From: Candidatus Jettenia ecosi
GTDB lineage: Bacteria; Planctomycetota; Brocadiia; Brocadiales; Brocadiaceae
Assembly: GCA_005524015.1 (NCBI GenBank)
Contig: SULG01000007.1
Location: 1 to 64,000 of the forward strand
Length of the DNA stretch: 64,000 nucleotides
Direction: 5' to 3'
Positions 1-64,000 of this stretch are shown here, piece after piece. Within the stretch, counting starts at the first letter, position 1. The number at the start of each line of letters is the position of its first letter. A program made the position numbers and the translations under genes. Under the pieces are notes generated by a model. The model saw only the letters and a program-made list of their open reading frames with translations, was not told the DNA's origin and did no database searches.

Positions 1-71
1 TATTTAATTAGGCCTTCGGCGACTTTTATCTTTTATCAAAACGTAGGGCAAGGCTAATAAGAGGCAGGCCA
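1..71. repeat. fragment of dispersed 'ggccttcggcgac' repeat
   Basis: The string ggccttcggcgacttttatc at 11-30 recurs, with small changes, near 2819, 15676, 27488 and 56541, each time just outside a gene. A 'gtagggcaaggct' module follows at 42-54. It is an intergenic repeat arm that abuts the 3' end of the ABC exporter gene. No coding potential is seen. Confidence 0.6.
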
Positions 72-1841
72 TTATTTAATGGCCATAATAGATTTCTTAT
101 TGAATTGTTCTTCATAAAGCCCCCGATACAGTCCGTATGATTGTTCCAACAGTTCCTGATGATTGCCAATTTCTACAATTTCGCCATTATCAAAAACAAT
201 AATCATATTTGCTGATTGAATTGTGGATAGCCGGTGGGCAATAATTAAGGTTGTCCGTCCTATCATGAGTCTTTTCAATGCCTGCTGTATCAGATTTTCG
301 GCCTTAGAATCCAGCGCTGAAGTCGCTTCATCCAAAAGCAGAATAGGAGCATTTTTTAAGAATGCCCGCGCCAGAGAGATACGTTGTCTTTGGCCTCCGG
401 AAAGTTTCATACCTCCCTCTCCAATTTCTGTTTGATACCCGTTGGGCAATTTACAAATAAAATCATGAGCGTTAGCAGAAATAGCCGCAGCTTGTACGTC
501 TTCTTCAGTTGCGTTAGGCTTGCCAAACACAATATTCTCATGAATCGTTCCGGAAAACAGAATGGGTTCCTGAGGCACCGTGGCAATTTGTCTTCTCAAA
601 CAATTGAGCTTAAAATCCCGGATGTCCCATCCATCAATGGTAATTTTTCCTGATGTGACATCATAAAATCTTGGAATAAGCTTAACGAAAGTAGATTTCC
701 CGGCTCCGCTCGGCCCGACAAGCGCCACAGTACATCCAGCCGGTATATGCAAATTGATATCCTTCAGGGTAGTTTTTGATACCTCATAGGTAAAATGAAC
801 ATTTGAGAATTTAATCTCACCTTTGACAGGCCCGTATTCCTTAGCAATAGGACTATCCACAACTTCAGGCGAGGTATTAAATACTTCAAAAATTCTTTCT
901 ATTGCAGATTGGGAATTGGCCAGGAGAATATTGAGTTCGGTAAGACGGTTGAGAGGACCGTAAAACATTCCCAGGTAAGCATAAAAAGCTGTTAACTGAC
1001 CGACCGTTAGATGGCCATGTACGACTTGTAGCACTCCATACCAGACAACCAGAATTGGAGCGACAGAAGTTAAAAAACCAATTACAGCCAATGCAGTTGC
1101 ATTATGATTTATATTTTCCAGCTGATAGGATAAATATTCACGATTGTCATGGAAAAAAAGCCTCTCTTCCGCCTTTTCCCGGGTATAAGATTGTATAATT
1201 GAAATTCCACCTAACTTTTCGTGAAGATTCCCGGATATTTCTTCCATCTTTCTCTGTGCTAACATGCTGGTTTTTCTTATCCGGGATTTGAAAAATTTGT
1301 TTAAAATAACATAAAAAGGAAAAACAGCAATGGAAACCAGCGCCAGTCGCCAATTCATATGAAAAAGTAAGATGCTAATAAAAACAAGGGAGCTGGCATC
1401 CATAATCGTGTTGGTAAAGGCAGCGCCCACAAAGCTCTGGGCAACCGATATATCACTGATCAGGCGTGACGCAACGGAGCCTACCTGACGTTTCTCGTAA
1501 AAACTCAGCGACATCCGTTGCAGGTGAACATATAACTCATGCCGTAAATCAAAGATAAGCCTTTGACCAGCCCGGTCGGCGAAGAAAGATCTCAAGTACG
1601 TAAATAGCGCCCAGAACAAATAGAGCACGATCAGGCCTATCATCATAGAATGGAATCTGGCAAAATCAAATGAAGATGGTAATAACAGACGATCAATCAC
1701 GTCTTTAAAAACCCAGGGAAGTACTAAAGGAATGTTGTATTTCAACAGCCCGCAAAAAGTGGCGGCTACAATAAACCAGCGATACGGTTTTATATACGAT
1801 AGAAATTTTTTTAGTGCAGAGTTTTTTAAGATGTTTAGCAT
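72..1841 (-). CDS. MsbA-type ABC exporter half-transporter (fused TM and ATPase domains)
   Basis: A 589-residue protein with an N-terminal six-helix ABC exporter membrane domain (about residues 15-320) and a C-terminal nucleotide-binding domain. The ATPase shows Walker A GPSGAGKST near residue 374, the signature LSGGQRQR near 478 and Walker B LLLDEATSALD near 503, so it should be active. Exporters of this type act as dimers in the inner membrane and move lipids, lipid-linked glycans, peptides or drugs; substrate cannot be read from sequence. The gene stands alone, its start lying about 470 bases from the divergent VOC gene. Length is normal for the family and no damage is seen. A lipid A or lipid export role is possible but unproven. 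Confidence 0.9.
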   Translation of the reverse strand: MLNILKNSALKKFLSYIKPYRWFIVAATFCGLLKYNIPLVLPWVFKDVIDRLLLPSSFDFARFHSMMIGLIVLYLFWALFTYLRSFFADRAGQRLIFDLRHELYVHLQRMSLSFYEKRQVGSVASRLISDISVAQSFVGAAFTNTIMDASSLVFISILLFHMNWRLALVSIAVFPFYVILNKFFKSRIRKTSMLAQRKMEEISGNLHEKLGGISIIQSYTREKAEERLFFHDNREYLSYQLENINHNATALAVIGFLTSVAPILVVWYGVLQVVHGHLTVGQLTAFYAYLGMFYGPLNRLTELNILLANSQSAIERIFEVFNTSPEVVDSPIAKEYGPVKGEIKFSNVHFTYEVSKTTLKDINLHIPAGCTVALVGPSGAGKSTFVKLIPRFYDVTSGKITIDGWDIRDFKLNCLRRQIATVPQEPILFSGTIHENIVFGKPNATEEDVQAAAISANAHDFICKLPNGYQTEIGEGGMKLSGGQRQRISLARAFLKNAPILLLDEATSALDSKAENLIQQALKRLMIGRTTLIIAHRLSTIQSANMIIVFDNGEIVEIGNHQELLEQSYGLYRGLYEEQFNKKSIMAIK

Positions 1842-2309
1842 TCGTTTATTCCCAATTGTCTTAAAAATAAATTACATTCTCTACCAAAGTATTACCGAAC
1901 AACTCTCAGCAGTTGAGTAAAAAGCTCCTCTTTCTCATAACAATTCGATAGTATTTGGCATGAGCAAAATCCAAAAATATGCCTTTTTATCAAATAAAGC
2001 ATTTCCTGTACCAGAATATAAACTTCAGGAGTTTATTTACCACTATCCCTTAATCCCTCACTTTTCAGGCATTACCCTATACGCAATTCCTTTTTCCCTT
2101 AATTCACAAAGAGTAGGAATATCACAATATTAGTCGCCTGTGATGATATTTGAAGTGGCTTATCTATGAGTCCCGAGGCTTAAATAGAGGATAACGGTTG
2201 CAAACTCGTGAAAATAATGACAATATATGTAATGTGCATACTATAGAAAATCACTTAATTTTCAAGTCCTATTTCTATCTTTTCAAAACAGGGAAATAAG
2301 GAGTAATCC
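1842..2309. other. intergenic region between divergent genes
   Basis: AT-rich stretch of 468 bases between two divergently read genes, so promoters for both should lie here. The only clear signal is a ribosome binding site (aaggag, near 2298) a few bases before the VOC gene start. I see no RNA gene or repeat of the families found elsewhere. Confidence 0.4.
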
Positions 2310-2768
2310 ATGATTCATGCAGTTGACCACATCAATCTGGTAGTTTCCAATCTGGAACGATCTGTTCAATTTTATACGAAACTATTGGGGTTTAAAGAAA
2401 TTCGAAGAGCTCATCTTGAAGGAGACTGGATTGAATCTGTCGTAGGCCTTAAAAATATCCATGCCGATGTGGTCTATGTAGTAGCGCCTGCCGGAGAACC
2501 ACGTCTGGAGTTACTTTGCTATACATCACCTCGGGGTGAGATACTTTCAATAAATTCCCTTGCAAACACTATTGGCTTAAGGCATATTGCTTTTAGAGTA
2601 GAGAATATCCACACAGTAGCAAGGCATTTAAAAGAAGCAGGAATCAAAGTTATCAGTGAGCCTGCCGCTGTGCCAACAAGTACTGTAACTCATGATGCAG
2701 GACATAAAATACTTTGTTACTTTCTCGATCCGGACGGGATATTGTTGGAATTGGCAGAATATCAATAA
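2310..2768 (+). CDS. VOC/glyoxalase-fold metalloenzyme
   Basis: A 152-residue protein with two beta-alpha-beta-beta-beta modules typical of the vicinal oxygen chelate superfamily. It opens with VDHINLVVSNLERSVQFYTK, and a second module has LRHIAFRVENI around residue 93 and a C-terminal LLELAEY. The His near residue 7, the His in LRHIAF and the terminal Glu fit metal ligands. Members include glyoxalase I, methylmalonyl-CoA epimerase and dioxygenases; the reaction here cannot be fixed from sequence. The start is supported by an aaggag site. Monocistronic, followed directly by a repeat composite. Confidence 0.85.
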   Translation: MIHAVDHINLVVSNLERSVQFYTKLLGFKEIRRAHLEGDWIESVVGLKNIHADVVYVVAPAGEPRLELLCYTSPRGEILSINSLANTIGLRHIAFRVENIHTVARHLKEAGIKVISEPAAVPTSTVTHDAGHKILCYFLDPDGILLELAEYQ

Positions 2769-2817
2769 CATACACGATTCTTTTTAACTTTGAATTTCCT
2801 ATACTATACATGAAAAC

Positions 2818-3190
2818 AGGCCTTCAGCGACTTTAGCAACGTGTAGTGGCAAGGCGCGCCTTGCCATTGCATAGCTATAGTGATCAACGACTGAAACCGA
2901 ACAGGAAGAGATATCATGATTATGGTATAAGGTATCGTTCTTTCTCAATCCCGAAGGGATGGTATGATTATGGCAATAACAGAAAAAAAGGTTTTCAACC
3001 CCGAAGGGGTGACATGAGGAACCTGCGTTCCGGTGTCATCCCTTCGGGATTTGATTTCATGGTAATTTCTTATCTATAACTATGTCACCCCTTCGGGGTT
3101 ATTTATTCGTAGGTTTTCATGGTGTTCTGAGATACGCGGTATGTTCGGTTTCATCCATGGAGTACTATAGTTTGAAATTCCTATACATTA
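2818..3190. repeat. nested palindromic repeat: A-type element inserted in an outer repeat
   Basis: An outer repeat (ggccttcagcgac, then a 'gtagtggcaaggcgcgcc' hairpin) is split by an inner element at 2875-3170. The inner element has terminal inverted repeats: ctatagt then gaaaccgaac at the left, gttcggtttc then actatag at the right. Inside are alternating copies of 'cccgaagggatg' and 'ccccgaaggggtgacatga' palindromes. The outer sequence resumes as tttgaaattcctatacatt at 3171. A copy of the outer repeat without the insert lies at 56539-56630. Short open frames here are artefacts of the palindromes. Confidence 0.8.
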
Positions 3191-3202
3191 AATTTATCAT
3201 TC

Positions 3203-6200
3203 TTATAATGTATCATGTCTCATCTTTGTCATATCACACCCCTGTGTCGTGTCACAGGTTATATTTTTAGTTACTGTACCGGATCGTACCCATCTCCCTA
3301 TCTTCTCTTTCAGAGATTCCAGATAAATATAATAAACCGGCGTTATGTACAGTGTCACAATTTGAGAAAATAATAAGCCACCGACTACGGCCAGACCTAA
3401 AGGGCGGCGTGATTCAGCCCCTGCGCCAAAACCAAACGCAATAGGTAATGCACCCATCAGGGCTGCCAGGGTTGTCATCATAATAGGCCGGAAACGGACG
3501 ATGCAACCATCGTAGATAGCATCGGCGGCATTTTTCCCTTCATTTCTCTGTGCATCCAGGGCAAAATCAATCATCATAATGGCATTTTTTTTGACGATGC
3601 CTACCAGCATAATAATTCCTACAAACGTGTAGATATTTAAATCCTCACGGAAAATCAAAATAGTCAATAACGCTCCAACACCTGCAGAAGGAAGGCCTGA
3701 CAGGATAGTCAATGGATGAATAAAACTCTCATAGAGGATACCCAATACTATGTAAATAACCAGAATAGACATAATGAGCAATATACCCAAACCTTTTAAT
3801 GATGCCTCGAATTCCTGGGCAGTACCTTGAAAACTGGTACTGACAGTATTGGGAAGGATACTGCGTGCGGTTTTCCCCACAACATCCACAGCGTCACTCA
3901 AAGCTACACCGGGTCTCAAATTAAAAGAAATAGTAACAGAAGGCAATTGGCCAAAGTGATTTATCGTTAAAGGTCCAACACTTTCTGTGAATTTGACTAT
4001 TGCACTCAAAGGTACCAATTGTCCACTGACTGAACGGATATACAGCATGGAAAGCGCTGATGGATCCTTCTGAAAGTGTGGCTGAAGTTCCATAATAACC
4101 CAATATTGATTGTTCGGCGTATAGATAGTTGAAATCTGCCGGGAACTGTAAGCATTGTAAAGTGCTTTTTCAATCTGATCCGCTGTAATACCAAGAGTTG
4201 AAGCCTTATCACGGTCAATCTCAATACTTACCTGGCGACTTTTAATTTGCAGGTCACTCGTTACATCCTGAAGTTCAGGTAATGCCTGCATGGTATTTTC
4301 AAGTAAGGAGGCATGGTGAAATAATTCTTTTGTATCCGGGCACTGCAGGGTAAATTGATAGAGGCTCTTCGTTAACTGCCCGCCAATCCGAATGGGGGGA
4401 GGATTTTGCATGAAGACCATAATGCCAGGAATTTTTGCCAGTTTAGAACGAAATTCCTGGATAAGTTCATCAACACTGAAACGGCGCTGGGAGCGTGGCT
4501 TCAAACGCAGAAAGATACGCCCCTGATTGCTTGTTGTGACATTTGACGAGTAGGAAACGACATTCGGATCGTTTTGAAAAACCCTGGCTACCGCTTGCTG
4601 ATGTTCTGCCATGGCATCGAAGGAAATATCCTGCGACGCTTCTGTCGTTATGACAATCTGGTTTCTATCTTCACTGGGAATAAATCCTTTGGGAATTACG
4701 CTAAAAAGATACAGGGTAAGGAAGAGAATAACAATGGAGAATAGCATGGTGGCTAAGCGATGTTTTAAAACCCATTGAAGACTCCTTTGATACACGAAAA
4801 GCATACTATCAAAAAAACGTTCAAAAGTGGCATACAAGCGGCCATGTTTCGCCGAATCAGATGACCGCAAAAACCGACTGCAAAGCATAGGAGTAAGGCT
4901 TAAAGAGACAAAACCGGAAATCAGGATTGCTACACTGATAGTCACTGCAAATTCATGAAGCAACCGGCCAATAATTCCTCCCATAAAAAAAACCGGAATA
5001 AAAACGGCTGCAAGAGAGATTGTCATAGATACAATAGTAAAACCGATTTCTTTGGATCCATGAAGGGCTGCCTGAAACATCCCCTTTCCCATTTCTCTGT
5101 GACGGACAATATTTTCCAGCATGACGATAGCATCATCCACTACAAACCCTACCGAGAGAGTCAACGCCATAAGAGAGAGATTATTCAGACTATAGTCCAA
5201 AAGATACATGACAGCAAAGGTACCAATAATTGACAAAGGCACTGCTAAACTAGGAATAACCGTCGCAGAGATATTACGGAGAAAAAGAAATATTACCATT
5301 ACTACGAGACAGATAGTCAGGAGCAAAGTAAACTTAACATCTTCGACAGATTCACGAATGACAATGGACCGGTCGAAGAGAATATCAAGGCTAACCGAAG
5401 ACGGCAATTGTGCACGAAAGCTGGACATAAGCTTCCGGATGTTATCCACAACTTCCACCGTATTGGTACCTGGCTGCCGTTGTATAGCCAAAACAATAGC
5501 GCGAGTACTGTTATACCAGTTTGCCACTTTATCAATCTGGACACTATCAATGACCCTTCCCAGTTCCTGAAGACGCACGGGTGAACCCTTACGATAGGCC
5601 ACGATGAGAGACCGGTAAGCAGCGGCGTTGGTAAGCTGACCAGTTGCCTGCACCGTAAATGCCTGATGAGCTCCATAGAGTGTTCCTGTGGGAAGATTAA
5701 CATTACCCTGCCGGATAGCATGCTCTACCTCATCTATTCCGATACCCCGTGTAGCAAGGGCTGTCGGGTCAAGTTGAATCCGGACAGCATATTTCTGCGA
5801 GCCGTAGACGAGAACCTGAGCTACCCCATCAATCATGGAAATACGCTGCGCCATGAAAGTTTCTGCATATTCGTTCACCGCAGAGAGAAGGAGTGTGGAT
5901 GAACTCAGTGACAGGTAAAGAATAGGCAAATCGGCAGGATTTACCTTCTTATAAGAAGGAGGGGTTAACATCTCACGGGGAAGATTGCCTGATGCCGCTG
6001 TAATTGCAGACTGAACGTCCAGCGCTGCTGCATCAATATCCCGGTTTAAATTAAATTGTAAGGTAATTTGTGTGCTGCCTAAAGAATTGGATGAGCTCAT
6101 AGAATCCAATCCGGCAATGGTAGAGAATTGTCTTTCCAGTGAAGTTGCAACAGAGGAAGCCATAGTTTCCGGACTTGCACCGGGAAGGCTGGCGCTTACC

Positions 6201-6337
6201 AGGATAGTCGGAAAATCCACATTGGGTAAATCATTTACCGGAAGAAACCGATATCCTGCAACACCAAAAAGCAAAATAGCGATCATGACAAGGGTTGTCA
6301 TGACCGGACGCCGTATAAAAGGCTCAATAATATTCAT
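3203..6337 (-). CDS. RND multidrug efflux pump, inner-membrane permease (AcrB/MdtB-type)
   Basis: A 1044-residue protein, full length for the HAE1 RND family. It begins MNIIEPFIRRPVMTTLVMIA, has large periplasmic loops, and shows the proton-relay motif VGFVVDDAIVMLENI near residue 400 in TM4. The second half repeats the first. It would form a trimer that exports hydrophobic or amphipathic compounds, driven by proton uptake, with the adaptor encoded just upstream (8-base gap) and an outer-membrane channel not found in this window. The final residues run into a His/Cys/Thr-rich tail next to the repeat composite, perhaps a repeat-derived extension. Last gene of the minus-strand export cluster. 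Confidence 0.95.
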   Translation of the reverse strand: MNIIEPFIRRPVMTTLVMIAILLFGVAGYRFLPVNDLPNVDFPTILVSASLPGASPETMASSVATSLERQFSTIAGLDSMSSSNSLGSTQITLQFNLNRDIDAAALDVQSAITAASGNLPREMLTPPSYKKVNPADLPILYLSLSSSTLLLSAVNEYAETFMAQRISMIDGVAQVLVYGSQKYAVRIQLDPTALATRGIGIDEVEHAIRQGNVNLPTGTLYGAHQAFTVQATGQLTNAAAYRSLIVAYRKGSPVRLQELGRVIDSVQIDKVANWYNSTRAIVLAIQRQPGTNTVEVVDNIRKLMSSFRAQLPSSVSLDILFDRSIVIRESVEDVKFTLLLTICLVVMVIFLFLRNISATVIPSLAVPLSIIGTFAVMYLLDYSLNNLSLMALTLSVGFVVDDAIVMLENIVRHREMGKGMFQAALHGSKEIGFTIVSMTISLAAVFIPVFFMGGIIGRLLHEFAVTISVAILISGFVSLSLTPMLCSRFLRSSDSAKHGRLYATFERFFDSMLFVYQRSLQWVLKHRLATMLFSIVILFLTLYLFSVIPKGFIPSEDRNQIVITTEASQDISFDAMAEHQQAVARVFQNDPNVVSYSSNVTTSNQGRIFLRLKPRSQRRFSVDELIQEFRSKLAKIPGIMVFMQNPPPIRIGGQLTKSLYQFTLQCPDTKELFHHASLLENTMQALPELQDVTSDLQIKSRQVSIEIDRDKASTLGITADQIEKALYNAYSSRQISTIYTPNNQYWVIMELQPHFQKDPSALSMLYIRSVSGQLVPLSAIVKFTESVGPLTINHFGQLPSVTISFNLRPGVALSDAVDVVGKTARSILPNTVSTSFQGTAQEFEASLKGLGILLIMSILVIYIVLGILYESFIHPLTILSGLPSAGVGALLTILIFREDLNIYTFVGIIMLVGIVKKNAIMMIDFALDAQRNEGKNAADAIYDGCIVRFRPIMMTTLAALMGALPIAFGFGAGAESRRPLGLAVVGGLLFSQIVTLYITPVYYIYLESLKEKIGRWVRSGTVTKNITCDTTQGCDMTKMRHDTL

Positions 6338-6345
6338 ACGATACG

Positions 6346-7461
6346 TTACCCATCCTCTTTCAACCCTCGCTTCACCTCAACTTTAGTTCCTGAAGTAAGC
6401 CGGAGTTGACCATCTACCACAACTCTTTCTCCCGGCTGAAGCCCTTTCTCAACAACACTTTCTCCTTCAAACATCCTGCCCGTAACAACAGGGCGGTATT
6501 CTCCTGTCAAATCAGGTCCCACGACAAAGACATACTGACCATGCTGCCCTGCTTGAACTGCCTGCGATGGAACCACAACGGCATTCGGTTGTATAGCAAG
6601 ATTTACCATGATATTCACAAACTGACCAGGCCAAAGCCGGTGATCGCTATTGGTAAAAACTGCTTTGAGCCGTATGGTACCTGTAGTTCTATCAATCTCG
6701 TTATCTATAAAAGCAATACTACCTGCCACAGAATGGTTCTCATCACCGGGAATAACGGCTTTTACATCAAGCTCTCCGGAATCCATATAGCTCTTAACCC
6801 TATGAAGCTCTTGTTCCGGGATGGAAAAAGACACATAGATAGGGCTAACCTGATTGATAATTACCAGCGCAGGTTCTTCATTTGCCTTGACAATATTACC
6901 TTGATCCACCATAAGAGCGCCGGTACGCCCATTGATGGGCGAACGAATGAAACAGTAGTTAAGCTGAAGTTTCACAATTTCCAAAGATGCCTTATCCGCA
7001 TTAACAATAGATTTAAGGGCCTCAGCATTGGTATTCGCCTGATCGTATTCTTCCTTCGTAACGATTCCTGCTTTTATTAATTCTGTATAGCGGTAGTACT
7101 GCGCTTCGGCATTTTTTGCCTGAGTAATATTTTTTTCCAGGTCAGCCTGAGCCTTCTTCAGCGCAACTTCGTATGGCCGGGGATCAATCGTAAAGAGAAG
7201 CTGTCCTTTTTTTACATACTGGCCCTCCTTGAAATAAACCCGTGTCAACATACCTTCAACCTGCGAGACAACCGATACCGTCGAATATGCCTCTACCGTT
7301 CCGATGCTGTGCAATACAATGGGAACATCTTTTTGAATAACCGTAGAAACGATTACTGGTACGGCCTGCTCTTTTGATTGCTCAGCCTGTTTTTCTGATT
7401 TTATACAGCCCGAAACCAGCATAAGACTGACACAGATAAGGATAGGTATCGTTCTTTTCAT
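6346..7461 (-). CDS. RND efflux periplasmic adaptor lipoprotein (AcrA/MdtA-type)
   Basis: A 371-residue membrane fusion protein. The N-terminus MKRTIPILICVSLMLVSGC is a lipoprotein signal with lipobox VSGC. There follow a biotinyl-lipoyl-like half (YFKEGQYVKKGQLLFTIDP), an alpha-helical hairpin, the second lipoyl half (IRSPINGRTGALMVDQGNI) and beta-barrel and membrane-proximal domains. It bridges the RND permease encoded directly downstream to an outer-membrane factor. The small gaps to both neighbours indicate a shared transcript. Confidence 0.95.
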   Translation of the reverse strand: MKRTIPILICVSLMLVSGCIKSEKQAEQSKEQAVPVIVSTVIQKDVPIVLHSIGTVEAYSTVSVVSQVEGMLTRVYFKEGQYVKKGQLLFTIDPRPYEVALKKAQADLEKNITQAKNAEAQYYRYTELIKAGIVTKEEYDQANTNAEALKSIVNADKASLEIVKLQLNYCFIRSPINGRTGALMVDQGNIVKANEEPALVIINQVSPIYVSFSIPEQELHRVKSYMDSGELDVKAVIPGDENHSVAGSIAFIDNEIDRTTGTIRLKAVFTNSDHRLWPGQFVNIMVNLAIQPNAVVVPSQAVQAGQHGQYVFVVGPDLTGEYRPVVTGRMFEGESVVEKGLQPGERVVVDGQLRLTSGTKVEVKRGLKEDG

Positions 7462-7483
7462 TATGAATTTTTATCTCAAATTT

Positions 7484-9499
7484 CTATGACCATTTTGAAG
7501 ACTGTGATGATACATTCAAATCGAGGCTAGGCTCTGATGAAACAGTTATGCTTGCTTTCCCTGTCTCTCCCCCGGAAATTTCTGATTTCATCTTTTCTTG
7601 TGTGTCAAATTGCATCTCAAACAGTTTTTTATAGAGTCCGCCGTTTGCAAGAAGTTCCTGATGAAGCCCTATTTCTACGATCTGGCCCTTCTCCAGGACA
7701 ATAATGAGGTCTGCATGCAATATCGTCGACAACCGGTGTGCAATGACAAAAGTAGTGCGGTCCTTAACCAGACGATAGATAGCATGCTGAATGAGCTGTT
7801 CTGTCTCGGTATCTACCGATGAGGTAGCCTCGTCCAGAATAAGTATACGCGGATTGGCAAGGATAGCACAGGCAATAGCAATACGTTGTTTCTGTCCTCC
7901 GGAAAGTTTTACCCCACGTTCTCCAATTACTGAATCATATCCCTTTGGCAATTCCACAATGAAATCATGTGCATTAGCGGCGCGGGCAGCTTCTTCAATT
8001 TCTTTGTCTGAAGCATCAGAACGGGCATACCCGATATTTGCCTTTACCGTATCATTAAAGAGAAACGGTTCCTGAAGCACCATAGCCATCTGTTTCCGTA
8101 AGGAATGAGGTTTAACATCCTTGATATTATAACCATCAATAAAGATATCCCCCTGTGCAGGATCATAAAACCGGGGAATGAGCTTTGTAAGGGTAGTTTT
8201 ACCGCTGCCACTAGGGCCTACAAGGGCAATCATCTGTCCGGGAAGCGCTTTTATATTTATGTTTGTCAGAACTTCCATATCGTTGTTATACATAAAATGG
8301 ACACGCTTAAATTCTACAACCCCGAGGACAGGGGGTAAGTCAACGGCATCGGGAGCAACCTTCAGGTCGCTGAGTGTATCTAAAACCTCAAAAACACGCT
8401 CGGTAGATGCAATGGCGCGCTGTACCTGATTGTAGAAACGCGTAAGACCCGTAATAGGACCGTACATCATCTGAAGATACGGGAAAAATATAACAAAGGT
8501 ACCGGCAGAAAGTTGTCCTTGCAATACCTTATATCCGCCCAGGCAGATAACTACCATGGCCCCGGTTTCGGTCATCAGGTCAACCACAGGCCGCAGGGTA
8601 GATACAAGTTTCAGAATCCGAACGTAGAGGGCGTAGTTCTCATAATTCTTTTTCTGGAATCGTTTCATCTCATCGGACTCCTTTGCAAACCCTGCAATGA
8701 CACGAATACCCGAGATATTATCCTGAATCAGGGCATTAAGCTCGCCTGTTTTATCCCTTAAGGAGCGGAAGATTTTTCTGATTCTTTTCCCAAAGTTATA
8801 GGTACAGAGGGAGATAAATGGACATACGAATAAGGCGATGACGGTAAGCATCCAGTCAAGTTTTAAGCAAAAATAGAGAATCCAGCCGAATTTGAACATA
8901 TCGGTAATGAAGGTAATAACGGGGCCTACAATTGCCTGTTCTAGCGAATTGACATCATTCATGATACGGCTCATAATATCGCCTGTCTTGTTATTTTCAA
9001 AGTAACTGAGAGGAAGCCTCTGAATATGATCGTAGAGCTCATTCCGCAAATCATAAATGAGCCTCTGCCCCAATTCAGAGGTAATGAAGCCGTGAATAAG
9101 GGTAATAGCTCCGCCAAAGGTATGCAGAATGATAAAACTCATGGCAAGAAAGACCAATGTGACAAGGGTTTGATTATGGTTTTCAAACCATCGTTCATGG
9201 ATATAAGAAGAAATGGTGGTCATGGGTTTAGAGAGTGGAATAGGGTTCTTTTGCTCATGAGAATACGGTTTATCATCCCGGGGCGTTTCATCAGAACGAT
9301 GGGTTTGAACGTAGGTATCAGCTATCTTAATTTCATCTACTGCAATACCTAATATCTGAGTAGGCAAGACTGCGATATATGCACCAACTGCTGAAAGGAT
9401 TAAAACAATGACAGACTTATGCCAGTACGGTTTTAGATAACCTAAAAGTCTTATATAGGTATTTCTTGTATTTGTTCTATCTGTATTTGTTCTATTCAT
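7484..9499 (-). CDS. ABC exporter half-transporter (fused TM and ATPase domains)
   Basis: About 671 residues if started at the ATG that overlaps the MacB-like stop by 8 bases (ATGAATAG); an upstream ATG at 9514 is also possible. The membrane domain carries a charged insert of some 50 residues between the first two helices (around residues 50-100). The ATPase has Walker A GPSGSGKTT near 422, LSGGQKQR near 526 and LILDEATSSVD near 551, so it is probably catalytically competent. It is translationally coupled to the MacB-like permease and lies upstream of the RND genes, making it part of an export operon. Substrate unknown. The C-terminal 40 residues are Ser-rich and non-conserved. Confidence 0.9.
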   Translation of the reverse strand: MNRTNTDRTNTRNTYIRLLGYLKPYWHKSVIVLILSAVGAYIAVLPTQILGIAVDEIKIADTYVQTHRSDETPRDDKPYSHEQKNPIPLSKPMTTISSYIHERWFENHNQTLVTLVFLAMSFIILHTFGGAITLIHGFITSELGQRLIYDLRNELYDHIQRLPLSYFENNKTGDIMSRIMNDVNSLEQAIVGPVITFITDMFKFGWILYFCLKLDWMLTVIALFVCPFISLCTYNFGKRIRKIFRSLRDKTGELNALIQDNISGIRVIAGFAKESDEMKRFQKKNYENYALYVRILKLVSTLRPVVDLMTETGAMVVICLGGYKVLQGQLSAGTFVIFFPYLQMMYGPITGLTRFYNQVQRAIASTERVFEVLDTLSDLKVAPDAVDLPPVLGVVEFKRVHFMYNNDMEVLTNINIKALPGQMIALVGPSGSGKTTLTKLIPRFYDPAQGDIFIDGYNIKDVKPHSLRKQMAMVLQEPFLFNDTVKANIGYARSDASDKEIEEAARAANAHDFIVELPKGYDSVIGERGVKLSGGQKQRIAIACAILANPRILILDEATSSVDTETEQLIQHAIYRLVKDRTTFVIAHRLSTILHADLIIVLEKGQIVEIGLHQELLANGGLYKKLFEMQFDTQEKMKSEISGGETGKASITVSSEPSLDLNVSSQSSKWS

Positions 9500-10700
9500 A
9501 TCGGAGCGCATCAATCAGGTTAAGGCGAGATGCCTTTCGTGCCGGGTAATAACCAAAGAAAATACCAACCATATTTGAGAAAAGAAAGGCAATAGCAATA
9601 GAAATTGGGGAAAGTAATGAAGGCCAGCCCCCGAAATAAGAAACCAACTTTGATAATACAATACCGAAAATAACCCCGATTATCCCACCAATGGAACTAA
9701 GAACCGTGGCCTCTATGAGAAACTGGAAGAGGATATCCTTCTCTTTGGCGCCGACTGCCATCCTGATACCAATCTCCCGTGTCCTCTCAGTCGTAGAAAC
9801 CAACATAATATTCATGATGCCGATACCCCCAACAATCAGAGACACCGATGCAATACTCCCCAGAAGCATCGTCATGGTACGGCTCGTCTCCATAATGGTC
9901 GAAGCAAATTCTACCTGGCTGATAACGTTAAAATCGTTTTCCTCATTCGGCCTTAAACGATGGCGTTGCCTTAATAAGGTAGTAATCTGTTCAATCGCCT
10001 CAAACCGCGCCTCTGTGGTAACCGTAGAGGCATAGACTACACCAATATGAGTCGCCCCCATAATTTTCCTTTGAAGAGTCGTGTAGGGCAATAATACAAC
10101 ATCATCCTGATCCTGACCCATAGCAGACTCTCCCTTAGCACTTAAAACTCCAACGACCTTAAAAGGTATGTTATTCACCCGAACCGATTTATCAACGGGA
10201 TCTAACGCCCCGAAAAGGTTATCTACAACCGTTTTCCCTAGGATACAAACCTTTGCCATAGTATTTACTTCCTGCTGGGTAATAAATCTTCCGGATTCCA
10301 TTGACCAATTCCTTATCAGTTGATAATCAGGCCCGATTCCTAACACAGAGGTCGTCCAGTTTAAGTTACCATAAACAACCTGTGTATTTGTCCTGAGACC
10401 CGGAGAAACATAACTTATTGCGCTGCATTCCCGCTCTATAGCCACAGCATCATTAACAGTTAAGGTAATGGTTCCCGTAGTGCCTCTGGTAGCAGTATGC
10501 GTCGTACTAATAGGAATAATAATGAGCACATTTGTACCAAGACTCTCGAGTTGTTTTTCAACCATAACCTTTGCCCCCTGGCCAATACTAACCATAGCGA
10601 TTACAGCTCCCACACCTATAACGATGCCAAGTATCGTCAGGGAGGAACGTAATTTATTCCTCATAATTGCGCGTAACGCTATTTTTAAAAGCGGTGGCAT
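9492..10700 (-). CDS. MacB/LolC-type ABC permease (FtsX fold)
   Basis: About 402 residues from the ATG at 10700. Helix 1 (LKIALRAIMRNKLRSSLTIL) is followed by IVIGVGAVIAMVSIGQGA, a MacB_PCD periplasmic domain, and three C-terminal helices including the FtsX motif ERTREIGIRMAVGAKEKDIL. This is the permease without its own ATPase; the LolD-like ATPase lies upstream past a repeat. The frame can be extended to 10811, but that stretch is made of the D1 repeat and is unlikely to be translated. With the MacA-like adaptor and ATPase it would form a tripartite export or mechanotransmission system. Confidence 0.92.
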   Translation of the reverse strand: MPPLLKIALRAIMRNKLRSSLTILGIVIGVGAVIAMVSIGQGAKVMVEKQLESLGTNVLIIIPISTTHTATRGTTGTITLTVNDAVAIERECSAISYVSPGLRTNTQVVYGNLNWTTSVLGIGPDYQLIRNWSMESGRFITQQEVNTMAKVCILGKTVVDNLFGALDPVDKSVRVNNIPFKVVGVLSAKGESAMGQDQDDVVLLPYTTLQRKIMGATHIGVVYASTVTTEARFEAIEQITTLLRQRHRLRPNEENDFNVISQVEFASTIMETSRTMTMLLGSIASVSLIVGGIGIMNIMLVSTTERTREIGIRMAVGAKEKDILFQFLIEATVLSSIGGIIGVIFGIVLSKLVSYFGGWPSLLSPISIAIAFLFSNMVGIFFGYYPARKASRLNLIDALRYE

Positions 10701-10770
10701 GGGTATAAGAGGCTTCTTTAGACTGCCTTTAGCAGCAAACTCATGAAAAAACGGTGTCAACGTAGTAGGG

Positions 10771-10907
10771 CAAGGCTTTACAGGCTGTCCGAGAATGCTC
10801 TCACATGACAATCCTATACTCTATGTTGACAAAATATTAGCATGATAACAATATTTAGTATGGCATTTGTGGGTCGATTGAATTCTCGGACAGCCTGTAA
10901 AGCCTTG
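10771..10907. repeat. D-type inverted-repeat element (MITE-like), copy 1
   Basis: A 137-base element with near-perfect terminal inverted repeats of about 26 bases: caaggctttacaggctgtcc at the left and ggacagcctgtaaagccttg at the right, around an AT-rich core. A second copy lies at 57809-57946. It lies directly upstream of the MacB-like permease start and inside what otherwise looks like one operon, so it may carry or interrupt a promoter. Confidence 0.85.
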
Positions 10908-10952
10908 CTCTCCTGCCAGAATACATACTCGGGGATAGCAACCCGAAAGGGC

Positions 10953-11420
10953 ATATGCATCAAGCTAAAATGTGTAAACGGTGAAGAATAACAACAAACC
11001 ACCCATAATCCCCCTTAGTCCCCCTTTAGAAAGGGGGGAAATTTGTAAGTGATTTAGAAAAAGGGGAAAAGTTTGATATTTTTGATCAGGTAAACTTTTC
11101 TGAAAGAAAAAATCCTTCCTTCTCTCCCCCTTTTTCTAAACTTATCCTTCTTTTCCCCCTTTTCTAAAGGGGGGTTAGGGGGGATTAGAGAGAAACATGG
11201 ACACACATTTCTCTTTTTCCAAAATGTATATATATGCTCTTCTTCATCAAAACTTCTTTAAAGTATATATTATACGGTAAAATTTCTTTTTTCGTAAGTT
11301 TTTCTCTAAAATCAGGACGACACTGACTCAGCAGATTTTTTACCGATATCTTAAATCTATTTTATTCATCTCATCTGTACTATCCGCAGCTCTTTCATGG
11401 AAACTATACTACCTGAGTAG
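10953..11420. repeat. E-type repeat (purine/pyrimidine hairpins) and intergenic spacer
   Basis: From atgcatcaagctaaaatg at 10955 to catggacacacattt near 11211 the sequence contains an imperfect inverted pair built on aatcccccttagtccccctt and aggggggttaggggggatta. The same unit occurs at 57613-57798, again next to a D-type element, and a shortened form lies at 42885-43010. Bases 11212-11420 hold only AT-rich sequence with no gene visible; any terminator of the LolD-like gene would be here. Confidence 0.7.
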
Positions 11421-12137
11421 TTAAGGTACAGGTCTGACAGAGGTTTGTGGGGATGTGTCGCTCAATACTTTACCATCTTTGAGAACAATAATCCTGCGGG
11501 CATAGCCTGCAATATCGTTTTCATGAGTAACCAGGATAATAGTAATGCCCCATTTTTGGTTAAGATCCTGGAGAACCCTCATAACATCCATGCTTGTAGC
11601 GCTATCAAGATTGCCGGTAGGCTCATCAGCAAGGAGGAGGGTCGGATTATTGATAATAGCGCGTGCAATAGCTACACGCTGTTGTTGTCCTCCAGACAAT
11701 TGATTCGGATAATGCTCATCGAATCCCTCAAGACCCAAAGTCTTCATAATCTGATATATCCTATCTCTGTCAATCTTAGATATTTTTTTGCTATAAATAA
11801 GCGGTAATTCAATGTTTTCTATTACGGTAGTCCGACTCAAAAGATTAAAACTCTGGAACACAAATCCTAGTTTCTTGTTGCGGATTTCAGCTAATTCGTT
11901 TTTTGAAAATTTGGAGATATTAACTCCCTCCAGATAGTAATTCCCGGACGTGGGACTATCAAGACACCCTATGACATGCATCAGGGTAGACTTACCTGAA
12001 CCGGAGGCCCCCATAATAGCTACAAATTCTCCCTTTTTCATAGTGAGAGAAATCCCGTTCAAGGCCGTGACCTTGACTTCTCCCATACTGTATATTTTGT
12101 AAACCTTATCTAATGATACGATATTCTGATCTTGCAT
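11421..12137 (-). CDS. LolD/MacB-type ABC transporter ATPase
   Basis: A 238-residue ATPase with Walker [11 protein letters not shown] near residue 41, Q-loop FVFQSFNLL, signature [14 protein letters not shown] near 144 and Walker [12 protein letters not shown] near 167, the latter diagnostic of the LolD/MacB/FtsE subfamily. It should energise the MacB-like permease encoded 700 bases downstream and work with the MacA-like adaptor just upstream (75-base gap). In most genomes such ATPase and permease genes are adjacent; here two repeats separate them. Confidence 0.93.
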
Positions 12138-12212
12138 ATCTCCAACATGCCAGGACTAAGAACTATAAGAATAATCGAAATCAGAGAAAAATTGAGTAAC
12201 TATGATACAAAG

Positions 12213-13415
12213 TTAATAACGGCCGCCACGCCAGGGAACCCTTTGCCCGCCTTTTGAGGGCGCTTTAGAATGAGCAATCTCCGAAATAACAACCTCTTGT
12301 CCCTCTTTTACCTCACCTTCTAAAATCTGGGTAAAATGGTCATCGCCAATTCCCAGCTTTACAGCTACTTGTCTCAATTTCTCCTGTTCTAAGATCCAGA
12401 TATGTGTGCTTGTTTTCTTGGCAAATTTCCTTTCAACTAAGGTCTTTTTATCTATTTCGACTTTTAAAATCTCTGAGGGAGTATACCGTAATGCGACATT
12501 GGGAATTCTCAGAACATTTTCTGCCCTGGCTACCAGGATGGAAGTATTTGCCGTCATTCCGGGCAAAAGCTTAAGCTCTGTATTATTAACACTAATTATC
12601 GTATTATAGGTTACAACGTTTTGGAAGATAATGGGGGACATACGGATCTCGATTACCTTGCCCTCAAAAACGTCCTCAGGAAAAGCATCTACCGTAAACT
12701 TTGCATCCTGCCCTACCCTGACCATACCGATATCAGCCTCATCAACATTCGTATTTACCTGCATATGCACCAGGTCTGCAGCAATAGTAAATAATGTAGG
12801 AGTCTGAAAGCTTGCAGCTACGGTCTGTCCTACATCGACATCCCTCGATATCACGACACCATCTAATGGTGAAATAATTACGGTATGTTCTAAATCCGTT
12901 TTTGCAACTCCCAGCGAAGCTTTTGCTTGCAATACCTGTGCTTCTGCTAATTTCACATCAGCTAAATTCGCTTCATAGGTTGCCAGCGCTGCATCAAAAT
13001 CAGTGTCTGATATTATCTTTTTTTCGAACAGCTCTTTTAAGCGACGGTAATTTCTCTTGCTATTTTTCAAATTCACCTTTGCCTTCTCAAGGCTAGCTGT
13101 AGCAATGGCAAGGGTCGCTTCCGCATTTTTCACCCGGTGCTCAAAAGGGGTTGGTTCAATCTGTGCAACAATCTGCCCTGCTTTCACCTCGGAATTAAAA
13201 TCGGCATACAGTTTGGTTATAAGGCCTGAAACCTGGCTGCCAATTATTACTGTTCTCACAGGATTTACGGTTCCGGTTGCAGTAACATACTTGCTAATAT
13301 TACCTCTATCAATCTTTTCTGTCTTGTATTGAATAGTGTCTTTGCTGTTAAAGAAATACAGATATCCTATTACCAGGGTAATGAGGCAAAAAATGCCGAT
13401 GATATACTTTTTCAT
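12213..13415 (-). CDS. MacA-like periplasmic adaptor (membrane fusion protein)
   Basis: A 400-residue protein with one N-terminal membrane anchor (residues 4-22, IIGIFCLITLVIGYLYFF) and no lipobox. It has a lipoyl-like segment (GLITKLYADFNSEVKAGQI), a long alpha-helical hairpin rich in Ala/Lys (about 75-165), the second lipoyl half (IISPLDGVVISRDVDVGQTV) and beta domains. The C-terminus is basic and Gly/Arg-rich. First gene of the export cluster; the promoter must lie in the upstream 350 bases. It would couple the LolD/MacB pair to an outer-membrane channel. Confidence 0.92.
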   Translation of the reverse strand: MKKYIIGIFCLITLVIGYLYFFNSKDTIQYKTEKIDRGNISKYVTATGTVNPVRTVIIGSQVSGLITKLYADFNSEVKAGQIVAQIEPTPFEHRVKNAEATLAIATASLEKAKVNLKNSKRNYRRLKELFEKKIISDTDFDAALATYEANLADVKLAEAQVLQAKASLGVAKTDLEHTVIISPLDGVVISRDVDVGQTVAASFQTPTLFTIAADLVHMQVNTNVDEADIGMVRVGQDAKFTVDAFPEDVFEGKVIEIRMSPIIFQNVVTYNTIISVNNTELKLLPGMTANTSILVARAENVLRIPNVALRYTPSEILKVEIDKKTLVERKFAKKTSTHIWILEQEKLRQVAVKLGIGDDHFTQILEGEVKEGQEVVISEIAHSKAPSKGGQRVPWRGGRY

Positions 13416-13519
13416 GAAATAGTATTTACCTTAATTTTTACCTGTTTTCTCATTGATTTAAACTTTCATCGCTATTCATTATAATAAAATAACGATAAAC
13501 TGTCTTAGGATAATAAAAT

Positions 13520-13535
13520 TTGCCAGATATGGCAA
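13520..13535. promoter_or_regulatory. palindrome upstream of the export operon (possible operator)
   Basis: TTGCCAGATATGGCAA is a perfect 6+4+6 inverted repeat about 105 bases upstream of the MacA-like start. Efflux operons are often controlled by dimeric repressors binding such sites, but no regulator gene is adjacent and no other copy was noticed. Inference only. Confidence 0.25.
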
Positions 13536-13766
13536 TTATAATTTCATTGTATAGGAATTTTCATGTTATTTAAGCGGGTTTGCGTAGGGTTGATTAAGCG
13601 ATAGCAAATCCACCACTGAGATTTGGAATTTATTCTCGCTATTCCATCCATTTCTCAATGACATGGGCTCATCTCCCTCTTTTCTCCTCTCCCTCCCGGA
13701 TACTTGTGGGTAAGGATAAGCTTTTCGGGGATTATGATGCCTCAGTTACTCATCCCTCACCATGAT

Positions 13767-14178
13767 AAGTACCTGAACATAAATATTTGCATACTGAAAA
13801 CCCCTGTATACAAAGATACAGGTACAAAAATTTGTGGTCAGGTACTTACCATGAAGATGATCTCTATTTCAAGCCCGAAGGGCCGTCATGATTATAGATA
13901 ATGAATTACCGCAAAATCAATAACCCTGAAGGGGTGAAATACTTATCAGAAAACAACGGCAAATTACCAGGCAATGACCGGTATACACGGGTTTTCCATG
14001 CCACCCCTTCTGGGTTCAAATCCTTTCTTCTGCTCTTTTGCCATAATCATACCATCCCTTCGGGATTATGAGACAAAAGCACCTTGATACTCTGTCACGC
14101 CGTTTCTTTGGATTCTGTCTCCTGAATTCTCTATTCTGTTGACAAAGAGAATGTACAAAAATTTGTGGTCAGGTACTT
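13767..14178 (+). repeat. B-type 412-bp repeat, copy 1 (inverted partner at 16324-16735)
   Basis: Begins aagtacctgaacataaatat and ends with a matching inverted end (…tttgtggtcaggtactt). The first about 80 bases are themselves a smaller palindrome with the same ends. The interior holds 'ccctgaaggggtg' and 'cccttcgggat' palindromes like those of the A-type repeats. The partner copy at 16324-16735 is the same length, in opposite orientation and nearly identical over the parts compared by eye. Confidence 0.9.
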
Positions 14179-14663
14179 ATACTCCTGCCTTTCTGGACAG
14201 TCTTTATCTATAACATCCTTACGATCCAACAGTATTTTAAGTAACTGCGTACTGCGTGACCTTACCGCAAAGAGGGTTTTGATCCATTCTCTCAACCTGT
14301 GTCATGCCACACCTGTGTAACGAGACACACTTGTGCCAGGCTCCACTTTTCTTCATTTTTATTTGGTGTCTTTCCTTTTTATCTCACCATACTGTAGAGT
14401 TTGCCTTTTACCGCCAAATTACATTAACCTTTGAAGTTACAACAGCCAATAGCTAATCAGTCCAAAATATTTCGTAATCTTCATACCGACCGGCATATTT
14501 TTTGAGCAGACATCATAATGCTAATCTATTTCAAATTTCTCAGGAAAGGAGGTGACCATCCCGGGTTGTCTGGTAAATTGTTAATACAGTGATTTGCCGT
14601 GGTAATTAAGTTATCGATTGTATTTTAATTTAGTAGAGAGATCCAAAATGGAGGGAAAAGGAT
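14179..14663. promoter_or_regulatory. leader region of the secreted protein gene, with a very strong SD-like site
   Basis: Bases 14545-14555 read AAAGGAGGTGA, an almost full complement of the 16S rRNA 3' end, yet the next gene starts about 110 bases later with its own site (ggaggg near 14651). A GTG at 14552 could open a 10-codon frame ending at TAA. A leader peptide or ribosome standby site is possible. Nothing else is recognised in this 485-base stretch. Confidence 0.35.
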
Positions 14664-15596
14664 ATGAAGGTGCTTTCGTTAATTTTTACCTTAGTAATTT
14701 CTGTTGCAGTTTCGCCGGTTGGTTTAGCTTTTGCCGATGAAGGTGTTACCGATAAAAAAACCGCATCCTTAGAGGAAATAAAATTATCGATTAGTCCAAG
14801 TTTTACGTTAAAAGATGCAGATCATGTTATAAATGGTGTAGCGTTAAGAAACAGAACTTCCGGCTGGATACCTCTGCGCGGTATCCCTATCGGCAGCACA
14901 GTTAAGCAGGCGTTTCTTTACTATAATTTTTCGGATGGTTCTGAAATCGGGGATAGAAAGTCATCTGTGTTATTCGATGGCAATCGTGTGGATGGTACTA
15001 AGACAGCCGATAATACGGATCCCTGCTGGAGCATGGCTGGAAATCATACATACCGGGCAGATGTAACTTCTTTTATACCAGCAACAAACCCAAATGGGGA
15101 CTATGAGGTCGTCATTGATTTTAACAAAAGAACATCAACTACTGGTCAAAACCCATGGTCTCCCGGCGAGTCTCAAACGAAGAGGCTTGAGGGTGCTACC
15201 CTTCTTATTGTATTCTGTAATGAGTCAACCAGTGGTAAAGTAGTGCTTATCTATGATAAGCTTACTGGTTCTGAATTTTCCGGTAGTGCGATATTCAATT
15301 TGTCCCATCCAGCCTTAAGCGGTAATGGACTTTTCTCGATGAGTGGTGCTGACGGACAACGCGGTGGAGGGCATGATAACGGCGCTTCCAATGAAACGGG
15401 TACATTCAATGGTACGCAATTTTCTGGTCCTCCGGTTGCTGCGAGCGATTGGGATGGAAGTGCTGGCTGGCCATTGCCGCAGCTCTGGGATGTTCATACG
15501 CATATCGTGAAGCTGGACGGTACATGTTCGACTGTTGAGTACACAGCTGGCGGAGATTGCCTCGTTCCGGTAGTATTTATACTGGGTAACTTTTAA
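14664..15596 (+). CDS. secreted beta-rich protein of unknown function
   Basis: A 310-residue protein with a signal peptide (MKVLSLIFTLVISVAVSPVG, cleavage probably after AFA at about residue 24). The mature part resembles bacterial and archaeal exported beta-sandwich domains: IPIGSTVKQAFLYYNFSDG, then HTYRADVTSFIPATNPNGDY, then RLEGATLLIVFC, the order seen in DUF3344-like surface domains, which I suggest only as a resemblance. Four or five cysteines could form disulfides. A strong RBS (ggaggg) fixes the start and a hairpin terminator follows, so it is monocistronic. It sits between two 412-bp inverted repeats. Confidence 0.8.
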   Translation: MKVLSLIFTLVISVAVSPVGLAFADEGVTDKKTASLEEIKLSISPSFTLKDADHVINGVALRNRTSGWIPLRGIPIGSTVKQAFLYYNFSDGSEIGDRKSSVLFDGNRVDGTKTADNTDPCWSMAGNHTYRADVTSFIPATNPNGDYEVVIDFNKRTSTTGQNPWSPGESQTKRLEGATLLIVFCNESTSGKVVLIYDKLTGSEFSGSAIFNLSHPALSGNGLFSMSGADGQRGGGHDNGASNETGTFNGTQFSGPPVAASDWDGSAGWPLPQLWDVHTHIVKLDGTCSTVEYTAGGDCLVPVVFILGNF

Positions 15597-15629
15597 GCTT
15601 TAAGTCCTTACATAGTATCAAAAGCATGG

Positions 15630-15655
15630 AGGCCGCTAAAAAAGCGGCCTTTATG
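15630..15655 (+). terminator. rho-independent terminator
   Basis: Perfect 8-bp stem aggccgct/agcggcct with a five-A loop, followed by a short T stretch, 33 bases after the stop of the secreted protein gene. Confidence 0.75.
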
Positions 15656-15812
15656 CATCTGAGTATGCACTAAATCAGGCCTTCGGCAACTTTGTTTGCA
15701 GCCATACGTAGGGACGAATGGGAATGAACACTGTCATGGTTCTAACCCGGATTTCTCACAGAGGGTAATTTGTGATATCAAAAGGTCTCAAATATTCTCC
15801 TTATACCAAGCT

Positions 15813-16273
15813 TCACTTGGGCGCCAATCTGGATGCTCGCCCTGTCTGCTCATACTGCTTTCTTGCCTCTTCCATTTCGCCTTGTATCTCTTCTTGTAAT
15901 CGGGAGTTCCTTGCAAGCCCAAAAAGATAGTCTACCTGGTTTGCTTCACACCAACTCATGATTTCTTCCCTCGCAAACCCCGAATCACCCCGCACCACAA
16001 TTTTCACCTCAGGCCACTGGTTCCGAACGTGATTGACGACCCGCTCTATCTCCTCTGTGATACTAATTCTTCTCCTGTATGCTCTGATGCATCCTGATCC
16101 CGATAATCGGTAAAACACTTTGAAAACTCTTTCATGAAACCTCTTGCTTGCTCTATCTCTCTCAGTAAGAGTCCTCCGGAGTCGGTTGTTATTTGCCCTC
16201 CATTAAATTGCGATATTACCTTCCTTCCGCTTAACCCTTGATACTCTATTGCATCTTTACACCCTGTTTTCAC
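15813..16273 (-). pseudogene. IS1380-family transposase remnant
   Basis: Two fragments in different frames. The N-terminal one reads ISQFNGGQITTDSGGLLLRE, typical of IS1380 transposases, and starts at a GTG at 16273 behind a perfect ggaggagg site. The C-terminal one has VVRGDSGFAREEIMSWCEAN and VDYLFGLARNSRL, covering one catalytic Asp of the DDE domain. The segment between them (over 100 residues expected) and the true C-terminus are missing. The product cannot be an active transposase. No IS ends were recognised. Confidence 0.85.
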
Positions 16274-16323
16274 CTTCAACCCTCCTCCTGTTATGTATAA
16301 TCTGTTATTTACAAACATCTTAT

Positions 16324-16735
16324 AAGTACCTGACCACAAATTTTTGTACATTCTCTTTGTCAACAGAATAGAGAATTCAGAAGACAGAATCCAAAGAAAC
16401 GGTGTGACAGAGTATCAAGGTATTTTTGTCTCATAATCCCGAAGGGATGGTATGATTATAGCAAAAGAGCAGAAGAAAGGATTTGAACCCCGAAGGGGTG
16501 GCATGGAAAACCCGTGTATACCTGTCATTGCCTGGGAATTTGCCGTTGTTTTCTGATAATTATTTCACCCCTTCAGGGTTATTGATTTTGCGGTAATTCA
16601 TTATCTATAATCATGACAGCCCTTCGGGCTTGAAATAGAGATCATCTTCATGGTAAGTACCTGACCACAAATTTTTGTACCTGTATCTTTGTATACAGGG
16701 GTTTTCAGTATGCAAATATTTATGTTCAGGTACTT
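16324..16735 (-). repeat. B-type 412-bp repeat, copy 2 (inverted relative to 13767-14178)
   Basis: Reverse complement of copy 1 with only a few differences, for example ggggttcaaat where copy 1 has tgggttcaaat. The two copies bracket 2,145 bases. A single-ended fragment of the same terminus (aagtaccagaccacaaat) lies at 49910-49927. Confidence 0.9.
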
Positions 16736-17106
16736 ACCATAAACAATAGAGAATTTCTATCTCTTCGGTGAGAAATCCGGGCTAACCTTGCCAGGCAATC
16801 CTGAAGGATTGCCCTACGGAATTGAAATTTCTCAACGTTAAACGCAGAGATACACAATGTTACAATAGTACAGACGCGGGATTAGGTAGAGACGCAAGAT
16901 GTTGCGTCTCTACCTAATCCCGTAGGGATGTCATGATTATAGAAAAAGCAGGAAAAAAGCCCTTTAACCCCGAAGGGGTGACATGGGATATTTGCGTTGA
17001 GATGTCATTCCTTCGGGATTTCATGGTAGGATATATTATATCTATAATCATTTTACCCCTTCGGGGTTGAATGTGGTATGTTCGGTTTCATACAGGGTGT
17101 ACTATA
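16736..17106. repeat. A-type repeat, truncated at one end, with a perfect 'tagagacgcaa' hairpin
   Basis: The right end gttcggtttc…gtactata (17080-17106) matches the A family, preceded by 'ccccgaaggggtgacatgg' palindromes. At about 16878-16919 a perfect palindrome of some 20 bases per arm is built on ggtagagacgcaagatgttg; a similar hairpin occurs near 27620. The left A-type terminus is missing or replaced by the hairpin. No coding potential. Confidence 0.65.
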
Positions 17107-17112
17107 ACCAAT

Positions 17113-18189
17113 CTAGGCATAGCGAATAATCCTTATCCTGCCAGTTTCATTTCCACCCTGTTCGATTTTTAATGCCCCCAGATACACGGTTACTACCTTA
17201 TGAGTATCCTGTACCGGTGTAAAGAGTGTTAATGTTTCCGTAACAGGGTCTAAATCGACAATTGTGCCCAGTCCCAGGGTGTTATTTCTCTTATCATGTA
17301 AGCCGACAAGGAGGTCTTTTAATTCAGATTTATCGATACATACCACCGTAGCAATTCCAAAAAATTTTTTCAATTTATCTGCCGGTAGTATCGTATCAGC
17401 ATGATCTGCTACTATTAATAGTTCAGACCCGCTCTTTTCCATGTACCAGCAATCAGGAATATCCGCAAGAATTTCTTTTGGCACGTCAGCAGGATATACC
17501 CTTTCGCCAGCGCCCAGGATAGAGGAGGGGAATACAAGTTTGGTAACAGGATACTGTATTACCCTTGCCCGTTTGAAGTACGCCCGGTATTTTTCGCTTC
17601 TGTATCTCTGCCTTTCAGCTTGCGAACGCACTATCACGTGCTTTGAACTTGCAAGCCGTATGATCTGCCAGCCCATTCTCTCATATCCTCTCAAAAGATG
17701 CTCAATCTCTCCCTGTGCCTGTAATGCAATAATCCATTGAGGTTTGAGCATTTCTATCTTGTAGAATTTCAGAATACGGGCAACGGGGCCGTCAATAAAA
17801 CCCGTCGTGTCTATCAGGGCAACTTCCGAACCGTGTTGAAAAGAGGTGTCCACCATGATTCTCAATGCATGGAGGGTCTGTAACAAAAAACCTTCCGGTG
17901 AAGTATTTCCTACAAAGTGCAAGCCGTTGGGATGTGAATAATCATCAGGATGGGGAGGATCACGAAAAACCTTCATGGATACCGTAGTTGGCAGACCTAA
18001 AGTGGATTGTCCTAAATCACTATCGACATATCCAACGCATATTTTAGACGCCGTCCATTTCCGGACCAGAAATTTACAGAAGGTGCTTTTGCCACTATTA
18101 ACACTACCGAGAACGATGCAGGTTTTTGCGTTCTGTTTTATCCGGTCCGCAACAAGCTCCCACTCTTTTGAAATACAGATATTGTCCAT
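17113..18189 (-). CDS. Clp1/Grc3-like P-loop polynucleotide 5'-kinase
   Basis: A 358-residue protein with P-loop GSVNSGKST near residue 28, then CVGYVDSDLGQSTLGLP, corresponding to the Walker B-adjacent DxDxGQ segment of Clp1/Grc3/Nol9 kinases, and LIDTTGFI near residue 125. The C-terminal third is beta-rich. In eukaryotes and archaea these enzymes phosphorylate the 5'-OH ends of RNA; bacterial members are less common and poorly studied. Its start codon shares one base with the recJ stop (TAATG), so the two are translationally coupled, hinting at a nucleic-acid end-processing role. Substrate is inferred only. Confidence 0.82.
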   Translation of the reverse strand: MDNICISKEWELVADRIKQNAKTCIVLGSVNSGKSTFCKFLVRKWTASKICVGYVDSDLGQSTLGLPTTVSMKVFRDPPHPDDYSHPNGLHFVGNTSPEGFLLQTLHALRIMVDTSFQHGSEVALIDTTGFIDGPVARILKFYKIEMLKPQWIIALQAQGEIEHLLRGYERMGWQIIRLASSKHVIVRSQAERQRYRSEKYRAYFKRARVIQYPVTKLVFPSSILGAGERVYPADVPKEILADIPDCWYMEKSGSELLIVADHADTILPADKLKKFFGIATVVCIDKSELKDLLVGLHDKRNNTLGLGTIVDLDPVTETLTLFTPVQDTHKVVTVYLGALKIEQGGNETGRIRIIRYA

Positions 18190-19922
18190 TATTCATTATC
18201 AAATTTTATATCTTTAACCTCCAGTTCAAGATTATCACTATCCATCCAATTATTTATTTTTACGGCGAAGGCAAGAGAACATGTCCTCCCGTTTTGTCTC
18301 AGCCTGTCTATTTGTCCGCCCATCCCAAAAGCTACAGCCCTGATAGCAACATCTTCCTGTTTCACATAAAAGCTCAGGTGTTGCCCCTTTGTGCCAATAC
18401 GGCGTGGCTGACCGACAATTTTTAAATTTGCGGCAGCAAACACAGGGGCAGGGTTCCCTTCACCGTAAGGGGACAGACGCGCAAGCTCTGTCACTAATGC
18501 CTTTGATAGCATCGAAAAGGTAATTTCTGCATCAATATTCAGGACGGGTATCAGATCCGTCTTGTGAAGCCTTTGAGATGTCGCGCTGTTGAGCATATCA
18601 CGAAATTCATTGATGTGTTGAGGATGTATCTTTAATCCGGCAGCCTGTGCATGACCCCCTACCGAAAGCAACTTACTCTTACAAAATTCCAGGGCTTTCA
18701 GTATGTGGAATGATGGAATGGAACGTGCGGAGCCATGACCCACATCATCAGTAATAGCAATCATTACCGTGGGACGGTTAAACTCTTCCACAATTTTCGA
18801 GGCAATAATTCCTATAACTCCAGGATGCCAGGCCTGGTCTGCCAATACGATAGCGCTCGTTTCATCCAGGTTTATTTCATTAACAACCTTCTTTCTTGCC
18901 GATATCATGATATCAACCTGGATGTCTTGCCGTCTCTTATTCTCCTGTTCCAGAAAATTGGCAATCTCTATGGCCCTTTCTTTACACGCCGTAGTTAACA
19001 TCTCCACCACAATACCGGCATTACTTATACGACCCGGGGCATTCAGGCGGGGACCCAACCGATATCCCACATGAAAGGCATCAAGGTTTGTATGGGAAAG
19101 ATCCGCGATATCGAGAAGCGCCCGCAGGCCCGGAATTTCAGTATATTGCAATGCGCTAAGTCCGTATTTTGTCAGAATACGGTTTTCGCCCACCAGCGGC
19201 ACTACATCAGCAATCGTACCCAATGATACTAACCCTATTGCGCTGAGGAGAAAATCTTTGAATTCCGGAGATACCTTCCTGATAGGAGAAAAATATTGCC
19301 CGATAGCCCATGCAAGCTTAAAAGCAATGCCAACTCCGGAAAGATCTCTGAAGACGCCTGGAGATGATTCCAATTTCGGATTGATCACCGCAAAAGCATT
19401 AGGTATTTCCTGGCCAGGTTGATGGTGATCAGTAATAATCAGATCAATACCATACGCACGTGCGATATCTGCCTCACGGCAGGCATTGATACCACAATCT
19501 ACGGTTAGAATAACATCAGCTCCATCCTCTTTTAATCTTCTAATGGCATCTGCATTGAGACCATACCCCTCTTCCAGCCTTTCAGGGATATAATAACGTA
19601 CCTGCGCTCCTAATAGTTTCAGGCAACGATACATGACCGCAGTAGCTGTTAGTCCGTCAACATCGTAATCACCATAGATAACAATCTTCTCCCCTTTACT
19701 TACAGCTTTATTAATTCGAATAGATGCCTCTTCCATGCCGTGAAGGAGAGAAGGGTCTCCTAATCCTGCAATTTGCGGCTGAAGAAAGTTTCTCGCCGAT
19801 GTAATATCCAGTATCCCGCGATTGATAAGAACTTGTGCCAACAAATGTGATATTTTAAGTTTACTTGCAATCTCTATCTGTAACACCTTATTGAGGGGAA
19901 AAAATATCCACCTTTTACTCAT
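18189..19922 (-). CDS. recJ: single-stranded-DNA-specific exonuclease RecJ
   Basis: A 577-residue protein, normal for RecJ. Motif I YGDYDVDGLTA lies near residue 80 and the DHH motif ITDHHQPG near 160, followed by the DHHA1 domain with GHAQAAGLKIHP and a C-terminal OB-fold domain. RecJ degrades single-stranded DNA 5' to 3' with Mn/Mg in recombination and mismatch repair. It heads a two-gene unit with the downstream Clp1-like kinase (TAATG overlap). No damage seen. Confidence 0.97.
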   Translation of the reverse strand: MSKRWIFFPLNKVLQIEIASKLKISHLLAQVLINRGILDITSARNFLQPQIAGLGDPSLLHGMEEASIRINKAVSKGEKIVIYGDYDVDGLTATAVMYRCLKLLGAQVRYYIPERLEEGYGLNADAIRRLKEDGADVILTVDCGINACREADIARAYGIDLIITDHHQPGQEIPNAFAVINPKLESSPGVFRDLSGVGIAFKLAWAIGQYFSPIRKVSPEFKDFLLSAIGLVSLGTIADVVPLVGENRILTKYGLSALQYTEIPGLRALLDIADLSHTNLDAFHVGYRLGPRLNAPGRISNAGIVVEMLTTACKERAIEIANFLEQENKRRQDIQVDIMISARKKVVNEINLDETSAIVLADQAWHPGVIGIIASKIVEEFNRPTVMIAITDDVGHGSARSIPSFHILKALEFCKSKLLSVGGHAQAAGLKIHPQHINEFRDMLNSATSQRLHKTDLIPVLNIDAEITFSMLSKALVTELARLSPYGEGNPAPVFAAANLKIVGQPRRIGTKGQHLSFYVKQEDVAIRAVAFGMGGQIDRLRQNGRTCSLAFAVKINNWMDSDNLELEVKDIKFDNE

Positions 19923-20392
19923 AATATATTTTACTCATAGAAGAAAAGGAAATGTTAGCAATAGCAAAATTTCCGAATGTTTACTTATTTATAGATAATC
20001 AATACAAACTTTCTTGTTTTAATGGTTTATGACTTATTTTTTCTGTTTTAATGTCTTACCATTTTACTTGGATTCCCAAGCCTTTCAAGAAAATTTCATT
20101 CTTTTTACCTTGAAGATTATATTTTATCTTCCTCAGCCGGGTCAACACAAAATCTTTTTATTGAAAAACAGATAGCTATGTGATAGCATTTTTCCAGTTG
20201 AATTGCGCCTAAAATGTTTTGTAGCTGATGAGCGCTGGCGGGTAATATCCCTAAAACAAGCTCGGTAACGAGCGATTATAAAACTCTATAAACAATGTAA
20301 TACGTGCTTAACACATCAGATTTTATTCTATCACCCCTGCACAACGTATCTTCTTTAATGCCTTTTATTTCACAAAATCAATTGAGGGACCG
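19923..20392. other. intergenic region between divergent recJ and ABC exporter
   Basis: About 470 AT-rich bases between divergently transcribed genes; promoters for both are expected here. The exporter start has a recognisable gaggga site at about 20384. No repeat of the families described elsewhere and no RNA gene was seen. Confidence 0.4.
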
Positions 20393-22282
20393 ATGATAAG
20401 GAATTCGCTTTTCCGTGAGTGTGCCAAGTTATTATCTTTTGCAAAACCCTATTGGAGAATTATGATATTGGCCATTATCAGTATGATAATATATACATCG
20501 GCAAATGGCATTCAGATAGCACTGATCAAACCTATCCTGGACAAATTGCTTCATGGGGAAGCACAAGAAATAACTGACTTGCCAAAGATAGATATAGATC
20601 AGCCGGTACATGACCAGAAAAGTTCCTCCCCTGCCGGGCAATTTAAAGAACAGGTCTTCAATAAATTTACCTTTATCGAAAAAGTGCAGAAACGCGCAAC
20701 AGGTTCATTTACCAGTATCGGCATAGTAATGGCAATCCTCGCTCCCGTTATTTTCCTGTCATCTTATTTTCAGCAATATTTCAGAAACCTTATCATGTGG
20801 GCTGTGGTTGTGGATATTCGAAATAAGGTGTGTGACCATCTGCTGCCTCAACCCCTCAGTTTTTTTGAAAACAGGAAGAGTGGTGATTTGCTGTCGAGAT
20901 TAACAAATGATATGGCCGTTACACAATCCGGACTCACCATTCTTTTTGATGAAATATTGCTTCAGCCCATGAAGCTGATATGTGGATTGGTCTTAGCATT
21001 TTATTTTAGCTGGAAGCTGTCGTTATTCACCCTGATTGTTTTTCCTATCGTATTCTTCCCGGTACTGATCATGGGCAAGAAGATTAAAAAACATGGCAAA
21101 GGGAGCCTCCGGCATCTCTCCGATCTTACGGACGCCTTACGTGAAATGTTCGCAGGTATCCGGATTGTAAAGGCATTCAAAATGGAAGATGAAGAGAGCC
21201 GGGAGATACACGCAATCAGTGAACGCTTCTACAAAAAAAGGTTAAAAATGGTTAAGGCAAAGGCGCTCAATACCAGCACCAGTGAATTCGTCTATACCTT
21301 AGGGCTTGCTGCTTTAATTGCTTTTGGCGGTTATGTAGTCATATCAAAAAAAATCACGCCTGGAGAACTTGCGGGGTTTATTACTGCTACCGGTTTTATG
21401 GTAATTACTTCAGTAAAGAAATTGGCGAAGGGTTACGCAAGCCTGCAGGAATCGCTTTCCGGTGTAAGCAGGGTCTTTGAGCTACTAACAATAGAGCCAG
21501 ATATAAAAGACCATCCTGAGGCTGTGCATCTCGATAGAATAGAAGAAGGCATCTCCTTTAAGAATGTAAGCTTTTCATACGATGGCAGTAAAGAATTTAA
21601 ATTGAAAGATATATGCCTTACGATTTATAAAGGGGAGGTTATTGCCATTGTAGGTGAAAGCGGGGCAGGGAAAACCAGTCTTATAAACTTAATACCGCGT
21701 TTCTATGACCCTGTCGAAGGTAGTATCGAAATTGATGGAATAGATATACGGCAGATCAAACGGGAATCGCTTCTTTCTCATATTGCGATTGTAGCCCAGC
21801 AGACCTTTCTTTTTAATCGTAGTTTTTATGAGAATATTCTCTATGGAAAAAGGAATGCCTCGATAGCTGATGTTCATGCTGCGGCACAAGCAGCCCATAT
21901 TCACGACTTCATTATGGAACTTCCCAAAGGTTATGATACGGTGGTAGGTGAATTGGGGGTGAAATTATCAGGAGGACAACGTCAGCGAATTGCCATTGCC
22001 CGCGCCATACTAAAAAATGCCCCTATCTTACTCCTGGACGAAGCAACTTCATCCCTGGATTATACATCTGAGAAGCTGGTACAAGATGCATTAAACAATC
22101 TGATTACCGGCAGAACAACCATTATTGTTGCTCACCGCCTCTCCACAATACAACATTGTGACAGAATCGTTGTAATGAAACATGGGCGTATCATAGAAGT
22201 AGGTAATCATGAATCCCTCATGTCGGAAGAAGGGGAATATAAACGTGTCTATCAGCTACATTTTAATACAATCTCCCTATGA
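20393..22282 (+). CDS. MsbA-like ABC exporter, probable lipid A or glycolipid flippase
   Basis: A 629-residue fused ABC exporter. The membrane domain (about 15-340) has a hydrophilic insert near residues 50-90 between the first two helices. The ATPase shows Walker A GESGAGKTS near 421, LSGGQRQR near 525 and LLLDEATSSLD near 548. Its last four bases overlap the start of rfbD (ATGA), so it is in an operon with a nucleotide-sugar enzyme. That context favours export of a glycolipid, lipid A or a polysaccharide precursor over drug efflux. The specific substrate is inference. Confidence 0.92.
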   Translation: MIRNSLFRECAKLLSFAKPYWRIMILAIISMIIYTSANGIQIALIKPILDKLLHGEAQEITDLPKIDIDQPVHDQKSSSPAGQFKEQVFNKFTFIEKVQKRATGSFTSIGIVMAILAPVIFLSSYFQQYFRNLIMWAVVVDIRNKVCDHLLPQPLSFFENRKSGDLLSRLTNDMAVTQSGLTILFDEILLQPMKLICGLVLAFYFSWKLSLFTLIVFPIVFFPVLIMGKKIKKHGKGSLRHLSDLTDALREMFAGIRIVKAFKMEDEESREIHAISERFYKKRLKMVKAKALNTSTSEFVYTLGLAALIAFGGYVVISKKITPGELAGFITATGFMVITSVKKLAKGYASLQESLSGVSRVFELLTIEPDIKDHPEAVHLDRIEEGISFKNVSFSYDGSKEFKLKDICLTIYKGEVIAIVGESGAGKTSLINLIPRFYDPVEGSIEIDGIDIRQIKRESLLSHIAIVAQQTFLFNRSFYENILYGKRNASIADVHAAAQAAHIHDFIMELPKGYDTVVGELGVKLSGGQRQRIAIARAILKNAPILLLDEATSSLDYTSEKLVQDALNNLITGRTTIIVAHRLSTIQHCDRIVVMKHGRIIEVGNHESLMSEEGEYKRVYQLHFNTISL

Positions 22283-23136
22283 AAATACTTGTTATTGGCT
22301 CTGACGGTATGCTGGGCAGATATCTTGTTAACTATTTGTCCAATCTCACGCATTCCAAAAATATTTCTGAAGTAATTGGTGTAAACCACAAGCAGGTGGA
22401 TATTACTCATGATTCAGACACCTCCAGACTCATCGCCCACATAAAGCCAAATACCATTATCAATTGTGCAGCATTCACGAATGTAGATGCATGTGAGATA
22501 CAGATCCCTGTGGCCTTTGCCGTTAACGCTACCGGGGCAAAAAATATAGCATTGGCTGCAAAACATGTAGAGGCAAAGGTTATCCAGGTAAGCACTGATT
22601 ATGTATTTGATGGCGCTAAAAATGAGCCTTATATCGAAACGGATCAAACGAACCCCATATCGGTTTATGGTAAATCGAAACTTGCAGGAGAGTTGACTAT
22701 ACAGGAGATATTGGATAATTACATTATTATCAGAACAGCATGGCTCTTTGGTCCGTGGAGAAGAAATTTCGTAACCACCATGCTCGATCTTGGAAAAAAG
22801 AACCGCTTTGTGTCCGTTGTAACTGATCAGTATGGAAGCCCTACGTATACCGCAAACTTATCGCACGCAATAGGAACCATTATTTCGCTGGACCTTCGGG
22901 GCCTCTATCATATAACAAATTCAGGGACCTGTTCACGGTATGAATGGACAAAGAAGATCTTCGAATTAACCGATAGCTCGGTATCGGTACTTCCGGTGAA
23001 AACTGCCGATTACAAACGTGCTGCAATGGTTCCTCAAAATTCTTCTCTCAACTGCACTAAATATACCCGGGATAGCGGGCAAACCATGAAACCGTGGCAG
23101 GAGGCATTAAAAGAGTACCTGGATAACAACCGGTAA
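22279..23136 (+). CDS. rfbD: dTDP-4-dehydrorhamnose reductase
   Basis: A 285-residue extended SDR protein. The Rossmann motif GSDGMLGRYL lies near residue 7, then INCAAFTNVDACE, STDYVFDG and the catalytic YGKSKLAGE near residue 130; all match RfbD/RmlD. It reduces dTDP-4-dehydro-L-rhamnose to dTDP-L-rhamnose for cell-surface polysaccharides. Translation is coupled to the exporter by a 4-base overlap. Other rml genes are not in this window. A 222-base A-type repeat begins five bases after the stop. Confidence 0.93.
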   Translation: MKILVIGSDGMLGRYLVNYLSNLTHSKNISEVIGVNHKQVDITHDSDTSRLIAHIKPNTIINCAAFTNVDACEIQIPVAFAVNATGAKNIALAAKHVEAKVIQVSTDYVFDGAKNEPYIETDQTNPISVYGKSKLAGELTIQEILDNYIIIRTAWLFGPWRRNFVTTMLDLGKKNRFVSVVTDQYGSPTYTANLSHAIGTIISLDLRGLYHITNSGTCSRYEWTKKIFELTDSSVSVLPVKTADYKRAAMVPQNSSLNCTKYTRDSGQTMKPWQEALKEYLDNNR

Positions 23137-23140
23137 GTGT

Positions 23141-23362
23141 TATAGTATCCAGGAGATGAAACCGGACAGAATGTGGAGAAAGTTGATCTTCGGTTGTATG
23201 CAAATGTATGGAATCCTTAAAAATGTCATTGCGAGGGTATTGTCCGAAGCAATCCTTTGCATGTTTCAGAAGAGATTGCTTCGGGAAAACCCCTCGCAAT
23301 GACCGGTGGGGTGGTCTCTCCTCTGTTGAGAATATGTTCGGTTTCATCCTTGAAGTACTATA
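23141..23362. repeat. A-type inverted-repeat element with 'cattgcgagg' core
   Basis: Ends are tatagtatccaggagatgaaaccgg and cggtttcatccttgaagtactata, matching the A-type termini. The core is the palindrome cattgcgaggg…ccgaagcaatc…gattgcttcgg…cctcgcaatgac, a repeat type widespread in bacterial intergenic DNA. The element at 37584-37815 is its inverted copy with the same core. Confidence 0.85.
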
Positions 23363-23469
23363 ACTACGAATGAACATGAAACAGATACAGAGAAATTATT
23401 AAGAAATCTATGTTCATCCGTGTCCAAATGAGAATTTCTTTACCATTCAACTAAAATAATTACACAACT

Positions 23470-26340
23470 ATGGAAAAATCCATTATTGCCCGTGGCATAC
23501 GGGTGCATAATCTCAAGAATATTACCGTTGAAATCCCGCATAAAAAGCTTGTGGTGATTACCGGAGTCAGTGGGTCGGGCAAATCAAGCCTGGCATTTGA
23601 TACCCTTTTTGCAGAGGGGCAGAGGCGATATGTAGAGTCTTTTTCAGCTTATGCGCGTCAATTCCTGGAAAAAATGGATAAACCGGATGTAGATCACATC
23701 GAAGGAATCCCGCCTGCAATAGCCATTCAGCAAAAAAATCCGGTAAAAAACCGGCGCTCAACCGTTGGAACTGCCACAGAGATTAATGACTACCTGAGAT
23801 TACTGTTTGCCCGGATTGGCAAGACCTTTTGTAGTAGCTGTAACCGGCAGGTACAGATAGACTCTGTCTCTCATATTGTGGAAACCATTTTATCGTTGCC
23901 GGAAGAAACACGATTCCTCGTTACATTCCCAATCGTTATGAGTCAAAAAGTTTCGAGTCAGACACACATTAACCTGCTGAAAGAACGTGGATTGGTAAGA
24001 ATCCTGGCCGATACTACTATTCTTGATATCACTTCAGAAAAAAACGATTGGGATATCAGGTCCGCAAAATTTGTTTATGGAATTATTGACCGGCTTGTCG
24101 TTAAAGACGTTAGTAAAGAACGCCTTGTGGATGCACTGGAAACTGCATACCGCCTGGGTGCGGGACATGCAAGCATTATCTACAACAGTCCTGATTCTTC
24201 TCTTTGTAATGATCCGCATATACAAGGCCAGCCTCTTAATATTCAGGAAGCCTCCTGGAGAGAACTCAAATACAGCAAGCAATTCTTTTGCAGTTATTGT
24301 GCTATTGAATATCCTGATCCCGTACCTATGCTATTTTCGTTTAACAACCCGATTGGCGCTTGTCCTAAATGTCAGGGTTTTGGACATACTATCGATATCA
24401 ACCTGGATGCCGTCATACCGGATAAAGAAAAGACGTTGAATCAGGGAGCTATCGCTCCCTGGAAAACACCTACCTACAACTCGATGTTTGAATCGCTTAA
24501 AAAGGCATCTGCAAAATATAATATACCACTCACCACCCCCTTCCGTAAATTAACGAAGGAGCAGGTAAAATTAATCCTGGAAGGCACAGAAGATTTCTGT
24601 GGCATCTACGACTTTTTTCACTGGTTAGAACAACGAAAATATCAGATGCATATCCGCGTATTCCTGAGTAAATACCGGGGATATACCCTTTGTCATACCT
24701 GCAATGGAAAACGCTTGAAAAATCAGGCATTACATGTTCTGATTAACAATAAGAATATATCGGATATCTGCACCATGACAATCGAAGAAGCTTACCAATT
24801 CTTCAAAGAACTTCAGCTTACCGATTATGAAACAAATATAGCTCACTTGCTTTTACAGGAAATTAAAAAGCGGTTAGACTATATGATCAAGGTAGGATTA
24901 GAATATCTGACCCTGGATCGTATGACCCGTACCCTTTCCGGAGGAGAAGCACAACGGGTAAACCTTACAACATCTCTGGGTTCTTCACTGGTAAATACCC
25001 TCTATATCCTGGATGAACCGAGTATTGGGCTTCATCCGAGAGATACCGACAGGCTCATACAGATCCTGAAACGATTACAGAGTATTGGAAACACCGTTGT
25101 CGTCGTTGAACATGAAAAAGAGGTCATTAAGGCAGCGGATGAGATTATCGATATCGGACCTGGGGCGGGTGAAAATGGCGGCATGCTTGTTTATCAAGGT
25201 GCATTTAAAGATTTGCCTGCTCATAATATTTCACTGACTGGACAATATTTAAAAGGCGCTAAAGAGATCAAAATACCCCGGAACCGGAAAAAAAGTTCCA
25301 AGAAGACCATTGTATTGAGAGGCGCTTCACAAAACAATTTGAAAGGAATAGATGTTACCTTTCCTCTTAATATGCTCGTATGTGTAACAGGGGTATCCGG
25401 ATCAGGGAAAAGCACCCTTGTACAAGATACCCTTTACGGGGCAATAAAAGAAAAGAAAAAAGGGTACGCAGGACTCATAGGAAAATACAAGGGTATCGAA
25501 GGCACACAATTAATTACTGATGTTGTCCTTGTGGATCAATCACCCATAGGCCGAACCCCTCGTTCTAATCCTGTTACATACATAAAGATATTTGATGAAA
25601 TCCGAAGGCTCTTTTCATCAACCCGGGATGCAAAAATACGAAAACTGGAAATCGGCTCTTTTTCTTTCAATGTAGCGGGCGGAAGATGCGAACAATGCGA
25701 GGGCGCCGGCTATATCATAGTTGATATGCAGTTCCTTGCAGACATTACAATTACCTGCGATAAATGTAACGGAAAACGGTTTAATAAAAAGGTGCTTGAT
25801 GTAAAATATAAAGACAAAAACATCCATGAGGTATTAGAAATGACGGTAGATGAAGCCCTTATATTCTTCCATGATTCAGCGCGAATTACCAAAGGATTAA
25901 AATTTCTTCAGGATACGGGATTAGGCTACCTGCGGTTAGGCCAGCCTGCAACAACCTTATCCGGAGGAGAGGCACAAAGACTCAAAATTTCATCCTACAT
26001 AGCTCAGGAAAACACCGACGTGATGCTCTTTATCTTTGATGAACCTACGATAGGACTCCACATGGATGATATTCAAAAATTACTCACGTGTTTTCAGAAA
26101 TTACTCGAGGCCGGACACTCTTTAATCGTGGTGGAACATAATCTGGATATTATTAAATCTGCTGATTATCTTATCGATCTTGGTCCCGAAGGCGGCAATG
26201 CGGGCGGATATATCGTTGGGTGCGGCACGCCGGAACAAATCTCTCAAATACAATCAAGTTATACCGGCAGGTATTTGAAGCCTTATTTTTCTCAAACATC
26301 AAACACAGACAGACGCAAACGGAGCGTTATCTCAAATTGA
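23470..26340 (+). CDS. uvrA: excinuclease ABC subunit A
   Basis: A 956-residue UvrA. Two ABC modules are seen: Walker A GVSGSGKSS near residue 32 and GVSGSGKST near 640; signature LSGGEAQR near 490 and 830; Walker B LYILDEPSIGLHP and LFIFDEPTIGLHM. Zinc-binding CxxC pairs occur around residue 275 (CSYC, CPKC) and 740 (CEQC, CDKC). It is the damage-sensing ATPase of nucleotide excision repair. The next gene starts seven bases after the stop, suggesting co-transcription. uvrB and uvrC are not in this window. Confidence 0.98.
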   Translation: MEKSIIARGIRVHNLKNITVEIPHKKLVVITGVSGSGKSSLAFDTLFAEGQRRYVESFSAYARQFLEKMDKPDVDHIEGIPPAIAIQQKNPVKNRRSTVGTATEINDYLRLLFARIGKTFCSSCNRQVQIDSVSHIVETILSLPEETRFLVTFPIVMSQKVSSQTHINLLKERGLVRILADTTILDITSEKNDWDIRSAKFVYGIIDRLVVKDVSKERLVDALETAYRLGAGHASIIYNSPDSSLCNDPHIQGQPLNIQEASWRELKYSKQFFCSYCAIEYPDPVPMLFSFNNPIGACPKCQGFGHTIDINLDAVIPDKEKTLNQGAIAPWKTPTYNSMFESLKKASAKYNIPLTTPFRKLTKEQVKLILEGTEDFCGIYDFFHWLEQRKYQMHIRVFLSKYRGYTLCHTCNGKRLKNQALHVLINNKNISDICTMTIEEAYQFFKELQLTDYETNIAHLLLQEIKKRLDYMIKVGLEYLTLDRMTRTLSGGEAQRVNLTTSLGSSLVNTLYILDEPSIGLHPRDTDRLIQILKRLQSIGNTVVVVEHEKEVIKAADEIIDIGPGAGENGGMLVYQGAFKDLPAHNISLTGQYLKGAKEIKIPRNRKKSSKKTIVLRGASQNNLKGIDVTFPLNMLVCVTGVSGSGKSTLVQDTLYGAIKEKKKGYAGLIGKYKGIEGTQLITDVVLVDQSPIGRTPRSNPVTYIKIFDEIRRLFSSTRDAKIRKLEIGSFSFNVAGGRCEQCEGAGYIIVDMQFLADITITCDKCNGKRFNKKVLDVKYKDKNIHEVLEMTVDEALIFFHDSARITKGLKFLQDTGLGYLRLGQPATTLSGGEAQRLKISSYIAQENTDVMLFIFDEPTIGLHMDDIQKLLTCFQKLLEAGHSLIVVEHNLDIIKSADYLIDLGPEGGNAGGYIVGCGTPEQISQIQSSYTGRYLKPYFSQTSNTDRRKRSVISN

Positions 26341-26347
26341 TAAAGCA

Positions 26348-27463
26348 ATGAATTTGAACAAAAAAAATATCTTTTTTATTTTAAGTATTATAGTTAGCGT
26401 TGTTTGCTTATGGTTATTTGTCAAAAATATCAAATGGTCACTCCTGGGAAATGCCTTACGGGAAGCAAATTATTGGTTTATAATACCAACACTTATGTTA
26501 TCTTCGCTATTTTTTGCAGTAAGGGCGCTGCGTTGGCAAGGACTATTATCGCACATCAAATCAATTCCTATGATAAATCTGTTATCTATCACCTGCATTG
26601 GTTTCATGGCAAACAACATCCTTCCCGCCCGTGTTGGAGAAGTTTTACGGCCTTTTTTATTATATAAAAAGGAGGGTGTAAAATTTTCAACCTCGGTTGC
26701 CACCGTAATCGTGGAGCGGATATTCGATATGTTAAGCCTTATTCTCTTTACTGTGGTCGTCATCGCTTTACTGCCACACCCCTCTGCAACGAACCACAAT
26801 CCCTCTGTTCAGGTTTCACCCCATGAAGTAAACACAGTTAAGGAATCCATTATTCCTTCCTTGAAAAAATGGACTGAGGTATTCGCAGTGATAGGAGTCC
26901 TTACTACCGCTTCCCTTTTTTTAGTTATTATAAGGCCTGATTTCTTTAGAAAAATACTGCTGAAACTCTGTTCCTTTCTTCCCCACAAATTTAAAGATAA
27001 AACTATGGAGTTTTACGAATCCTTTGTTTATGGACTGAGGATACTGGAGAACAAAGTACAGACCCTATGGATACTAGCGCTTTCATTCCTGATCTGGATT
27101 ATTGCCGGGGCAGAAATATATCTTCTTGGATTTTCCTTCCACATACATCTTCCTTTCGTTGGCGCATGTCTTATCGCTGTTTGTCTGGCGCTGGCAATTG
27201 CACTGCCTCAAGCGCCCGGGTACATTGGAGTCTTTCATATCGCAATACTAAAATCACTGGATATTTTTGGGATACAGGCGACGGCAGCTCAAAGTTATGC
27301 TATTATCTTGTGGGCCATCAGTGTTCTACCTTCCATAGTTTTGGGTTTTCTTTTTCTCTGGAGAGAAGGTATCGCCTTCCGGGAAGTAGTAAGACTGGAA
27401 GAGGAGATTGCTGAAGGAAAGCTGGAAGAATTAGAAGGTATAACAAAAGAAACTCTTCATTAA
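26348..27463 (+). CDS. lysylphosphatidylglycerol synthase-like integral membrane protein (flippase-like, UPF0104)
   Basis: A 371-residue polytopic membrane protein with about eight hydrophobic segments. Family motifs include FFAVRALRWQGLL, NNILPARVGEVLRPFL near residue 95 and ALPQAPGYIGVFHIAI near residue 290. The family contains the flippase half of MprF and the AglD-like proteins and moves or modifies lipids; there is no aminoacyl-transferase domain here, so lysine transfer is unlikely. The C-terminus is acidic and cytosolic. It starts seven bases after uvrA, with a weak RBS. Confidence 0.88.
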   Translation: MNLNKKNIFFILSIIVSVVCLWLFVKNIKWSLLGNALREANYWFIIPTLMLSSLFFAVRALRWQGLLSHIKSIPMINLLSITCIGFMANNILPARVGEVLRPFLLYKKEGVKFSTSVATVIVERIFDMLSLILFTVVVIALLPHPSATNHNPSVQVSPHEVNTVKESIIPSLKKWTEVFAVIGVLTTASLFLVIIRPDFFRKILLKLCSFLPHKFKDKTMEFYESFVYGLRILENKVQTLWILALSFLIWIIAGAEIYLLGFSFHIHLPFVGACLIAVCLALAIALPQAPGYIGVFHIAILKSLDIFGIQATAAQSYAIILWAISVLPSIVLGFLFLWREGIAFREVVRLEEEIAEGKLEELEGITKETLH

Positions 27464-27819
27464 GAAAACACATTATATACCTAAATCAAGGCCTTCGGCG
27501 ACTTTTATCTCTTCGTAAGCGGGTTTCTTCCCGTTTTACCCACCCCTAAATCCCCTCCCGAGAGGGGACTCTTATACTCCCCTTTTGAGAGGGGGTTGGG
27601 GGTGTGTTTATTCCCCTGTAGAGACGCAAAATCTTGCGTCTCTACAATTGGGGTAGGGGTGTGTTAACACATTATGAAAAACTTTGAAATTCCTGTACAT
27701 CAAGGTATGAGTAGGGTGGATTAAGGCGTTGGTTTTTACACCGAATCCACCCATACTATTTCCAGAAAAGGCGGATTCGCTATCGCTTAATCCGCCCTAC
27801 CACAAACTATGTTAGTTTA
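27464..27819. repeat. cluster of intergenic palindromic repeats
   Basis: Holds the ggccttcggcgacttttatc arm (27488), a cccctcccgagaggggact/ccccttttgagagggggttg inverted pair, a 'tagagacgcaaaatcttgcg' hairpin near 27620, the tttgaaattcctgtacat arm near 27677, and 'gtagggtggattaaggcgtt' with an inverted partner sequence. This is the convergent junction between the flippase-like gene and the lpoB cluster; the hairpins may serve as terminators for both. No gene. Confidence 0.7.
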
Positions 27820-28416
27820 CTACCAACCAATGAGACTTTGTTTTCCTTGTTTAGCGATTTGCTTCTCATCTTCCCAGACAGCCAAACCTCTGCCATCAGT
27901 GAGCGATAACTGGAAGATATATGCAACCTGGCGAATTTTGTTTTGGCTATCACGTTTCTCGATGATTTTACCGGAAAGCGTGTAGTCAGGCAGCGGTTGC
28001 GGTTCTTTTTTATCTGCATAAAACTCTTTTTCCTGCTGAATATCCTTAGCTAAAGGATCTTCAGCAATACCGCCTATCCCCATCGTTGTAGTGGTTAAGA
28101 CCTTTCCACTCTGGTTGAGGGCAACCCGAATCTTTTTTGTCAGCATATCGGTATCAATCTGCTGGGTGGTATTGTTTACAATTCTGCTAATTGCAAGAAC
28201 AGCAGGCTGCACGGGTGTTTTGTCTAAAGATCCTGAAACCAGAAGCGACTTAACCATATCCTCGGCAGCGTAAGAGAAATCCTGAATATTTATTTCAGAA
28301 GTAACCAAAGTACGCGGGCCAGTAGGTTCAACATACCTTGTATGTGTTGCACATCCGCCAATAACTATCGACGATAGTAACGGTATAAGATAAAAGCGGG
28401 GAGTCTTTTTCATCAT
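27820..28416 (-). CDS. lpoB: LpoB-type outer-membrane lipoprotein (penicillin-binding protein activator family)
   Basis: About 199 residues from the ATG at 28416, behind an aaagga site. Lipobox IGGC precedes ATHTRYVEPTG. The core matches the LpoB family: INIQDFSYAAEDMVKSLL, AISRIVNNTTQQIDTDMLTK and the C-terminal LSLTDGRGLAVWEDEKQIAK. In E. coli LpoB activates PBP1B from the outer membrane. An anammox-type planctomycete would have atypical peptidoglycan, so the partner here is uncertain. It follows the YcfL gene, the same pairing as ycfL-lpoB in gammaproteobacteria. Confidence 0.88.
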   Translation of the reverse strand: MMKKTPRFYLIPLLSSIVIGGCATHTRYVEPTGPRTLVTSEINIQDFSYAAEDMVKSLLVSGSLDKTPVQPAVLAISRIVNNTTQQIDTDMLTKKIRVALNQSGKVLTTTTMGIGGIAEDPLAKDIQQEKEFYADKKEPQPLPDYTLSGKIIEKRDSQNKIRQVAYIFQLSLTDGRGLAVWEDEKQIAKQGKQSLIGW

Positions 28417-28442
28417 GAATGATTCATCCTTTCTTTTGTGTA

Positions 28443-28868
28443 TCATCTTACATTCTCAATAAATTTTACCCGGAAATCCTTAGCCGTTGTTGTAGGAGCT
28501 ACTGCGGTAATTGTCAAGGCCTCACGCCCCTCAATATGCCGGGGTATCCACACAGAAGCAGGTGTGTTGATGAGCATTCCATTCATATCAAACCATTCAA
28601 AATTATAGCTGAATTCCTGCAGGGAATTCCTTTGGTTAAGCAGCTCAATTTGCACCTGTAAAAATCCGCCACTGGTAGTATTTTCGTTCAGACCAACAAT
28701 GCTAACCTTTCTGTTTAACGTAGCATCAGTAATAACCCGTTTATCAGCGATCATCTGGCGTGTTCCAACCGGGGTTTCCCTTCCCACGGTATTAACCGTG
28801 GTACATGATGAGAATACCATAGCCGTACTCATCAAGAAACCTGTCAGCAACCATATCGTTTTTTGCAT
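28443..28868 (-). CDS. ycfL: YcfL-family (DUF1425) lipoprotein
   Basis: 141 residues from the ATG at 28868, which has an aagga site; the frame can be extended two codons to a TTG. Signal ends with FSSC, a possible lipobox. Matching the DUF1425 family: GFLQVQIELLNQRNSLQEF, YNFEWFDMNGMLI and the C-terminal AVAPTTTAKDFRVKFIEN. Function is unknown in the family, but linkage to LpoB is conserved. Located between the COG3014-like gene and lpoB on the same strand. Confidence 0.88.
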   Translation of the reverse strand: MQKTIWLLTGFLMSTAMVFSSCTTVNTVGRETPVGTRQMIADKRVITDATLNRKVSIVGLNENTTSGGFLQVQIELLNQRNSLQEFSYNFEWFDMNGMLINTPASVWIPRHIEGREALTITAVAPTTTAKDFRVKFIENVR

Positions 28869-28921
28869 ATTCAATTCCTTATTTGATTGTTATATCCTTA
28901 CTAAAATATTTTCTCCTCGTG

Positions 28922-30466
28922 CTAACTTTTATTTACCTTATCTGTCTGTTCACTTTTCTGTGTTGACTGCTCAGGCCGGGAAGATTCTACCAAAGGAATA
29001 CTCTTGGATGCTGGAATCTCGAAAGGCACATTCCTTTTTGCATTGTCCTTTAACAAAGTAAATTGCTTTACCAATAATGGACTGTTTCGGTTTACCGATT
29101 TAACCCAAACGACATTGACAACCCCTTCGTCTAGTATTACCGGTACTTTTTGTCCACAATCCGGAGCTGTTAATTCGATTTCTCGATTAGCTGGGGTCGG
29201 GAAACGGCATAATTGGAATTCTTTGGGCAAGGTAGTCCACGTCCTTAAATCTGCCTGATTCATGACTACCTGGGTAATTGCTCCGGCAATCAATACTGCC
29301 AACCCGGCTTCAGGGTTATTTCTTCCCCCATTCGTCATGCCTGCATATGCCCCATAGGTAGCGCCCGCCTTTAGCGCAGATGCAATAAGTGTCTTTGTAA
29401 TGATAAGGGGAAGCACATTTTTAAATTCATGGGTAACAACCGCATCCATATTTGATAACAACAGAGTCGACTCGGCCATCTCTTCAGAGGAAACGTGCAG
29501 ATCTGATAGATAGCTATTTCGGTACTTCAGTTTCGGAAAGGCGGCGCCCACATAAGGCACCTGAGGGGTAACGATAAAAAGCGGAAGATCAATGCGGATT
29601 TGCTCGCGTTCTGGCGCCAGACCGGTCTCAAAAAAGACATACGTAGTCGCTGGAATCGGATGCCCTTCTATTACCTGCTCCAAGATCTCAAAATCCTGAT
29701 GAATAAACTTATTTTCACTCACCATACCAAGTACCCGTTCGAACGACTTACGCGATCTCTCTAAATCTGAAAATCCTGCTGCCTGAGTCATGAAAAACAG
29801 GGCATCCAAATAAACGGCCAATGGATTCACATAGTCCGCATACGCTTTGAACTGTTCAAGGCTGGCATAATTATTCTCGAATTGATTCCCGAATCTCTCA
29901 TCATTATGAACGTCTTCCAAATCGACATGCAGGTTTTTTCTCTTCCCTTCTTCCTGCGCTTTTTCAATACGCGCCGCATTTACCTGAACAGCCTCATCCT
30001 GGCGCTCGTATGCACGGTTAAATTCTACCCTGGCTTTTTCATAATCTCCCAATTCCAAATAGTTCAACGCCTTGTAGGTATTCATCATGATCTTATCATA
30101 GGCAAAACCCTCGTAAGGTAACGTTGTCAAATTAGTGACAGATGCCAAAGTCTCATGGGAAACTTTAACCTTTGCCTTTTCTTCGAACCGGTTGATCATC
30201 TCTTCGGCCATATCAAAGGCATGATTACTTTCCTCTAATTGTCCGGCAGCCCGCAATACGGTTCCTTGCTCCAGTCGCCATATTACGGCGTCTTTAGTAT
30301 CCTTACGTTTTTCTGCTTCAGCAGAAACCTGTGCGGCAGCAGACTGAATATTGCCTGATTCCCAACTTTGGTTTATGTTTTTGGTTTGCTTATTATAACT
30401 TGCGCACCCGGCGCCAAGCCATCCGACCAGGAATGTAACAAAAATAGCCCCAAGTAATCTTTTCAT
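28922..30466 (-). CDS. COG3014-like lipoprotein
   Basis: About 514 residues from the ATG at 30466; a GTG eight codons upstream with a ggaga site is also possible. The signal is a lipoprotein type ending LGAGC. The N-terminal part is TPR-like and helical (MNTYKALNYLELGDYEKARV near residue 130). The C-terminal part contains a Gly/Ala-rich segment (GATYGAYAGMTNGGRNNPEA) that may insert in or lie against the membrane. Gammaproteobacteria carry COG3014-ycfL-lpoB in this same order, which is the main support. Cellular role unknown, probably outer-membrane. Confidence 0.82.
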   Translation of the reverse strand: MKRLLGAIFVTFLVGWLGAGCASYNKQTKNINQSWESGNIQSAAAQVSAEAEKRKDTKDAVIWRLEQGTVLRAAGQLEESNHAFDMAEEMINRFEEKAKVKVSHETLASVTNLTTLPYEGFAYDKIMMNTYKALNYLELGDYEKARVEFNRAYERQDEAVQVNAARIEKAQEEGKRKNLHVDLEDVHNDERFGNQFENNYASLEQFKAYADYVNPLAVYLDALFFMTQAAGFSDLERSRKSFERVLGMVSENKFIHQDFEILEQVIEGHPIPATTYVFFETGLAPEREQIRIDLPLFIVTPQVPYVGAAFPKLKYRNSYLSDLHVSSEEMAESTLLLSNMDAVVTHEFKNVLPLIITKTLIASALKAGATYGAYAGMTNGGRNNPEAGLAVLIAGAITQVVMNQADLRTWTTLPKEFQLCRFPTPANREIELTAPDCGQKVPVILDEGVVNVVWVKSVNRNSPLLVKQFTLLKDNAKRNVPFEIPASKSIPLVESSRPEQSTQKSEQTDKVNKS

Positions 30467-30752
30467 TTTTCTGTTACCTGTTTGCACCACATCATTCTCC
30501 TATTTTACCAGATATACATAGCGACATAAGTTTACAACTCCCCGATAACTACATTCGAGGACAAGCATCTGTCATTCCGGGCTTGACCCGGAATCCAGTA
30601 TTTTTCTGGATTCCCGATGTAGTTTATCCTCGTGAAAGCGGGGGCGGGAATGACATACTTGTCCCCGTGAAACTTGTCCTCATGGAAATGGGGAACGGGG
30701 ATTCGTATCTGATGAATGACGCTGTGTATAGATACCCATGTGATGAGGCTTC

Positions 30753-31655
30753 CTACTGCGCCTTTCTCAGAAGAGTATCTTTGTTAATTCCAAAATCTTC
30801 CAGAATCTCCGCTGTTGACGTCTTAGGTAGAATGCTGATGATTTTTACCTTACCAATGAGCACTTCTTCTCTACCCAGAGATTCTTTCGTGTCAGGATCA
30901 ATTAATTCTTCACCCACGGCAAAAACATTCCAAATCTGCCCTACCGCAACGTCAGCGCCATCGCCACGATTGATGGTAACCTGCTTGTCTCTCTTACTCA
31001 GCACCCTGGGAGGAAAAATTACGTCGGCTACACGATTAGCGATTTTTCCCGCCATTTTACGGGCGATTGTTACCAACAGATCCTCGCCCACCATACCCTC
31101 TCTTGTCGAATACGTACGATTTTCTGAAATGTCTTTATTACTCATCTGGAAATTCGTAGACTCCAGTAATTTCCCCGTAGTTGAGTCGTATATTTTACCT
31201 ACACAAGAAAGTCTGACAACACGTTTTATAGCGCTTCTGCCAGTGCTTTTAAAAGTGGCGGTCTCCGTGTAATCCTGAAAATCATCAACGGTTGTGACAA
31301 GGAGATATTTCGCTCCGGCTAATTTGGACTGCAATGCGGCAGATTTGTCATTTGAGTCAACATTCCCGGAATTGGCAAACTCCTGCTCCTTTAAAATTTC
31401 ACTCAAATCACTCCTCCCTACTACCTGGAATTTTCTTGTCGCATGAATAGAGTCGGTCAGTTGACCATCCAGTGATTGTAATACACGGTCCATTTCAACC
31501 CTCTTGCCTGCCCGTTCTACACCTTGCATAAGAGCGGGAGTAGGTTTGACAGCAGAGACACCTAGTGTCTCCTTTTGCGCCCAGGCAAGCGCCGGGGACA
31601 AAAAAGCTAATGTACAAATAGTGAAAAAGATTTTACCAATTAATAAGAGTTTCAT
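30753..31655 (-). CDS. exported CsgG-like protein
   Basis: A 300-residue protein with a cleavable signal (FLSPALAWA, no lipobox). ATRKFQVVGRSDLSEILKEQ and the following region match the CsgG/Curli-assembly fold, which also underlies LpoB and TolB N-domains. VVRLSCVGKIYDSTTGKLLE is a typical CsgG strand pair. The C-terminal part is a small beta domain with a PxTxxAEI motif. It lacks the membrane-crossing pore region needed for curli secretion as far as I can see, so it is probably a periplasmic partner. It lies 18 bases downstream of the PEGA gene. Confidence 0.8.
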   Translation of the reverse strand: MKLLLIGKIFFTICTLAFLSPALAWAQKETLGVSAVKPTPALMQGVERAGKRVEMDRVLQSLDGQLTDSIHATRKFQVVGRSDLSEILKEQEFANSGNVDSNDKSAALQSKLAGAKYLLVTTVDDFQDYTETATFKSTGRSAIKRVVRLSCVGKIYDSTTGKLLESTNFQMSNKDISENRTYSTREGMVGEDLLVTIARKMAGKIANRVADVIFPPRVLSKRDKQVTINRGDGADVAVGQIWNVFAVGEELIDPDTKESLGREEVLIGKVKIISILPKTSTAEILEDFGINKDTLLRKAQ

Positions 31656-31673
31656 AGGTATACCGTTTATTTT

Positions 31674-32915
31674 TTAACGAGATAGATTAAAAATTGAATT
31701 ACCCTTCTTGGGATCTATATTGATATCCCCTTTGACATGTATATTGAACCCGCTTTGCCTCAGCATCTGTGCGCCTCCTTTTATCAATTCGACTGTGGCA
31801 TCTGTCAGTTTCTCTCCATTTTTCAAATCCTGGAAAAATGCAGTATTATCTTTCCATCGCGCATATCCGGTCTCATGCATCTGCAAGGCTACCTTTAGTT
31901 TTTGCCCTTCAATGATATTGATTGTCCGCTCCCAATCCTTAAACCCTTCACGGGAAAGGCGAATCTTACTGAGTCCCTGAGGCACCTTAAAAACGCCGGG
32001 GGCAGAACCAATAACCGTTCCATTTAGTTCAACAGTAACATCCAGCGCTTGCACTTCCAATGCATCCTTTTCGATTATCACGGTACCGTTTTCTGTCAAT
32101 CGGACATCAGGAATGCTTATTGGCAACTGGACTAAATCCTGCATACCGCAAGCAATCGTAATTTCAACAAGGTTACGTCCCGGCGGAGGCTGGGCAAGGT
32201 GTTTTTTATCTAAACCTTCTGCAACTTTAACTGCCGCATCGTCCAATAGTCCATTGATCATATCGCTGTCTTCGTTGCGGCTGCTTTCTGTAGAACGCAA
32301 AGATTTACTCACCCTGACAGTATCTGCAACCAAAGTCCCGCCATATACACTATCGAGAATCTTATAACTTATTCGTACATGAGTAATGAGATTCATGGTT
32401 TCTACCCCGTAGCCTTTAAATGCTTTCTTTTCTGTGCCAAGGGAAGCCAGGGAAACCACAACGATATAATCTGCGCCTATCATCTGCGTTAATCGCAAAG
32501 CGGAAGTTTCTTTGCTGAGGAGTTTGTCCAGCCCTGCACCCGACATCCTTTCCTCCAAACCTTTTTGATCTTTAGTTAATAAGGCTTTCAGAAGCTGCAC
32601 GGCATTGATAACATCCTTTAACTCTTCATCAGAATCCTTTGGTTCTTGTGCAGAATAATTATTCAGGCTGTTGATCACAACTTCCCGGCTGAGCACACTA
32701 AATCCTTTCTCCGTTATACGACTGGTAATGAAATCCTCCAACACAGGTACTTTATCATGAAAGGCGCTGCCCGCCCGATTTTCTACAAAAATAGCAGCCT
32801 TGCGCACAGACTGTTCGCCTGATTCAGCAATTGAAAGGGTATTTATAAAAAGAAAAGGAGAAAGAATCGACAGGCATACGCATATGCACTGTATCAATGA
32901 GGTATACATTCTCAT
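31674..32915 (-). CDS. exported protein with CsgG/LpoB-like and PEGA domains
   Basis: A 413-residue protein with an N-terminal signal sequence (LIQCICVCLSILSPFLF). Residues about 35-230 resemble the CsgG/LpoB fold (FITSRITEKGFSVLSREVVI; LTQMIGADYIVVVSLASLG). Residues about 290-350 form a PEGA domain (GTVIGSAPGVFKVPQGLSKI; LSREGFKDWERTI), an extracytoplasmic beta domain. A short C-terminal tail follows. First gene of the five-gene lipoprotein cluster. Probably part of an envelope complex with the CsgG-like and LpoB proteins. Confidence 0.8.
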   Translation of the reverse strand: MRMYTSLIQCICVCLSILSPFLFINTLSIAESGEQSVRKAAIFVENRAGSAFHDKVPVLEDFITSRITEKGFSVLSREVVINSLNNYSAQEPKDSDEELKDVINAVQLLKALLTKDQKGLEERMSGAGLDKLLSKETSALRLTQMIGADYIVVVSLASLGTEKKAFKGYGVETMNLITHVRISYKILDSVYGGTLVADTVRVSKSLRSTESSRNEDSDMINGLLDDAAVKVAEGLDKKHLAQPPPGRNLVEITIACGMQDLVQLPISIPDVRLTENGTVIIEKDALEVQALDVTVELNGTVIGSAPGVFKVPQGLSKIRLSREGFKDWERTINIIEGQKLKVALQMHETGYARWKDNTAFFQDLKNGEKLTDATVELIKGGAQMLRQSGFNIHVKGDINIDPKKGNSIFNLSR

Positions 32916-33030
32916 ACGAACCTTAGGCAGGATTGATTTTGATGAAAAGAAAATATATAAATTTTTGTGAAAACTATAACAAAAATAAATTACCTGTCAA
33001 TAGAATTTTTCTTAAGACCCAAATACAATA

Positions 33031-33156
33031 TCACTCAGATAAGGGTTTTTGCAATTTTATTTGGCAGCAATGGTCACAATGATGGCAACCTGTCGACACC
33101 ATGAATACACCAATAATGCTAATAAAAGTCATTATAATACCAATCTTCTTCAACAT
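33031..33156 (-). CDS. tiny Cys/His-rich lipoprotein
   Basis: A 41-residue frame: an N-terminal hydrophobic segment (IIMTFISIIGVFMV), a lipobox VSTGC, then HHCDHCCQIKLQKPLSE. A good aaggag site lies 8 bases before the ATG. Mature peptide would be about 18 residues with four Cys and three His, fit for metal or heme binding or disulfides. It lies between the PEGA gene and the MBL-fold gene on the same strand. No family is recognised; expression is inferred from the RBS and the lipobox. Confidence 0.6.
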   Translation of the reverse strand: MLKKIGIIMTFISIIGVFMVSTGCHHCDHCCQIKLQKPLSE

Positions 33157-33196
33157 TTCTTATCTCCTTTCAGTTTGTTAAAATGGAACTCCTCAA

Positions 33197-33958
33197 TCAA
33201 ACTTCAATCACAAGCCCGTCAAATGCAAACTCAACACCTGCCGGAAGTTTGCGATTAGCTTCTTCATGTTCGATATCGTGGCACATATGGGTAAAGTATG
33301 CCTTGTGTGGCCTTAATTTCTCAACAACGGATAATGCCTGTTCAATACTAAAGTGTTTTGCATGAGGAATATAGCGCAACGCCCCTAATACGAGCACATC
33401 CAGCCCTCTGAGCTTTTCCAGTGATTCGGCAGGGATCTTATTGACATCAGTAATGTAAGCAAATTTTTCAAACCGGTAACCTGTCACCTGTCCATCGCCA
33501 TGAATAGCCTCTACAGGCGCAACAGAAAGGTTGCCTATTTTTACCCTATCATGTATGACATTCAGGGAAAATCTCGGCTTAAAACCCCCACTATCCCGTT
33601 CTCCATTAAATACGTAAGAGAAGACATTTCGTATGGTATCAAGAGTACTGGCAGCGCCGTAAATAGGCATATCCATATGCTGCACTATATTGAATCGCCG
33701 AATGTCGTCCAAACCAAATATATGGTCAGCATGAGCATGGGTGATGAGCACAGCATCGAGCTTTGTAACGTTGTTTTTAATGCACTGAAGCCTTAATTCC
33801 GGTGGGGCATCGATGAGGATATTGGAGCTATTACTATGAACAAGCACAGAGGTGCGCATCCGCTTATTCTTTGGATTATCAGAGGTACAAACCTTGCAGT
33901 TGCAGGCAATCATGGGAATGCCATGAGAGGTACCGGTACCGAGAAATGTCACCTTCAT
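33197..33958 (-). CDS. PhnP-like metallo-beta-lactamase-fold hydrolase
   Basis: A 253-residue MBL-fold protein. It starts MKVTFLGTGTSHGIPMIACN with a CNCKVC motif that in PhnP-like proteins binds a structural zinc. The active-site motif THAHADH lies near residue 73 and FTHMCHDIEHEEAN near residue 223. PhnP is a cyclic phosphodiesterase; RNase Z-like relatives exist, so the substrate is open. Overlaps no neighbour; the tiny lipoprotein gene follows 40 bases downstream. Confidence 0.88.
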   Translation of the reverse strand: MKVTFLGTGTSHGIPMIACNCKVCTSDNPKNKRMRTSVLVHSNSSNILIDAPPELRLQCIKNNVTKLDAVLITHAHADHIFGLDDIRRFNIVQHMDMPIYGAASTLDTIRNVFSYVFNGERDSGGFKPRFSLNVIHDRVKIGNLSVAPVEAIHGDGQVTGYRFEKFAYITDVNKIPAESLEKLRGLDVLVLGALRYIPHAKHFSIEQALSVVEKLRPHKAYFTHMCHDIEHEEANRKLPAGVEFAFDGLVIEV

Positions 33959-34208
33959 GAAATTTTTAATTAATTCTTAATCTGAAATTTTAGAACTACC
34001 TCTTTTTTCTGCTGCAATAAGGTAAAATTATGATATTATTATATGGGTAAGCCTATAATCATTTCAAGGATTCTTTCTGTAAGTACGATTTCCCGAATTA
34101 TTCTATAGACCCTGATGCAGAGGTTGCTCTCATAATTATTAGCCCATTACAGAAAGAGCGAAGATTTATTTTTAACTTAAAGGAAATACGATAACGTGGA
34201 GAAATGAG

Positions 34209-34478
34209 ATGGATCAGAAGGATGTGAAAGGATATACGCCATACCAGAGAAAGGTAATCAGGAATTTTTATGAGAATAAAGATCTCCGGCTTATACAAAA
34301 GTTAGGAGAACTCGTTTCAAATTTATATTTAGAATCCAATGAGAAAAAGAGAGAATCCGGATGGAAAAATATCAGGAAAATGCTTATCGATTTAAAGGTA
34401 AACCCGCACGAAGTAGAATACCTGACCAAAGATAGAAATCTTGCAATAATATCAAAAAAATTAGCAGAAATGTTTTGA
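34209..34478 (+). CDS. small helical protein of unknown function
   Basis: An 89-residue Lys/Arg/Glu-rich, probably all-helical cytosolic protein with no membrane segment. A ggagaa site precedes the ATG. It ends seven bases before the FGE-fold gene, suggesting co-transcription. I recognise no family; similar short charged proteins are common in planctomycetes. Confidence 0.65.
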   Translation: MDQKDVKGYTPYQRKVIRNFYENKDLRLIQKLGELVSNLYLESNEKKRESGWKNIRKMLIDLKVNPHEVEYLTKDRNLAIISKKLAEMF

Positions 34479-34485
34479 TTCTCTT

Positions 34486-35388
34486 ATGATTAAAATACCT
34501 GAAGAAAAACACCTTGTTCCCGACGGTATGATCCTTATCCCCGAAGGGCCATTTCTCATGGGAAGTACCAAGGAGGATATCGATACATTATTAGACCTTG
34601 ACCATAATATCGAGATTGACCGGTTATATAACGAATTTCCTCAAAGAGAAGTTTACTTAAGCGCTTATCTTATAGACAAGTATCCGGTCACGATTGCTCA
34701 ATACAGGAGATTTATCGAATCCGGAGGTTATACGCAAAAACTATTCTGGTCAGATGCTGGATGGCAGTTTATCTCACAGACAAATCCTTTGGATAGTGGT
34801 GATCTTGACACTGTTCTACAGGGCGAGCAACAAGATTGTCCCGTTGTAAATATTTCATGGTACGAGGCTGAGGCTTTTGCGAAATGGGCGGGGAAAAGGA
34901 TGCCTACTGAAGCAGAATGGGAAAAGGCCGCCCGTGGAATGGATGGCAGGATCTATCCATGGGGTAATGTCTTCGATAAAACAAAATTGAATTGTGCTGA
35001 GTTAAAGATTGAAAAACCAACTCCGGTTACTCAATTCCCGCAAGGACAAAGTGCCTGTGGATGTTTTGATATGGCAGGAAATGTGTGGGAATGGACGGCT
35101 GATTGGTATGATAGTCATTATTATGAGCACGCTCCTCATAAAGATCCACAAGGGCCAACTATAGCAGAGGAAAATCCCTACTTCGGAAGACCCGAAGAGG
35201 TTGGCATCTCTATTTATGAATTAAAACCTTCGGCAACCAGTGGTTCTCTGAACGCATGTAAGGTATTGCGGGGAGGCTCGTGGAATGGGTCTGGTGTAGT
35301 TCATATCCGATGTGCGAATCGGGATTATGATGAACCTGCTTACAAAAACGATACGATCGGCTTCCGATGTGCTAAATCTCTGGGATAA
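34486..35388 (+). CDS. SUMF1/FGE-fold protein
   Basis: A 300-residue single-domain protein of the formylglycine-generating-enzyme superfamily: MILIPEGPFLMGSTKED at the start, YPVTIAQYRRFIESGGY, MPTEAEWEKAARG, FDMAGNVWEWTADWYDSHYY and LRGGSWNGSGVVHIRCANRD near the end. True sulfatase-modifying enzymes carry a Cys pair within the GGS(Y)xCxxxxC segment; here the equivalent region shows only one Cys, so copper-dependent FGE activity is doubtful. Family members also serve as accessory or C-type-lectin-like domains. Probably in a unit with the preceding small gene. Confidence 0.85.
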   Translation: MIKIPEEKHLVPDGMILIPEGPFLMGSTKEDIDTLLDLDHNIEIDRLYNEFPQREVYLSAYLIDKYPVTIAQYRRFIESGGYTQKLFWSDAGWQFISQTNPLDSGDLDTVLQGEQQDCPVVNISWYEAEAFAKWAGKRMPTEAEWEKAARGMDGRIYPWGNVFDKTKLNCAELKIEKPTPVTQFPQGQSACGCFDMAGNVWEWTADWYDSHYYEHAPHKDPQGPTIAEENPYFGRPEEVGISIYELKPSATSGSLNACKVLRGGSWNGSGVVHIRCANRDYDEPAYKNDTIGFRCAKSLG

Positions 35389-35695
35389 CAGAATACCACT
35401 CCTCTAAATTGTGAAGAAGAAACGACTGAAGTAATCTCACAATCTCCTTAGCTTGATGCATATGCCCCTAACCTCCCCAGGAGGGGAATCAAAAAGTCCC
35501 CTCTCGGGAGGGGATTTGGAGGTGGATAAAAGGCTGTTGGATTTTGTCTTTTAAAACCCAACCTAATTAATAGATAGAAATTTTCTTCTGTAGGGTGATC
35601 CTTCAGGATTGTGCTATCTCCGATCACCTATTCAGATGGGGAGGTAAGGTTAAAGCCTTGCCCTACAACAGCACTAAGGAGGCTGGATTTCCGGT
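35389..35695. other. intergenic region with inverted repeat
   Basis: Contains gcttgatgcatatgcccctaa near 35452 followed by the inverted pair cctccccaggaggggaatc/cccctctcgggaggggattt and a 'gtagggtgatccttcagga' module. These are intergenic repeat modules of the window's E type; they may act as a terminator for the FGE-fold gene. A ggagg site near 35679 precedes the DUF488 gene. Confidence 0.5.
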
Positions 35696-36052
35696 ATGAT
35701 CTATGTAAAAAGAGCTTATGATACCCCTTCGAAAGAGGATGGCTACCGGGTGTTGGTAGACCGGATATGGCCTCGCGGTGTTAGTAAGGAAAAAGCACAT
35801 ATTCATTCTTGGCTCAAGGAGATTGCGCCAAGTAACGAGCTTCGGAAATGGTTTGGTCACGACCCGGAGAAATGGGAAGAGTTCAGGAATCGTTATTATC
35901 GGGAACTGGAAAATCAGTCTGAAGTGGCAGAACAACTGGTGAGGAAGTCTGGCGAAGGCACATTGACTCTCGTATTTGCTGCTAAAAATAAGAGCTTTAA
36001 TAACGCAGTCGCCCTCAAGGAATACCTGGAGAAAAGGCAAAGTAAGGAATAA
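35696..36052 (+). CDS. DUF488 (YeaO-like) protein
   Basis: A 118-residue protein with the DUF488 pattern: VDRIWPRGVSKEKA, WLKEIAPSNELRKWFGHDPE and TLTLVFAAKNKSFNNAVALK. Function is unproven; E. coli YeaO belongs here. The start follows a ggagg site at 12 bases. A short downstream gap of 79 bases leads to the cupin fusion. Confidence 0.88.
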   Translation: MIYVKRAYDTPSKEDGYRVLVDRIWPRGVSKEKAHIHSWLKEIAPSNELRKWFGHDPEKWEEFRNRYYRELENQSEVAEQLVRKSGEGTLTLVFAAKNKSFNNAVALKEYLEKRQSKE

Positions 36053-36131
36053 GGAAGGACAAAATGCAATATTTTGTTCTCATTTTGTCCATCCCGTCAA
36101 AATAAAAACTTCTATAGGATTGAGATAGAAT

Positions 36132-36929
36132 ATGAAAATTGTATCACTTTCAGATCTGCCAGAGGAAGGTGTATCCCATAATCCTGAAATAAAGAAAAAG
36201 GTATTGCTGAAGAAAGATGAAATACCCAATGTAACGGGTTTTTCTCAGGCGCGCATCACACCTGGCCAAATAGCTGACCCCCATGCCCATGATGACAGGT
36301 ATGAAATCTTCTTTTTCGAAGAAGGTAAGGGAATTGTCCGAATCGATGATAAGGAATACCCGGTTGAAAAGGGTATTTGCATTACGATTGAGCCTGGAGA
36401 AGTCCATACTATTATTAATACGGCATCCTCCGATCTTGTTCTTACTTACTTCGGAGTAAAGATTGAAAAAAAACCCGTAGCAAAAGACTACCTGGCCGGG
36501 AGATTCGGAATATTCAGGAAGGTCGGCAATGTGCTGACATCAAAAGAGTTCAAAAGAGCCAGGCATAAGGCAGAAATATACGCACATAACCCGGAGAAAA
36601 CAGAAAAACTTCTTGATAAAGCAGTCAAAAAAACAAAACGTAAGAAGCAGGGACCTGTTAGCCAGGCATGGCAATACCTTTCAGCGCTAATCCGGATGGT
36701 ACGGGCTTACATTCGTGGCGATTATAAGGAAGTCCCGTGGGAATCGATCGTTTTATCGATAGCTGCCATTATCTATTTTGTTTCTCCCGTTGACTTTATG
36801 CCAGATTTTATCCCCGTAATTGGTTACCTTGATGATATGGCTGTTATTGCATTTGTAGTGAAATCAGTCAAGACCGACATGGATAACTTCCTGCAGTGGG
36901 AAAACGAACAAAAAGAGGCACTCAAATAA
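36132..36929 (+). CDS. cupin and DUF1232 (YkvA) fusion protein
   Basis: A 265-residue fusion. Residues about 25-115 form a cupin barrel with DPHAHDDRYEIFFFEEGKG and IEPGEVHTIINT, including the HxH…E and later His metal-binding pattern. A basic linker (about 120-180) follows. Residues about 195-250 form a DUF1232 domain (IYFVSPVDFMPDFIPVIGYL), a membrane-associated hydrophobic motif. The cupin may sense a small ligand and the C-terminus may tether it to the membrane; this is inference. Confidence 0.8.
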   Translation: MKIVSLSDLPEEGVSHNPEIKKKVLLKKDEIPNVTGFSQARITPGQIADPHAHDDRYEIFFFEEGKGIVRIDDKEYPVEKGICITIEPGEVHTIINTASSDLVLTYFGVKIEKKPVAKDYLAGRFGIFRKVGNVLTSKEFKRARHKAEIYAHNPEKTEKLLDKAVKKTKRKKQGPVSQAWQYLSALIRMVRAYIRGDYKEVPWESIVLSIAAIIYFVSPVDFMPDFIPVIGYLDDMAVIAFVVKSVKTDMDNFLQWENEQKEALK

Positions 36930-37165
36930 GATTAAAGGTTACATGAGGTCTTCAACAAGTTTTTCGTGTCAGTAATGAGTGTCGGTGCAAATGGACACAA
37001 ATCACGAGCACTGTCACTTCGTGACTTTATGGCTATTTTGCTTGTCCCCAAAACTCCGTAATACTTTATACTGTTGGATTATAGTAGGGGCGAACCTTGT
37101 GTTCTCCCCTGCCCCAGTTTTGCACCATGTTTTGAGTAATTACTGAATATCCTAAACATTACATT
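36930..37165. repeat. C-type repeat, partial copy
   Basis: The segment 37063-37143 reads actgttggattatagtaggg … ttttgagtaattact, matching the right part of the element at 41698-41849, but the left terminus ttactcaaaata is eroded (ccgtaatacttta). Otherwise AT-rich sequence between convergent genes. Confidence 0.6.
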
Positions 37166-37504
37166 CTATTTCGAATAGCTATTTGCATGAACCATCGGAT
37201 ATCCTGCTTTTCTCCATGCTTCAACACCACCACCAATGACCTTTGCATTTTTGTATCCTTGCTCAATATATTTTGCTGCCTGACCGACAGCGCTGCTGTC
37301 ATTAGGTCAGGCACAATAGAAAATAATTTCCTTATCCTTAGCAAGTGAAGGAAGCCTGGATTTAAATTCGCTGAACGAAATTGTCTCTTGCAACTGCACT
37401 TGTTTATATTTTGCATCATCCTCATATGCACATACAAGAATGGCCTCATGGGATTCAAGCTTTTTATGAGCTTCTTCCGGAGTAATACGTATAGGTTTTA
37501 TCAT
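37166..37504 (-). CDS. rhodanese-like protein with in-frame UGA at the active site; candidate selenoprotein
   Basis: One continuous reading frame of 113 codons is interrupted only by a TGA at codon 66 (37307-37309). Before it comes KDKEIIFYCA and after it PNDSSAVGQAAKY, IEQGYKNAKVIGGGVEAWRK and AGYPMVHA. This is a rhodanese domain whose expected catalytic loop is YC(A/S)CPNE-like, so the TGA falls exactly where a cysteine is expected. Downstream codons stay rhodanese-like to the natural TAG. A hairpin covers the TGA (37278-37312). Either this is a selenocysteine-containing rhodanese or a nonsense mutant. The ATG is behind a ggagg site (37510-37514). SelA, SelB, SelC or SelD are not in this window. 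Confidence 0.7.
37278..37312 (-). promoter_or_regulatory. hairpin over the UGA codon (possible bacterial SECIS)
   Basis: Read on the minus strand: GCCTGACC, then TAAT, GACAGC, AGC, GCTGTC, GGTCAGGC. This gives an 8-bp lower stem, a 4-base one-sided bulge, a 6-bp upper stem and a 3-base loop, all perfectly paired. The UGA lies in the 5' side of the lower stem. The distance from UGA to the loop is 12 bases, shorter than in E. coli fdhF, so the fit to the known SECIS rule is imperfect. Confidence 0.5.
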
Positions 37505-37583
37505 AATTGTCTACCTCCTGATTTTTTTGAATTGTACATTCTCAAACGACCAAACACATGCTTCTTCTCTGAAATATGTTGTT

Positions 37584-37815
37584 TATAGTATTCCAAGTAT
37601 GAAACCGAACATATCCTCAACAGAGGAAAGACTGTGCCGATGGTCATTGCGAGGGTCTTGTCCGAAGCAATCCTTTGCATGTTTCAGAAGAGATTGCTTC
37701 GGAAAAACTCCTCGCAATGACATGTTTAAGGATTCCGTATGTTCCATACACCTGCATACAACTAAAGATCAACTTTTGCCACATTCTGTTCGGTTTCATC
37801 TCTTGGATGCTATAG
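37584..37815. repeat. A-type inverted-repeat element, second 'cattgcgagg' copy
   Basis: Ends tatagtattccaagtatgaaacc and ggtttcatctcttggatgctatag. The interior is the same as in 23141-23362 but read in opposite orientation (compare caacagagga here with tcctctgttg there). Any frame across it is an artefact of the repeat. Confidence 0.85.
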
Positions 37816-37985
37816 TTTCAATCGTTAATCACTATAACGCTAATTTTGGTACAATTTTAAATATCAAAATCTATGCCAAAAAATATGGAAAAGCGGTTTT
37901 GTTCTTATGCATTTTTCAAAATTTGCATAAAAGCATCTCAAAAGATAAGGCGGATATTTGTTGTACCCTTTGCACTTTGCTGATT

Positions 37986-40900
37986 TTAAGCGTTGCCCGG
38001 AGACCACGCTGCCATATGCTTGAGAAGTACCCATCTCCTTTTTACATCAGCCTCGGCCTCCTTCATGAGGGCTGCTGCCAGTTCCGGATTGCTTGCTCTT
38101 AACGACCGATATCGGTTCTCATTATAAGCATACTCTTCAAAAGAAATCGTTGGCTCGCCGCTATCAATAACGAGAGGATTCTTACCTTCTTTTTCCAGTA
38201 CCGGATTATAGCGGTACAGGGGCCAATGGCCGCAGGCAACGGCTTTCTTCATAGCTTCAACCCCTTTGCTCATTTCAATACCATGTGCTATGCAGGTTGA
38301 ATAGGCAATAATCAATGCAGGTCCATGATACGCCTCAGCCTCAGAGATTGCCTTCACTGTCTGTATCTGATTAGCCCCAAAGGCTACCTGTGCAATGTAG
38401 ATATTTCCGTACGTAGCCATAATCATACCAATATTCTTCTTCGGAGTTCTCTTTCCGCCTGCTGCAAACTGGGCCATAGCTGCTAAAGGGGTTGACTTGG
38501 ACATCTGACCGCCCGTGTTTGAATAGACTTCTGTATCCAGGATCAAAATCTTTATATTTTCACCGGAAGCCAGAACATGGTCTACGCCCCCATAACCAAT
38601 ATCGTATGCCCATCCATCTCCCCCAATTGCCCATACTGATTTCTTGACAAGATAATCGGCAAGAGAATGGAGATGCTTTGCCTCAATTGAACTATCTTTC
38701 GATACCCTCTTTTTCAATTCCTCAACACGGACACGCTGCGCCTCGATACCTTCCTGGGTTGATTGATCAGCATTTTTTATGGAGTCAAATAACCCTTTTG
38801 CATCTGCATATGAAGGATTTGCAGCAAGCCTGTCTATGAATTCCCGCGCCTGCATACAAAACTTATCTACCGTCTGTCTCATGCCAAGACCAAATTCGGC
38901 GTTATCTTCAAACAATGAGTTCGACCAGGCAGGCCCCCTGCCGTCATCCCTTTTGGTATAGGGAGTTGTTGGCAAATTTCCACCGTAGATCGAAGAACAA
39001 CCCGTAGAGTTGGCAATAACTAACCGATCACCAAATAGCTGGGTAAGTAATTTTATGTATGGAGTTTCTCCACAACCGGCACATGCGCTGTGATACTCAA
39101 AGAGTGGTTTTGAGAACTGGCTTCCTTTCACGGTTGTAACCTTATACTTAGCCGGATCAAGCTCAGGCAAACTGAGAAAGAACTTATAATTTTCAGCCTC
39201 TACACGTCGTCGCGGCTCCTGAAGTCTCATGTTGATCGCCTTAAAATCCGGAATCTTTTTCCCTTCTGCATCCTTCTTATATGCAGGGCACGTAAATACA
39301 CACGAACCGCAACCGGTACAATCTTCAGGCGCTACCTGAACGGTAAATTTAAGTCCCTTGAGTTCCTTGCCGGTAGCATCAATAGATTGAAACGTGGAGG
39401 GCGCGTTCTGTAATAATGAATGGTCATATGCCTTTATCCTGATCGTTGCATGGGGACACACAAAAGAACACTGGCCACACTGTATGCAGATATCAGGTTC
39501 CCAAATAGGTATTTCAATTCCTATACTCCTTTTCTCATACTGTGTAGTTCCCGTTGGCCAGGTGCCATCATCAGGCATAGCCGAAACAGGCAGGGAATCC
39601 CCTTTATTGGCAATCATCCTTGCAGTTACACGCTTGACAAAATCAGGTGCATCTTCAGGTACAATCGCACGCATTCTGACCTTGCTGGTAACCTTGCCAG
39701 GCACCGACACCTCAGCAATACTCTGGATTGCCTTATCTACTGCTGCATAATTTAATTTCACCACTTCCTCACCCTTTTTTGCATACGTCTTTTTAATCTC
39801 AGACTTGATCGATTGGATCGCATCTTCCTTTGGAATGACCCCTGAAATAACAAAAAATGCGGTCTGCATAATCATGTTGATCTTCGCACCAAGCCCAAGC
39901 TCTTCTGCAATGGCGCTGGCATCGATTATATAGAACTTCATTCTCTTGGAAATAAGTTGTTCCTGCACCTCAACGGGTAAGGTATCCCAGATCTCGTCCT
40001 TATTTCGTGAGGTCGTGAGCAGAAAGGTTGCACCGGTATCCGCATGGGATAGCATGTCAATTTTTTCCAGAAATACAGGATTATGGCATGCAATGAAATT
40101 TGCTTTTGGAAGGAGATAGGGATGACCAATCTCATCCTTTCCAAAACGGAGATGGGATACGGTCATAGCTCCTGACTTCTTCGAGTCGTAAAGGAAGTAA
40201 CCTTGCGCATGATTATCTGTTTCCGTCCCTATAATCTTAATAGTATTCTTGTTGGCGCTAACCGTGCCATCAGAACCCAATCCATAAAATAAGGCACGAA
40301 AGACACCGCTTCCTTCTATAGAGAACGACTCATCATATTCAAGACTGGTACCCGTAACATCATCATGGATACCTATCGTAAAGTGATTCTTTGGCTTTTT
40401 CTGTGAAATATTATCGACTATAGCCTTTACCATAGCAGGAGTAAAATCTTTTGATCCAAGTCCGTAGCGGCCGCCAACAATCGTTGGATAATTTTCAAAT
40501 GTGACCGATCCTTTCTCCATCGCCTCGCCAATAGCAGTCCTCACATCAAGGTATAATGGTTCACCAATCGCGCCTGGCTCCTTCGTGCGGTCAAGGACAG
40601 CAATTGCCCTGACACTCTTCGGTAAACTACCGACAAAAGCGTCTATATCGAAAGGACGGAAAAGTCTTACCTGGACGAGACCTAATTTCTCCCCTTGTGC
40701 ATTTAACGAGTGAATCGTATGGAATACCGTTTCTCCTGAAGAGCCCATAGTAACAATGACACGCTCAGCATCGGGGTCGCCGAAGTAATCAAAGAGTTTG
40801 TATTTGCGGCCGGCTATACCAGCAAACTTGTCCATTGCCTTCTGGATAATACCCGGAGCAGCGTTATAATATTTGTTTACCGTTTCTCTGCCCTGGAAAT

Positions 40901-41573
40901 ATACATCAGGGTTCTGAGCAGTGCCGCGTATATTTGGCCGGTCAGAAGTGAGTCCTCTCATCCGGTGATTGATAACCAGGTCGTTATCGATCATCGCCCG
41001 CATATCATCAAAACCCACCTCTTCAATCTTCCGGACCTCATGAGAAGTCCTGAAGCCATCAAAAAAGTGCAGAAATGGTACTCTTGATTCAAGCGTGGCA
41101 GCCTGTGCAATCAAAGCAAAATCCATTGCCTCCTGGACATTTTGAGAGCACAGCATGGCAAAACCCGTACTTCTTGCGGCCATTACGTCTGAATGGTCTC
41201 CAAATATCGATAATCCCTGACATGCCAGAGAACGGGCGGTTACGTGAAATACGGTAGAGGTAAGTTCACCTGCGATCTTGTACATATTGGGAATGATGAG
41301 CAATAAACCCTGGGAGGCTGAAATCGTGGTAGCAAGTGCGCCGGTAGTAAGAGAACCGTGAACCGCACCGGCAACACCTGACTCCGATTGCATCTGACAT
41401 ACCTTTGGCGCCATCCCCCATATATTCACCTGACCAGCGGCAGTTTTTGCATCACAGATCTCCGCAATAGGTGATGAAGGAGTTATGGGATAAATCGTAA
41501 TAATTTCATTAACAGCATGCACCACATGTGCACACGCCGTGCAGCCGTCAACGGTTATTGTCTTTCGATCCAT
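37986..41573 (-). CDS. nifJ: pyruvate:ferredoxin (flavodoxin) oxidoreductase
   Basis: A 1195-residue single-chain PFOR. Order: pyruvate-binding/TPP N-domain (VHAVNEIITIYPITPSSPIA), gamma-type domain, ferredoxin-like domain with CIQCGQCSFVCP near residue 690 and CTGCGSCVFTCP near 745, and the TPP domain with CAGCGETPYI near 835 and IGGDGWAYDIGYGG near 980. It oxidises pyruvate with CoA to acetyl-CoA, CO2 and reduced ferredoxin, or runs in reverse to fix CO2. It signals an anaerobic metabolism. Full length; no neighbours in the operon. Confidence 0.97.
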   Translation of the reverse strand: MDRKTITVDGCTACAHVVHAVNEIITIYPITPSSPIAEICDAKTAAGQVNIWGMAPKVCQMQSESGVAGAVHGSLTTGALATTISASQGLLLIIPNMYKIAGELTSTVFHVTARSLACQGLSIFGDHSDVMAARSTGFAMLCSQNVQEAMDFALIAQAATLESRVPFLHFFDGFRTSHEVRKIEEVGFDDMRAMIDNDLVINHRMRGLTSDRPNIRGTAQNPDVYFQGRETVNKYYNAAPGIIQKAMDKFAGIAGRKYKLFDYFGDPDAERVIVTMGSSGETVFHTIHSLNAQGEKLGLVQVRLFRPFDIDAFVGSLPKSVRAIAVLDRTKEPGAIGEPLYLDVRTAIGEAMEKGSVTFENYPTIVGGRYGLGSKDFTPAMVKAIVDNISQKKPKNHFTIGIHDDVTGTSLEYDESFSIEGSGVFRALFYGLGSDGTVSANKNTIKIIGTETDNHAQGYFLYDSKKSGAMTVSHLRFGKDEIGHPYLLPKANFIACHNPVFLEKIDMLSHADTGATFLLTTSRNKDEIWDTLPVEVQEQLISKRMKFYIIDASAIAEELGLGAKINMIMQTAFFVISGVIPKEDAIQSIKSEIKKTYAKKGEEVVKLNYAAVDKAIQSIAEVSVPGKVTSKVRMRAIVPEDAPDFVKRVTARMIANKGDSLPVSAMPDDGTWPTGTTQYEKRSIGIEIPIWEPDICIQCGQCSFVCPHATIRIKAYDHSLLQNAPSTFQSIDATGKELKGLKFTVQVAPEDCTGCGSCVFTCPAYKKDAEGKKIPDFKAINMRLQEPRRRVEAENYKFFLSLPELDPAKYKVTTVKGSQFSKPLFEYHSACAGCGETPYIKLLTQLFGDRLVIANSTGCSSIYGGNLPTTPYTKRDDGRGPAWSNSLFEDNAEFGLGMRQTVDKFCMQAREFIDRLAANPSYADAKGLFDSIKNADQSTQEGIEAQRVRVEELKKRVSKDSSIEAKHLHSLADYLVKKSVWAIGGDGWAYDIGYGGVDHVLASGENIKILILDTEVYSNTGGQMSKSTPLAAMAQFAAGGKRTPKKNIGMIMATYGNIYIAQVAFGANQIQTVKAISEAEAYHGPALIIAYSTCIAHGIEMSKGVEAMKKAVACGHWPLYRYNPVLEKEGKNPLVIDSGEPTISFEEYAYNENRYRSLRASNPELAAALMKEAEADVKRRWVLLKHMAAWSPGNA

Positions 41574-41945
41574 AGCATTCTCCGTGTTGATTTTGAATTA
41601 TAAGTATGGTAAAAATAATCACAAAACATACAAAAGCACTCTTATGAAACATGTATTTTATGGAATAATACCCTATTTCTCGCCTTTTGTCGAACAGTAG
41701 TTACTCAAAATACTGTTGGATCATAGTAGGGGCGAATCTTGTGTTCGCCCATCCTTTGTGTAAATTCAAGACCTGTGCGTTTTCCCACAATCAGAGCGAA
41801 CACAAGATTCGCCCCTACCCAGGTTTTGCATCTTATTTTGAGTAATTACGTCGAACAGATGTTTCCGTATCCTTTCTCTTAACCCAAACACATCGGAAAA
41901 GAAAGTAGGGCGAGGCTTTAGCCTTGCCGGGCAACTCTGAAAACT
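41574..41945. repeat. C-type inverted-repeat element with 9-bp flanking duplication
   Basis: The element 41698-41849 has ends tagttactcaaaata and tattttgagtaattac, and an inner inverted pair gtaggggcgaatcttgtgtt/aacacaagattcgcccctac. It is flanked by the direct repeat GTCGAACAG at 41689-41697 and 41850-41858, a typical target-site duplication. A further 'gtagggcgaggctttagcct' module lies near 41907. No gene in this 370-base region. Confidence 0.85.
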
Positions 41946-42704
41946 TTACCACAGTGCTTTGTAATTCTTCACAATTAAAAATATCGCAACTGCAATTATC
42001 AGGGCAGCAAACCATTTTTTCAAACTCGCCGCTGATATGCGATAGGAAAGGGCCGTGCCGATACAAGCGCCGCTTACAGCGATTATCGTTACCAGTATTG
42101 TTATCCGGACATCGAAGCCCCCATAACGCAAATGACCAGCCAGCCCGGCAGCACAATTAACGGTAGTAATCAAAAGCGATGTGCCAATAGCATCCTTCAT
42201 CGAAAAACCGCAGAAGAATACCAGCGCAGGCACTGCAAGAAAACCACCGCCTACGCCAAGAAATCCTGTTAGTAAACCTACGGCCAAACCTGCCGCCAAT
42301 GTTTTCAACCTGCTCTGGCCCTGATGGGTAATTACGTCCCGGCCATTGCTTCGCTCGAATAACATTGCGATACTGACAAGAATCATCAGCGCGGCAAATG
42401 AAAGAAGCAGTGCAGCAGGCGAGAGCAGATACGTCAGATAAGAGCCAGCATAAGCTCCAATCACACCGGACATGCTAAAGAGTGCTCCGGTTTTTAACTT
42501 GACCGTCCCCTGCCAATAGTGAAGCCCCGCGCCGGCAAGGCTTGTCATCCCAACAATAGCCAGTGACATGCCAATTGCCTCATGAGCTTCAATGCCCATA
42601 ACATAAACTAAAACTGGCACCATGATAGTCGAACCACCGCCACCAATGAGACCAAGGGTTATTCCCATCACTGCGCTCAAGATAAATCCTGCAATCAGAT
42701 ACAT
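41946..42704 (-). CDS. TauE/SafE-family membrane transporter
   Basis: About 252 residues from the ATG at 42704; an upstream GTG at 42710 is possible. Eight hydrophobic segments and the duplicated glycine-rich motif GITLGLIGGGGSTIMVPVLV and GFLGVGGGFLAVPALVFF identify a sulfite exporter/TauE-like anion permease. The frame extends 28 codons further upstream, but that part crosses a 'ttactcaaaatactgttgg' repeat end and is unlikely to be translated. A broken paralogue lies downstream at 43140-43656, upstream in transcription order. Confidence 0.88.
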   Translation of the reverse strand: MYLIAGFILSAVMGITLGLIGGGGSTIMVPVLVYVMGIEAHEAIGMSLAIVGMTSLAGAGLHYWQGTVKLKTGALFSMSGVIGAYAGSYLTYLLSPAALLLSFAALMILVSIAMLFERSNGRDVITHQGQSRLKTLAAGLAVGLLTGFLGVGGGFLAVPALVFFCGFSMKDAIGTSLLITTVNCAAGLAGHLRYGGFDVRITILVTIIAVSGACIGTALSYRISAASLKKWFAALIIAVAIFLIVKNYKALW

Positions 42705-43139
42705 CTCCACCTGTATTTTCCCCTTCAATTCTATTACTAATACGCAGTTACTCAAAATACTGTTGGGCCGTAAGAGTGTTATGGACAAGGACTATCCCAA
42801 AAGGAGCATCATGTCATTACTAAAGAAGGAGAGCTTGAAACATGGTAATCCTCCTTACCAAAGAGGCACAGGAGGTTGTTAATCCCTGATAATCCCCCTT
42901 TAGAAAAGGGGGAAAAGTTTGATATTTCTGATCAGGCAAACTTTTCTCAGGAAAAAATCCATCCTTCTTTCCCCTTTTTTAAAGGGGGAACAAGGGGGAT
43001 TACTTCTCCTTTACTCTGATATCTAGCTTGCCCGCAATGACCTTTACAGGGATAAAGCATTTGCAAAATCATATGAGAATATATTCATTTCACAACCACA
43101 CATGCTTTCTCCCGGCCACATGCTGTTTTGCCCCATGTG
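42705..43139. repeat. E-type repeat and C-type terminus
   Basis: ttactcaaaatactgttgg at 42750-42768 is a lone C-type end. At 42885-43010 an inverted pair (aatccccctttagaaaaggg / ccccttttttaaagggggaa) with the inner tttgatatttctgatcaggc matches the E repeat at 10953. The remaining bases show no gene. Confidence 0.65.
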
Positions 43140-43656
43140 TTAATTTGACAATTGTTTGTACAAGGCTATATAATTCTTAACCGTTATAAATAACGCTACT
43201 GCGATGACAAAAATAACAAACCACTTTTTTAAGCCTGCCAGAGAGGCACGATACGAAAGGGCAGCGAAAGGGCAGTACCAATAAGTGTGCCATCGATAGC
43301 AATGACGGTGATTAACATCAGTATACGGAAATCGATATTTCCGTAATGGAAATGACCAAGCATCCCGGCGCCGCAATGTGTTGTAACAACAAGAAGTGTG
43401 TACCAATAGCATCTTTTGAAGAAAGGCCATGGAAGATCATAAGTGCAGGCATAACCGTAAGGTCACCACCTACTCCAAGAAACCCTGTCAAAAAACCTAC
43501 TATAGCCAACGACATAACAATTGCCTGATGGGTATCAATGCCAATAATATAGATCAGAATCGATATGGCGATGATCGAACCGCCGCCACCAATAAGACCA
43601 AGGGTTATCCCAATCACCGCACTTAAAATAAGCCCTACCATGATATGAATTTCCAT
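43140..43656 (-). pseudogene. degenerate TauE/SafE paralogue
   Basis: Begins MEIHIMVGLILSAVIGITLG with LIGGGGSIIAISILIYIIG, close to the intact neighbour. After IVMSLAIVG it jumps straight to FLTGFLGVGGDLTVMPALMI, so about 85 residues are lost, and a frameshift follows near 43320. The end SLAGLKKWFVIFVIAVALFI is in another frame. Not functional. Tandem duplication followed by decay is the simplest reading. Confidence 0.85.
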
Positions 43657-44149
43657 TCAAACACCCTTGAATCGTCAGTTGGCAATAAATGTTATTTTCG
43701 TAAGTTTTAATCCCCTCCCTACCGTTTATGAATCAGTTTTCATATTCAACAAACCTCTTTATGTCACAGATTACCTTATTTCTCCCCCTTTGTCGAGTAA
43801 ATGTAATAAGTCTTATATTTCCACTTTACATCTTACAAAATTCTTGACGTTGCATAATGAATTTGCTACTTTAACCTGGCAATAAACCAGCCAGGTAAGA
43901 TAGGCACCGCCTACCAAAAATTGAGAAATTGAGCAATCGGGATGGGTTCTGCATGATTGGATCAAAATAGCTTTGACAAAGAATGATAGGGATTTATTTT
44001 GGCAAGTGATACGGCCCTACATATGACCCTATTTGATCCTCTTCGATTGCCCTGTTCCTGTTAAGAATTGTTTATGATGGAAAAATCTTATTTTATCATT
44101 GACAGATATTCAAAAATTGTGCTATGCTGCCCTGCCAAAACAGTATGTT
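43657..44149. other. intergenic region before the riboswitch
   Basis: AT-rich sequence without a supported gene; it holds a short 'ccaggtaagataggcaccgc' stretch near 43890. A promoter for the riboswitch transcript is expected in the last 150 bases (for example ttgaca near 44099 and tatgct near 44122), but this is weak. Confidence 0.3.
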
Positions 44150-44275
44150 GAGCAAAATCAAGGGGCAACTCGATAAGGGCAAACCCTGAGTGATCAGGGG
44201 GCGCAAAGTAAAGGGTCTTGTAACAGTGTGAGTGTCAGTATAAATAACAGACACTTACACTCATAACTGACACTA
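44150..44275 (+). promoter_or_regulatory. probable c-di-GMP-I (GEMM) riboswitch with switching hairpins
   Basis: The core GGGCAAAC at 44177-44184 is followed by stem CCCTGA (44184-44189), a GNRA tetraloop GTGA, stem TCAGGG (44194-44199) and GGCGCAAAG then GGGTCT. That order matches the GEMM-I consensus, including the GNRA loop. Downstream two hairpins are mutually exclusive: 44226-44236 with 44250-44260, or 44231-44239 with 44266-44274. A terminator follows at 44288. No covariance model was run. Confidence 0.6.
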
Positions 44276-44287
44276 TAGAAATAAGAC

Positions 44288-44345
44288 AGCCTTACTGCCA
44301 AAGATGTTTTAAATGAACATTTTTGCAGTAGGGCTTTTTTTATTT
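44288..44345 (+). terminator. rho-independent terminator after the riboswitch
   Basis: Stem agccttactgc / gcagtagggct (11 bp, one G-T) around a 26-base AT-rich loop, then a run of seven T. It could be the regulated output of the riboswitch: whether transcription continues to the Kelch gene at 44898 would depend on it. Confidence 0.75.
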
Positions 44346-44897
44346 TTAAACCGGTAAAAATAACCAAATAACCTATAGCGCGGGCGTTATCCTACATGCA
44401 TCAAGCTAAGAGTATCGTTCCATAATAGAGGAGGATATCCCTTCTCTAAAAAGAGGATTGTGCGTCCATTTTCTTCTCTAGAAAGCTTATCCTTATCCAC
44501 ACATTGGGTAAAGAGCAAAGGTCGGGGAAAATAAACCGCGAAGAATACGAAGGAGCGACCTGAACTCTGTTTCGTAATGTTTTAAAGACGTAAGTAAGGA
44601 TAAGCTTTCCAGAGGGGAAGTCCTTTGGGATATTAGGGATACAGCATTCCGTGTCCTTACGATTTACGAGTCAATGCCAAAACTTGAACCCTTGATTCAT
44701 AAGCATGATGAGCTTATTTCGATTTTCGTAACAAGCGCAAAAAACCGAAAAATAAAAGGAGGATAAGAAAACTTCATAATTTGAAATTCCTTGCCCGATA
44801 TTCGTTATTCAATAATTCAAAATGTCTGTAGAGATGGAGCCTGATATTTCCAAGCGGCTAAATACATACTAATTTTTTATAAGAAAGGAGACATTTT
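44346..44897. other. untranslated region between terminator and Kelch gene
   Basis: About 550 bases. It holds a 'catgcatcaagctaag' E-type repeat end (44396), gcttatccttatccaca-type inverted motifs (44468 and 44600), the tttgaaattcct arm at 44781, and an aaaaggaggataag stretch at 44753 that resembles an RBS but opens no frame. The aaaggagac site at 44883 serves the Kelch gene. Confidence 0.45.
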
Positions 44898-47218
44898 GTG
44901 GTTAGCAAAGTGTGGAGACACATGATGAATCGGCTATGGATGGAAGCAGTAATATGCAGATGGTTGAAAATAGGACTCCTGGGTGTTTTATGTTTAGTCG
45001 TATGGACTGGGTGGACAAAGGCAGACTCACGGGAATTGAGTTTTGAGGAGAGAGTTGCATGCCAGAAGGCAATAGAAGAGGTCTACTGGAAACACACCTT
45101 GTGGCCTGAAGCAAATACATCCCCAAAACCACAGATTAATAAGGTCATATCTGAAAAGGAGCTGAGAAAGAAGGTGGAGGAGACATTGAGGTGTCAAAGG
45201 CGCTTGAGGTTATCTGGAAGCAGCCAGTCACGGGGTATCAGCTCCAAGCGGAGCTTGAGCGAATGGCAGAAACAACCAGGAATCCTGAAATGTTACGTGA
45301 ACTATGGGCGGCGCTGGGAAATGATCCACAGATAATAGCGGAGTGTCTGGCAAGGCCTCTATTAGTGGAAAGGCTAATACATGACTGGTATACCTTTGAT
45401 GAACGGTATCACGGAAGGTTGAAGAACCGTGCGATGAAGAAAGTGGGATTGCACGGCAGGATAAAGAACATGAAGAGAATGGGAGGAGAATACCATGAAA
45501 TGGAATGGAAGAAAGGGAGAAATTGTGAGGATAAAGCAAGGAATAACACGGATGGAAATGTTCTAGAGCTGCCTGGGGATGAGTGGCAGGAGGAAATAGA
45601 ACAGTTAGCCGTGATATTTGGAGAAAAGAAGGGGCAGGATATACCATTGCGGCATGTAAGCGCATTGCAAGAAGATGAGGAGCGGTTTTATGTGATAGGG
45701 GTATTACAGAAAGAGACAGATCGGGTAAAGGTAGCCCTGGTAGAGTGGAAGAAGGTTGTGTTTGGCGAGTGGTGGTCACGGGTGGGTGAACATTTTACCC
45801 CCGAGATTGAAGGAGAGGCATTTAGCTATAGTTTGCCTGAAATTGCAACGGAGGCACCCTTACCCTATGCAGCCGACACCTGGTCTGCAACTCCTACAGA
45901 TATAGCCCCTGATGCCAGATTCTGGCACACGGCGGTATGGACGGGTACGCAGATAATCGTGTGGGGTGGATGGAACGGTAATAGTAATTTCAACACTGGT
46001 GGACGTTACAATCCGGCGACAAACTCATGGTCATCTACAAGCACCACAGGCACCCCCAGCGGTCGATACCACCACACGGCGGTGTGGACAGGTGCAGAGA
46101 TGATTGTATGGGGTGGGTCCGATGGTAGTAGTAATCTCAACACCGGTGGACGTTACAATCCGGCGACAAACTCATGGTCATCCACAAGTATGGCAGGCGC
46201 CCCCGCTGCCCGAGATACACATACGGCAGTGTGGACAAGTACAGAAATGATTATATGGGGCGGGTCGGACGGTAGTAAGAAGTTCAACACCGGTGGGCGC
46301 TACAATCCGGCAACGGACTCGTGGACATCCACAAGTACAACAGACGTCCCTGTTGCCAGATCTACACATACAACAATATGGACGGGTACAGAGATGATTG
46401 TGTGGGGGGGATCGGGTGGTAGTGGAAATGATTTCAACACCGGTGGGCGTTATAACCCGGTAACGAATGCATGGACATCCACAAGTACGATAGGTGCCCC
46501 TGATGTCCGAATTGGCCATACGGCAGTGTGGACGGGCGAAGAGATGATTGTGTGGGGAGGTCTAGATGTTACTGCTAGTTCAATCGATACCGGTGGACGC
46601 TACAATCCGGCAACAGACTCATGGTTACCCACAAGTACAACAGGTGCCCCCTCTGCCCGATTTTTACATACGGTATTGTGGACGGGTGGAGAGATGGTTG
46701 TGTGGGGTGGAAGTACATGGGGTTGGGATGGTAGTGATGGTCCTGGGGACGGTGGCCGTTACAATCCAACAACAGACTCGTGGTCATCCATAAGTATGAC
46801 AGAAGCCCCCAGCATCCGAAGTCGTCATACGGCGGTGTGGACGGGCACGGAAATGATTGTGTGGGGTGGGTCGGGTGTTTCACAATATCATAATCGTCTC
46901 AACACCGGTGGACGATACAACCCGGCAACAGATACATGGACATCCACAAACACAATAGGCGCTCCCAGCCACCGGGTTTACCATACAGCGGTGTGGACAG
47001 GCACGGAGATGATTGTGTGGGGAGGGACATATGTAAATAATTATTTCAACACCGGTGGATGCTACAACGCAGCAACGGATACATGGACATCCACAAACAC
47101 AACAGATGCTCCCAGCCCCCGAATCGAACATACAGCGGTATGGACGGGTACGGAGATGATTGTATGGGGTGGGTCGACTGATGTCTATCTCAACACTGGC
47201 GGTCGCTATTCCCCATAA
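44898..47218 (+). CDS. secreted Kelch-type beta-propeller protein, frameshifted near its N-terminus
   Basis: Starts at GTG 44898 behind aaaggagac. Residues 1-42 form a signal/anchor (WLKIGLLGVLCLVVWTGW). A helical region (FEERVACQKAIEEVYWKHTL) runs to about 45187, then the frame shifts; the rest reads on from SKALEVIWKQPVTGYQLQAE to 47218. Nine repeats of about 45-50 residues follow, each with HTAVWTGTEMIVWGG and GGRYNPATDSWTSTSTTGAP, a Kelch-like propeller. The shift looks like a one-base loss and no slippery site is evident. Either a real mutation, a sequencing error or recoding. Probably a c-di-GMP-controlled surface protein. Confidence 0.75.
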
Positions 47219-47350
47219 TAGTTGTCTAACGGTCCAATTACGAGAATACAAACATTGTCAAGAGAGGTTTGTTAACAGTTCAGCCCCCTCCCCTGATACA
47301 TCAACACCAGGGGAGGGGATAATTTATTGAAAGGTTTATAAAAATCTTCC

Positions 47351-47611
47351 CTAAAATACGCGCCCAAATCTCTTATGCCTGTTGTTTATATAAACGGTAT
47401 AGCTTGTGTTGATAGTCTGCATTATCTGAGAGATATTTGCCTTTGATGCTTCCAGGAAAAGATAATAATGATTTTCCATGAAGGCATATGCGTAAAGGAG
47501 GTATCCATACCGTTCTTTTGTCATTCTAAGCATCTCTAAAAATTTTTCTCTATCTTTATTATCAAAGAATATTCTGTTTCTCAAATTGCCAGAGATACAC
47601 ACACCATTCAA
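47351..47611 (-). pseudogene. REP-associated tyrosine transposase (Y1_Tnp/IS200-like) fragment
   Basis: An 86-residue fragment: GNLRNRIFFDNKDREKFLEM, then FMENHYYLFLEASKANISQI, MQTINTSYTVYINNRHKRFG. The HxH-type site is here NHYY and the Tyr in NTSYT fits the catalytic one. A stop follows GRVF, where the family normally continues for at least 60 residues, so the C-terminus is gone. The family is associated with REP-like palindromes, of which this window has many. Confidence 0.8.
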
Positions 47612-47688
47612 AATAATATTGCAGTTCAGTTAAAATATGGATTGGAGAGATGCGCACCAACCAGCTTTTTTGGGGAAGACATCAATAG

Positions 47689-48107
47689 CGTTACCGGGGT
47701 ATTCGTAAATCGGCTGGTTTCATAAAAAATAATGTTGATCTTTTCCATACAGAAGATATAATCACGCGCTTAAGAGATGAATTTCCCAAAGATGAGGATA
47801 CAGCAATTGATATTGCCCTTCACGACCTTATTGCTAAAAAATTAAAAGTACCTCTCTACAAACCTTTAGATCTGCGCCAGCACACTGCAAAGGTAACATC
47901 TTTTACAATCGGGATTGATGCTGATGCCATTGAAAAGATGTGTAATACCAATTTGCTTTCAAACATTAAAAGATAATCCAATTGAATCCTGCCATATATA
48001 GCATATATATTTCATAATATATTTATTGTTTGAAAGCAAATTGGTATAAGAAGGTCGATGAGATTAAGGATTTTATGCAAGACAAACTTCCTTTATATTT
48101 TAGTTAA
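47689..48107 (+). pseudogene. unknown gene interrupted by a MITE
   Basis: An open frame without a start codon (RYRGIRKSAGFIKNNVDLF…, then DEDTAIDIALHDLIAKKLKV and TSFTIGIDADAIEKMC) is cut by a 102-base inverted-repeat element at 47945-48046. Removing that element plus one TA copy restores the frame: KKVDEIKDFMQDKLPLYFS then TAA at 48105-48107. The N-terminal part beyond the TAG at 47686 is missing or frameshifted. I recognise no family. Confidence 0.6.
47945..48046. mobile_element. 102-bp MITE with TA target duplication
   Basis: Terminal inverted repeats ataccaatttgctttcaaac and gtttgaaagcaaattggta, 19-20 bases and perfect; AT-rich centre. TA lies on both sides (47943-47944 and 48047-48048), as in IS630/Tc1-mariner elements. 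Precise removal rejoins the host reading frame. No transposase inside. Confidence 0.85.
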
Positions 48108-48141
48108 GCTAATCGCTTCATAGTCTTTCTATCTCTGTTTT

Positions 48142-49908
48142 ATGAATCCTATTGTAATCTTATCTATTTCCATTGCCTGCTTTATTTTAGTGGGGCGTTT
48201 TTATGCCAGATTGATATCAAGATCAATAGGCATCGACTCGAAGCGAATCACTCCGGCGGTACGAATAAACGATGCATGTGACTATGTTCCTACCGCAACA
48301 CCAATCGTTTTTGCACACCATTTTGCAACCATTGCAGGCGCTGGACCTATTATTGGTCCTGTTATGGCGATAATTTATGGATGGAGACCTGCCTGGCTAT
48401 GGGTTTTGATCGGGGGAATATTCTTTGGGGCTGTGCACGATTTTTTTGCCCTGTTTGTTAGTATAAGGGAAGGGGGTAAATCCATCGCGGAGGTTGCCAG
48501 AAAGTCCCTGGGTACGCCAGGTTTTATCATAGTTATCTCATTCACAATTGTGATGCTGATCCTTGTTAATGCTACATTTCTCAATGCATCAACAACTGCC
48601 TTGACATCGATTATTGATAGTGCACAAATTGGACTCAGTACAGACCAAGTCTTTTTTCGCTGGGCAGATGAAACGGGAGTCAAGATAGTAATCGGTGGAA
48701 TTGCCTCTATGTCTGTTATTATTGTAACTGCCTTTGCCCCACTTATTGGATATCTTTATATCAAGAGGCATATCTCTGTAGTGAAATGTTCAATTTTTGC
48801 AATCCTCATTTGTATCACCTCGGTTATTATAGGTTTCTTTATACCCATTACGTTAAATCCATTTTTGTGGATGATACTCATCTCACTCTATACTGTAGTG
48901 GCAGCAGGTGTTCCCGTTTGGATATTCCTCCAGTCAAGGGATTTTATTAATGTCCATCTGCTTTATATTGGTTTGGGATTGCTCTTTACAGGAATCTTTA
49001 TGTCGGGCATCAAGGGAGTTAAAATCCAATTTCCTGTTAATAATATTCAGGAAGGTATATCCCATGTTGGCTTTTTGTGGCCAGGACTCTTCATAACAAT
49101 TGCCTGCGGTGCTATTTCTGGATTTCACGCCCTTTGTGCAGGCGGAACGATATCGAAACAAATTAAATCTGAACTCGCAATTCATAAAATTGGGTATTGT
49201 GGTATGCTATTAGAATCTTTCCTTGCCCTGTGTGTGATTTGTGCAGTTATTATGCATATTGATGTTCACCAATACAAGGAGTTAGTCCTGCCAGGTCCAG
49301 AGTCAAAATTTCACAGTAATCCCATATTAGCCTTTGCCCTTGCAATGGGGCGTACCTTGTATTCAGGGTTTGGTTTGCCGTTGCCCTTTGGAATTCTCTT
49401 TGGGATGTTGCTCCTGGAAGGATTCATCATTACCACGCTTGATACGGCGGTGAGGTTAAATCGTTATCTTTTTGAAGAGCTTTGGAGGGTTATCTTCAAA
49501 AATCCCCCAAAGATTTTAAGCCATTATTGGATTAATTCTGCATTGGCAGCAGGATTGATGTTTGGACTTGCATACAAAAATACGGTGAACAATATCTGGT
49601 CTATATTTGGAACAGCGAATCAACTTTTAGCTGCTTTAACCCTGATCATTGTATCCTTCTGGCTTCTCTCGAAAAGGAAGAATATCTGGTTTACCGCGAT
49701 TCCAGCTCTATTTATGATCGTTACTACAATCTCCATGTTAATAATCCTCCTCATTATCCGCTTTATTCCGCAAGGTAATATTACTCTTATCATTACAGAT
49801 ATTATCCTACTAGGGCTTTCTTTATGCATTATCACTATTGCAACAAAAACATTCCTTAACAGATTCAGGACTGGCATTTCCCATGAGACCTCTGATCCAG
49901 TATCGTAA
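48142..49908 (+). CDS. cstA: CstA-family carbon starvation/peptide transporter
   Basis: A 588-residue polytopic membrane protein with about 15 hydrophobic segments. Family signatures are ARLISRSIGIDSKRITPAVR, DYVPTATPIVFAHHFATIAG, AGPIIGPVMAIIYGWRPAWL and VHDFFALFVSIREGGKSIAE; TLDTAVRLNRYLFEEL occurs near residue 435. CstA and its paralogue YjiY/BtsT import peptides or pyruvate. The protein is shorter than the E. coli form (about 700). The start is preceded by no strong RBS (ctctgtttt). No nearby regulator. Confidence 0.92.
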   Translation: MNPIVILSISIACFILVGRFYARLISRSIGIDSKRITPAVRINDACDYVPTATPIVFAHHFATIAGAGPIIGPVMAIIYGWRPAWLWVLIGGIFFGAVHDFFALFVSIREGGKSIAEVARKSLGTPGFIIVISFTIVMLILVNATFLNASTTALTSIIDSAQIGLSTDQVFFRWADETGVKIVIGGIASMSVIIVTAFAPLIGYLYIKRHISVVKCSIFAILICITSVIIGFFIPITLNPFLWMILISLYTVVAAGVPVWIFLQSRDFINVHLLYIGLGLLFTGIFMSGIKGVKIQFPVNNIQEGISHVGFLWPGLFITIACGAISGFHALCAGGTISKQIKSELAIHKIGYCGMLLESFLALCVICAVIMHIDVHQYKELVLPGPESKFHSNPILAFALAMGRTLYSGFGLPLPFGILFGMLLLEGFIITTLDTAVRLNRYLFEELWRVIFKNPPKILSHYWINSALAAGLMFGLAYKNTVNNIWSIFGTANQLLAALTLIIVSFWLLSKRKNIWFTAIPALFMIVTTISMLIILLIIRFIPQGNITLIITDIILLGLSLCIITIATKTFLNRFRTGISHETSDPVS

Positions 49909-50056
49909 GTACCAGACCACAAATCTTTGCACATTTTTTTTATAGGTAAAACACATGTTCTCTTATTCCTTATGCAAAAAGCTTAGTACTCTCCATCCTG
50001 GCAAGCTGCTCACAAGTCAGCGTAATTACTCAAAATACTGTTGAGTAATTACGAAT
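49909..50056. repeat. B-type end and minimal C-type copy
   Basis: aagtaccagaccacaaatctttg at 49910 is one B-type terminus. At 50023-50052 gtaattactcaaaata ctgt tgagtaattac is a C-type element reduced to its two inverted ends; it directly abuts the HNH fragment. Confidence 0.6.
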
Positions 50057-50365
50057 TTGGTAAATGGAAATAAGATTGATTTAGGAATTGCTCTATCAAA
50101 ATATAATTTAAAAGAATATCATCATATATTCCCAAGAAATCTTTTAAAAAGCAAAGGAATCGATTCTGGTGAAATTAATTCACTTTGCAATTTTTGCTTT
50201 CTTCCTTCAGATTCTAACAAAAAGATTTCAAACAAAGCTCCTTCTGAATACATATTTTCTATAATTCCTGAAAAAGGTTATTCTGAAATATTAGAATCAA
50301 ATTTAATGCCTATAAAAAAGGAAATTTATCAGAAAAATGACTATCATGAATTTATTAAACAATGA
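50057..50365 (+). pseudogene. C-terminal fragment of a DUF262/HNH (GmrSD-like) nuclease
   Basis: LKEYHHIFPRNLL, then INSLCNFCFLPSDSNKKISN and KAPSEYIFSI match the HNH (DUF1524) half of GmrS/GmrD-type restriction proteins. The DUF262 half is absent; a minimal C-type repeat lies right upstream. No RBS is seen. A remnant of a modified-DNA restriction gene. Confidence 0.65.
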
Positions 50366-50379
50366 GCAAATAAAATTTA

Positions 50380-50570
50380 GGAGAGATTGTTGAGGTAACA
50401 GGCATGGCGCCAGAGGAAGAATGTATGCATGAGATGTTTGTTGAAATCCAATGGGAGAAACGGAAATTGGCTGTACCTTTATCACAGTTGAAAGGTATCT
50501 CAGTTACCGATGAAACAAGGCAGGCAATTGAAGATTGGCATTATTGGGTAGCAATGGGTTACCAGTTTTA
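50380..50570 (+). pseudogene. CcbP-like calcium-binding protein, 3'-terminal fragment
   Basis: Codes VGM/APEEECMHEMFVEIQWEK and AIEDWHYWVAMGYQF, the C-terminal two thirds of the gene at 53203-53566, with few differences over about 200 bases. It lacks the first half and is fused to the HNH remnant at 50370-50380. Confidence 0.75.
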
Positions 50571-50740
50571 GTCTCTCATATATTCGTTTTATGTGACTAT
50601 TGACAATAACTCACTGTTAGCATGAATTTGCATTTTGGGACAACCTGTTGTGTTTAGCGTATCTTTTTACGCAAAATGCAAGACTTTACCCCTTTTTATC
50701 TCTAACCCCTTCTTATCCTGGTGTTTCACGCTCCAAGTCC

Positions 50741-52043
50741 TCATTGTAGCATCCGATCTTCAAACCAGTTTCCCAACTCTTCCGGGCATGTCATCGAGTG
50801 GAAATCCGGATCAGTGCAAATACGTATCAGGACAGCCTTGGTAATCCTCCGAATTGTACCCAGACATTCATCTGTGACCTGGTAATGGCCACTGTGCACA
50901 ATCTTTGAACGAATGTTGTAGAGATTGCGCACTGTGTGGTCGATATGTCTTTGCGATCACTCAGACTCTTGCCGAGAAGGTGCGCCACACGCCCTCGAAG
51001 GCGGTAGGTCAACTCCTGTAGATTTCCATCTGCAAGCACGATGCTCTCCAGAGCTATTGCGAAAAGGAGAAACGCCTCCTCCTTGCGTACCTCGGCCGTT
51101 GCACGACCCGCCCATTGAAGTGATGCGATAACCTGCTCCTGAAGTTTGTTTTGAGGCCCCTTAAGGAAACTACTTGCCTTAGCAAAACCGGTCTCCTTGC
51201 TGGATTCCTCTTGTTGAAGCTTCACAAGTGATAATTGCCCAAGGCTTCCAATTCGCTTTCGATTTATGAAGAGACTCTCCTTCTCCGAGCCTTCTATGAT
51301 AAGCTGTAAAACCGCAATCTTGACTGAGCCAGCATCTCCAGGAAGGCCCAGAAACGCAAAATTGTACGGGATGAGGTCTGCAAAGAAGTTGATCACATCG
51401 ATTGTCAGGCGAAGCTCTTTGCAGGCGAGGAACTCAGCAGTGCCACCTTCCACAGCATTGATATCCGTTGCAGCAAAGATATGATTAGCGAAATCCTCAT
51501 CCTGTCCAAGTTCATTTACAAGTTGTTGACGAAGATTCTTTTGCTCTTCATCTACATTGTGCTCGGCTATTGCAGCAAGGAACTGCTTCCGTTGTTGATC
51601 ATCAAAAATAACAAATTCTGCGTTTCCAACTCTGCTCGGTAACCCATCAATCGCCAGACCATTCACGCGTTGGTACACTCGGAACACCTGTGGAGGTGCC
51701 GTAAGGAAATGTTCCAATTGTTGAATTGCGCGTTCAAGCCGATCCTCATAGGTCCCTCTTCACGTCGGTGACGTAGATCAAGTGCCTCGAAGATCGTATT
51801 CTGGAATACCTTCTCTACGGCACGGTAGCCTACCTGTTCAGCATTCGGAACCGCTCCAAGCAAAGCATGGAGACAGGTACTGTACTGCTTGGATTTCTCC
51901 CCACTGAAGAATACTGTACCTTCATTCGCGTGGGAGAAGAAGAGGTCGTAAGGAGGATGACCGGAGATGGCCTCGGCATTCCGAAGTTTATTGATAAACG
52001 CTTGCACTTCCTTGGGAGCTCGATTAGCCTTGTGGTTCGCCAT
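50741..52043 (-). pseudogene. Apea-type HEPN protein gene, broken by two frameshifts
   Basis: Three successive frames make one about 430-residue protein. Frame one (from 52043, MANHKANRAPKEVQAFINKL) ends near 51748 at a one-base loss; frame two continues YEDRLERAIQQLEHFLTAPP and reaches SDRKDISTT near 50950; frame three begins VRNLYNIRSKIVHSGHYQVT. The last carries the HEPN RNase motif R-x4-H (RSKIVH) and AFLLFAIALESIVL precedes it. HEPN proteins act as RNases in defence or abortive infection, or as apoptosis-like effectors. Not functional as read, unless the shifts are sequencing errors. Confidence 0.75.
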
Positions 52044-52073
52044 CATACACAGTATGAGAAGTAAACGGAACAA

Positions 52074-52389
52074 TCACAATACGGAAAGTACTCAATATGC
52101 TTAACATTAAGACAATGAACAACCACGAATAAAAAACCCCGAAGGGATGACACCGATACGCAAGTTTCTCATATCACCCCTTCAGGGTTGAAAATCTTTT
52201 TTCTGTTTTCCTATAATCATGACATCCCTTCGGGATTAAGAAAGAAAAAATACCTTATACCTTAATCATGATTTCTCTTACCGTTCGGTTTCAGTCGTTG
52301 ATCACTATAAAATATGAAGGTCCTCAAACACTTATGACCCTGCACGTTCAACAATTCTTGTCAATGTGACTTAAGACCGGGACCACATA
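52074..52389. repeat. A-type repeat, truncated and reversed
   Basis: The right end gttcggtttcagtcgttgat then cactata (52283-52309) is the reverse complement of the left end of the element at 2875. The interior carries the same ccctgaagggg/ccccttcagggtt palindromes and attaaggtataaggtatttt matches 2930. The other end is lost near 52100. No gene. Confidence 0.8.
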
Positions 52390-52713
52390 TCAAAGGCTTT
52401 TTGTTTCATCGCGATTTCGTAGTTGCGTTCTGACGGTATGAGGATCACGTGCACAATGGAAGAGACCAAATACAATAATCTGGTTGTTTTCTATTTTAAA
52501 GTAAATAGTGTATGGAAATCTTCTCAGCAGACGGCGGCGAAATTCGCTATAAACCTTTGGACAAAGTAAAGGATCATGTGAAATTTCATTAACGCAGGCA
52601 TAAAAAATCCGAAGGAATTCCTCGCCAAGACCAACCGACTTAGTCTCATACCATATATATCCACCAAAGACATCCTCCTCAACTTCAGGGAGAAAACGCA
52701 GGATATATGTCAT
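52390..52713 (-). CDS. RelE/ParE-family toxin
   Basis: A 107-residue toxin: LRFLPEVEEDVFGGYIWYET, LGEEFLRIFYACVNEISHDP, and the ParE core VYSEFRRRLLRRFPYTIYFK followed by NNQIIVFGLFHCARDPH. Its start overlaps the antitoxin stop by 4 bases. ParE/RelE toxins inhibit gyrase or cleave mRNA on ribosomes; which one cannot be said here. Intact. Confidence 0.88.
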   Translation of the reverse strand: MTYILRFLPEVEEDVFGGYIWYETKSVGLGEEFLRIFYACVNEISHDPLLCPKVYSEFRRRLLRRFPYTIYFKIENNQIIVFGLFHCARDPHTVRTQLRNRDETKSL

Positions 52714-52931
52714 TTTCTTTTTTCGATTCTTGTTTGAAGCTCCTCAAGAGATAATAAATTTCCCGGGGTAGATTCGTAGCCTTTTAACCTTCTCTCCAAC
52801 TCTTCCATGTGGCTCTGCGGAACAGGTACAACGGATTCATCTGCAGCGATACTATCCCACAGATCCTCTACCAGTAAGATTTTTTCTGCAGTGCTTAATT
52901 TCTTAATTTCGGGAATATCCTTCACATTCAT
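52710..52931 (-). CDS. addiction-module antitoxin (TIGR02574-like)
   Basis: A 73-residue protein with the antitoxin pattern IKKLSTAEKILLVEDLWDSI then VPVPQSHMEELERRLKGYES. It overlaps the downstream toxin by 4 bases. An aaagagaggagat site precedes the ATG. It should bind and neutralise the toxin and repress the operon. Confidence 0.87.
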   Translation of the reverse strand: MNVKDIPEIKKLSTAEKILLVEDLWDSIAADESVVPVPQSHMEELERRLKGYESTPGNLLSLEELQTRIEKRK

Positions 52932-53202
52932 TTTTATCTCCTCTCTTTGTAAGTATTTTTATAAATAATTTTTTTGGCTTTGATTAAGTAGTCATCTAAC
53001 AAATTATTATACAGTTTTTATTTTTTATCAGAGGCAAATAGGGAAGTCAAGAAAAAACAGTGAAAAGACAGAGATGATAAAACCATGGAGATTGTTTCAG
53101 GTGAACATTATTTTTATTAATCTATTCAAGATAGAGCAATTCACTCAGTTTCCAAGCAATCCGGCATAAGAGATAAGATTAAGTTCTCATAGGGAGATGG
53201 TT
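52932..53202. other. intergenic region between divergent genes
   Basis: AT-rich, with tttttttggctttgattaag near 52970 and no recognised repeat. The promoter of the toxin-antitoxin pair must lie in its first 100 bases. Confidence 0.3.
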
Positions 53203-53566
53203 ATGTCGCGTGTGAAAAATGATAAAATAAGAGAACATCGTATAGACATGAATACTTGTTGCCTATCATGAAGAAGAACATGCAATGGGATGGTACTATT
53301 ATCTTGAAGATAATCTTGCATTTCCATGTAAAGCAAAATGCACTGCGAAAAGGAGTATTTCGCCACTAAAGGTAGGAGAGATTGTTGAGGTAACAGGCAT
53401 GGCGCCAGAGGAAGAATGTATGCATGAGATGTTCGTTGAAATCCAATGGAAGAAACAGAAATTGGCTGTACCTTTATCACAGTTGAAAGGTATCTCAGTT
53501 ACCGACGAAACAAAGCAGGCAATTGAAGATTGGCATTATTGGGTGTCAATGGGTTATCAGTTTTAG
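53203..53566 (+). pseudogene. CcbP-like calcium-binding protein, frameshifted near the start
   Basis: The natural start is probably MSRVKNDKIREHRIDM at 53203, but the frame breaks near 53250 (a few bases lost) and resumes in another frame as ILVAYHEEEHAMGWYYYLED. From the ATG at 53285 a 93-residue piece remains: MGWYYYLEDNLAFPCKAKCT, VGEIVEVTGMAPEEECMHEM, and QAIEDWHYWVSMGYQF. This matches the cyanobacterial CcbP-type Ca-binding family. The piece from 53285 may still be made. Confidence 0.7.
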
Positions 53567-53730
53567 TTCTCTCATACATTCGTTGTGTTAACTTTTTGAA
53601 AATAGATGTGCCCCAAGTTTATCTGCCGCTATGAAATGCAGCGGGATAGCGGTCAGATGCAGCGCCTCATCAGTCTGACTTCTTTCTTTTTCCATTTTCG
53701 GTTTTTTCCTGAGCTGCATAGCTGCAGCAC

Positions 53731-53895
53731 TTAGCTCTGCAACCGGCTTATCAATCCAGAGAGTTCTCTTTGCCACATAGTATAATCAAATGGAAGACAA
53801 AAGGTTGATACGGTAACAAGTGTCTTGATGATTTTAGGATCGTCTTTAAATAATCGTATTACGATATTTGTATCGAGGCTAATCCTTCCCGTCAT
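53731..53895 (-). pseudogene. PIN-domain (VapC-like) N-terminal fragment
   Basis: From the ATG at 53895 it reads MTGRISLDTNIVIRLFKDDP, the first catalytic strand of a PIN nuclease (LDTNI), then quickly loses resemblance and stops at 53731. The adjacent frame 53588-53776 has no recognisable match. A remnant of a second vapC. Confidence 0.6.
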
Positions 53896-53918
53896 CCAGA
53901 TTTACCCTTTCAAACTCC

Positions 53919-54320
53919 TCAGGCAGTCCAATCCACGACCTTTAAACTCTTTATATGCTTAAATTCCCTGATATTATTAGTAACAAGGGTTACGCCGACA
54001 CTCAGGGCATGCGCCCCTATTAAGGTGTCCAGAGAGCCAATGGGCTTACCGGCCTTCTCAAGTTGTGAACGGATGATTCCATACATCTCTGCCGCCTTTT
54101 CATCAAAAGAGGCAATTTCAAGAGGCAGGACAAATGCTTCAAGGGCAATTCTGTTTTGTTTCCTGTGCAGACTTTTGGCTACATCGTACTGAAGTTCTGC
54201 AAGGGTGATAGAAGAAACGCCTACTTCGCCTGCGGTATGTTTTTTTAAATGCTCTATAATTTTCTCGGACCGGCATTTGATGAGGTAAATGCAGATATTC
54301 GTATCAAGCATGAACTTCAT
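53919..54320 (-). CDS. vapC: VapC-family PIN-domain toxin
   Basis: About 133 residues from the ATG at 54320, which overlaps the VapB stop by 17 bases; another ATG at 54311 is possible. LDTNICIYLIK at the start gives the first Asp; ITLAELQYDVAKSL gives the Glu; IGSLDTLIGAHALSVG gives further acidic residues; and TLVTNNIREFKHI ends the fold. VapC toxins are Mg-dependent RNases, often cutting initiator tRNA. Intact, coupled to VapB. Confidence 0.9.
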   Translation of the reverse strand: MKFMLDTNICIYLIKCRSEKIIEHLKKHTAGEVGVSSITLAELQYDVAKSLHRKQNRIALEAFVLPLEIASFDEKAAEMYGIIRSQLEKAGKPIGSLDTLIGAHALSVGVTLVTNNIREFKHIKSLKVVDWTA

Positions 54321-54549
54321 CAAATAGGTCCTCCCGCTTCTGCGTTTCAGGCTGAGTTCTTTCACTCATAAAATCACCAGAAAATTTTTCAAGGCTCTTG
54401 ATAAGGGTATCCCATGTCTTTTTTTCAGGAATAAGGATCACTATGTTACCCTCTTTTTTGATAAACACACGATCACCTTCGAATCTGAACTCCTTTGGCA
54501 ATCGCACTGCCTGGCTCTGGCCATTTTTAAAAAGTTTTGCTATCTTCAT
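54304..54549 (-). CDS. vapB: VapB-type AbrB-fold antitoxin
   Basis: An 81-residue protein with the AbrB/SpoVT DNA-binding start MKIAKLFKNGQSQAVRLPKE, then FRFEGDRVFIKKEGNIVILI, and a C-terminal toxin-binding tail. An aggtgaaac-type RBS stands before the ATG. Overlaps the toxin gene, so the pair forms one autoregulated operon. Confidence 0.9.
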   Translation of the reverse strand: MKIAKLFKNGQSQAVRLPKEFRFEGDRVFIKKEGNIVILIPEKKTWDTLIKSLEKFSGDFMSERTQPETQKREDLFDEVHA

Positions 54550-54730
54550 GTTTCACCTCCCTATAGTATATGCCATAAATATATACTGTTTATATATAAC
54601 TTACAAGGGTAAAAACAATTTTATGCAGCCAAACCTTGCGTTTCAGGACATTGCTGGTAAAATTATTACGAAATACTTTTCGCTGAATATTTTCGGGAAT
54701 GGGTGAAAAAATTATGTCGGGAGGACATTC

Positions 54731-56536
54731 ATGGCATTGTTAAGCTTGCAGGATGTAAGTATGGGCTTTGGAAGGCCTTTATTACTTGAACAGGTGAATT
54801 TGCAGATAGAACGGGGTGAAAGGGTGTGCCTTCTTGGTCGCAATGGCGCTGGCAAGTCTACTCTGCTAAAACTGATCAACGGAGACCTGCTTCCCGATTC
54901 AGGCGAGATTGTCCGTCAAAAGGGAATGTATACTGCATATCTTTCTCAAGAAATTCCCGGAGAATTGCGCGGAACCGTGTTCGATATTGTATCCGACGGG
55001 CTGAAGGTATCAGATCGTTATCAATCCATACAAAACAGAGATCAGGGATGGAAAAAGCAGCATCAGGTCGAAAAGGTAATCTCGCAGATGCAATTAGATG
55101 GTAATGCTGAGTTCAATACCCTTTCCTCCGGTCTTAAACGCCGGGTGTTACTTGCCAGAGGATTGGTATGCGATCCTGATATTCTGTTACTCGATGAGCC
55201 GACGAACCACTTGGACGTTGATTCTATCGGCTGGCTGGAGGAGTTCCTTCTGCGTTATGGAGGAACGATACTCTTTGTTACCCATGACCGTACGTTTCTG
55301 AAGAAACTGGCTACCCGCATTATTGAACTTGACCGGGGAAATCTGACAAACTGGGCGTGTGATTATGAGACCTTTCTGGTGCGCAAGCAGGCAGTCCTTG
55401 ATGCAGAAGAACGTCAGCAGGCTGTTTTTGATAAGAAATTGGCGCAGGAAGAGATATGGATCCGGCAAGGAATCAAGGCGCGGCGTACCAGAAATGAAGG
55501 GCGGGTACGGGCGCTGGAAGATATGCGCAGGGCCCGGCAGGAACGGAGACAGGTCATGGGCACAGTGCGCATGCAAACTCAGGAAGCTGATCGCTCCGGG
55601 GCGCTCGTGATAAAGGTTGAAGATGCCACGTATAGCTATGATGCCAAACCGATTATCAGAGGTTTTTCTGCAGCGATTATGCGGGGCGATAAGATAGGGA
55701 TAATTGGCCCCAATGGATCGGGGAAGACCACGCTTTTGCGACTTCTGTTAGGAGAATTGACTCCCCAACAGGGTAATGTGCGACATGGCGCTCGTCTCAA
55801 CATTACCTATTTTGACCAGCTCCGCGCCCAATTGAAAGAGGATACATCGGTATTTGATAATATAGGGGATGGGAACGACTTTATTACCTTTAACGATAAA
55901 CCACGGCACGTTATCAGCTATTTGCAGGATTTTCTGTTTCTCCCCGATCGTGCGCGCATCCCTGTAAATGCCCTTTCAGGCGGAGAGCGCAATCGTCTCC
56001 TTCTGGCACGGCTATTTTCCAGACCATCTAACGTCCTTGTGATGGATGAACCCACAAATGATCTGGACCTGGAGACCTTAGAACTGTTGGAAGAATTGCT
56101 TTTAGATTATCAGGGCACACTCCTCCTGGTCAGCCATGACCGAACCTTCCTCAATAATGTAGTAACCAGTACCTTTGTGTTTGAAGGGGAAGGAAAGGTG
56201 AATGAGTATATTGGCGGGTATGACGATTGGCAACGCCAGAGCGAAGGAAAAAAGAAAAATACCCTGGAGAAAACCCCATCGAAGACAGAATCTCTCCGCA
56301 AACAATGTGAACGGCCCCGCAAGCTTAGTTTTAAAGAACAACGTGAACTTGAGGCTTTACCGCAGCGTATTGAGACCCTGGAAACTGAGCAACAACAATT
56401 GTATCAGGTTATGGGCAACCCCCTGTTTTATCAAAAAGGGAAAGACGAGATTGCAAATATCAAGTCCAGAGTATCATCCCTGGAATGCGAATTGGCTGAG
56501 GCTTATCAACGATGGGAGACTTTGGAAAAGTTTTAA
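54731..56536 (+). CDS. uup: ABC-F ATPase Uup
   Basis: A 601-residue soluble protein with two ABC domains and no membrane part. Walker A GRNGAGKST near residue 36 and GPNGSGKTT near 325; signature LSSGLKRR (non-standard, first) and LSGGERNR (second); Walker B LLLDEPTNHLDV and VLVMDEPTNDLDL. A basic linker lies between them and a coiled-coil tail (about 530-601, LEALPQRIETLETEQQQLYQ) ends it, as in Uup. ABC-F proteins act on stalled ribosomes; Uup also affects transposon excision and DNA branch structures. Start supported by ggagg at 54720. Confidence 0.93.
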   Translation: MALLSLQDVSMGFGRPLLLEQVNLQIERGERVCLLGRNGAGKSTLLKLINGDLLPDSGEIVRQKGMYTAYLSQEIPGELRGTVFDIVSDGLKVSDRYQSIQNRDQGWKKQHQVEKVISQMQLDGNAEFNTLSSGLKRRVLLARGLVCDPDILLLDEPTNHLDVDSIGWLEEFLLRYGGTILFVTHDRTFLKKLATRIIELDRGNLTNWACDYETFLVRKQAVLDAEERQQAVFDKKLAQEEIWIRQGIKARRTRNEGRVRALEDMRRARQERRQVMGTVRMQTQEADRSGALVIKVEDATYSYDAKPIIRGFSAAIMRGDKIGIIGPNGSGKTTLLRLLLGELTPQQGNVRHGARLNITYFDQLRAQLKEDTSVFDNIGDGNDFITFNDKPRHVISYLQDFLFLPDRARIPVNALSGGERNRLLLARLFSRPSNVLVMDEPTNDLDLETLELLEELLLDYQGTLLLVSHDRTFLNNVVTSTFVFEGEGKVNEYIGGYDDWQRQSEGKKKNTLEKTPSKTESLRKQCERPRKLSFKEQRELEALPQRIETLETEQQQLYQVMGNPLFYQKGKDEIANIKSRVSSLECELAEAYQRWETLEKF

Positions 56537-56538
56537 TC

Positions 56539-56764
56539 AGGGCCTTTTCGACGACTTTTCAATCGTAAAGACGTGTAGTGGCAAGGCGCGCCTTGCCACT
56601 CCATAGTTAGTTTGAAATTCCTATGCATTGAATTATTGGGTTTCACTCTGCTCAATCCCACTACAGAATTGGTTAAATCGTCCCCGGTTGCGCCACACTA
56701 TGTGGCAGTTCTCTATTTGAGCAACTCAGTGACAATACTATCTTTCCTGTGTTAAAATTATCGT
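56539..56764. repeat. outer repeat without the A-type insert (empty site)
   Basis: ggccttttcgacgacttttc, then the gtagtggcaaggcgcgcctt hairpin, then catagttag and tttgaaattcctatgcattg. The sequence is the same as that flanking the A-type element at 2875-3170, but without it, so it shows the unoccupied state. The remaining 130 bases up to the radical SAM gene hold no gene. Confidence 0.75.
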
Positions 56765-57505
56765 ATGAGCTTAATTATTCAGGAAAAAACTGTTAAATCC
56801 ATTCTTAGTAAATCAGGCATTCCCGGTATTGACTACTGTATCAATCCCTACGTAGGCTGCTCTCACGGCTGCAGGTACTGTTACGCAACATTTATGAAAA
56901 GGTATACCGGTCATACCGGGGAGTGGGGAAGTTTTGTGGATGTCAAGATAAACGCACCGGAGATTCTCAAAAAACAGATGAAAAGAGCAGCACGGGGTAC
57001 TATTATCATTAGCTCCGTAACGGATGCCTACCAGCCCATTGAGGCAAAATACAAACTCACAAGGCAGTGTCTTGAAGCTCTTTTACCGTATCAGTTCCCT
57101 ATAAATATACTCACAAAAGCCCCCCTTGTTTTGAGGGATATGGACATGATCAAGCAATTTAAAGACAGAGAGGTTGGCATCACTATCACAACCGACAACG
57201 AAGCGATACGGAAGATTTTTGAGCCACATGCGCCATCCATTGACATGAGAATTCAGGCCTTAAAAGCGCTCCATGATAATGGAATAAAGACCTATGCATT
57301 TATAGCCCCGATTCTGCCTATGAACCCTGAGACACTTTTAGAGAGGATACGTCCTTATGCCGGCAGCATTCTTATCGACAGAATGAACTATACCTCAAAG
57401 ACTCTCGGTATATACAAACGAACAAATCTGGTCAGATGGCTTGATAAAGACTTTGTGAATACTATTATCAGGAAGTTAAGGACGGATTTACCATCAAATC
57501 GGTAA
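56765..57505 (+). CDS. SPL-family radical SAM protein
   Basis: A 246-residue protein with C-x3-C-x2-C at C32, C36 and C39 (GCSHGCRYCYA) binding the 4Fe-4S cluster. Similar to the spore-photoproduct-lyase-like Rv2578c family (ITTDNEAIRKIFEPHAPSI; IAPILPMNPETLLERIRPYA). The short length and absence of a SPASM domain suggest a simple radical SAM core. Substrate unknown. Stands alone. Confidence 0.87.
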   Translation: MSLIIQEKTVKSILSKSGIPGIDYCINPYVGCSHGCRYCYATFMKRYTGHTGEWGSFVDVKINAPEILKKQMKRAARGTIIISSVTDAYQPIEAKYKLTRQCLEALLPYQFPINILTKAPLVLRDMDMIKQFKDREVGITITTDNEAIRKIFEPHAPSIDMRIQALKALHDNGIKTYAFIAPILPMNPETLLERIRPYAGSILIDRMNYTSKTLGIYKRTNLVRWLDKDFVNTIIRKLRTDLPSNR

Positions 57506-58235
57506 GTATAGATACCTTTATGAGAGTTATGGTATATCTTCGTTTCCTGGTTAGGAATTTCATTTCCGTGGGGCAAACCTTTCGGTTTGCTACCCCCGTG
57601 CATGGTCAGACGGTATATGCATCAAGCTAAAATATTTAAACGGTGAAGAATTACAAGCCCCCCATAATCCCCCGTGATCCCCCTTTAGAAAAAGGGGAAA
57701 TCCCTCGTTCCCCATTTTCTAACTTATCCTTCTTTCTCCCCTTTTTTAAGGGGGGTTAGGGAGGATTAGCGGGGAACATGGACACACATTTGTGGTCAGA
57801 CGGGGGAGCAAGGCTAAACAGGCTGTCCGAGAATTGTTTTTACGGATCAAATCCGTACTATATATTGATTAACTATTGCAATAGACGCAACATATAGCAT
57901 ATATTGCAGGTGGTAATTGCATTCTCGGACAGCCTGTAAAGCCTTGCCCTACATCAACTCCTGTTTTTTCATGAGAAGAGACCGTATGGCCAGGAATGTT
58001 TCTCTTTAAGGTATCTATAGCTACTGAAAAATATATCCATACAAGCTAAAGAATGTATTTTCCTTTATCCTAAACCCTTCCCGATAATCTCCTGGAAAAA
58101 ATCCCTATGCCGCGTTTTTGTTTTGATTCCCGGCAAGTCACTGATAGAATACATGCACTCCTCTATAAAAAGCTGTAAATACTGTCGAATATTCAGGGAG
58201 TCATTCGTAATAATGAGAAAAGTGAGGGAAAGTCT
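57506..58235. repeat. E-type and D-type repeats with flanking hairpin
   Basis: A gcaaacctttcggtttgc hairpin near 57574, then the E repeat 57613-57798 (atgcatcaagctaaaata to gtggtcaga), then a D-type element 57809-57946 with ends caaggctaaacaggctgtcc and ggacagcctgtaaagccttg. The same D-E association occurs at 10771-11211. 57947-58235 is AT-rich leader of the peptidase gene; a gaggga site lies at 58225. Confidence 0.75.
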
Positions 58236-60938
58236 ATGGTATGTATTCGCAAATTTTGTCGCTTATTGAAATCTGTGTATTTTATGAAAAAAATGAAAAG
58301 AGAATTGAAAAGCTGTATCACTATTCTGGCGCTATTCTCTGTCATAAGTTGTATGTGCTATGGTGAAAATATAGAAAACAAGGAATCTGATCTGTTTCAG
58401 GGAACACAACAGGCCTCGGTATTCTATCTCGATAATGGCATGGAGGTCATCTTTATTGAAAACCATGCCAATCCCATGATCGCATCGGTTACTATCGTTA
58501 AAACCGGCAGCCGTAATGAGGATGCCGCCAGTAATGGATCAGCCCATTTTCTTGAACATTTGCTTTTTAATGGCACAAAAAAACGCACCCAGGAACAGTT
58601 GTATAACGAGATGGATTTTTACGGCGGCTACAATAATGCCCATACTGCCACAGACCATACGAATTATATGATTCTCATGCCAAAAGAGTACATCGCTCAG
58701 GGGATGGATATCCAGGCAGATATGCTGTTTAATTCCACCCTGCCTGTTGAAAAGTTTGAGAAAGAGCGTGGCATCGTTATTGAAGAAATTGGGAAAAGCG
58801 CAAACCAGCCAGCGTATCAGGTACAGAATTATTTCCAGCGAATTTTTTATACCGATACACCTTATGAACGTCCTATACTGGGAACGGCCTCCACTATCTC
58901 ACATTTAAAACGAGACCAGGTGCTGGCCTATTATCAAACCTGGTATGTGCCGAACAACATGGCCTTGATGGTAATTGGCGATTTTACAACTGCAGAGATG
59001 TTAAAACTGGTCAAAGAAAAATACGGCCTGTATCCGCCAGGACCACTTCCCGGCCACGAGTCCATTCAACTGAAACAGCCATCACATTTACGTATCGTTC
59101 GGGCACATGGGGTAGGAAAATTCCCCGACAACCAGCAGTACCTTACCATAGCCTATCTCCTGCCACCGCCAGCTTCTGTAGACTTCGCTTCATTAGGATT
59201 CCTGACAGAATTTCTTGGTAGTAAAGAAAATTCCATCCTGGAGGCGCTTTTCAACCAGGAATCTTACAAGGATATGGTCAACACCATCAGCGCAAATCTG
59301 GATTTTAATCGTGATTTTTCTACCTTGCAAATTTCTGCAGAACTCCCTCTGAACACTGATGTGGACCGTGTGGTTGAATTAATTATACAATCCGTGCAGA
59401 GTATGGCAAATAACTCTGTTCTTGCCAATGAAATATCATCAGCCATGATAGCGCGACAGACACAAGAGATTTATTTACTGGAGCAACTACACTACTATGC
59501 CATGATGAAATCAAACTATCTTGTAGCAGGTGGTTACCCGTTTCTTCAGGATTATATGGATACGGCACTACAGGTAACACCATTATCCATCCGGAAAGCA
59601 GCAGAACATTATCTGCGGGACCGGATACCCATGGTTACTCTCATGTCACCTCCACTTCAAATTCCTGACGTCACCAAAGCTCAGTCACTCAATCAATACC
59701 ACAGGGAAACGCTGGGAAATGGCTTAACCGTAGCGGTAAAAGAAAATAAGGATAGCCGGGTTATCGGCATTCATCTGCTCGCGAAGGAGCGCAGCCTGAG
59801 CGAAGGCAAAGATGCATGGGGAATGACGGAGATTTTACAGCGGACGCTCCTTGAAGGCGGAACAGATAAGCATCCAGGCAAGGCGCTTTACCAGGAGTTT
59901 GAGTCTATTGGCGCAGAATTGAAGGTACATGACAATCCCTATATCCCCTTTGATGATTATTACCATACACCACAATTTGCTTATATTCGCTTGAAATCAA
60001 TCGATACTTTTTTCGAAAAAGGATTAGAGTTGCTTGCTGAAATGGTATCGCAGCCGAAACTCACAAAAGAGGCCTTTGACCAGGCAAAAAGGCAGGTTAT
60101 ACCGCTTTCTGCCACTGCTGCTATGAATACAGGATTGGTTGCTCATCGGCTCTTATACGATAACCTATTCATAAAAAATCCCGGCTTCGGCTGGTTACTG
60201 GGTGATGCAAAAAGGCTGGAAAAACTTCAACTACAAGAGGTACAGGCATTTCATCGCACATTGTATAATCCTGCGAATTTGATGCTGGTTATCTCAGGCA
60301 ACCTTCCCATAGAGGAAGTAATGAAGGTAGTTAAAAATTACTTCAGCAATGCATGGGGAGAGGCCGGATGGCAACCACCGGCGTTTACACCACAGTTTGG
60401 TAAGCTCGGCATTACAATACACGAAAAGACAGGCAAATCACAATCGTATATCGCTCTTGCAAATACGTTTGAGGTGAAGGAAGAAGATAAGCCAGCAGTA
60501 AATATTTTAGGAAATCTTTTTTCTGACCGGCTTGCATTCAACCTCCGCGAGAAACAAGGACTCGCTTATACTGTTGGCATACAGCTTGAAAAATATCGGG
60601 ATGCTCATTGGTACATTATTAGCATGGGCACACGACCAGAAAACATCAAGCGTGCCCTTACAGGTATTCGGGAAGAGATATCCAATATACGAAAAGCAAC
60701 CTTTGAGGCAGATGAAGTGCAAAGGACTATTAATGCTGCTATCGGTCGCCGCGGTATGAGGCGATTGGACCGGGTGAATCAGGCCTATTACATAAGCATG
60801 GAGCTACTCGATGGGAATACACCTGAAGCAGATGACCAGTATAACGAACGATTGAAGAAAGTTACCCCGCAAGATTTAGAGCGTCTGGTATATAAGGTCT
60901 TTCAGAATGATAACCATCTCATTGTGATTGTGGAATAG
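58236..60938 (+). CDS. M16-family zinc metallopeptidase (two-domain)
   Basis: A 900-residue protein with an N-terminal export signal (KSCITILALFSVISCM). The zinc motif HFLEH lies near residue 104 in ASNGSAHFLEHLLFNGT; the following Glu is in VEKFEKERGIVIEEIGKSAN. The second half is the inactive M16 C-module (YIALANTFEVKEEDKPAVNI; FNLREKQGLAYTVGIQLEKY). Start choice: ATG 58236 has a gaggga site; MKKMKRELKS at 58284 fits a signal peptide better. It probably degrades small peptides in the periplasm. Confidence 0.92.
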   Translation: MVCIRKFCRLLKSVYFMKKMKRELKSCITILALFSVISCMCYGENIENKESDLFQGTQQASVFYLDNGMEVIFIENHANPMIASVTIVKTGSRNEDAASNGSAHFLEHLLFNGTKKRTQEQLYNEMDFYGGYNNAHTATDHTNYMILMPKEYIAQGMDIQADMLFNSTLPVEKFEKERGIVIEEIGKSANQPAYQVQNYFQRIFYTDTPYERPILGTASTISHLKRDQVLAYYQTWYVPNNMALMVIGDFTTAEMLKLVKEKYGLYPPGPLPGHESIQLKQPSHLRIVRAHGVGKFPDNQQYLTIAYLLPPPASVDFASLGFLTEFLGSKENSILEALFNQESYKDMVNTISANLDFNRDFSTLQISAELPLNTDVDRVVELIIQSVQSMANNSVLANEISSAMIARQTQEIYLLEQLHYYAMMKSNYLVAGGYPFLQDYMDTALQVTPLSIRKAAEHYLRDRIPMVTLMSPPLQIPDVTKAQSLNQYHRETLGNGLTVAVKENKDSRVIGIHLLAKERSLSEGKDAWGMTEILQRTLLEGGTDKHPGKALYQEFESIGAELKVHDNPYIPFDDYYHTPQFAYIRLKSIDTFFEKGLELLAEMVSQPKLTKEAFDQAKRQVIPLSATAAMNTGLVAHRLLYDNLFIKNPGFGWLLGDAKRLEKLQLQEVQAFHRTLYNPANLMLVISGNLPIEEVMKVVKNYFSNAWGEAGWQPPAFTPQFGKLGITIHEKTGKSQSYIALANTFEVKEEDKPAVNILGNLFSDRLAFNLREKQGLAYTVGIQLEKYRDAHWYIISMGTRPENIKRALTGIREEISNIRKATFEADEVQRTINAAIGRRGMRRLDRVNQAYYISMELLDGNTPEADDQYNERLKKVTPQDLERLVYKVFQNDNHLIVIVE

Positions 60939-60989
60939 GCGCTGCCCCCTTCTCCGATTTATTTCTCTTCGCTCCTGAAATTGGAACAC

Positions 60990-61018
60990 GGAGGGACAGG
61001 TTTCAAACCTGTCCCTCC
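60990..61018. terminator. bidirectional hairpin between convergent genes
   Basis: Perfect inverted repeat ggagggacaggttt c aaacctgtccctcc between the peptidase gene and the convergent Cys/His-rich gene. No long T-run follows on either side, so it may act with Rho or as a structural repeat. Confidence 0.55.
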
Positions 61019-61027
61019 CTATAGAGC

Positions 61028-61465
61028 TTATTGCCCTTGTTCTCCTTTTCCTCCATCTTCCTTAAAGATCTCTTTTAGTTTTTGTTCATACTCATCATGT
61101 TTTTTCTCACATTTCCTCATTTCCTTATACTTATCCATCATGGCATTAACAAAAAGATCTGCTACTTTATCTAACTTATCCCCTATTTTTGCCTCAAGAT
61201 GTGCTTTCATCTTTTCCTTTAACAGCTCCTTTTTCGCACAATGCGCCAGCGCAAACATTTCAGATGCATAATCTCCATCATGGGAATGCCCGCAGCCATA
61301 TGATTTACATTTACTTCCATGAGAATCGCAACAATGACCTCTATGCGGATTTCCCGATTTTGACATTTCATCTGCCCGAGCAGCTCTTAATCCCGTAAAA
61401 TTTATGACATAACACGATACAACTACAACTATGATACTGAATGGTATTCTTAATCTCCGTAACAT
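61028..61465 (-). CDS. exported Cys/His-rich protein of unknown function
   Basis: A 145-residue protein with a signal peptide (PFSIIVVVVSCYVINFTG, cleavage near AARA at 30). Residues 41-65 contain four Cys and five His (HRGHCCDSHGSKC then GCGHSH), a likely metal-binding site. The rest (70-145) is charged and coiled-coil like. An aaaggag site precedes the ATG. Possibly a periplasmic copper, zinc or heme-iron handling protein; no family recognised. Confidence 0.75.
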   Translation of the reverse strand: MLRRLRIPFSIIVVVVSCYVINFTGLRAARADEMSKSGNPHRGHCCDSHGSKCKSYGCGHSHDGDYASEMFALAHCAKKELLKEKMKAHLEAKIGDKLDKVADLFVNAMMDKYKEMRKCEKKHDEYEQKLKEIFKEDGGKGEQGQ

Positions 61466-61668
61466 ATTTCTCTCCTTTCTGTTCTTTTGTCCATTACATT
61501 CAAGACTTATTTACTATAGGAAACTTCATAAGAATTACGGCAACAGTTTGATATCCAATTAGCACAAAAAGTGAAAAACTTCATAGCTATAAACATCCCG
61601 CATCTCTGTTATTTTCATTTACTCCAATAACAGAATGCACTCACACTTACCTTCATACCCCTTAAGCT

Positions 61669-62208
61669 TTATAGATTAACTGGGATTAATACAAGATCGA
61701 ATTTACTCTCAAGCTGTCCCTGGAGAGGGTAGAATTGTGTGATCAATGGATGGTAGCCTTTTGCCTCAACTTTTATATGAATGTGTGAAGGTCTGCCGGA
61801 ATAAGGGGGAGGAAAATGGCTTTCAAATTTATATTCCCCGGTTTTTTTGGAAAACATTGTGGCGCGGTAATTATCGTTGTATTTACCATCAGGACCAGCC
61901 AGCCAAAGTTCGATACGTACACCTTCAAGGGGTGAGCAGTCCTTACTTGACCGAACAACACCGCTCAGCACATGGCCCTTACCAACAGTTACCCGCTCCG
62001 GTGCGTTTGGCTCATAAAACGGGCCTAATGCATCAGAAGGGGTAGGCTCACACGGAAGGGCTGACTCTGCCTGAGATGTATGAGTTCCTGCTTCTGCTTT
62101 TGCCTGCGTTAGTTCAGGTAAAAAAGTTTCTTCAGGAAAAATTCCAAAGCCTGTAAGGAAAAATGCCGGAAAGCACAGAATACCATAGGGCATTACGAAT
62201 CGGTTCAT
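61669..62208 (-). CDS. secreted intradiol-dioxygenase-like protein
   Basis: 179 residues from the ATG at 62208, with a ggagaa site 8 bases before it. Signal peptide ends near AFFLTGFG. DALGPFYEP is the classic start of intradiol ring-cleavage dioxygenases; GHVLSGVVRSSKDCSPLEGV, KTGEYKFESHFPPPYSGRPS and HIHIKVEAKGYHPLITQFYP provide the Tyr and two His iron ligands. An exported version is unusual; it may act on phenolic compounds outside the cytosol. Substrate unknown. Confidence 0.82.
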   Translation of the reverse strand: MNRFVMPYGILCFPAFFLTGFGIFPEETFLPELTQAKAEAGTHTSQAESALPCEPTPSDALGPFYEPNAPERVTVGKGHVLSGVVRSSKDCSPLEGVRIELWLAGPDGKYNDNYRATMFSKKTGEYKFESHFPPPYSGRPSHIHIKVEAKGYHPLITQFYPLQGQLESKFDLVLIPVNL

Positions 62209-62349
62209 ACTCAATTCTCCAAAATTATGTAACATGAAAAACCGCTTGATGGTAATACAAATCCACCTTCTCCGGAGATAGCATGGGTGAATTCGGCGTA
62301 AAAACCAACGCCTTAATCCACCCTATTCATATCCTGATCTCTTGTCAAG
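62209..62349. repeat. 'ggtggattaaggcgttgg' repeat arm
   Basis: gcatgggtgaattcggcgta then aaaaccaacgccttaatccaccct (62282-62325) is the inverted copy of a sequence at 27714-27760. An intergenic repeat between two minus-strand genes. Confidence 0.55.
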
Positions 62350-62811
62350 TTACCGAAACTGGGAAAACTCCCTGTCATAATAAAGCGCCAGATCGGCCAT
62401 AGAACCGTCTAATTGCATCTTTACATCCTTCCAGGATTTACTACTCCCTACTTTTAATTCCTTTAACTTCTCATAGGCAGCATGTTTCTTATGTTCAAAT
62501 TCTGCCCTCTTGTCAATATACTTAACCCTGGTTTCCGCCCTAAGATTTGCAGATTTCGCATTTAATTCGCTTACAATGCTATCGTATTCTCTCAGCTTAG
62601 ATTCTATAAGTCGTTGATATTCTTCTTTTTGTTGATCTGTGTAATCCGTTGTAATTTCAAGAGTTTCTTTTGTCTCTTCTCTTACCCGTTCAAGAGGAAC
62701 AACACCTTCTTTTGCTATCTCATGGTCATGCTGATAATGCTTTTTACATGAAACACATAGGTCCATACTCAAAATACTGAGTAAAATCACGAAAAATTTA
62801 CCTTGTTGCAT
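62350..62811 (-). CDS. coiled-coil lipoprotein of unknown function
   Basis: About 153 residues from the ATG at 62811, behind aggaagg. The signal ends LCVSC (lipobox VSC at about residue 22); the mature part is a long helix (QQKEEYQRLIESKLREYDSI; AEFEHKKHAAYEKLKELKVG). The overall length and His/Lys-rich start (KKHYQHDHE) resemble small periplasmic coiled-coil lipoproteins. Its neighbours (hemerythrin, dioxygenase-like) hint at stress response. Confidence 0.72.
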   Translation of the reverse strand: MQQGKFFVILLSILSMDLCVSCKKHYQHDHEIAKEGVVPLERVREETKETLEITTDYTDQQKEEYQRLIESKLREYDSIVSELNAKSANLRAETRVKYIDKRAEFEHKKHAAYEKLKELKVGSSKSWKDVKMQLDGSMADLALYYDREFSQFR

Positions 62812-62933
62812 TATAAAATCCTTCCTGTGCATTTTTTCTCTTTTGAAATTTGTGGAGAATTTTTATTGACGTAGACAGATGAGTACACGATAGCGCGCTA
62901 TCATTTTTATGCCGTGAACTCTTTCAGAACATT

Positions 62934-63380
62934 TTAAGCCATTTGATAGACATTCTTCTTTTCTTCCTCAAAGCGATTACACATCTCTTGCGCCTGTTCT
63001 TTATTTAAAACTTTACGTGCCTTTTTGAACAAGCTACTTTCCTCTTCCTTAATATGATGGGTTACAATTTCTTTTAACACAATTAACTTAGCAGCCCATT
63101 TCTCATCATCTCTTGACATTTTACTCATGTCTTCGATTATTCTTTTGACAACATGATGTTCCTCATACGACTTGAGTATATCCTCCCGCGTAGTCTCATC
63201 ATGCTCAAGAGCCGGATAGAATAATTTCTCTTCACCTTCCATATGCATATGCAATTCTTTTTCAATCTCTGAAAAGAAATCCTCCTGAGGTTCCTGAGCG
63301 GTCTTCGTTTTCCCTTTTATCTTTTTAAACAGATCCTTAACCTTACTATGATCTTTTTTTAACAATTGATAAATATCCAT
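62934..63380 (-). CDS. hemerythrin-like (HHE) domain protein
   Basis: A 148-residue protein with two HHE half-motifs: LLKKDHSKVKDLFKKIKGK and LHMHMEGEEKLFYPALEHDE, then YEEHHVVKRIIEDMSKMS and IVTHHIKEEESSLFKKARKV. The His and Glu ligands for a di-iron site are present. Such proteins sense or carry oxygen, NO or iron; a cytosolic role in oxygen or NO stress fits. Preceded by an aggagg-type RBS. Confidence 0.88.
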   Translation of the reverse strand: MDIYQLLKKDHSKVKDLFKKIKGKTKTAQEPQEDFFSEIEKELHMHMEGEEKLFYPALEHDETTREDILKSYEEHHVVKRIIEDMSKMSRDDEKWAAKLIVLKEIVTHHIKEEESSLFKKARKVLNKEQAQEMCNRFEEEKKNVYQMA

Positions 63381-63429
63381 ATTATTCCTCCACTACCGTT
63401 ATTTTAAGATTTTAACATGTACATTACTT

Positions 63430-63650
63430 TTATCTCTTTCCCTTGCTTTCATCATACAAGTCGAGAAACTGATCAACCTCCTCTTCTGCCTGCTCCCTGG
63501 AATAACCATATTTCTCTTGTAAAATGCCTGCTAATTTATCACTCTTTCCCTCTCAATCCCCATGATATCATCGTTGGTAAGATCTGCCCAGCGTTGTTTT
63601 ATCTCACCCTTTAATTGCTTCCATTTTCCCTGAAAGATATCTTTATTTAT
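63430..63650 (-). pseudogene. CsbD-like stress protein gene with ATA at the start and a frameshift
   Basis: Reads NKDIFQGKWKQLKGEIKQRW then ADLTNDDIMGIEG, then after a 2-base insertion near 63562 LAGILQEKYGYSREQAEEEV and DQFLDLYDESKGK. This is the CsbD pattern. The expected ATG is ATA (63648-63650), though gaaatataaat offers no alternative nearby. A ggag site exists just upstream. Probably dead. Confidence 0.75.
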
Positions 63651-63723
63651 ATTTCCCGTCTCCCTTCTTGTTCAAAAATTTTAAATCTCAGATAAGCGGC
63701 ATAGTATCCAACTCGTATCATTT

Positions 63724-63879
63724 CTAATATTCTTCATCGTGATAATGATACTGTTGTTTAACCCTTAATTTCTTTGCCGCCTGTTTCCGATATCTGTTTT
63801 TCTTGTGAAAGTGTTCGCTTATACGCTCATATCCCTCTATTTCATCATCTAATCCTTGCAGATACTTTTTTGTTGCCAT
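63724..63879 (-). CDS. small basic, His/Tyr-rich protein
   Basis: A 51-residue frame: MATKKYLQGLDDEIEGYERI, SEHFHKKNRYRKQAAKKLRV, KQQYHYHDEEY, then TAG. A gaggaagg site 6 bases before the ATG supports translation. No family known to me; a histone-like or nucleic-acid-binding role is possible but unproven. It sits upstream of the broken csbD on the same strand. Confidence 0.6.
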   Translation of the reverse strand: MATKKYLQGLDDEIEGYERISEHFHKKNRYRKQAAKKLRVKQQYHYHDEEY

Positions 63880-64000
63880 TTTGCCTTCCTCTCTTTCTTT
63901 CTGATTTTATTACATTATTTTATGAACAATTTTCTGTTCATTATAATTTTCAGTCATCTTTTCATCCCTTCATCCTGAAGAGATTTCAGAATTTGTACTC

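Follow-up and report, generated by a model that had tools for sequence, protein, structure and literature searches.

The minus strand of the window (the whole 64,000-nucleotide stretch analyzed here) very probably encodes a single-domain CxU rhodanese selenoprotein of the rhodanese_LYCAU, or "form 3", type. Comparative sequence evidence predicts that its one in-frame UGA is read as selenocysteine (Sec66) by means of a bSECIS hairpin shortly downstream (Table 1). The main claim of an earlier note on this DNA, a rhodanese selenoprotein in which UGA stands for selenocysteine, is therefore strongly supported: the selenocysteine genes are present in the genome, and close relatives share the TGA column.

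Table 1. Features of the predicted rhodanese selenoprotein gene, in window coordinates
Feature	Position	Strand	Basis or remarks
Rhodanese selenoprotein gene (predicted)	37166..37504	-	112 aa + TAG, UGA read as Sec66
UGA within the frame, predicted to encode selenocysteine (residue 66)	37307..37309	-	Column is TGA in 26 homologous sequences, the present one among them
Ribosome-binding site AGGAGG	37514..37519	-	Sequence; present in both congeners too
bSECIS hairpin GCUGUC-GGUCA-GGCAGC (predicted)	37275..37291	-	Loop 37281-37285, 21 nt after UGA; pairing in 26 sequences
UGA-containing bulged hairpin of the earlier note; alternative fold, not conserved	37277..37313	-	Folding and pair counts
Cys64 codon, where the canonical catalytic Cys of rhodaneses most likely sits	37313..37315	-	Most alignments; directly after strand 59-63
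Cys25 codon, conserved third thiol, nearly invariant motif VCxY	37430..37432	-	Homolog alignment

A rhodanese domain that continues across an in-frame UGA

The reading frame opens with an ATG, 9 bases 3' of the AGGAGG, and its sole internal stop is the TGA. It translates as M...EIIFYCA, then the UGA, then PNDSSAV...GGGVEAWRKAGYPMVHANSYSK and the terminal TAG. When read through, the protein matches the Pfam Rhodanese family PF00581 above the gathering cut-off (E 1.3e-8; 35.7 bits against 22.2), and this match spans residues 41-99, across the TGA. Translation and domain match together confirm two points made previously, that the TGA is the only stop in the frame and that rhodanese homology lies on both sides of it. 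Scans for sigma-70 promoters and terminators around the gene returned nothing above shuffles.

Upstream lies a pyruvate:ferredoxin oxidoreductase gene, separated from the rhodanese gene by about 0.5 kb in the genus and by 81 nt in locus L021. A conserved operon was considered; the end of the oxidoreductase gene was not seen in the flanks of the other copies, and the arrangement was hence not used to assign function. Between the two genes sits one of two copies of a palindromic repeat (37643-37721), with 30-nt arms that are 87% complementary and 19 nt apart. The second copy is at 23225-23303, and the ends of the repeat are CTCGCAATGAC. Elsewhere in the window, a c-di-GMP-I-GGC riboswitch aptamer on the plus strand (44169-44303) scores 59.6, barely over the gathering score of 59.

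Conservation of the UGA and the selenocysteine machinery

Both congeners, at 88-93% identity, have TGA at the same column, and so do homologs down to about 40% identity. The same family contains 14 copies with TGA at this column, counting the present one and those of the congeners, and three of these 14 are decayed (L025, L026, and L027). Other families of the phylum contribute more UGA copies, as do metagenome-assembled genomes named Nitrospirae, Thermodesulfovibrionia, Desulfobulbaceae, and Desulfobacterales; UGA sequences number 26 in all. Five homologs (L028, L067, L068, L071, and L073) are of CxC form, with Cys at the TGA column; neither Cys nor Sec occupies it in two more (L036 and L070). 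The alignment at this column that had been proposed as a check thus finds TGA in the close relatives and Cys in others. A scan of viral contigs found no relatives.

The sequence 3' of the TGA is conserved among homologs. Between congeners, dN (0.03-0.07) is lower than dS (0.24-0.34) on both sides of the TGA, a test that is weak at so few changes.

The source genome (G000, about 99.98% complete) carries selA, selB, selC, and selD. The tRNA-Sec gene (selC) is on contig C85 (67.8 bits) and is confirmed by ARAGORN, with anticodon TCA. The selA and selB genes are adjacent on C16, with selA over its cut-off and selB at 394.9 bits, and selD is on C26 at 361.8 bits. A missing selB or selC had been named as evidence that would count against a selenoprotein; both genes are there. 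The selD gene (L050; G000:C26:6333-7259) has an in-frame TGA of its own, within the motif GGUAGK and the same in both congeners, so that SelD of this genome is probably a selenoprotein itself.

Among the other genomes with an intact UGA copy, selA or selB is found over cut-off in every one except those of L034 and L035, where selB, the only gene searched, was not found over cut-off and completeness is not stated. G013, whose UGA copy is without its N terminus, has selA and no selB over cut-off. In G020, which holds a CxC copy, neither of these two genes scores over cut-off. Several genomes of the same family possess selB and no copy of the rhodanese; these genomes, together with the three decayed copies, suggest that the rhodanese selenoprotein is dispensable.

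A covarying hairpin downstream of the UGA

For hairpin analysis, the 26 UGA sequences were aligned without gaps. They have in common a 6-bp stem with a loop of GGUC followed by A, U, or G, starting 21 nt past the UGA; the loop of L033 is GGACU. Pairing is kept in 96.2% of 156 cells, and both sides have changed in four of the six pairs. The covariation score of this hairpin was reached by none of 500 shuffles, slid structures score far lower, and RNAalifold picks the hairpin unprompted. Folding was also run with the 12 nt that follow the UGA left out as an assumed ribosome footprint. Every one of the 26 UGA sequences then forms the hairpin, in some cases one or two pairs longer or shorter, whereas the five CxC homologs do not form it. 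Published limits for a bSECIS are a distance of 16-37 nt after the UGA, a G in the first two loop positions, and an energy of -7.5 kcal/mol or lower (PMC13188914). The present hairpin, with its GGUCA loop at 21 nt and -9.7 kcal/mol, lies within all of them. Considered together, these comparisons support its assignment as the bSECIS of the predicted selenoprotein. The bSECIS of E. coli fdhF is a short hairpin 3' of the UGA with GGUC in its apical loop; the predicted hairpin is like it in form and in the GGUC loop but unlike it in stem sequence.

The earlier note had instead described an 8+6 bp bulged hairpin that encloses the UGA. As a fold, this is real and strong: with a 4-nt bulge and a 3-nt loop, it is the minimum-energy structure of the isolated strand (-24.9 kcal/mol; z-score near -5.6; equaled by 0 of 200 shuffles), and in the isolated RNA of the present gene it is favored (-24.4, against -9.7 for the bSECIS hairpin by itself). 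As the SECIS of this selenoprotein, however, it is very unlikely. It is the best fold only in the present sequence and in L010. Across the 26 sequences only 66.2% of its cells are paired, with 44% in the inner helix, its covariation is equaled by 387 of 500 shuffles, and RNAalifold takes the downstream hairpin instead. A ribosome with the UGA in its A site would also melt a stem that encloses this codon. Part of the outer helix is UGACC paired with the GGUCA loop of the downstream hairpin, and this match partly accounts for the stem. With that hairpin as the predicted bSECIS, the 12-base loop spacing previously regarded as short relative to fdhF does not hold; the covarying loop is at 21 nt, not 12, and the spacing problem is therefore gone.

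Alternative readings of the UGA

A TGA within a rhodanese frame could also be a nonsense mutation or a sequencing error in an ordinary Cys rhodanese, the gene being a pseudogene. The decayed relatives L025, L026, and L027 show that such loss occurs, and locus L029 (G012:C1:1628033-1628311) is likely a case in point. L029 has TGA at the C64 column and Cys two residues on (UAC); it was rejected as a selenoprotein, with no selA and no selB over cut-off in its genome and no hairpin, and its TGA is likely a nonsense mutation or a sequence error. Against this reading of the present gene, the identical TGA recurs across independent genomes, in 26 homologous sequences, selection acts on the protein 3' of it, and a covarying hairpin follows the TGA solely in the UGA forms. 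We therefore consider a pseudogene or sequencing error extremely unlikely.

Decoding of the UGA in another way, with TGA reassigned to Trp or similar, has a negligible probability. We found no support for reassignment in these data; of the 26 open reading frames in the window with 250 aa or more, 4 terminate in TGA, homologs have Cys in the TGA column, and the genome has the complete Sec machinery. A further reading takes the UGA mainly as a stop, so that a 65-aa product is dominant and Sec read-through is minor or selenium dependent. Recoding of UGA in bacteria is indeed partial and depends on selenium supply. However, a 65-aa product would, on the structural model, be a half domain, with the rhodanese fold cut off midway, and the part downstream of the UGA is conserved, which makes a dominant short product improbable. 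Insertion of Sec at residue 66 remains the preferred reading.

Active site and fold

An AlphaFold model, with Cys substituted for Sec, adopts a rhodanese fold (pLDDT 92), and its top PDB matches are rhodanese domains (GlpE, BH2092, and 6mxv). Cys64 of the model comes directly after strand 59-63, which is the place of the catalytic Cys in rhodaneses. Profile alignments with 6mxv and BH2092 put Cys64 on the motif Cys, and an alignment with 3gk5 also favors C64; the phmmer alignment with GlpE, which sets GlpE Cys65 opposite U66, is ambiguous. From the model and these alignments, Cys64 is likely, though not certain, to be the canonical catalytic Cys, with Sec66 at loop position 3 of a C-A-U motif. 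Selenocysteine had earlier been placed at the catalytic Cys position itself; this placement needs revision, since Sec66 is probably two residues past it.

Relation to known rhodanese families

Among NCBIfam models, NF041203 (rhodanese_LYCAU, rhodanese-related (seleno)protein) matches best, at 60.5 bits, which is below the equivalog cut-off of 115. Reviews describe rhodanese_LYCAU, listed as "rhodanese-like domain-containing protein form 3", as a CxU rhodanese with one Sec (PMC13188914, PMC9312934). The present protein shares with form 3 a single rhodanese domain and a YCAU-type motif (Y-C-A-U, here FYCAU) in a small protein, with Sec two residues past Cys. At its score, however, it is left unnamed by the NF041203 model and falls on a divergent branch. 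Judged by sequence, it is very probably a divergent new member of the known CxU selenoprotein family. Ordinary gene callers would stop the protein at residue 65, and its score is below the curated equivalog model as well, so that this branch is likely mis-annotated.

Rhodanese selenoproteins of forms 1, 2, and 4 have the motifs UxxS or UxxG (PMC13188914). They too carry Sec in the active-site loop of a rhodanese domain, but their Sec, judged by the listed motif, is at the first loop position, where the present protein has Cys64, its own Sec being at position 3. Other single-domain rhodaneses, among them E. coli GlpE (1gmx), are alike in fold (Foldseek E 6.7e-5; TM 0.73-0.76). Unlike the present protein, GlpE has a single catalytic Cys (C65), its loop position 3 being neither Cys nor Sec.

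Proposed mechanism

Comparative sequence evidence backs the recoding of the UGA. With the ribosome at this codon, SelB carrying Sec-tRNA-Sec would bind the bSECIS hairpin, whose GGUCA loop is 21 nt downstream, and Sec would go in at residue 66, to give a mature active-site loop of C64-A65-U66. For catalysis, we infer that C64 takes up sulfane sulfur as a persulfide, like other rhodaneses. The Sec66 selenolate could then resolve the C64 persulfide to a selenenylsulfide, which cellular thiols or thioredoxin would reduce, and the protein may act as a persulfide or polysulfide reductase or transferase.

Distant homologs with two in-frame UGAs

Five distant homologs from five genomes (L030, L066, L069, L072, and L074) have TGA-x-TGA, giving UAU or UGU. 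These homologs keep a single hairpin with a GGUC loop, 27 nt past the first UGA and 21 nt past the second, and selA or selB is over cut-off in their genomes. G094 holds one CAU copy and one UAU copy. A second Sec has probably arisen here at the canonical catalytic Cys position, with one bSECIS serving two Sec codons six bases apart, which would yield a diselenide-capable U-x-U rhodanese. We found no description of a "UxU" rhodanese in the open-access literature. One small domain thus occurs in nature as Cys-x-Cys, Cys-x-Sec, and Sec-x-Sec, some forms having the hairpin and some lacking it, a compact set in which to test the contribution of Sec to sulfur-transfer chemistry and the means by which a single bSECIS can direct two neighboring UGAs.

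At locus L030 (1945-2256), the UAU rhodanese and a YHS domain form an in-frame fusion. No further in-frame TGA occurs in the YHS part before the stop, and this part matches NF041384 (YHS_seleno_dom) at 44.9 bits, below the cut-off.
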